This document shows positions 1 through 34,890 of a stretch of 34,890 nt of DNA, one piece after another. The first letter of the stretch is position 1, and each line of letters starts with the position of its first letter. Source of the DNA: Minisyncoccota bacterium (GTDB taxonomy: Bacteria > Patescibacteriota > Patescibacteriia > Patescibacteriales > UBA12465); contig JAIPJA010000006.1 in the NCBI GenBank assembly GCA_021734405.1, positions 1-34,890 on the forward strand. The letters are read 5' to 3'. The translations under genes and the position numbers were made by a program. A model generated the notes under the pieces. It saw nothing but the letters and a program-made list of their open reading frames with translations. It searched no databases and had not been told where the DNA came from.

Positions 1-81
1 AAAATCACCACAATGAAGTAAATCAACCTTCTTTGTTTGATAAATTAACATCTTAAATACAATCATCACTAAAACCGACCT

Positions 82-96
82 GCCGGCATGGCCGGC
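82..96. repeat. GC-rich short inverted repeat GCCGGC-ATG-GCCGGC
   Basis: Sequence gacctGCCGGCatgGCCGGCtaat in otherwise AT-rich DNA, just downstream of the minus-strand gene's terminator. Confidence 0.6.
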
Positions 97-100
97 TAAT

Positions 101-130
101 AAAAAGCCACCAGTCCTCAGACTGGTGGTC
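101..130 (-). terminator. Rho-independent terminator of the 136..1368 gene
   Basis: GCCACCAGTC-ctca-GACTGGTGGT 10-bp stem; on the minus strand it is followed by GCTTTTTATTA. Confidence 0.8.
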
Positions 131-135
131 GTTTA

Positions 136-1368
136 CTATTTTATGGGTTCTGGTTTTTGTTTTAACACGGACCCTTCCAAAACAAGTTTTCCCGTTTCTT
201 GGGTTAGCACTATTTTGTAGTGAACATGTTTATTAGACTCATCTCCAGCTATGACCTGAACATAACCATTTTCAAATTCTCTGGTATAAGTTTTTTGATT
301 GAATTCAGATATAGATTCTGTTTTAGGTTTACCCCAGTCGTCAGGATTAAGGTAGAAATCTTGCCAAACGTCCTGTTGCTTGTAGGATAAGTAAATCGGT
401 TCATTTACTAGCATAGCCGAAGCAAAAGATAAGTAGTAATGATCTTGGCTGTAAACATTAAAAATAGCTACAGAGTCAATCTCTAAAGCATTAATCATGT
501 TTTGATTATAATTTTCAAAACTATGAGTTAGATACATGTCAGGAAAATTTTCAAACATTTTTCCTTGCGTGTACTTAGGTAAAAAATTTTTACCTTTATT
601 ACCCATAATTATGTAATTAGAATGAGCTTCTAAGATCATTTTTAACCTATTTTCCATACCCTCTTGCCAGTATTTAGCTATTTCTTTTAATCCGTCCACT
701 TGTTTGTCTCCATCAATGTCTACGCCTTGCTTACCGTTTTTAAGGGCTAGCCATTCCACGGTTTCAAAGTTATCCTCAAAGATTCCATCCCAAATAGTAT
801 CTTCTAAAATCCAGTCTAAATGCATTTGAGTGATAAATTCCCAATATTGCATTTCTTTGTCAAAGTAGCTAACAAAAAACTTTTCGCTTTTCGTGCTTAG
901 GTTAAGCATGAGCTGTCGGTCGTCAAAACGGATAATTTCTCCTTTAGCATTTTTAAGCCACCATTTGTTAGTAGCATCTAAGTACCTATAGACTACATGG
1001 GTAAAGGGTCTGTCTAAGTATATACGTAAATACTCTGGAGCAAATATCTCCATAGGATTAAAGTAGCAAAGTATAGTGATATTTGGATTTATCTCCTTTA
1101 TCTTATACAAAGCTTCTTTGTTGTTGAAGATATTTTCATGATCAATAATTGCTAAATCATATTTAGCAATTTCTTCAACTTTATCTTCAGGTATTTGTGG
1201 CCAGAGCCAATAATTGGCATAGCGCACTTTGGGCTGAGACTCAGCTGTGATCACTGTTTGATTTTGGCTAATCACCTCCTGACTTTTACAACTATGAGTA
1301 ATAAAGAGCAGGGAAATAAATAAGAAAATCTGATTTTTCATGGTTATATTATTTTTGTTAATGTTCAT
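136..1368 (-). CDS. Putative lipoprotein, glycoside-hydrolase-like (GHL15-like TIM barrel); start may be the internal ATG at 1341
   Basis: 410-aa ORF; signal peptide with Cys (MKNQIFLFISLLFITHSCKSQ); YANYWLWPQIPEDKVEEIAKYDLAIIDHEN...ITILCYFNP resembles putative glycosyl hydrolases of the GHL15 type. Confidence 0.55.
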   Translation of the reverse strand: MNINKNNITMKNQIFLFISLLFITHSCKSQEVISQNQTVITAESQPKVRYANYWLWPQIPEDKVEEIAKYDLAIIDHENIFNNKEALYKIKEINPNITILCYFNPMEIFAPEYLRIYLDRPFTHVVYRYLDATNKWWLKNAKGEIIRFDDRQLMLNLSTKSEKFFVSYFDKEMQYWEFITQMHLDWILEDTIWDGIFEDNFETVEWLALKNGKQGVDIDGDKQVDGLKEIAKYWQEGMENRLKMILEAHSNYIIMGNKGKNFLPKYTQGKMFENFPDMYLTHSFENYNQNMINALEIDSVAIFNVYSQDHYYLSFASAMLVNEPIYLSYKQQDVWQDFYLNPDDWGKPKTESISEFNQKTYTREFENGYVQVIAGDESNKHVHYKIVLTQETGKLVLEGSVLKQKPEPIK

Positions 1369-1560
1369 TTTATTAATTTTGTAGTATAAGCTAAAAAAAG
1401 CAGTAAGTCAACCAGACCATAGGCATAACAAATCTTTTTAAAAAAGTATAGAGAGTTTGAATTAGCTAATTTTAACTTTCTTAAAACTTTTTATACTAGC
1501 TTTCTTGTCAAAAAACCTATTATTATATATGATTACTATATAATTATTAATAAAAACTCT

Positions 1561-2955
1561 ATGGATTATCAAGAGATCAAGAGTCTTTATCGTGATACAG
1601 ATAAGTATCTTGGTAAAGAATTACGCCTTAGAGCCTGGGTGAAAACCGTGAGGAGTTCTAAGGAGTTTGGCTTTATGGAAGTAAATGACGGCACTTTTTT
1701 TAAAGGGCTGCAAGTGGTTTTTAATAATAATTTGCCCAATTTTGAAATAATAGAAAAATTAAATATTGGCTCTTCTGTAGAAATTTCTGGAATTTTAGTA
1801 GAGTCACCTGCCACTGGACAAGCTTTCGAATTACAGGCAGATACGGTAGAAGTAATTCAAGAAGCTAAAGAAGATTATTCTTTACAGAAAAAAAGACATA
1901 GTTTTGAGTTTTTGCGTACTATTTCGCATTTACGTTCTCGTAGTAATACCTTTTCCGCTGTTTTTAGGCTAAGGTCAGTCTTAAGTCAGGCTATTCATGA
2001 ATTCTTTAAAAACGAAGGTTTTGTTTACGTCCATACCCCCATCATCTCTACTAGCGACGCTGAGGGAGCTGGAGAAATGTTTAATATTAATACCTTTGAT
2101 TTAAGTAAAGACTTGCCTAAAACCAAAACAGGGGAATTGGACTATAGTCAAGATTTTTTTGGCAAGAAAGCGGGCTTAACTGTTAGCGGGCAATTAGAAG
2201 CAGAAGCTTTAATTTTTGGTTTAAATAAAGTATATACTTTTGGTCCTACTTTTAGAGCTGAGAATTCAAATACTACTAGACATGCTTCTGAGTTTTGGAT
2301 GATTGAACCAGAAATGGCTTTTGCCGATTTAAATACAGACATGGCTGTAGCAGAGAAGATGATTAAATATCTTATTACTTATGTATTAAAAGAATTGCCT
2401 GAAGAAATGGAGTTTTTTAATAAGTTTATTGACAATGGTGTAAAAGATCGTTTAGAAAATATAGTTAAGGCTGACTTTGCTAAAATTACTTATACTGAAG
2501 CTATAGACAAGTTAAAAGCTAGTGGTAAGAAGTTTAATTACCCAGTAGAGTGGGGAATTGACTTGCAAACTGAACATGAAAGATATATTACCGAGGAAAT
2601 CTTTAAAAAGCCAGTATTTGTAATTGATTATCCTAAAAAAATTAAGGCTTTTTACATGAGAGAGAATGATGATAAAAAAACTGTGGCAGCTATGGATTTG
2701 TTAGTACCTGGCATTGGTGAAATTATTGGTGGCAGTCAAAGAGAAGAGCGTTATGAAGTTTTGCTTGAGAGAATTAAGGAAATTGGGCTTAATGAAGAAG
2801 ATTATTGGTGGTATTTAGATTTAAGAAAATATGGCTCAGTTAAACATGCTGGTTTTGGCTTAGGTTTTGAAAGATTGATTATGTATCTTTCAGGCATGCA
2901 AAACATTAGAGATGTTATCCCGTTTCCGCGTACACCTAAAAATGCAGAGTTTTAA
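1561..2955 (+). CDS. asnS: Asparagine--tRNA ligase
   Basis: 464 aa; OB-fold [21 protein letters not shown], class II motifs, C-terminus [34 protein letters not shown] typical of AsnRS. Confidence 0.95.
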
Positions 2956-2984
2956 TTTTATATAAAACTACAGGAATCCCAAAA

Positions 2985-3016
2985 AGCAGGTAGCCATTTA
3001 GCTATCTGTTTTTTGT
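2985..3016 (+). terminator. Terminator after asnS
   Basis: AGCAGGTAGC-cattta-GCTATCTGTT stem with G.U pairs, then a T-rich tract. Confidence 0.7.
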
Positions 3017-3039
3017 TTTTTCTTTATTTCGCTAGTTTA

Positions 3040-3048
3040 TGCTAATAT
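3040..3048 (+). promoter_or_regulatory. Extended -10 (TGCTAATAT) of the L,D-transpeptidase gene; predicted +1 at or next to the ATG
   Basis: tTATGCTAATATaagtatATG; the last T of -10 is at 3048 and the ATG is at 3055. Confidence 0.5.
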
Positions 3049-3054
3049 AAGTAT

Positions 3055-3828
3055 ATGTTAAAGATTAGCAGAATAAAATTCATAAAAAGTTGTGTAAACT
3101 TAATTTTAATTTTGGCTTTTCTGCTCGTCTCCTTTAATTTTACTCAAGCCTCTTCTGATGATTTTGACAGTGATGGTGTAAACAACCTTGATGAAGAAAC
3201 TGTTTATTACACTGACCCTTATAAAGCTGATACTGATGGTGATGGCTATAGTGACTGGCAGGAGTTAAATAGTGGTTTTTCTCCTCATAATCCTGTAGCT
3301 ATTAGCTTAAAAGACAATGATCAAGATAGTGATGGTTTAAGTGATTTTTGGGAATTGCGTTTTAAAACTAATTTATTAAACCCTGATACTGATACTGATG
3401 GTTATTTAGATGGTGAAGAAATAAATAGCGGTTATGATCCTTTAAGCTCAGAAACAGCGCCTTTAGAAAAAAGAATTGAAATAGATACTAAAAACCAAGA
3501 ACTTAGTTATTTTTTAAAAGGGGTGAGACTTAATACTTTTTCTATATCTTCTGGTAAAAATAATAGTACTCCTAAAGGAGTTTATCATGTGATTAATAAA
3601 ATAGATAAGGCTTGGTCAGCTTCTTATGGCTTGTGGATGCCTTATTGGCTAGGACTAGGCACTGGACGTTTTGGCATTCATGAGCTTCCAGTTTGGCCCA
3701 GTGGTTACAGGGAAGGTGAAGATCATTTAGGTACTCCAGTTTCGCATGGCTGTATTCGCTTAGGTATTGGTTCAGCTGAAACTTTATATGACTGGTCTCG
3801 AGTTGGGACTAAAGTAGTAATTTATTAA
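3055..3828 (+). CDS. L,D-transpeptidase (YkuD) with N-terminal thrombospondin-type-3-like Ca-binding repeats
   Basis: Signal peptide; repeats DSDGVNN, DTDGDGYSDWQE, DQDSDGLSDFWE, DTDTDGYLDGEE; catalytic motif HGCIRLG. Confidence 0.9.
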   Translation: MLKISRIKFIKSCVNLILILAFLLVSFNFTQASSDDFDSDGVNNLDEETVYYTDPYKADTDGDGYSDWQELNSGFSPHNPVAISLKDNDQDSDGLSDFWELRFKTNLLNPDTDTDGYLDGEEINSGYDPLSSETAPLEKRIEIDTKNQELSYFLKGVRLNTFSISSGKNNSTPKGVYHVINKIDKAWSASYGLWMPYWLGLGTGRFGIHELPVWPSGYREGEDHLGTPVSHGCIRLGIGSAETLYDWSRVGTKVVIY

Positions 3829-3844
3829 ATTAATTTTTATATTT

Positions 3845-4318
3845 ATGTCTAAAAAAGCTTTAACTTTAATATTTTCTCTTCTAGGCTCTTTAGCGGCTGG
3901 AGCTTTAGGAGGCTTATTTACTGCCTCCAGTGTTTCTTCTTGGTATTTAGAACTAAATAAACCATTTTTTAATCCACCTAGCTGGTTGTTTTCTCCAGTT
4001 TGGACTCTTTTGTATTTACTTATAGGTGTGTCTTTGTTTTTAGCTTTAAATAGAGCTAAAAGTATTATTGTCAAACAAAACCTGGTACTTTTGTTTTGTG
4101 TTCAATGGGTTTTAAATGTTTTTTGGACTTTCTTGTTTTTTTATTTACGTTCACCTTTTTTAGGACTTTTAGAAATTATTATTTTAATTTTAGTTATAAT
4201 TTTAAATATTACCTATTTTTATAAGCAAAGAAAATTATCAGCCTATCTTTTAATTCCTTATTTACTTTGGGTGATTTTTGCTGCTAATTTAAATTTAGCT
4301 ATTTGGCGACTTAATTAA
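3845..4318 (+). CDS. tspO: TspO/MBR family protein
   Basis: 157 aa, 5 TM helices; LNKPFFNPPSWLFSPVWTLLYLLIGVSLFLA motif. Confidence 0.9.
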   Translation: MSKKALTLIFSLLGSLAAGALGGLFTASSVSSWYLELNKPFFNPPSWLFSPVWTLLYLLIGVSLFLALNRAKSIIVKQNLVLLFCVQWVLNVFWTFLFFYLRSPFLGLLEIIILILVIILNITYFYKQRKLSAYLLIPYLLWVIFAANLNLAIWRLN

Positions 4319-5226
4319 ACTTTAAAATAGTTCAGAATAGTTTTAACAGTTTCTTGTTTTTTCTGAGCTATTTTTATTTGCTCAGACTGTGAGTTTATCG
4401 CTTTATTTAAATAAAGATTATTTTTAAAAACTGAATTTGCTCGCAGAAGTATCTGACAGTTTTTGTTTTCTTGTTTTAGCCTTTTAATTATTTCCGTTTG
4501 AGTTAAATATAGTTGTATTTTTAATTCCTTTATACTTTTTATTTCTTTTGAGCTTGTTTCTAGGCAGAAATGAATAGCTAAATTTAAGCTCCTGTTAGAG
4601 AAATCAACTTCTAAATCATGAAGATCATCTTGTATTTGTCTGACAAGTAGTAAACTGGAAAATAAAGCTATAATTTCATTGATTTCTTCCTCTCTGGAAC
4701 TAGACTGATATTTTAAAAGTAAGTATATAGCTGGCAGGCAATGGGCTAAAGATTTGTAGCGACTGGAATTTAAATGATCAGATAGAGCTGGTATTTTAGG
4801 GGAGTGAAATTCTTTTATTTTTTGGCAATTTTCTATTTCCCAATAATTAGCAGTTTCCATTTTTAAGATAACTTTTTCTAAAATATTTTGCCAAGTTAAA
4901 GATAAATTTACTGAGTAATAATTTTTTAGTGATTGAGAGAGTAAAAAATTAGCTAAAGGCAAGTGGTGTATTTGCTGGTTGTCTAAAACTTGATCATACA
5001 GAGTATAGGCTAGCCAAATGTAGATGTTGCCTAAGCTTAAATATAGGTTTTCTTGTAAATTTAAAATTTGCTTATCATCTAAAAGCCAGGCTTGTAGGGA
5101 TATCTCTTGCCATAAACTTGAGCTCTTTATTTTCTCTAATTTTAAATTAATGGTATTTTGCCAGTCTTTATTTAAAGCAGAGAAGTTAAGAGACTGATTA
5201 ATTGTTTGCAGTATTTTTTCTTTCAT
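4315..5226 (-). CDS. Class-1 isoprenoid-synthase-like protein; candidate ComQ-like peptide prenyltransferase
   Basis: 303 aa; first Asp-rich motif WLAYTLYDQVLD, second RQIQDDLHDLEVDFSNRSLNLAI; overlaps the histidine kinase gene by 29 nt; next to a short Trp-ending peptide ORF. Confidence 0.65.
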   Translation of the reverse strand: MKEKILQTINQSLNFSALNKDWQNTINLKLEKIKSSSLWQEISLQAWLLDDKQILNLQENLYLSLGNIYIWLAYTLYDQVLDNQQIHHLPLANFLLSQSLKNYYSVNLSLTWQNILEKVILKMETANYWEIENCQKIKEFHSPKIPALSDHLNSSRYKSLAHCLPAIYLLLKYQSSSREEEINEIIALFSSLLLVRQIQDDLHDLEVDFSNRSLNLAIHFCLETSSKEIKSIKELKIQLYLTQTEIIKRLKQENKNCQILLRANSVFKNNLYLNKAINSQSEQIKIAQKKQETVKTILNYFKV

Positions 5227-6607
5227 TTTCTAGGGAGGTGCTTAGAGGTATGAGCACTTCAGCCACACTACCTTTAGACCATTTACTTTTTATTTTTAAG
5301 CTACCTTTGAAATGATGTTTAATTATATGTAGTGAGCTATAAAGGCCAATACCCATGCCTTTGCCTGCAGAAGTTTTGGTGGTAAAAAAAGGCTCAAAAA
5401 TTTTTTTAAGATTTTTAGTTTTTATACCCTGACCATTATCTTTTACTTCTATTTTTAAAAGATTAGGTTTTAATTTGGTAGTTATAGAAATAGTTTTTTT
5501 CTTGTTTTCAAGGTTGTCATAAGAGTCAATAGCGTTGGAGATAAGATTTAAAATAACTTGGTTAAATTTAAGCCGGGAACCTTTTAAATAACAAGTATTT
5601 CTATCAGGTGAAAAACTACTCTCTACCTGTAATTTTCTAGCTTTATAGTCTAATATTTTTAAACAATCTCTAATTTCTTCGTTAATGTTAAAGATTTCTT
5701 CAGTATCTTGTCTTTGAATTTGTTTTTTTATACTAAAAATAAAGCTATTCATCTTATTAGCTGCTAGTAGTGCTTGTTTTAGACAGTCTTGGCTTTTGTT
5801 CAAAGTACTAGCTGAAACTTGTTCTAAGTTTAAAGAAACCGCGGTTAAAGGGTTAGCCAGATCATGAAACATGCCGGCTGATAAGCGACCAAATTCAGCC
5901 ATTTGGTAAAGTGAAGTCATTTTTTCAGTTTGCATTAATTTTATTTGCTTGGTTCGCTCAATAACCATTTTTTCTAAATTATCTTTTTGGTGTTTTAAAG
6001 CTTTTTCTGATTTTCTGGCTCTTTGCAAAGACCGACTAATTTCACTATTATATAGCCAAATTAAAACAGCCATAACTAAAAAGGTTATGCTAGCTACAAT
6101 GGCATCATCAAGCCGAGGTTGATATTGGCTGGTCCAGTATAAGTCAGGTTTTATAGTTCCAATTTTTTGTAAATAAGTTAGGGAAATAAGTAGTAGGGAA
6201 ATTAGGGAGCTGATAATAAAAGTCCAGCGACTACTTAAAAGAATACCACTCATAACCACTGCTAAAGCGTAGAGTAATAGAGTTTGTGGTAGGTCAGCTC
6301 CCCATTTTAGAGAAAAATAAGCCGTGGGCAAAAGATAAGTAAAGATTATTATTAGAGAAGCTGTTTTTAAATGTTTTCTATCAGCTAAAAACCAAATAAA
6401 AGCAAAAAGCAGGCTTATGAAAAAACTCATAATAGGGGAGAGGGCAGAGTAGTTAGCGCTTAAAAAGTAATTAATTAAATTTATAACAACAGCTATAAAA
6501 GATAGACAAAAAGAAACAAGAGCAATAATTTTTATAATCATTTCTCGTCTTTTATTATCCTCTCCCTTAGATTTTAGACTTAAATAAGCTTTAAAAGTTT
6601 TCAACAT
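5198..6607 (-). CDS. Multi-TM sensor histidine kinase (ComP-like by context)
   Basis: About 6 hydrophobic helices; H-box GRLSAGMFHDLANPLTAV, N-box NLISNAIDSY, G1 DNGQGI, F-box FEPFFTTK, G2 GKGMGIGLYSS. Confidence 0.9.
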   Translation of the reverse strand: MLKTFKAYLSLKSKGEDNKRREMIIKIIALVSFCLSFIAVVINLINYFLSANYSALSPIMSFFISLLFAFIWFLADRKHLKTASLIIIFTYLLPTAYFSLKWGADLPQTLLLYALAVVMSGILLSSRWTFIISSLISLLLISLTYLQKIGTIKPDLYWTSQYQPRLDDAIVASITFLVMAVLIWLYNSEISRSLQRARKSEKALKHQKDNLEKMVIERTKQIKLMQTEKMTSLYQMAEFGRLSAGMFHDLANPLTAVSLNLEQVSASTLNKSQDCLKQALLAANKMNSFIFSIKKQIQRQDTEEIFNINEEIRDCLKILDYKARKLQVESSFSPDRNTCYLKGSRLKFNQVILNLISNAIDSYDNLENKKKTISITTKLKPNLLKIEVKDNGQGIKTKNLKKIFEPFFTTKTSAGKGMGIGLYSSLHIIKHHFKGSLKIKSKWSKGSVAEVLIPLSTSLENERKNTANN

Positions 6608-6613
6608 TTTATT

Positions 6614-6727
6614 TTAGCTTCCCCAGGGTAAGGATAGGTCGCTTGTTTCCATAACCTGTAACATTAAACTTAAAAGAGTTAAAGGCAGGCTTTGATAAAA
6701 CAATTTTTTTAAAAATTTTTCCAACAT
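6614..6727 (-). CDS. 37-aa peptide ORF, candidate ComX-like prenylated pheromone precursor (not in supplied ORF track)
   Basis: ATG at 6727, TAA at 6616-6614: MLEKFLKKLFYQSLPLTLLSLMLQVMETSDLSLPWGS; Trp at third position from the C-terminus; ends 6 nt before the kinase start codon; -10-like TAAAAT upstream. Confidence 0.65.
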   Translation of the reverse strand: MLEKFLKKLFYQSLPLTLLSLMLQVMETSDLSLPWGS

Positions 6728-6753
6728 AAGTTTATTATTAATTAATCCCTGTT

Positions 6754-6787
6754 ATTTTAACAATAATAAGTTAAAGAAAAGTTAAAG
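6754..6787 (-). promoter_or_regulatory. Putative response-regulator-activated promoter of the peptide/kinase/prenyltransferase operon
   Basis: On minus strand CTTTAAC-TTTT-CTTTAAC (11-bp period; plus-strand copies 6781-6787 and 6770-6776), then 10 nt, then TAAAAT (6759-6754). Confidence 0.5.
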
Positions 6788-6812
6788 ATGAGCTGTTTAT
6801 TAATATCGAACT

Positions 6813-7484
6813 TTATTCAATTAAATACCCTTTATTTTTTATAGTTTTAATTAAATTTTCAGCTTTAAAAGGTTTGAGCTTTTTTCTTAAGTTAGAGATA
6901 TGTACATCAATGCTGTTAGTAAACAAATTAGCATTAATATCCCAAATTTTTTCTAAAATTTCTTGACGACTTAAAATTTTTCCTTGATTGTTGATTAAAA
7001 AAATTAAGAGTTCCAGCTCTTTAGCGGAAAGATCTAATTTTTTATTTTTGTATTTAACAGTAAAATTCTCTTGATTAATTTCAAAGCCCTTATGTTTTAA
7101 AAGTTGCTTATTTTCTAGTTTATAAGAAGATCTACGACTAAGCGCTTTAATAGTTGCCCATAGTTCTTCCAGGCTAAAAGGTTTGTTTAAATAATAATCA
7201 GCTCCACTGTTTAAAAGTTTTACTCTATTAGGCGCTTGATTCATTACGCTCATAGCTATAATAGCTAAAGAATTATTATTATCTCTTAAAGTTTCAATAA
7301 TTTCTTCTCCGCTTATCTCAGGCATAGCATAATCTACAAGCAGAAAGTCGTAATTTTGAGTTTCTGCTAGCTTTAAACCTTTTTTAGCTTGAGACTCGTA
7401 ATCTAAAACAGCGCCTTTAGACTGCAGAAAGCGTTTTAAAGCTAAACCTAAATTATTATCATCATCTATAATTAATATTTTCAT
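6813..7484 (-). CDS. OmpR/PhoB-family response regulator
   Basis: Receiver MKILIIDDDNNLGLAL...FLLVDYAMP...LNKPFSLEEL; winged-helix C-terminus ELELLIFLINNQGKILSRQEILEKIW...NSIDVHISNLRKKL. Confidence 0.95.
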   Translation of the reverse strand: MKILIIDDDNNLGLALKRFLQSKGAVLDYESQAKKGLKLAETQNYDFLLVDYAMPEISGEEIIETLRDNNNSLAIIAMSVMNQAPNRVKLLNSGADYYLNKPFSLEELWATIKALSRRSSYKLENKQLLKHKGFEINQENFTVKYKNKKLDLSAKELELLIFLINNQGKILSRQEILEKIWDINANLFTNSIDVHISNLRKKLKPFKAENLIKTIKNKGYLIE

Positions 7485-7650
7485 ACTTTAATTTTAACTT
7501 AAAAACTATAATTTTAAAAGAAAAATTGAGTTAAAGTTTGTAGTTTAATAACTATTTGTAAAATTTTAATATTCCGTATATTTGGTTAGTTAGTTGGTCT
7601 ATTAGGAGTTTTTTTATTTGCTTTTTTGTGTCAATAATTTAGAATAGAGG

Positions 7651-7656
7651 TATAAT
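7651..7656 (+). promoter_or_regulatory. -10 TATAAT of PBP2 gene
   Basis: gaggTATAATagtttttATG; predicted +1 within about 1 nt of the ATG (7664). Confidence 0.6.
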
Positions 7657-7663
7657 AGTTTTT

Positions 7664-9730
7664 ATGATATATAAGTTTATCTCTTTGTTAAAATTAAATA
7701 AAAAAGATACCTATACTGCTCAAGCAGATCCTTTTGTGGTTAAGCATGGCAATATTAAAGACTCGCAGTTAAAAGATCCGAGCTATAGGAGCGATTGGAC
7801 AGAAGAAACTTTCATGGGTAAAAGTAGTGTTAGTGAAGTAGTGGGTAAAACTTTTGAGTTAAAGCGACTAAAGTTTTTAATTATCTTGCTAGCAGTTTTT
7901 GTATTTTTTCTGATTGCCCGCGTAGCTTATCTACAGGTAGTTAAGGGTGACTATTATCATGGTTTAGCAGAGGGTAATCGTGTAAGAATAAAAGATTTAG
8001 AAGCTAACAGGGGTATTATTTATGATAGAAATTTTAAGCCTTTGGTTAGAAATCAAGCTAACTTTGTCCTGTATCTAGTCCCAGCCGATTTACCTGAAGA
8101 TATCTTAGAAAGAGATGAAATTTTACGTAATTTAGATCAAATTCTAAGTTTAGAACCTAAAGAAGAAGAGTCTCCTTGGTTTGTAATTATGAAGGATAGT
8201 TTAGCTAAGGTTGATTTAAATTCTTTAGAAGCCTTTAGCCCGGTATTTGTCAGTGATAATCTTTCTTATGAAACTGCTATGAAACTTTATCTGCTGGCAG
8301 AAAAAACCCCAGGACTATCTTTAATAAGTAAAACTAGAAGAGAGTACTTATTTGTCAGTTCAGATTTACAAGAAGAAGAAAGTTTACGCCTACCTGAAGC
8401 GTCTTTAGGTATATCTTTATCGCATGTCTTAGGCTATACTGGCAAAATTAGCCCTAAAGAATTAGAAGCAGAAAGGAAAGCCTATAACCCTTTAGATTAT
8501 GTAGGTAAAACAGGTTTAGAGAGTTATTGGGAGAAAGATTTACGAGGAGTTAAAGGTAAAAAACATATAGAGGTTGATGCTTTAGGCCAAGAGAAGAAAG
8601 TTATAAACGAATATTTACCTCAGCAAGGTTCTAATTTAATTTTATCCATAGATAGTGATCTTCAAGCAGAAGCAGAAAGAGTTCTAAGAAAATATTTAGA
8701 AAAATTAAATTTAGATAAAGGCTCTATCATCATCTTAAACCCTAACTCAGGAGAAGTTCTATCTCTAGTTAGTTGGCCTGCTTATAATAATAATATTTTT
8801 GCTAGAGGAGTAAATACTAGTGAGTATAAAGAATTTTTAGCTAACCCTAATCAACCCTTATTTAATCGAGCGATTAGCGGAGAATTTCCCTCAGGCTCTA
8901 CTATTAAACCAGTTTTTTCAGCAGCCGCTCTAGAGGAAGGGGTTATTTCTGAAAATACTACTTTTTTAAGTACAGGTGGGCTTCGAATTAGTCAATGGTT
9001 TTTTCCTGATTGGCGCTTATCAGGTCATGGTCTTACCAATGTCAGGAAAGCTATTGCTGAGTCAGTAAACACTTTTTTCTATTACATCGGTGGAGGTTAT
9101 GCAGATTTTTCTGGTTTGGGCTTAGAAAATATGGTTAAATATGCTAAGCTTTTTGGTTTAGGGGAAAAGTCGGGCTTAGATTTATACAGTGAAGCAGATG
9201 GTTTCGTGCCTACACGGGAGTGGAAAGAAGAAGTGAAAAATGAGCCTTGGTATATAGGTGATACTTATCATTTTGCTATTGGCCAAGGAGATTTACTGGC
9301 TACACCGCTTCAGGTGGCTAATTTTACAGCTGTTTTTGCTAATAATGGAAAATTACTACGCCCGCATTTAGTTAAAGAAATTCGTTCTAGCAGTAATGAA
9401 GAGGTTGTAGTAAAAATAAATCCAGAAATAATACGAGAAAAGTTCATAGACGACTACAATCTATTAGTAGTTAAACAAGGCATGAGACAAGCAGTTACTT
9501 CAGGTAGCGCTAGGTTTTTAAGTGATTTACCTTTTAGCTCAGCAGGAAAAACTGGTACGGCTCAATGGTCTAGTAATCACGCTAATCATGCTTGGTTTAC
9601 TGGCTTTGCTCCTTATGAAAATCCTGAGATAGTTGTTACTATTTTAGTTGAAGAAGGTGAGGAAGGTAGTGCTGTAGCTGTGCCTATTGCTAAGGAAATT
9701 ATGCGCTGGTATTTTGAAAATAAAGAGTAA
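7664..9730 (+). CDS. mrdA: Penicillin-binding protein 2 (peptidoglycan D,D-transpeptidase)
   Basis: 688 aa; N-terminal TM, RGIIYDRN, SxxK in EFPSGSTIKP, SVN, KTGTAQW. Confidence 0.93.
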   Translation: MIYKFISLLKLNKKDTYTAQADPFVVKHGNIKDSQLKDPSYRSDWTEETFMGKSSVSEVVGKTFELKRLKFLIILLAVFVFFLIARVAYLQVVKGDYYHGLAEGNRVRIKDLEANRGIIYDRNFKPLVRNQANFVLYLVPADLPEDILERDEILRNLDQILSLEPKEEESPWFVIMKDSLAKVDLNSLEAFSPVFVSDNLSYETAMKLYLLAEKTPGLSLISKTRREYLFVSSDLQEEESLRLPEASLGISLSHVLGYTGKISPKELEAERKAYNPLDYVGKTGLESYWEKDLRGVKGKKHIEVDALGQEKKVINEYLPQQGSNLILSIDSDLQAEAERVLRKYLEKLNLDKGSIIILNPNSGEVLSLVSWPAYNNNIFARGVNTSEYKEFLANPNQPLFNRAISGEFPSGSTIKPVFSAAALEEGVISENTTFLSTGGLRISQWFFPDWRLSGHGLTNVRKAIAESVNTFFYYIGGGYADFSGLGLENMVKYAKLFGLGEKSGLDLYSEADGFVPTREWKEEVKNEPWYIGDTYHFAIGQGDLLATPLQVANFTAVFANNGKLLRPHLVKEIRSSSNEEVVVKINPEIIREKFIDDYNLLVVKQGMRQAVTSGSARFLSDLPFSSAGKTGTAQWSSNHANHAWFTGFAPYENPEIVVTILVEEGEEGSAVAVPIAKEIMRWYFENKE

Positions 9731-9784
9731 AAGATAATATATAGTAGTTTAAAATAGTCATATCAATAAAGACATACATAATAA

Positions 9785-9811
9785 TTAGCACTCTCTTGAC
9801 ATGAGTGCTAA
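9785..9811 (+). promoter_or_regulatory. CIRCE element (HrcA operator) upstream of hrcA
   Basis: Exact TTAGCACTC-N9-GAGTGCTAA; overlaps TTGACA (9796-9801), N16, TATAAT (9818-9823). Confidence 0.97.
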
Positions 9812-9843
9812 TTTTGCTATAATGAAAAAGTCAATAAAAAAAT

Positions 9844-10527
9844 ATGCAAAATAGACAAGAAAAAATTTTATCTATTATTATAAAAGAACATATAAAAACT
9901 GCTGAACCAGTAGGCTCTTCTATTGTTTCTAACCGCTATAGACCTATTATGTCTTCAGCTACTATTAGAAATGAAATGGCAGAGCTGGAAAAAGCCGGCT
10001 ATATTTACCAGCCACACACTTCAGCTGGCAGAGTGCCTACGGAGGCTGGTTATTTGTTGTATTTAGAAGGTTTAAAATTAAAAGATTTAAACACAGCAGA
10101 GAAACAGGAACTTGAAAATAGCTTAGGTGATTTTTCTGAAGATAGTTTAAAATCCACTGCTAAACATATTGCTAAAATTTCAGATCAAGCAGTCTTTTGG
10201 GCTTTTCATAAAAATAGTTTGTATTACACCGGAATTTTTAATTTATTCCAACAACCCGAGTTTGCAGTTCAAGATTTAATTCAAGATGTGTCTTTAGTGA
10301 TAGATAGAATGGAAGACGTTATCGGAGAGGTTTTTGAAAGTATATCTTTTGGTCCCCAAGTTTTTATCGGTGCAGAAAATCCTTTTGGTCCGATTTTTTC
10401 TACCTTAACCTTAAAATACCAAAAGCATAACACCACTGGACTGCTAGGAGTCTTAGGTCCAATGAGAATGAATTATGATAAGAATTTAGCTATTTTAAAA
10501 TATTTAGAAGATAAATTAAATTTTTAA
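9844..10527 (+). CDS. hrcA: Heat-inducible transcription repressor HrcA (short form)
   Basis: 227 aa; wHTH RYRPIMSSATIRNEMAELEKAGYIYQPHTSAGRVPTEAGYLLYL; C-terminal GVLGPMRMNYDKNLAILKYLED; preceded by CIRCE. Confidence 0.93.
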   Translation: MQNRQEKILSIIIKEHIKTAEPVGSSIVSNRYRPIMSSATIRNEMAELEKAGYIYQPHTSAGRVPTEAGYLLYLEGLKLKDLNTAEKQELENSLGDFSEDSLKSTAKHIAKISDQAVFWAFHKNSLYYTGIFNLFQQPEFAVQDLIQDVSLVIDRMEDVIGEVFESISFGPQVFIGAENPFGPIFSTLTLKYQKHNTTGLLGVLGPMRMNYDKNLAILKYLEDKLNF

Positions 10528-10530
10528 GCT

Positions 10531-11232
10531 ATGGATAACAAAAAGTCATCTAAAGCCAGTCTAAAACCGGGACTATACAGGCACTATAAAGGAGGGGTTT
10601 ATCAATTTTTGTATTTAGCCCAAGATAAACTAGAGGATCAAATTCAAGTGGTCTATAAGGATAGAGATCAGGAAAACTATTATGTTAGATCTTTGGATAA
10701 TTTTTTAGGCAAAGTAAAACAGGGAAAAGAATTAAAGCCTAGATTTGAATTTTTATCAGAGTTACCAGTTGATAGTTGGGAGTCTCGTTACAAGCGTGCT
10801 TTAGCTGATTATCAAAATTTAATTAGAGAATCAGCTAAAGAAAAAGAAACTTATTACAAGTATGCTTTAGAGGGATTTATACAAGAACTTTTACCAGTGT
10901 ATGATAATTTAAAAATTTCTATAGCCAGTTTATCTTATAAGGAAGCTTCTAATCCTTGGGTGGAAGGAATTAAATATGTTATAAAGCAATTTGAGCAAGT
11001 TCTAAATTCTCAAGGAGTAGAGGAAATTTCTACTTTAGATAAGCCTTTTGATCCAGAGCTTATGGAAGCCGTAGAAGATCCTGACAGGAAGAAAGAAAAA
11101 ACCACTCAAGTTCAAGAAGATAAATTTAAGTCAAATAATGAAAATAGTCTTCCTTTAGTTAAAAAACAAATAACCCCAGGTTATAGATTAAAAGGTAAAA
11201 CTATTCGTCCAGCTAGAGTGGTGGTGGAATAA
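10531..11232 (+). CDS. grpE: DUF1653-GrpE fusion protein (nucleotide exchange factor)
   Basis: N-term LKPGLYRHYKGGVYQFLYLAQ...NYYVRSLDNFLGKV...KPRFEFLSE (DUF1653-like), then GrpE YKRALADYQNLIRES...LLPVYDNL...GVEEISTLDKPFDPELMEAV...GYRLKGKTIRPARVVV. Confidence 0.88.
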   Translation: MDNKKSSKASLKPGLYRHYKGGVYQFLYLAQDKLEDQIQVVYKDRDQENYYVRSLDNFLGKVKQGKELKPRFEFLSELPVDSWESRYKRALADYQNLIRESAKEKETYYKYALEGFIQELLPVYDNLKISIASLSYKEASNPWVEGIKYVIKQFEQVLNSQGVEEISTLDKPFDPELMEAVEDPDRKKEKTTQVQEDKFKSNNENSLPLVKKQITPGYRLKGKTIRPARVVVE

Positions 11233-11350
11233 AAAATAGTTAAAAAGGAAGTTTTAAACTTAAAAATAATAATTAAGTAATTACCATAATTAAGTAATTT
11301 AGATATTAATAAATAAATATTAATTTTAAATTAGTTAAATAATTTATCCA

Positions 11351-11386
11351 GCCTTATCCTCAAGTATTTCTAACTTGATTTAAGGC
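11351..11386 (+). promoter_or_regulatory. 5'UTR hairpin adjacent to the SD of hsp20
   Basis: GCCTTA-tcc-TCAAGT-atttcta-ACTTGA-tt-TAAGGC immediately followed by GGGAGAG and ATG (11402). Confidence 0.6.
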
Positions 11387-11401
11387 GGGAGAGATAAATC
11401 T

Positions 11402-11833
11402 ATGGCACTAATAAAATGGTCACCATTTTTCTCAGATAACTGGGATGAAATGGATAGAGCTTTTTCAGATTTTATGCCAGTGCCGGTTCGTCAGCAAAAT
11501 TTTACTCCGGCAGTAGATATGTATGAAGATGAGAATAATGTTATTGTTGAAACTCAACTGGCAGGTATTGACCCTGACAAAGTCAATATTTCTATTGAAA
11601 ATGATGTTTTATGCATTAAAGGTGAAGGAGAAAAAACTAGTGAAGTTGAAGACAAAAATTATTATCGCAAAGAAATTAAAAGAGGTAGTTTCTATCGTAG
11701 CATTCCTTTACCTACTCATGTTTCCGGTGACAAAGCTTCAGCGGTAGCAGAGGAAGGAGTTTTGAAAATAAGTATTCCTAAAGCCCCAGAAACTAAACCT
11801 AAACAAATAAAGATAAACAAGTCCAAGAAATAA
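11402..11833 (+). CDS. Hsp20/alpha-crystallin family small heat shock protein
   Basis: 143 aa; VDMYEDENNVIVETQLAGIDPDKVNISIENDVLCIKGE...YYRKEIKRGSFYRSIPLP...EEGVLKISIPKA. Confidence 0.95.
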   Translation: MALIKWSPFFSDNWDEMDRAFSDFMPVPVRQQNFTPAVDMYEDENNVIVETQLAGIDPDKVNISIENDVLCIKGEGEKTSEVEDKNYYRKEIKRGSFYRSIPLPTHVSGDKASAVAEEGVLKISIPKAPETKPKQIKINKSKK

Positions 11834-11844
11834 TATAGACAAAT

Positions 11845-11866
11845 TACGCCTAAATATTTAGGCGTA
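11845..11866. repeat. Perfect 22-nt palindrome between hsp20 and dnaK
   Basis: TACGCCTAAAT|ATTTAGGCGTA; no clear T-run after it. Confidence 0.75.
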
Positions 11867-11988
11867 TTAGTCTGTATTAATTCTAAAACAGTAAATAGAA
11901 ATTAATACTAATATAAGTATAAATAATAAAGTAATTAATTTAATCATGATAAGCAGAGCGCCTGGTTATCAATGATATATAAAAACTT

Positions 11989-13938
11989 ATGTCAAAAATT
12001 TTAGGAATTGATCTAGGGACAACTAACAGTGCGATGGCTATTATAGAAGGAGGCCAGCCTAAAATCTTAGAAAACTCCGAAGGTAATCGTACTACTCCCT
12101 CAATTGTCGCTATTTCCAAAAATGGCGAGAGGCTGGTCGGGCAAGCTGCTAAAAGGCAGGCTGTAACTAATCCCGAAAATACTGTTTTTGCTGTTAAAAG
12201 GTTAATTGGTAGAAAATTTGAAGATGAAGAAGTGCAAAAAGATATAAAAAATTATCCTTATAAGATAGTAAAGTCAGGTGAAGGGGTTAAGGTTAAATTT
12301 TCTGATGATAAAGAACATAGTCCTCAAGAGGTTTCAGCTATGATTTTATCAAAAATGAAAGCAGATGCTGAAAGTAAGACTGGAGAGAAAATTACCGAAG
12401 CCATTATAACCGTGCCAGCCTATTTCAACGACTCTCAACGTCAGGCTACTAAAGACGCTGGTAAAATTGCTGGACTAGAAGTAAAAAGAATTATTAATGA
12501 ACCAACAGCAGCAGCTTTAGCTTATGGCTTTGATAAAAAGAAAGGTCAACAAATAGCTGTCTATGATTTAGGTGGAGGAACCTTTGATATTTCTATCTTA
12601 GATGTGTCTGAAGATACAGTGGAGGTAAAAGCTACTAATGGAGATACTCATTTAGGCGGAGAAGACTTTGATCTACGTATTATTAATTGGATTATAGAGG
12701 AGTTTAAAAAAGAAAATGGTATTGATTTAGGTAATGACCCCTTAGCTTTACAAAGAATTAAAGAAGCGGCTGAAAAAGCTAAAATAGAGCTTTCTTATAC
12801 TACTGAAACAGAAATCAACCAACCTTTTATCACCACTACTGCTGATGGTCCTAAACATTTGGTTAAAAAAATCTCTCGTGCTAAATTAGAAAGCTTGGTA
12901 GAAGATTTAGTTAAAAAAACCATTGAACCTTGTAAAGCAGCTTTAAAAGATGCTGGTCTAGAAACCAAGGACATTGAAGAAGTGGTCATGGTGGGAGGCA
13001 TGACTAGAATGCCCATGGTGCAGAAGCAAATTAAAGAGTTCTTTGGTAAAGAGCCTAACTTAAGCGTTAATCCTGATGAAGTAGTAGCTTTAGGAGCAGC
13101 TGTTCAGGCTGGTGTTTTGCAAGGTGATGTTAAAGATGTTTTACTTTTAGATGTTACACCTTTAACTTTAGGGATTGAAACTTTAGGCGGAGTAGCTACA
13201 CCTTTAATTGAGAGAAATAGTACTATACCGACATCTAAGTCGCAAACCTTTTCTACAGCCGCTGATAGTCAAACTAGTGTAGAAATTCATGTAGTACAAG
13301 GAGAAAGAGCCATGGCTTCAGATAATAAAACTCTAGGTAGATTTATTTTAGATGGTATTCCCCCAGCTCCTAGAGGCGTGCCTCAAGTCGAAGTATCTTT
13401 TGATATTGATGCTAATGGAATTTTAAATGTTAGCGCTAAAGATAAAGCTTCAGGCAAAGAGCAAAAGATTACTATCACTGCTTCTTCAGGTTTAAGTGAT
13501 GAAGAAATTGAAAAAATGAAGCAAGATGCACAAAAACATGCTGATGATGATAAAAAGAAAAAAGAAAATATTGAAATTAAAAATCAAGCTGAAGCTGTCT
13601 ATATTCAAACAGAAAAATTGTTAAAAGAATCTGGTGATAAAATGAAAGCAGAAGATAAAAAAGAGTTAGAAACTAAATTAGAGGAGTTAAAGCAAGTTAA
13701 AGATTCTGATAAATACGAGGAAATGAAAGCTAAAATGGAGAGCCTGACAGAAGTGGCTCAAAAAATTGGCGCTTCTATGTACCAAAACACTTCTCCGGAT
13801 AATGCTCCAGGAGCTACAGGTTCTGAGGCTAAAGGGTCTGAAGAAGCTTCTGACCAGAAAAAAGCTGAAGAAGAAGTAGTTGAAGGTGAGGTTGAGGATA
13901 ATAAAGAGGAGACTAAAGACTCTGAAGATAAAAAATAA
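11989..13938 (+). CDS. dnaK: Molecular chaperone DnaK
   Basis: 649 aa; [42 protein letters not shown]. Confidence 0.98.
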
Positions 13939-13953
13939 TAAGTAGAATTTATG

Positions 13954-13976
13954 GTTGCTAAAATATTTTTAGCAAC
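13954..13976 (+). terminator. Hairpin after dnaK (weak terminator or processing site)
   Basis: GTTGCTAAA-atatt-TTTAGCAAC. Confidence 0.45.
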
Positions 13977-14008
13977 TACTAAATTTTATTTATTTTAACC
14001 TTAATTAT

Positions 14009-14317
14009 ATGGATAATGCAAAAAATCAGAATCAGAACAAGCAAGCGTCTGGCAGGCAAGTAAACATTGCGGATAATTTGCCTGGAGCTGAATATGCTAA
14101 TGCTGCTCAATTTCAATTTAATAAAGATGAAATGCAGATGTTATTTTTAAATATATTTGGTGGCAATGGCAGGACCGCTGCTAAAATTATTACTAGCCCT
14201 GGTCATTTTAAAAGAATAGTGGCAGTAATGAGTCAGGTAATGGATAAATATGAAAAACAGCACGGTGAAGTTAAAGAGAGTCAGGCTATAAACTCAGAAA
14301 TAGGTTTTAAAGCGTAG
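14009..14317 (+). CDS. DUF3467 family protein
   Basis: 102 aa; YANAAQFQFNKDEMQMLFLNIF...AAKIITSPGHFKRIVAVMSQVMDKYEKQHGE resembles the DUF3467 pattern. Confidence 0.75.
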   Translation: MDNAKNQNQNKQASGRQVNIADNLPGAEYANAAQFQFNKDEMQMLFLNIFGGNGRTAAKIITSPGHFKRIVAVMSQVMDKYEKQHGEVKESQAINSEIGFKA

Positions 14318-14321
14318 TTGT

Positions 14322-15401
14322 ATGGCTAATAAAGATTATTATAAAATTTTGGGACTTTCTAAGGAAGCTTCTCCAGCTGAGATCAAAAAAGCTTTTAGGG
14401 AAAAAGCCCATAAATACCACCCAGATAAGCAAGGTGGTGATGAAGCCAAGTTTAAAGAAATAAATGAAGCTTATCAAGTATTAAATAACCCTCAAAAACG
14501 GAGCCAATACGATCAATTTGGTTCAGATTTTGCTAATGGTCAAGCTGGTGGAGGTTTTTCTGGTTGGCAAAATGCTGCTGGTTTTGGTGATAATATAGAC
14601 TTTGAAGATTTGGGCGATATTTTCTCAGGTATGGGTGATATTTTTGGTTTTGGTGGGTCTAGATCTCGTAGCAGAGGTCAAGCTCGAGGCAATGATATTC
14701 AAATAATTTTAACTGTAAATTTGGAAGAAGTAGCTTTTGGGGCTCATAAAGAAATTGAATTAGAGAAAAATACTATTTGTTCTCATTGCGAGGGTCAAGG
14801 ACATGAACCTAATTCTAAAGTGGAAACCTGCCCCACTTGTCAGGGTAAAGGAGAGGTTATACAAGCGCAGAGAACTATTTTTGGTAGTTTTCAATCTCGT
14901 GCTGTTTGTCCTAATTGCCAGGGTCAAGGAAAAATTTATAGTGATAAATGTCGAGTTTGCTCGGGGGAAGGTAGAGTAAGAGATAAAGTTAGAATGAAAA
15001 TAAAAATACCAGCTGGCATACATGAAGGTCAAAGTATTCGTTTAGCTGGTTCAGGGGAGGCTGGTTTAAAAGGTGCTCCTAGCGGAGATTTATTTGTTAA
15101 AGTAAAAATAACTCCTCATCCTGATTTCGAAAGAGACGGAGATAATATAAAAAGTGTAAAAAAAGTTAGCTTTACTCAGGTGGCTTTAGGCGATAAAATT
15201 GATATTTCAACTTTAGATGGTAAGGTAAAATTAAAAATACCAGAAGGAACTCAATCAGGCACAACCTTTCGTCTTAAAGCTAAGGGTTTAGAGCGATTAC
15301 AGTCTCGTGGACGTGGAGATCATTTAGTTAAAGTTATGGTGGAGACTCCTAAAAAATTAACTAAAAAACAAAAGGAACTTATTAAGGATTTAGGGATTTA
15401 A
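14322..15401 (+). CDS. dnaJ: Molecular chaperone DnaJ
   Basis: 359 aa; J-domain with HPDK, G/F region, four CxxCxGxG zinc motifs. Confidence 0.97.
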   Translation: MANKDYYKILGLSKEASPAEIKKAFREKAHKYHPDKQGGDEAKFKEINEAYQVLNNPQKRSQYDQFGSDFANGQAGGGFSGWQNAAGFGDNIDFEDLGDIFSGMGDIFGFGGSRSRSRGQARGNDIQIILTVNLEEVAFGAHKEIELEKNTICSHCEGQGHEPNSKVETCPTCQGKGEVIQAQRTIFGSFQSRAVCPNCQGQGKIYSDKCRVCSGEGRVRDKVRMKIKIPAGIHEGQSIRLAGSGEAGLKGAPSGDLFVKVKITPHPDFERDGDNIKSVKKVSFTQVALGDKIDISTLDGKVKLKIPEGTQSGTTFRLKAKGLERLQSRGRGDHLVKVMVETPKKLTKKQKELIKDLGI

Positions 15402-15459
15402 AACCAATGACAAACTAATAACACTTTTTTATCAATAGAAGAAAAAAGACCGATTTTTA

Positions 15460-15487
15460 TTGACAAAAATAACTCTATTGCTATAAT
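15460..15487 (+). promoter_or_regulatory. Sigma70-type promoter
   Basis: TTGACA (15460-15465)-N16-TATAAT (15482-15487). Confidence 0.75.
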
Positions 15488-15518
15488 ATAAGTAAGCTGA
15501 ATTTTTAATTTAAAAGGT

Positions 15519-15755
15519 ATGGGAAATTGGTTTTCCAAATTATTTTCTTCGAAGAAAAAAGGAGATGATAACTCAAACAATGAAACTAGTGAGCTAGAAA
15601 GCTCTAAAGAGGAGACTCCTTCTGTAGCTGAAGAAACTGTCATAAAAGAGGAGGAAGTGATAGTTGACAATGAGCCAGAGATAAATCTTCCTGAGGAAGA
15701 AAAAGCTGGTAGCTCTTATGAGTCAGAAGAGGAGTCAGAGACAAAGAATTGGTAA
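15519..15755 (+). CDS. Small hypothetical acidic protein
   Basis: 78 aa MGNWFSKLFSSKKKGDD...; promoter upstream, hairpin downstream. Confidence 0.6.
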   Translation: MGNWFSKLFSSKKKGDDNSNNETSELESSKEETPSVAEETVIKEEEVIVDNEPEINLPEEEKAGSSYESEEESETKNW

Positions 15756-15772
15756 TAAGGATAGAAAAGATA

Positions 15773-15802
15773 AATAAATAGCTGCTAGCGGCTATTTATT
15801 TT
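15773..15802 (+). terminator. Hairpin terminator
   Basis: AATAAATAGC-tgctagcg-GCTATTTATT then ttg. Confidence 0.65.
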
Positions 15803-15861
15803 GTTATCAGCCTTTTTTTACAGCTTTTTAGTTTATTTTAAGTAAAATAAAATTTTAATTT

Positions 15862-16719
15862 ATGAAATTAATAGATACTCATGCGCATATTAATTTTGCC
15901 AACTACAAGGAAGACGCAGACACGGTTATTAGAAATAGTCTGCGAGAGAATATTGGCATGGTCTTAGTTGGCTCAGAGTATAAGACTTCAAAAAGAGCTT
16001 TAGAATATGCTAATAAATATGAAAAAGGAGTTTATGTTGCCGTAGGTCTTCATCCTATCCATTTACAGGATGTTTTAGTTGAAAATCAAGGTGATGAAGG
16101 GAATTATAAGTTTAGAACTAGAGCAGAAGAATTTAATTTTGATAATTATCAGAAATTAGCTGAGTTTAATAAAGTGGTAGCCATAGGGGAGATAGGACTG
16201 GACTATTATCATATTAATTTTAAAGATGATGTTTCTAAAATTAAAGCAAAGCAAAAAAGCGTTTTTTTAGAGCAATTAAACTTAGCCAGAAAAATGGATT
16301 TACCTGCTATTATACATTGTCGTCAGGCTCATGATGATCTTTATCAAATTTTAGAAGACTTTAAAGCTGAGCATAAAGACTCTATAGACAGCAGTAAACC
16401 CTGGGGAGTGATTCATTGCTTTTCTGGAGACTTAGACTTAGCTTGGAAATATTTTAATTTAGGTTTATTTATTTCTTTTACAGGACTTATAACCTTTAGT
16501 CGACAATTTGATGATGTAATTAGAAAAGTTCCTTTAGATAAAATAATGATAGAAACTGACAGCCCTTATATGACCCCTGAGCCCTATAGAGGACATAGAA
16601 ATGAACCAGCTTTAGTATATTATGTAGCTGAACACATAGCTAAACTTAGAAATATTGATATATCCAAAGTAGCTAAAGCTACTACTGATAATGCTAAAAG
16701 ATTTTTTGGTATAGTCTAG
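15862..16719 (+). CDS. tatD: TatD family metal-dependent hydrolase
   Basis: 285 aa; LIDTHAHINF, VAIGEIGLDYY, IHCRQAHDD, IETDSPYMTPEPYRGHRNEPA. Confidence 0.95.
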   Translation: MKLIDTHAHINFANYKEDADTVIRNSLRENIGMVLVGSEYKTSKRALEYANKYEKGVYVAVGLHPIHLQDVLVENQGDEGNYKFRTRAEEFNFDNYQKLAEFNKVVAIGEIGLDYYHINFKDDVSKIKAKQKSVFLEQLNLARKMDLPAIIHCRQAHDDLYQILEDFKAEHKDSIDSSKPWGVIHCFSGDLDLAWKYFNLGLFISFTGLITFSRQFDDVIRKVPLDKIMIETDSPYMTPEPYRGHRNEPALVYYVAEHIAKLRNIDISKVAKATTDNAKRFFGIV

Positions 16720-16759
16720 GTTTTACTAATAAGTTACTTAATTATAATATTTTTAGCCC

Positions 16760-16787
16760 TTGACTTTTTTTAGTGCTTGGCTACAAT
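16760..16787 (+). promoter_or_regulatory. Promoter of ATP synthase operon
   Basis: TTGACT (16760-16765)-N16-TACAAT (16782-16787); the ATG at 16799 leaves only about 5 nt of leader. Confidence 0.65.
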
Positions 16788-16798
16788 AAGAGTGTGAT

Positions 16799-17143
16799 AT
16801 GACAAAAGAATATAATTTTAAAACCCTAGCTTTATCTTTAGCTGGCTATATTAGCGCTTCTATTGCAGGCCCATTAGTAGTTATAGGAGGTATAGGCTGG
16901 TATCTGGATAGACTTTTTAATTCTAGCCCTAAGATACTAATATTATCAGTCTTTGTAGCTTTTATAGTTACAAATATTTTACTTTTTAGGCAACTAAAAA
17001 GAATAAATAAGACGATTGATAGGTATAACAAAGAAGCTGAAGAGAAAAAATTGGCTGAAGAAAAAAAAGACAAACAAGAGCTTATAGACACAAATCCTTC
17101 CTCTCAAGCAAAAGAGCAGGATAAGACAGATAAAAACCAATAA
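16799..17143 (+). CDS. AtpI/AtpZ-like ATP synthase accessory protein
   Basis: 114 aa, two TM helices (AGPLVVIGGIGWYLDRLF), first gene of atp operon. Confidence 0.75.
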   Translation: MTKEYNFKTLALSLAGYISASIAGPLVVIGGIGWYLDRLFNSSPKILILSVFVAFIVTNILLFRQLKRINKTIDRYNKEAEEKKLAEEKKDKQELIDTNPSSQAKEQDKTDKNQ

Positions 17144-17148
17144 AAAAT

Positions 17149-17898
17149 ATGGATTTAAATATTTCATTAGCACCTGATATACTTTTTAGCTTGGCTGGCT
17201 TTCCAGTTACCAATACTTTATTATGGTCTGTTGTTTTAAGTGTTTTTTTAATGTTATTTTTTGTTCTTATTGCTAGATCAGCTAAACTTATTCCTGGAAG
17301 ATGGCAAAATTTTATAGAACTTTTAGTTGACGGTAGTTATAGCTTTGTGGAGTCTATTACTGGACCTGGAGAAAAGGCTAAAAGAGTTTTCCCTTTAGTT
17401 TTTACCATGTTCATTTTCACTTTAGTAGCTAACTTAGCTGTATATATTCCAGGACAAGCAGCTATAACAGTCTATAATGGTGAAGGATTTGTACCTGTTT
17501 TTAGAGCAGTTATGTCAGATTATGGCTTAGTGCTCATTATGACCTTAATTTCTGTCTTAGTCATGCAAATAGTAGCTATTATTACAGCTGGACCTTGGAA
17601 ATATTTAGGTAGATTTATTAATTTAAAAAACCCTTTAGCTTTTTTCTTGGGATTAATGGAGTTAGTGGGGGAGTTGGCTAAAATCATTTCTTTATCCTTT
17701 CGTTTATTTGGAAATATTTTCGCTGGAGAGGTTTTAGGCTCAGTAATATTATTTTTAGCTCCGTTTTTTATGCCTTTACCTTTTCAATTTTTAGGTCTTT
17801 TATCAGCTGTAGTGCAGGCTTTTGTTTTTTCAGTGTTGACTTTAGTCTTTATATCAATGGCTAGTGAGATGCCTGCAGAGGAAGAAGCAAAGGTTTAG
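17149..17898 (+). CDS. atpB: F1Fo ATP synthase subunit a
   Basis: 249 aa; ...ELAKIISLSFRLFGNIFAGEVLGSVI... with conserved Arg. Confidence 0.95.
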   Translation: MDLNISLAPDILFSLAGFPVTNTLLWSVVLSVFLMLFFVLIARSAKLIPGRWQNFIELLVDGSYSFVESITGPGEKAKRVFPLVFTMFIFTLVANLAVYIPGQAAITVYNGEGFVPVFRAVMSDYGLVLIMTLISVLVMQIVAIITAGPWKYLGRFINLKNPLAFFLGLMELVGELAKIISLSFRLFGNIFAGEVLGSVILFLAPFFMPLPFQFLGLLSAVVQAFVFSVLTLVFISMASEMPAEEEAKV

Positions 17899-17948
17899 TT
17901 TTTTTACTGTGTAATTAGTTAAAATTTAAATATATAAAATTAATAAGT

Positions 17949-17984
17949 GGGAGAAATTGTAATATTTAATTTCAATTATTTCCC
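17949..17984 (+). promoter_or_regulatory. RNA hairpin just upstream of atpE start
   Basis: GGGAGAAATTG ... CAATT(A)TTTCCC: 11 bp with a one-nt bulge, 12 nt upstream of the ATG. Confidence 0.5.
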
Positions 17985-17996
17985 CAATAAATTACT

Positions 17997-18224
17997 ATGG
18001 ATATTGAAGCCGCAAAATATTTGGCAGCCGGTTTAGCTATTGGCTTAGGTGCGCTTGGACCTGGAATTGGTGAAGGTATTGCCGCCTCTAAAGCATTGGA
18101 GTCAATTGGTAGAAATCCTGAAGCTTCAGGTAAGGTAGCTCCTTTAATGTTTGTAGCCATGGCTATTACTGAGTCTACTGCTATTTATGCTTTAGTTGTT
18201 GCTTTAATCATTTTATTTGGATAA
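17997..18224 (+). CDS. atpE: F1Fo ATP synthase subunit c
   Basis: 75 aa; GPGIGEGIAASKALESIGRNPEA ... AITESTAIYALV. Confidence 0.96.
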   Translation: MDIEAAKYLAAGLAIGLGALGPGIGEGIAASKALESIGRNPEASGKVAPLMFVAMAITESTAIYALVVALIILFG

Positions 18225-18239
18225 AAGATAGAGCTCTCT

Positions 18240-18262
18240 CCAACTCTGACTATCAGGGTTGG
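18240..18262 (+). promoter_or_regulatory. Intercistronic hairpin atpE/atpF
   Basis: CCAACTCTGA-cta-TCAGGGTTGG (one G.U in RNA), followed by a T-rich tract but inside the operon. Confidence 0.6.
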
Positions 18263-18294
18263 TGTCCTTTATTTTTTATTAATATTTAATCACT

Positions 18295-18789
18295 ATGGAA
18301 CTTTTAGAAGCTTTGGGATTAAATCTGAAAATTTTATTAGCCCAGTTAGTTAATTTCGCTGTTTTATTTTTTGTTTTATGGAAATTTGCCTATAAGCCAA
18401 TTTTCAAAATGTTAGAAGAGAGAAGAAATAAGATAGCTAAAGGCGTGAAAGACGCTGATAAAGCCGAGGATAAATTAAAAGAGGCTAAAGTTAAAGAGCA
18501 GGAGCTTATAAACGCTGCTAAAAAAGAAGCTTTGCAAATTATTGAAGAAGCTAGAGAAAGAGCTGAAGCTAAGAAACAGTCAGTTATAGATAAGACTAAA
18601 GAAGAAATAGGTCAGATTATTAATGCTGAAAAAGAAAAAATTCAGCAGGAAAAAGCTGATACTTTAAAAAGTATTAAAGCTGATGTTTCTGAGTTAGTTA
18701 TTTTAGCTGTAGAAAAAGTTCTACAAGAGAAGTTAGCTGGAGCTAAAGATGAAGAATTAGTAGCTAAGGCAATTAAAGGCTTAAAATAA
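18295..18789 (+). CDS. atpF: F1Fo ATP synthase subunit b
   Basis: 164 aa; N-terminal TM plus long charged helix; position between c and delta. Confidence 0.94.
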   Translation: MELLEALGLNLKILLAQLVNFAVLFFVLWKFAYKPIFKMLEERRNKIAKGVKDADKAEDKLKEAKVKEQELINAAKKEALQIIEEARERAEAKKQSVIDKTKEEIGQIINAEKEKIQQEKADTLKSIKADVSELVILAVEKVLQEKLAGAKDEELVAKAIKGLK

Positions 18790-18790
18790 T

Positions 18791-19192
18791 ATGAAAATTA
18801 GTGCTAAACAATACGCCCAAGCCTTATTAGAGATTATTGAAGGTAAAGATGATAAAGCTGCTAAGCAATCAGTCTTAGATTTTTGTAGTTTACTTAAAAG
18901 CAATAATCAATTAGCACAGACAGAAAAAATAATTTATTATTTTAGAAAATTATATAATAAAAGATACAATATTATAGAAGCTGAGGTATTAACTAAAAAA
19001 GCCCTATCAGCCAAGCTATTAACTGAAGTTGAAGCCTATCTCAAGGCTTTAGATAAAGATAGTCAGGTGGAAATAAGTCACAAGAGTTCAGATAAGATTA
19101 TTGGTGGAATTGTGGTCAAGTATGGTGATAAGATTTTAGATAACAGCTTAAAAACCAGGCTAAGACAATTAAAAACTTCGCTATTAAAATAA
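18791..19192 (+). CDS. atpH: F1Fo ATP synthase subunit delta (short)
   Basis: 133 aa; C-terminal [26 protein letters not shown]. Confidence 0.88.
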
Positions 19193-19200
19193 TTAATAAT

Positions 19201-20760
19201 ATGTCTAATAATACTAAGGATTTCGTTGTTGAACAACTTAAAAAACAAATTGAAAAATTTAAAGCTGAAAGTGAACAGCAATCTTTTGGCACAGTAACTG
19301 AAGTAGGGGATGGAATCGCCCGAGTGGCTGGTTTATCTGAAGCTATGATGTCAGAGATGCTTGAGTTTAAAAGTTCTTCAGGCTCAGTTTTTGGCGTAGC
19401 TTTAAACTTAGATGAAGATTCAGTTGGAGCAGTTATTTTAGGTGATGTAGGTGATTTAAAAGAAGGTGATGAAGTAATTGCTTCTAAAAGAATTTTAGAA
19501 GTTCCGGTAGGAGACGCTATTATTGGTCGCGTGCTTAATCCTTTAGGACAAGCTATTGATGGCAAGGGCGAAGTTAAGGCTGATAAGCATTATCCAGTAG
19601 AGAAAATTGCTCCTGGTGTTATTACTAGAGCTTCAGTTAATGAGCCAGTTCAAACTGGAATTAAAGCTATAGACTCAATGATTCCTATTGGTAGAGGACA
19701 AAGAGAGCTTATTATTGGTGATCGTCAAATTGGTAAGACGGCTATTGCTATTGATACTATTATCAATCAGAAAGGGCAAAACATGAAATGTGTTTATGTA
19801 GCTATTGGTCAAAAAGAGTCAAAAGTAGCTAATATTGTGGCTAAACTACAAGAAGCTGGAGCCATGGATTACACTACAGTAGTAGTAGCTGGTGCTAGTG
19901 ATCCAGCTTCACTTTTATATATCGCCCCTTATGCTGGCACAGCTATGGCTGAATACTTTTTAGATAAAGGAGAAGATGTTTTGGTTATTTATGATGATTT
20001 ATCTAAACACGCTGTTTCTTATAGAGAAATTTCACTATTGCTTAGAAGACCTCCAGGCAGAGAAGCTTACCCAGGAGATGTTTTCTATTTACATTCACGT
20101 CTTTTAGAGAGAGCTTGTAAACTAAATAAAGATTTTGGTGGTGGTTCAATTACAGCTTTACCTATTATTGAAACTCAAGCTGGTGATGTATCTGCTTATA
20201 TCCCTACCAATGTTATCTCTATTACTGATGGACAAATATATTTAGAACCGGATCTTTTCTATCAAGGACAAAGACCAGCTGTAAATGCAGGTTTGTCAGT
20301 TTCTCGTGTAGGTTCTAGCGCTCAAATTAAAGCCATGAAAAAAGTAGCTGGAAAAATGAGATTAGAAGCTGCTCAATTTCGTGAATTAGCTGCTTTTGCT
20401 CAGTTTGGTTCAGATTTAGATGAAGAAACTAGAAACAAATTAGAAAGAGGTAAAAGATTAATGGAAATTTTAAAACAAGATCAATATGCTCCAGTTGAGG
20501 TAACTGAACAAGTAGCTGTATATTTCTCTCTAATTAATGGCTATATGGATAATGTTCCAGTAGAAAAAGTTAAAGAATTTGAGCTAGGTCTAAGACAGTA
20601 TTTAGTTGATACTAAAAATGATGTTTTAGATAAAATTAGAACTAGTGGACAATTAGAAGATGATACAGTTGAAGTTTTATCTCAAGCGATTTCTGACTAT
20701 AAAGCGACTTTAGATTATTTAGATAGAGAGATAGAAGAAAAAAGTGATAATGAACAATAA
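19201..20760 (+). CDS. atpA: F1Fo ATP synthase subunit alpha
   Basis: 519 aa; P-loop [15 protein letters not shown], canonical alpha sequence. Confidence 0.98.
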
Positions 20761-20762
20761 AA

Positions 20763-21713
20763 ATGGCTAATACAAAAGAAATACAACGAAGAATTAAGTC
20801 CATTTCCAGTACTAAAAAAATTACTAAAGCCATGGAAATGGTGGCAGCTGCTAAGATGAGAAGAACTACTGAGGCAGTTTTAAGGACTCGCCCTTACGCT
20901 AATTTAAGCTGGGTAACAGTTTTAAATTTAGCTAAAGCGGTTAATTCTAATGGTACTATTCACCTCTTACTTTCAGAGAGAAAAGATATAAAAAAAGTAG
21001 CTATAGTTTTGTTTAGCTCTAATAGAGGTTTGTGCGGTGGCTTTAATAGTGCGATTATGGCTAAGGCTAGAAATTCTATTATTAAGCATAATAATTTACC
21101 GACAGACTTTATAGTCATTGGTAAAAAGGGTTTGGCTGTAAATAGTAGGTATAAATATAATGTTTCTGCTCAGTTTGAAAAAAATGATACTGCTTCTGAA
21201 ATTAAAGAAGTGCAAGCTTTAGCTAAAATGATGATTGATGATTTTTTAAATAAAAAGTATGATAAAGTTTTAGTAGCCTATACAGATTTTGTTAATCCAG
21301 CTAAGCAAGTACCTAGAGTAAAGCAAATTCTACCCATAGACGTTAATGCTGAGGATGATCATTTAGGTATAGTAGGCAAAGATGAAAAATTAGGCGTTGA
21401 TAAGGAGTTTGTAAAAGAAAAACAGGATAAATATTTAAGCAAGGGAGAGGAGAAGTTTTTAATGACTTATGAGCCTAGCGCAGAAGAGGTTTTAAATCAG
21501 ATGCTTCCTAGATTAATAGAGGTGCAACTTTTTCAAGCCTTACTTGAGTCTAATGCTTCTGAACATAGCGCCAGAATGAGTGCTATGAATAAGGCAACTG
21601 AGGCTGCATCCGATTTAGTCAAAGAATTAACTTTATTCTATAACAAAGCCAGGCAGGCTTCTATTACGGCTGAAATAGCTGAGATAAGTGCTGGAGCTAA
21701 TGCCTTGGAATAA
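20763..21713 (+). CDS. atpG: F1Fo ATP synthase subunit gamma
   Basis: 316 aa; IQRRIKSISSTKKITKAMEMVAAAKMRR...NRGLCGGFN. Confidence 0.97.
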   Translation: MANTKEIQRRIKSISSTKKITKAMEMVAAAKMRRTTEAVLRTRPYANLSWVTVLNLAKAVNSNGTIHLLLSERKDIKKVAIVLFSSNRGLCGGFNSAIMAKARNSIIKHNNLPTDFIVIGKKGLAVNSRYKYNVSAQFEKNDTASEIKEVQALAKMMIDDFLNKKYDKVLVAYTDFVNPAKQVPRVKQILPIDVNAEDDHLGIVGKDEKLGVDKEFVKEKQDKYLSKGEEKFLMTYEPSAEEVLNQMLPRLIEVQLFQALLESNASEHSARMSAMNKATEAASDLVKELTLFYNKARQASITAEIAEISAGANALE

Positions 21714-21723
21714 CTAATTTTAG

Positions 21724-23121
<1,398 letters not shown>

Positions 23122-23143
23122 TAAATGATTAATTTTAGCTTGT

Positions 23144-23587
23144 ATGGCTTCTAAAAAAGAAATAAAATTTGAGATAGTAACTCCGGAAAAGACTTTAATG
23201 AAAGAGCCAGTGCTTCAAGTTACTGTTCCTACTGAGTCAGGGGAAATAACAGTTTTGCCTGAACACGCTCCGCTAGTATCAATTTTAAAGCCAGGGGTTT
23301 TAGAAGTCGTTAAAACTGATAATACCTTAGAAGTTATTGCTGTGGCTGGTGGTTTTGTTGAAGTGCTTTTAAATAAGATAGTAATTTTGGCTGATAGCGC
23401 TGACAGAGCTAGTGAAATTGATGAAGAAGAGGCAGAAAAAGCTAGAAAGAGAGCTGAAGAATCTCTAAAGAATTTGAGATCTGAAGATAGAGAAAGATTT
23501 GCTGAAATAACTGCTCAATTAGAGAGAGAATTAGCTAAGAGTAGATCAGTTAAGAGATGGAGAAATTTAAATAGGCATATAAAGTAA
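23144..23587 (+). CDS. atpC: F1Fo ATP synthase subunit epsilon
   Basis: 147 aa; KFEIVTPEKTLMKEPVLQVTVPTESGEITVLPEHAPLVSILKPG. Confidence 0.95.
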   Translation: MASKKEIKFEIVTPEKTLMKEPVLQVTVPTESGEITVLPEHAPLVSILKPGVLEVVKTDNTLEVIAVAGGFVEVLLNKIVILADSADRASEIDEEEAEKARKRAEESLKNLRSEDRERFAEITAQLERELAKSRSVKRWRNLNRHIK

Positions 23588-23621
23588 ATATTGTATTAAT
23601 TTTTACAAGAAGCAATAAAGA

Positions 23622-23650
23622 GACCTGGTTTAAGCATAACTGGGTTTTTT
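23622..23650 (+). terminator. Terminator of atp operon
   Basis: ACCTGGTT-taagcat-AACTGGGT then TTTTT. Confidence 0.8.
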
Positions 23651-23772
23651 ATATTTTTAAATTTATTTTAAAGATTTCTTGTATATCTTTGTTATTTGTG
23701 GCAAAATGTATAGGCTTTATAATTAATTAGCTCAGCTTTAAAGATATTCTCTTTAAAAAGAGCCGTAAATAT

Positions 23773-24453
23773 ATGAAAAAAATATTTTTAGCCTCTGGCT
23801 TAATTATATTAGTTTTTACTCTTAGTGCTTGCACTAATATAGTAAATAACGAAAATAATAATAATGTTTTGGAAAATAATAATGAGACTTCTGATAAGAT
23901 GAGTTGGGAGGACGCTAATATTAATAATGGGGATTATATAGTGGATGCAGGTTTAAGTGAGATAAATTGGAAAGGAGAGAGGATTATTGGCTCTTCTCAT
24001 GCTGGTAAACTTAGAATAAAGTCAGGAGAGTTTTCTATAGATGATGAGAAAATTAATTCAGGTACTATTGTGTTTGATATGCAATCAATAGCTGATAATG
24101 AAAACAATCAAAGACTTATAACCCACCTAAAAAGTGATGACTTTTTTTCAGTTGAAACTTATCCAGAAGCTACTTTAACCATTAAGGAATCAAGCTTAAA
24201 GACTGCAGAGGAGAACAGGGCAGTTTTTGATGTAGTAGCTGATTTAGAAATTAAAGGGATTGTTAATGAGATAAATTTTGAGGCGATTTTAGAACCTAAA
24301 AATAATTTTCTCAGTGTTTATACTAAAACTGAGATTGATAGAACTAGATGGAATGTCCGTTATGGCTCAGGAAAGTTTTTTGATAACTTAGGTGATAACA
24401 CTATTAAAGATGCAATTGAGCTGGAAGTTAATTTAATTTCTAGCTTACAATAA
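23773..24453 (+). CDS. YceI family lipoprotein
   Basis: 226 aa; lipobox LSAC; YceI-like Y.VD...S.I.W...GSSHAGKLRIKSGEF, KSDDFFSVETYPEATL. Confidence 0.88.
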   Translation: MKKIFLASGLIILVFTLSACTNIVNNENNNNVLENNNETSDKMSWEDANINNGDYIVDAGLSEINWKGERIIGSSHAGKLRIKSGEFSIDDEKINSGTIVFDMQSIADNENNQRLITHLKSDDFFSVETYPEATLTIKESSLKTAEENRAVFDVVADLEIKGIVNEINFEAILEPKNNFLSVYTKTEIDRTRWNVRYGSGKFFDNLGDNTIKDAIELEVNLISSLQ

Positions 24454-24475
24454 TTAAGTTAATTTAGAATATTTT

Positions 24476-25063
24476 ATGAAAGAAAAAATTCTGTGTCTGT
24501 TGGCTTCACCTAATAAAGAGGGGAATTCAGCTACTTTAGCTAAGTGGTTTCTGGAAGACTTAGACAAAGAAAAATATGAGCTTGAAACAGTTTTTTTATA
24601 TGACTATCGTTTAGACTATACTGAAAATAGTAATTACAATTTTGGTAATGAAAATAAAGAGCAGGAAGATCAGGCTGAGGAGTTGTTTAGAAAAATAACT
24701 TCAGCCAATAAAATTGTGTTGGCTACTCCTATTTGGAATTTCGGAGTTCCAGCAGTCTTGAAAAATTTATTAGATAGAGCTTCAGCTTGGGGGCGTATTT
24801 GGTCAGAGAAAAAAAGAAAAAAAGTTCCTAATTGGAAAGGTAAGAGATTTTATTTGTTTTTTAGTACGGGAGCACCACGCGTAGCTTTAAGTTTGAACTT
24901 TATTGCTATATTACAATTGTTTTTTACCCTATCTTATTATGGAGCTAAGAGGAGAAATATTGCTTTGGCTTGTAATTGTGGTAATGGCTCTAAAAATGTA
25001 GTAGAAAACAGAGCCTTTCTAAAAAGAAGAATTAAGCACAAAGCTAGAAGAATTTTTAAATAA
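24476..25063 (+). CDS. NAD(P)H-dependent FMN reductase / flavodoxin-fold oxidoreductase
   Basis: 195 aa; LLASPNKEGNSATLAKWFL...ATPIWNFGVPAVLKNLLDRASAWG. Confidence 0.85.
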   Translation: MKEKILCLLASPNKEGNSATLAKWFLEDLDKEKYELETVFLYDYRLDYTENSNYNFGNENKEQEDQAEELFRKITSANKIVLATPIWNFGVPAVLKNLLDRASAWGRIWSEKKRKKVPNWKGKRFYLFFSTGAPRVALSLNFIAILQLFFTLSYYGAKRRNIALACNCGNGSKNVVENRAFLKRRIKHKARRIFK

Positions 25064-25083
25064 TTAAAGTTTATAAGACATAA

Positions 25084-25117
25084 AACACTTTTCTTCTTAA
25101 GAGGGAAGTGTTTTTTT
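25084..25117 (+). terminator. Terminator
   Basis: AACACTTTTCTTC-ttaa-GAGGGAAGTGTT then TTTTT. Confidence 0.8.
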
Positions 25118-25161
25118 GTTATTTAATTATTAAAGCAGGTATTTAGTCAAGATTATAAATA

Positions 25162-25205
25162 CTGTAAATAAAAGTATTGACAATATTTTACAGCTGACCT
25201 ATAAT
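25162..25205 (+). promoter_or_regulatory. Promoter of lexA-like gene with flanking inverted repeat
   Basis: TTGACA (25177-25182)-N17-TATAAT (25200-25205); CTGTAAA (25162-25168)-N18-TTTACAG (25187-25193). Confidence 0.7.
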
Positions 25206-25234
25206 ATAATTAATTAATAATTAATTTTAAAAAT

Positions 25235-25876
25235 ATGAATGAAAATCGACAAAAAATCTTAGAATTAGCTAAGAAAAAAGACTTAAACTCTTTAAGTTAT
25301 CGAGAAATTGGCAGGGAAGTTGGGATTAAAAATCCACAAACAGTTATTTATCACTTAGAGCAGTTAAGAAAAAAAGGTTTAATATATTTTGATCCTAAGA
25401 AAAAAAGTACTCAAACCGCCTCCGGCGATAGTTTTGTAATAAACGAGCTTTTTAATTTACCTATTCTAGGTATGGCTAACTGTGGCCAAGCCTTAGAATT
25501 AGCGCAACAAGATGTTTTGGGTTATATAAAGATATCCCCTAAACTCTTACCTAAGAAGAAGTCCCCAGAAGGACTATTTATTGTTAAAGCTGTGGGAAAA
25601 TCATTAAATAAGGCCAGTATTAATGGTAAAAGCATTAAAGATGGAGACTATGTAGTTATTGACGCTCACTTACAACCTAGAGATGGTGATTATGTCCTCT
25701 CTGTTATAGATGGAGCTGCTAATATAAAAAGGTTTTATCATGATAGAGTTAATAGAGAAATTAGGCTAGTTTCAGAGTCAACCTTAAAGATACCACCCAT
25801 TGTTTTGCATGAAGATGATATACACACTACTGGTTATGCCATAAATGGTGTGGCTGTTAAAGTGATTAGGAAGTAA
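25235..25876 (+). CDS. LexA-like S24 autoproteolytic repressor
   Basis: 213 aa; N-terminal HTH, LPILGMANCGQALE (candidate Cys-Gly cleavage site), Ser in AVGKSLNKASI, Lys in GAANIKRFY. Confidence 0.85.
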   Translation: MNENRQKILELAKKKDLNSLSYREIGREVGIKNPQTVIYHLEQLRKKGLIYFDPKKKSTQTASGDSFVINELFNLPILGMANCGQALELAQQDVLGYIKISPKLLPKKKSPEGLFIVKAVGKSLNKASINGKSIKDGDYVVIDAHLQPRDGDYVLSVIDGAANIKRFYHDRVNREIRLVSESTLKIPPIVLHEDDIHTTGYAINGVAVKVIRK

Positions 25877-25906
25877 TAATATTTAAATATATAAAAGCAA
25901 ACACTC

Positions 25907-25935
25907 TTTACACACAAAAGTGTAAATAGTATAAT
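25907..25935 (+). promoter_or_regulatory. Promoter with operator-like inverted repeat upstream of lipoprotein gene
   Basis: TTTACA (25907-25912)-N17-TATAAT (25930-25935); TTTACAC (25907-25913)-N6-GTGTAAA (25920-25926). Confidence 0.6.
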
Positions 25936-26021
25936 TAAAATCTTAGTTTTGTTAAAAATTGTTCTTTAATAAAAAAGACTTAAATTTTAATATTTATTAT
26001 ATTGTTAAACGGGAGGTAAAA

Positions 26022-26588
26022 ATGAAAAAGATTTTTCTAATGAGTTTTGTTTTAGTTATTTTTAGCTTTTCTTGCACCAAAGAAGAGCCCGTGTCTTTTA
26101 TTGAGCCCCTTTATTTTCATGACTTAAGGGTGGTTACAGATTCTAATCTTAAATTAGAGGATGTTGTTACATCTTATTCTCAGTATCAAGATGAGAATGG
26201 TAACCCTCTTCCTAATGCAGCCTATGTTAAGGTGTTATATAAAGGAGTGGTTTTAGAAAGATTTGATTGGATTCGATATCAAGCCCCTATAGCCACACCT
26301 CCTTATATTTTTTGGGCTAAAACTGAAAAGCAGGGTGAAGACTTTTATGTTTTTAGTGGCAATGGAGGTATTTTTGATATCAACGTAGAATTGTATGTTG
26401 TAGACGGTGGTGATTTTAAAACTGCTGTGATGCTGGAAAATGATTCTATTGTAGGTATCGTATCACATCAAATCACAGAGGCTTTTGTGGATTTTCAGAG
26501 GCAGATTATAACAATAAGAGGCGATCCTAATTCCGGGAGAGCTAGTTATGGTATTGATGATGCCATTGGAGAATTTAAATATTATTAA
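26022..26588 (+). CDS. Hypothetical lipoprotein (start revised from 25959)
   Basis: SD GGGAGG just upstream of the in-frame ATG at 26022; MKKIFLMSFVLVIFSFSCTKEEP signal peptide and lipobox-like Cys. Confidence 0.75.
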   Translation: MKKIFLMSFVLVIFSFSCTKEEPVSFIEPLYFHDLRVVTDSNLKLEDVVTSYSQYQDENGNPLPNAAYVKVLYKGVVLERFDWIRYQAPIATPPYIFWAKTEKQGEDFYVFSGNGGIFDINVELYVVDGGDFKTAVMLENDSIVGIVSHQITEAFVDFQRQIITIRGDPNSGRASYGIDDAIGEFKYY

Positions 26589-26597
26589 AATAAAGAG

Positions 26598-26626
26598 AAC
26601 CCTTGCAAAAATTGTAAGGGTTTTTT
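26598..26626 (+). terminator. Terminator
   Basis: AACCCTTGCA ... TGTAAGGGTT then TTTT. Confidence 0.85.
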
Positions 26627-26634
26627 AAAAACTA

Positions 26635-26663
26635 TTGACACTATACTATAATTATGTTAAAAT
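26635..26663 (+). promoter_or_regulatory. Sigma70-type promoter
   Basis: TTGACA (26635-26640)-N17-TAAAAT (26658-26663). Confidence 0.75.
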
Positions 26664-26703
26664 AAAATGAAATAAATTTGATTTTTAACAAAAAAATAAA
26701 AGA

Positions 26704-26946
26704 ATGATAGCTGTTAAGATTTTAGCTGAAAAATCTGGCGTTAATTATTTTTTTTATTATCTCTTTACTTCTATTGAGGTATTTGAGGAAATGAAAAAAA
26801 TGAGAAAAGGGTCACATTTAAGACTCGTGGGAAATATAATTTCTCATAGCCAGGTAAGTCCAGATTATCTACAGAAAAAAAGGACCGTTAATAATATTTT
26901 TCTAAAGAATAATGGGTTCTTTTTTACAGGCAAGGAAGAGGCTTAA
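26704..26946 (+). CDS. Small hypothetical protein (80 aa, or 51 aa from an internal ATG preceded by GAGGAA)
   Basis: Stand-alone unit between a promoter and a terminator; no recognised family. Confidence 0.4.
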   Translation: MIAVKILAEKSGVNYFFYYLFTSIEVFEEMKKMRKGSHLRLVGNIISHSQVSPDYLQKKRTVNNIFLKNNGFFFTGKEEA

Positions 26947-26972
26947 TGTAAGCTACTTCCACTTAAAAGTTA

Positions 26973-27007
26973 AACCTTGTTTTATAAAATAAAATGGGGT
27001 TTTTTTA
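26973..27007 (+). terminator. Terminator
   Basis: AACCTTGTTTTA-taaaa-TAAAATGGGGTT then TTTTTT. Confidence 0.8.
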
Positions 27008-27025
27008 TTTTTTATTTTTCCTGCC

Positions 27026-27053
27026 TTGACATTATAAATATAAATGTTATGAT
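27026..27053 (+). promoter_or_regulatory. Sigma70-type promoter of 52-aa ORF
   Basis: TTGACA (27026-27031)-N16-TATGAT (27048-27053). Confidence 0.7.
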
Positions 27054-27154
27054 AAACTGTTCTTTAAAAATATTAATATTTAGGTAAAAAAAGATTTGGC
27101 TTAACAATTAATTAAACACCTTGTCTTTCAAAAAAAGAGAGGGGAAATAAAATT

Positions 27155-27313
27155 ATGTTTAAGCTAGTTAAAGGATTACTAACTTTGTTGTTGGTGATAC
27201 TAATTTTAAAAAATTTTTTACCTAAAGAGGCTGGAACTTTGGTTTCAGATATTGTTGTAAATACTCTAGGTTTTTTACGAGAATATCTCTACGACGCCGG
27301 AGTTCACGGTTAA
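27155..27313 (+). CDS. 52-aa single-TM small protein (not in supplied ORF track)
   Basis: MFKLVKGLLTLLLVILILKNFLPKEAGTLVSDIVVNTLGFLREYLYDAGVHG*; GAGGGG SD upstream; own promoter and terminator. Confidence 0.7.
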   Translation: MFKLVKGLLTLLLVILILKNFLPKEAGTLVSDIVVNTLGFLREYLYDAGVHG

Positions 27314-27319
27314 AAAATT

Positions 27320-27346
27320 AGAGGATCTTAATTGATCCTCTTTTTC
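27320..27346 (+). terminator. Terminator
   Basis: AGAGGATC-ttaatt-GATCCTCT then TTTTCTTTT. Confidence 0.9.
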
Positions 27347-27370
27347 TTTTTTACGCCCTAATTTAAGGTC

Positions 27371-27398
27371 TTGACAGTATAGTTTAAGATGCTAAAAT
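27371..27398 (+). promoter_or_regulatory. groESL promoter
   Basis: TTGACA (27371-27376)-N16-TAAAAT (27393-27398), CIRCE immediately downstream. Confidence 0.75.
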
Positions 27399-27408
27399 AA
27401 TAGAGTAT

Positions 27409-27435
27409 TTAGCACTCAGCTTGTAAGAGTGCTAA
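27409..27435 (+). promoter_or_regulatory. CIRCE element upstream of groES
   Basis: Exact TTAGCACTC-N9-GAGTGCTAA. Confidence 0.97.
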
Positions 27436-27495
27436 AGATAAGCAAGTTAATTATAAACTAACTTATCCTTTATTTATAAAGGATTTACTAAAAAT

Positions 27496-27786
27496 ATGAA
27501 ATTACATCCATTACACTCTAATGTTGTGGTCAAGCCTCTAGAGGCTGATGAAACTACCCCTTCAGGTATTGTTTTACCTGAAACTGTTGATAAAGACAAG
27601 CCAGAGCAAGGCGAGGTCATTGCTATTGGCCCTGGTAAAATTTTAGAAAATGGAGAAAAAGCAACTATGTCAGTTAAAGTTGGTGACAAAGTTGTATTTA
27701 AAAAATACTCTCCAGATGAAATAAAAGTTGATCAAGAAAAATATCTCATAATTAGTGATAGCGATATTTTAGCTATTATTGAATAA
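27496..27786 (+). CDS. groS: Co-chaperonin GroES
   Basis: 96 aa; MKLHPLHSNVVVKPLEADETTPSGIVLPETVDKDKPEQGEVIAIGPGK. Confidence 0.97.
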   Translation: MKLHPLHSNVVVKPLEADETTPSGIVLPETVDKDKPEQGEVIAIGPGKILENGEKATMSVKVGDKVVFKKYSPDEIKVDQEKYLIISDSDILAIIE

Positions 27787-27795
27787 TTAATTTAA

Positions 27796-29475
<1,680 letters not shown>

Positions 29476-29501
29476 TATTTGTTTAAAGTAGTTTAGATAT
29501 A

Positions 29502-29533
29502 TAAAACAAGACCAGTAAAAAGGTCTTGTTTTA
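29502..29533 (+). terminator. Terminator after groEL
   Basis: AAAACAAGACC-agtaaaaa-GGTCTTGTTTT. Confidence 0.8.
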
Positions 29534-29585
29534 GCATATCTTTAGTTAAAGTACTTTTAGCAAAATTCTTTCCAGGAGGTTTTTT

Positions 29586-29714
29586 ATGGTTGTTTTAAGC
29601 TTTGACATGGATAGCCCTTCCTTTATTTTGAGCTTTGCTACTTGCAGTTTTTCTGTTAAAATAGAACATATAAATAATATTTTATGGTTAAAAAGAAAAA
29701 AAAGACAGTGGTAG
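29586..29714 (+). CDS. Possible 42-aa leader/small ORF overlapping the next gene (not in supplied ORF track)
   Basis: AGGAGG 7 nt before the ATG; MVVLSFDMDSPSFILSFATCSFSVKIEHINNILWLKRKKRQW*. Confidence 0.3.
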   Translation: MVVLSFDMDSPSFILSFATCSFSVKIEHINNILWLKRKKRQW

Positions 29715-30121
29715 CTGTTAGTGGCTACTTTAACCCTTTACATGTTGGTCATTTAGAGATGATAGAGCAGGCCAAGTCTTTAGGTGATTATTTAGTGGCG
29801 ATTATAAATAACGACAAGCAGGTTAAATTAAAGGGTAGTGTGCCTTTTATGTCAGCTAAGGACAGACTAAAAATTGTTGGAGCCTTAAAAGTTGTTGATG
29901 AGGTATTTTTGTCAATCGACAGTGATAAGACGGTTATAAAGTCTTTGGAGAAAATAAAACCAGATATTTTTGCTAACGGTGGAGATAGAAAGAACTTAAA
30001 CGATATACCTGAGGCTAATATTTGCCAAAAATTAGGCATTAAAATGGTTGATGGTTTAGGTAAAAAAATTAGAGCCAGCTCTAAATTAATTGAAAATTTT
30101 GAAAACAAGAAAAAAATATGA
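29684..30121 (+). CDS. Cytidylyltransferase-like nucleotidyltransferase (TagD/RfaE-C type)
   Basis: 145 aa; VSGYFNPLHVGHLEMIEQAKSLGDYLVAIINND; stop TGA overlaps the mltG ATG. Confidence 0.85.
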   Translation: MVKKKKKTVVAVSGYFNPLHVGHLEMIEQAKSLGDYLVAIINNDKQVKLKGSVPFMSAKDRLKIVGALKVVDEVFLSIDSDKTVIKSLEKIKPDIFANGGDRKNLNDIPEANICQKLGIKMVDGLGKKIRASSKLIENFENKKKI

Positions 30122-31146
30122 AAAAGAAAATAATATATTTACTAGGTTTTTTAGTTTTAGCTTTTTTAGCTTCTTTTATATTTTATGTTATAAACATTTC
30201 TGTGTCTAACAACTTGGAGCAGGAAAGAGAGGTGAAGATAGAGTCTGGTAGTAGTTTGCAGATGATAGCTGAGAAATTAAAACAAGAAGGAATTATTGAT
30301 TCTAAAAATCTGTTTTTTCTCTATGTTAAGCAGAAGAAAAAACAAGCTCAGTTACAAGCTGGAACTTACGTTTTTCCCCCGAGTTTAAACTTAAAAGAAG
30401 TGGTAGCTAGACTAGTGGAAGGCAGAGTAAATAAGCAGGAAATTAGGGTGCAAATTCTTGAGGGTTGGACTAATAAAGATATTGAAAACTATTTAGTTAA
30501 TGGTTTGGAAGTTTTTGAAAAAGATAAGTGGCAACAAGCTTTAAAAGATTTTGACACTTCTGAGTTTGATTTTTTATCTAAGACAGCTAAAGACTATAGT
30601 TTTGAAGGTTATTTATTTCCAGATACTTACCTTATTAGCACTTCTCCAGAACCCGACCCTAAACAGTTAATTAGAAAAATGTTTTTAAATTTTGATAGAA
30701 AGGTAACTGAGCAGATGCGAGAAGATATAGTCTCTCAAGGTAAAACACTCTCAGAAGTCATTACCATGGCTTCCTTGGTTGAAAAAGAGGCAATTATGAG
30801 AGCTGACAATGACGATGCTAGAATTATTGCTGGTATTTTTTGGAGTAGAATAGAGAGTGGCCAAGCACTTCAGTCCTGTGCTTCTTTAGCCTATATTCTA
30901 GGCGAATACAAGCCAGTCTATAGTACTGAAGATACTAAAATAGACTCTCCCTATAATACTTACCTATATCCAGGTCTTCCGCCAAATCCAGTTTCTAATC
31001 CCAGTATTTTGGCTATTGAAGCAGCTATTTATCCGATTGAAACTGACTATAATTATTTCTTAAGTCCTTTAGGAAGTGATCAAACTGTATTTTCTAAAAC
31101 CTATCAAGAACATTTACAGAATAAGAGAAAGTATATAGATAAATAA
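30118..31146 (+). CDS. mltG: Endolytic transglycosylase MltG (YceG-like)
   Basis: 342 aa; N-terminal TM, MASLVEKEA, SPYNTYLYPGLPPNPVSNPSILAIEAAIYP. Confidence 0.93.
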   Translation: MKKKIIYLLGFLVLAFLASFIFYVINISVSNNLEQEREVKIESGSSLQMIAEKLKQEGIIDSKNLFFLYVKQKKKQAQLQAGTYVFPPSLNLKEVVARLVEGRVNKQEIRVQILEGWTNKDIENYLVNGLEVFEKDKWQQALKDFDTSEFDFLSKTAKDYSFEGYLFPDTYLISTSPEPDPKQLIRKMFLNFDRKVTEQMREDIVSQGKTLSEVITMASLVEKEAIMRADNDDARIIAGIFWSRIESGQALQSCASLAYILGEYKPVYSTEDTKIDSPYNTYLYPGLPPNPVSNPSILAIEAAIYPIETDYNYFLSPLGSDQTVFSKTYQEHLQNKRKYIDK

Positions 31147-31164
31147 TTTACATAAATTAATTTT

Positions 31165-33561
31165 ATGTTTGAAGATAAAAATTTAGAAAATCAAAATCCA
31201 GAGCCTGCCCAGGTTAATTTGGAAAGCAGTAATCAAAACATTAGCTCAGAGAAAAGCGGTCGTCTTTTTGGTATGATTCCTTGGAATAGAGGCGTTAGAC
31301 TAACCTTACTTATTATAATCATTATTTTTCTAGTTCTAGGAGCTATTTGGGCTATACAAAACTTAGATTTTTCTTGGCTTCAAAAGAAACCAGCTCCAAA
31401 GGTGTCGCAAGAAGAGCCAATAACAGAAGATCCTTCAGATAATTACGGTTTACCAGCTAATCCTGATTTGCCCACAGCCTTAGACGATGGTGCTAATGGA
31501 GGTATATATGATGTAGAATATATTTCTTTTGCTGATTTCTACAAACAACCACAAACAGAATATAATTTTAGGGTGAGTGATTATAGTCTGCCTTTAAACA
31601 CTAAAGTTGATGTGGTTAATTATTATACAATCTCTAGGAAAATAAACTTAGACCCTATTTTAGAAGATTTAGACAAAAGTGGTTATGGGTTTTTACCTAA
31701 CTTGGCTGGAGCAAATAATAATGATTTTTATTCTGTTTATCGTTGGTTGCAGAACCGAGAAATCCCAGTCGCAATAACTAATGATTTTGTCCTTTATTAC
31801 TATCAATATAATTTAAAGAAGTTATTTAAGGATGTTGAATCTTCAGTTTTCTATGATAATTTATGGGAAATAAATAAAGAATTGTATGAAAATGCTAAAT
31901 TAAGATACGAGTCTCATTTAAGAGATAGTGGTAGTATTAATGATCCAGTTTTAGAAGGGAAAAGACTGGCTATGGCTTATTTAGCTGTTTCTTTAGAGAT
32001 ATTAAAGCCAGCTTCAGGGCAAATTAATTCTGATCCTACTAACAATAGTACGGCTAAATTTAGCTCTCAAGAAGCTTTTGCTTTTAATTTTAATATCCCT
32101 AATTATTTAAAAGATGATGTAGTTAGAGAAGTGAAGTTAATCAGGGAGCATAAAGAAAATACTAAGTCTCCAGTTTTGCTTTATCAAAGAGACTATAAAG
32201 AATTTGTAGTGCCTTCAGAATATCAGTCTAACGCTCGTCTTAACAACTTTTATTTAACCGCTAAGTGGTTAAATTCAGTTTTCCCTTTATACTCCGCTAG
32301 TAATAACTGTGAGAAGTGTCTATTAGATAAAGATGACTGGCGAGTTAATATGATAGCTGCTCAATATTTATCACAAGATTTTTCCAATAACCCTGAAGTT
32401 AAGAGTAAATGGGCCAGGATATATAAGATAATTTCATTTTTTAAGGGCTTGCGTAGTGATTTAACTTACGTGCATTACCGTGATGCGGCTAAAGATGTTT
32501 TTGGCGAAACTTATGATATTAGTCAAACTTTTACTTTAACTAATTCTGAGATTGATTATAAGCTAACTTTACTTCAAGATAAAATAAGTAAAAATCAGTT
32601 TTTACCAGTTCAAGGTGGCTATAGTTTAACTGAGGCAGATAATTACAATAAAGTAGGACTTAGAATTTTAGCTGATTATTTTTGGCCTAATAATTACTTA
32701 TTTTCTCAGTTAGTATATCCTAAAACTGGACTTTATCAATTAGATAAAGGACAGCCCTTAACTGCTTGCTTTAAAGATAAAAAGCTCTATCGTTGCCAAG
32801 GCTTTGGTTTAGACGTTATTAACTTAGTACACCCTATAGGCAGTGATAACGAATATTGGAGTGATAATACAGCTTATGACAATTATGACGCTTTAAGCGC
32901 TTCTTTAAAGTCACAAATAAACAGAGATAATCCTTGGCAAGAAAATAATTATTGGTCTAACTTAAACATTATTAAACAAAGCTTTAATCCCAATAATGGA
33001 CTTTTGCCTGTTTTTGCTCGTCAATCAGCTTGGGAAACTAAAGAAAATAATACAGCTTTAGGCGCTTGGTTAAATTTTCAGCTACCTAAAGATAGTCTAA
33101 GCCTTTACAGTAATTATATTAGTGAAAATAAAAGTGGTCTCAGTGATGTGGCTAGTTCTCATGAATATAATTACATTGAACCCAATCTTTCTCTCTATGA
33201 TAGCTTGCTCTCACATATTGATATGATTTCCGAGATGTTTATTGCCTTAAAAATTGATCAAGAGGTAAATAGCACTGTTTTTACTTTGGCTAACTTGGAA
33301 GATGATTTGAAAATGTTAAAGTATTTAGCTCAAAAACAACTTGAAGGACAAAATTTAGAAGTTGAAGAGGCTGATTTTCTGTTTGAGTTTTCTAGAAGAA
33401 ATATAGTTAAAAGAGATGTTGATAATGCTATAAATATTAGAGGTTATAATGATTCTTTAAATCTTTCTTTAAATGGAGTAAAATTGTTAGCCTTAATCAG
33501 GGAGTATCAGGGAGAGCCAGTTTTAGTGTTAGGGCCAGTGTTTGATTACAAGGAAAGATAA
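31165..33561 (+). CDS. DUF3160-like membrane-anchored protein
   Basis: 798 aa; N-terminal TM; NREIPVAITNDFVLYYYQYNLKKLFKDVE pattern and overall layout resemble DUF3160 proteins. Confidence 0.7.
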   Translation: MFEDKNLENQNPEPAQVNLESSNQNISSEKSGRLFGMIPWNRGVRLTLLIIIIIFLVLGAIWAIQNLDFSWLQKKPAPKVSQEEPITEDPSDNYGLPANPDLPTALDDGANGGIYDVEYISFADFYKQPQTEYNFRVSDYSLPLNTKVDVVNYYTISRKINLDPILEDLDKSGYGFLPNLAGANNNDFYSVYRWLQNREIPVAITNDFVLYYYQYNLKKLFKDVESSVFYDNLWEINKELYENAKLRYESHLRDSGSINDPVLEGKRLAMAYLAVSLEILKPASGQINSDPTNNSTAKFSSQEAFAFNFNIPNYLKDDVVREVKLIREHKENTKSPVLLYQRDYKEFVVPSEYQSNARLNNFYLTAKWLNSVFPLYSASNNCEKCLLDKDDWRVNMIAAQYLSQDFSNNPEVKSKWARIYKIISFFKGLRSDLTYVHYRDAAKDVFGETYDISQTFTLTNSEIDYKLTLLQDKISKNQFLPVQGGYSLTEADNYNKVGLRILADYFWPNNYLFSQLVYPKTGLYQLDKGQPLTACFKDKKLYRCQGFGLDVINLVHPIGSDNEYWSDNTAYDNYDALSASLKSQINRDNPWQENNYWSNLNIIKQSFNPNNGLLPVFARQSAWETKENNTALGAWLNFQLPKDSLSLYSNYISENKSGLSDVASSHEYNYIEPNLSLYDSLLSHIDMISEMFIALKIDQEVNSTVFTLANLEDDLKMLKYLAQKQLEGQNLEVEEADFLFEFSRRNIVKRDVDNAINIRGYNDSLNLSLNGVKLLALIREYQGEPVLVLGPVFDYKER

Positions 33562-33563
33562 AA

Positions 33564-33583
33564 CTCTAATATTTCTATTAGAG
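33564..33583. terminator. Convergent hairpin
   Basis: CTCTAATA-tttc-TATTAGAG between convergent genes. Confidence 0.5.
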
Positions 33584-33640
33584 CTAATTATAATTAAGAC
33601 TTTTTAATTTAACTTTTTTTGGCTACTTTTAAAAACTTAA

Positions 33641-34890
33641 TTAAAGATTATATTCAAAAATATAAACATCTCCATTTTGAAGCTGGTAGAAATTATCAGC
33701 TTCATTTTTTGCTTCTTCAACTAATTTTTTAAATCCCCACCAATATTTATTAATTACTAAAAAGCCCTTACTTGCCCCTGACATTTTTAAAGCTTTTTCC
33801 ATGTTTTGAAAAGAAGGATAGTCATAGACCATTTGGAGATAGAAAGGGTAAAGAGGTCCACTAGTAGGAATAGGGTAGAAATATAAGTTATCTTGTAAGT
33901 AGCGATTAAAGCCAAAAGTTTTTAAAGCAGCTACGCTAACTTGTTGATTAGCTAAAACTATATAGTCATCCCCTCCGGCTTGATTTTCTATAAAACTCAC
34001 AGTTTCTATATCTGCAGTAGAAACAGAAATGCTGTGGGAATTAAAATATTTATCTTTTCTAGGGTAGCTATAATAAACAGAGGCTGTTATAGTTAAAGAT
34101 AGGATAATTAAGATAAAAATTTTTAAAGTTTTATTTTGTGTTTTAAGTTGAGAAAATAAATTTTTTAAAGTGAAAACTATAAAAGGTAGAGCAAAAAATA
34201 AAGTTAAAACTAAAAGCCTTTGTCTGTAATACTCTCTCTCGTATTCTATTAAAAATTCAAAACTTATATATTGGCTAAGAATATAAGCTATAAACATAGC
34301 TAGTGATAGTTTAAGACTTACTGCTAGAGCTGGGGTTTGTTGTTTGTATTGTTTAAACCACAGAACTATACCGGAGATTATTAGAATTAAAATGAGAATA
34401 GGTAAATTAAAAATATATAAGTAAACTGAGTTAAAGACTAAGTTTTCTTGGCCAGGCCAGCTTAGGTATTGAAATAGACCTAGTTTAAAGGGACTAGAAA
34501 GATTAAATTTAAAATTATTTATTATTAAAAAAGAGGCGGGTAAAGCTAGGGCCGTTAAAATAGTAATTATCCAACTAAGTATTTTTTCCTTAGTTTTTCC
34601 TAAGCTTTGACGATAAAAATAGCTAATATTTAAGAAACTGAAAATTAAAGCTGGAATTCCAGCTAAGGGGTGTATAAAAAATGTAGCCACAGATAAAAGA
34701 GAAGCTAAGGCCAAGCCTCTTTTGCTTTGACTCAAATTTAGAAAAATTGAGACTAAAAGCAGACTATAGCTAAGGTTTTGAGGAGTCGTAATAGTAAAGA
34801 CTGATATAGGTAGTATTAGTAAAGCCATGAGAGGGAAAATATTTTTAGTTTTAAGGGTATTTTTTTGCCAAAAATACAGAGAAAAAGGCA
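33641..34890 (-). CDS. Polytopic membrane protein, glycosyltransferase-39/PMT-like (5' end outside window)
   Basis: Multiple TM helices; the frame stays open beyond the ATG at 34828 to the window end (...PFSLYFWQKNTLKTKNIFPL-MALL), so the N-terminus is truncated. Confidence 0.6.
   Translation of the reverse strand, partial: PFSLYFWQKNTLKTKNIFPLMALLILPISVFTITTPQNLSYSLLLVSIFLNLSQSKRGLALASLLSVATFFIHPLAGIPALIFSFLNISYFYRQSLGKTKEKILSWIITILTALALPASFLIINNFKFNLSSPFKLGLFQYLSWPGQENLVFNSVYLYIFNLPILILILIISGIVLWFKQYKQQTPALAVSLKLSLAMFIAYILSQYISFEFLIEYEREYYRQRLLVLTLFFALPFIVFTLKNLFSQLKTQNKTLKIFILIILSLTITASVYYSYPRKDKYFNSHSISVSTADIETVSFIENQAGGDDYIVLANQQVSVAALKTFGFNRYLQDNLYFYPIPTSGPLYPFYLQMVYDYPSFQNMEKALKMSGASKGFLVINKYWWGFKKLVEEAKNEADNFYQLQNGDVYIFEYNL

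Follow-up and report, generated by a model that had tools for sequence, protein, structure and literature searches.

The window analysed here, a stretch of 34,890 nucleotides from the genome of a Minisyncoccota bacterium (G000), carries an OmpR-type regulator, a small peptide frame, a membrane histidine kinase and an isoprenoid-synthase-fold enzyme, in this order and all on the minus strand. The features of the locus are:

6813–7484, minus strand: OmpR/PhoB-type response regulator (PF00072, PF00486; Trans_reg_C E = 1.2e-23)
6771–6788, minus strand: two perfect 7-bp direct repeats of TCTTTAA (TCTTTAA-cttt-TCTTTAA) with 11-bp spacing, a candidate response-regulator site
6754–6759, minus strand: candidate −10 element TAAAAT, 11 bp past the repeats (pattern match only)
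6614–6727, minus strand: predicted precursor peptide gene, 37 aa, ComX-like, MLEKFLKKLFYQSLPLTLLSLMLQVMETSDLSLPWGS; position, size and Pro-Trp tail are common to relatives
6623–6628, minus strand: codons CCC TGG of the conserved Pro34-Trp35, from the excess of the PW dipeptide in gap ORFs; Trp35 is the predicted prenylation site
6618–6624, minus strand: GGGGAAG, from its sequence and its spacing to the kinase the likely kinase Shine-Dalgarno, overlapping the Trp-Gly-Ser codons
5198–6607, minus strand: membrane histidine kinase with about six N-terminal hydrophobic segments and the H-box MFHDLANPLTA (PF02518, weak PF00512; hydropathy; sensor alignment)
4315–5226, minus strand: class-I isoprenoid-synthase-fold enzyme, a predicted tryptophan prenyltransferase (ComQ/PalQ/Ord1-like) from its fold and its YDQVLD and QIQDDLHDLEVD motifs

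Pfam placed the regulator and the kinase firmly, and the enzyme gene overlaps the kinase gene by 29 nt. At its other end, the enzyme gene overlaps by 4 nt a convergent gene of the TspO/MBR family (window 3845–4318), for which no counterpart next to the enzyme was noticed among the listed relatives.

The gap between regulator and kinase is 205 nt, and the 37-aa frame is the sole ORF of at least 20 aa lying wholly inside it. An earlier note on this DNA had pointed to an un-annotated ORF of this length before the kinase, with a Trp third from the C-terminus. The frame is present as described: its translation is MLEKFLKKLFYQSLPLTLLSLMLQVMETSDLSLPWGS followed by a stop, an exact match, and the Trp is residue 35 of 37 (codon 6623–6625). 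The note had also cautioned that GGGGAAG overlaps the Trp-Gly-Ser codons, which is the case in the window, where 6 nt separate the peptide stop from the kinase start codon. Among the 214 small ORFs (20–65 aa) of the window, the peptide is the only one with Pro-Trp in its last ten residues, and dinucleotide shuffling of the window's own gap gave a Pro-Trp-tailed ORF in about 1% of the shuffles. The peptide had no match in Pfam up to E = 1 and none in NCBIfam, and no credible known RNA family was found in the gap. It is divergent, as a profile built from the peptides of 39 relatives did not recover it, and a pairwise test was therefore used instead. Its best partner among the 39 was the peptide of locus L017, with an alignment score of 54 that was reached in none of 2000 shuffles (null mean 28).

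The sequence before the kinase could be read in 40 loci, 39 from Patescibacteria relatives plus the window. We counted ORFs of 20–65 aa with standard starts and took the last ten residues as near the C-terminus. Small ORFs with a Pro-Trp tail are found in 37 of the 40 gaps against 0.62 expected from dinucleotide shuffles, and Trp near the C-terminus in 39 of the 40 against 9.9 expected from the same shuffles, related loci being counted as independent in these and the other shuffle tests. The exception in the standard-start count is L021, which has an intact NPGTPWRD tail and ATT at the start position, while Pro-Trp is replaced by Tyr-Trp in L083 and by Asp-Trp in L087. With any start allowed, a Trp-tailed small frame is present in all 40 readable loci, and Pro-Trp in 38. 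PW also tops the 400 dipeptides near the C-termini of gap ORFs (37; runner-up 18). The conserved feature is Pro-Trp, rather than the W-G-S tail to which the earlier note drew attention.

Falkowbacteria peptides have NPGTPWRD/S tails, and more distant lineages have leaders of the type MKKVLEKVLTDKRAR. Over the conserved core PG(T/I)PWR the residues are constant and the third codon positions drift. In the 15 peptides with PG(T/I)PW, Pro is encoded by CCG, CCC, CCT and CCA, Gly by all four codons, Thr by three and Arg by CGC, CGT, CGG and AGA. The earlier note had named frameshifts or stops in orthologues and a non-coding substitution pattern as evidence against a peptide; the relatives have the opposite, an open Trp-tailed frame and coding-type third-position variation. 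Peptide stop and kinase start are 20–90 nt apart in most of them, and 17 have, starting at most 15 nt past the peptide stop, a strong, terminator-like hairpin with a T-rich tail; the window has no terminator-like hairpin between peptide and kinase. Since in most relatives the Pro-Trp motif is this far from the kinase, often with a hairpin between them, it does not serve kinase initiation. The caveat that Shine-Dalgarno conservation could account for these bases therefore falls, given the third-position variation and the absence of such an overlap in most relatives. The 37-residue frame is almost certainly a real peptide gene.

The order regulator, peptide, kinase, enzyme recurs across the sampled Patescibacteria, and several relatives, like the window, have the block divergent from a PBP2/hrcA/grpE/dnaK cluster. 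G000 is of one family with G012, whose contig is Candidatus Falkowbacteria GW2011_GWF2_43_32 (Patescibacteria/Parcubacteria). The enzyme is present in 23 of 39 genomes of this family, in 18 of 384 in a sample of the class and in 20 of 384 in a sample of the phylum. The kinase was found in 21 of the 23 enzyme-bearing family genomes, the remaining two being cut by contig ends. When the family was searched with a profile for the sensor part of the kinase, five kinase-positive genomes had no enzyme match. In G013 the contig ends short of the enzyme position, and the peptide is intact (MSRLIESILKHKSRRSSRYLEKIFMENGIPWRQ). G007 has an intact kinase, no enzyme and a peptide remnant with stops, ending in GKPWL; in G004 and G018 the retained kinase follows a short gap that holds no peptide; and in G032 the kinase is broken and the peptide absent. 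In the latter four, loss or decay of the peptide thus accompanies loss of the enzyme, the only setting in which it was seen. L082 has a PW peptide immediately in front of the enzyme and no kinase that could be recognised; the peptide was found by a profile built without L082. The peptide is very probably the substrate of the enzyme.

Some loci deviate in their gene content. The kinase gene is in two frames in L092 (3949–5366) and L108 (3219–4639), by assembly error or decay. A similar gene of unknown type, about 230 aa in length, lies near the locus in L015 (1635–2351), L016 (5622–6311) and L109 (1513–2202), and in the latter two it occupies the slot of the response regulator elsewhere.

The window enzyme is a single-domain protein of 303 aa with a sub-threshold Pfam match to polyprenyl synthetase (PF00348, E = 0.018). 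The enzyme profile gave weak matches only against PDB sequences, and in a scan of named genomes the window enzyme had no match as a query, while the closer enzyme group led to Falkowbacteria records. The 13 aligned homologues all share D78, D82, Q197, D200, D201 and D208 (window numbering). The FARM is formed by D78/D82 (D-x3-D) and the second motif by Q197/D200/D204 (Q-x2-D-x3-D), which is intact in the window (QIQDDLHD); Q-x-x-D-D-x-x-D/N-x-x-x-D is retained in 46 of 48 enzymes. We first accepted the Gln as diagnostic of Trp prenyltransferases and then demoted it, since ordinary trans-prenyl synthases also have Gln before the second Asp motif and it is thus not diagnostic alone. A single-sequence model of the window enzyme reached a pLDDT of only 44 and was discarded, and an AlphaFold2 model of a Falkowbacteria homologue, built from an alignment that included the window protein, was used instead (mean pLDDT 88, pTM 0.86). 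The top Foldseek matches of this model in the PDB were the hexaprenyl-diphosphate synthase 3aqb and the tryptophan prenyltransferase Ord1. Judged by fold and motifs, the enzyme can with good confidence be predicted to prenylate Trp.

Longer enzymes with an extra N-terminal domain were seen at L015, L043–L046, L051–L053, L073–L076, L080 and L083–L085. The extra domain has weak matches to TIGR01787 (E = 0.0049) and to the TED-domain, cyclase-like folds of the alpha/alpha toroid kind, and these proteins are possibly prenyltransferase-cyclase fusions.

Direct repeats at 11-bp spacing are the layout expected for PhoB/OmpR-type regulators. Such 7-base repeats, with at least 6/7 identity, occur in 14 of 31 leaders against 4.7 expected (maximum of 9 in 40 shuffles), and 11 bp is the peak among all repeat spacings tested. 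Their position before the peptide suggests autoinduction, and the module is probably autoinduced through them. Of 31 long leaders, 25 also carry a GTCG element (often AAGGTCGA), against 6.9 expected, at about 35–50 nt before the peptide start (GTCG loci L016, L018, L022–L024, L045, L048–L051, L073, L074, L076, L078, L090 and L093–L095). In most cases a variable stem encloses the element (total score 137, null maximum 126), which has no Rfam match, is absent from the window and is a candidate regulatory RNA.

The locus shares several features with the ComQXPA system of Bacillus: a modifying enzyme with the isoprenoid-synthase fold and a FARM, a small peptide whose Trp is close to the C-terminus and whose gene directly precedes that of a multi-pass membrane kinase, and a regulator in the same cluster. 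The Trp of ComX is third or fourth from the end (PMC4008528, PMC5331326). Yet ComX forms the Pfam family PF05952, which the window peptide does not match, and ComQXPA peptides are 52–73 aa long, whereas those found here have 22–44 aa and a conserved Pro before Trp. The gene order is A-X-P-Q instead of Q-X-P-A. The ComQXPA kinase has HisKA_3 and about ten TM segments, and its regulator is ComA-type GerE/LuxR; here the kinase has weak HisKA, no HisKA_3 and about six hydrophobic segments, and the regulator is OmpR-type. Finally, the second Asp motif, degenerate in ComQXPA (pseudo-SARM), is intact here, and ComQXPA is a system of Firmicutes, unlike the present one. Its peptide carries geranyl or farnesyl on Trp, is secreted and activates the kinase; for the peptide found here, Trp prenylation, export and sensing are predictions. 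Because the kinase, regulator and peptide families, the gene order and the second Asp motif all differ, the system is not a ComQXPA member. The earlier note's reading of a ComX-like, Trp-modified peptide beside its kinase is supported, with the corrections that the peptide is outside the ComX Pfam family and that kinase and regulator belong to other families than ComP and ComA; the prenylation itself we infer.

PalQ/PalX/PalP of Paenibacillus likewise groups a kinase and a precursor peptide with a Trp prenyltransferase, and D89/D93 and Q197/D200/D204 of PalQ (PMC10853753) have the same D-x3-D and Q-x2-D-x3-D spacing as the window enzyme. PalX differs in its NHLP leader, whereas neither Pfam nor NCBIfam matched the window peptide and NCBIfam matched none of three relatives' peptides. 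The Trp of PalX is strictly C-terminal (PMC10853753), whereas 0–8 residues follow the Trp here (two in the window). ChrPC (Hubrich 2024) is described in PMC13290415 as a prenyltransferase domain that acts on an internal Trp and is fused to a cyclase domain. The extra N-terminal domain of many relatives' long enzymes recalls this arrangement, but it matches cyclases weakly, and the window enzyme is single-domain. Ord1 (PDB 9v4g–9v4j), among the top solved folds for the enzyme model, has mutated residues Q216 and D219 with the spacing of Q197 and D200 in the window; it is a free tryptophan/indole prenyltransferase whose substrate is free tryptophan, with no peptide or kinase partner described in the text consulted (PMC13290415). 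By the tests run, the present system is a member of neither ComQXPA nor PalQ/PalX/PalP, and appears from its sequence to work like both.

We propose that the ORF product is a precursor from which a short lipopeptide pheromone is made. Prenylation by the downstream enzyme, at the Trp in the C-terminal Pro-Trp motif, would be followed by trimming, and the product would then exit the cell. The multi-pass membrane kinase, the predicted pheromone receptor, would sense the product and phosphorylate the OmpR-type regulator, which would bind the 11-bp repeats before the peptide promoter and so turn on peptide, kinase and enzyme. No protease or exporter for the peptide was identified; the export of ComX is also unknown (PMC4008528). 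As an explanation of the whole, autoinduction included, a ComQXPA-like module making a Trp-prenylated pheromone is the best one and quite probable, and export of the pheromone and its sensing by the kinase are likely.

Five genomes have a canonical prenyl-diphosphate synthase, with an IHDDIxD FARM, within or beside the locus, which ties the locus to prenyl-diphosphate use. Its gene lies between regulator and peptide in L084 (7182–8234), just upstream of the peptide in L045 (4230–5270), just downstream of the enzyme in L046 (7293–8345) and L051 (7305–8366), and is convergent in L052 (4384–5373). Such synthases were found in 14 of 21 system-bearing genomes of other families and in 1 of 19 of the window family. 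In the latter family, IspH was found in 0 of 24 genomes, HMG-CoA reductase in 0 of 15 and UPP synthase above the cut-off in 1 of 24. G000 (95.6% complete) has no match to PF00348, PF01255, IspH or HMG-CoA reductase, and so the lipid donor may be, and presumably is, scavenged; a distant, unrecognised donor enzyme in G000 is possible. It is conceivable, if doubtful, that a host-dependent cell without prenyl diphosphates of its own takes the donor from its host, and that the signal would report host contact together with cell number.

Other readings of the locus can be weighed against these data. That the frame is a chance ORF, with conservation of Shine-Dalgarno bases alone, is scarcely credible. 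The overlap of GGGGAAG with the W-G-S codons would fit, but the gap counts, third positions and co-loss in the relatives contradict it, as does the single such tail among 214 window ORFs, and we ruled it out. It is highly improbable that the signal is a small terpenoid made by the enzyme and that the ORF acts as an upstream leader by which kinase translation is tuned: the isoprenoid-synthase fold and the overlap of the window ORF with the kinase Shine-Dalgarno are compatible with this, but Pro-Trp is conserved amid third-position variation, a terminator-like hairpin often stands between peptide and kinase, and the peptide is lost with the enzyme and not with the kinase.

The peptide might instead be a prenylated antimicrobial or host-directed product, the two-component system only regulating its production, as other prenylated RiPPs are secondary metabolites and relatives' long enzymes resemble the ChrPC fusion (PMC13290415). 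We consider this very unlikely, as the loci showed no conserved gene for immunity or transport and the kinase is the constant partner of the enzyme (21 of 23 family genomes, the other two contig-cut). Also unlikely is an internal sensor of isoprenoid supply, in which the prenylated peptide would stay in the producer as a membrane-anchored kinase regulator and report prenyl diphosphate, not density. G000 and nearly all tested family genomes are without prenyl-diphosphate synthase, IspH and HMG-CoA reductase, so that their donor supply would be external, and no exporter was seen, both of which favour it. The synthases of other families (14 of 21 genomes, five beside the locus) make supply sensing unlikely as a general role, however, and the short core after the leader resembles exported ComX.

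ComQXPA-type loci were placed in Firmicutes only by a 2014 census (PMC4008528), a survey of quorum-sensing genes in CPR/DPANN leaves ComX and ComQ unmentioned (PMC7567580), and we found no earlier report of such a module in Patescibacteria in the open-access literature. The pheromone reading, if true, would place a Bacillus-style cell-to-cell signalling module in tiny host-dependent bacteria, and raises the question of the source of the lipid in genomes without recognisable isoprenoid synthesis. It also offers many new candidate pairs of Trp prenyltransferase and substrate, some with cyclase-like extra domains. About 40 precursor peptides with a near-invariant Pro-Trp are now available across Patescibacteria, and since each has a clear candidate receptor and modifying enzyme, the peptide signalling of these uncultured episymbionts is directly testable in E. 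coli.
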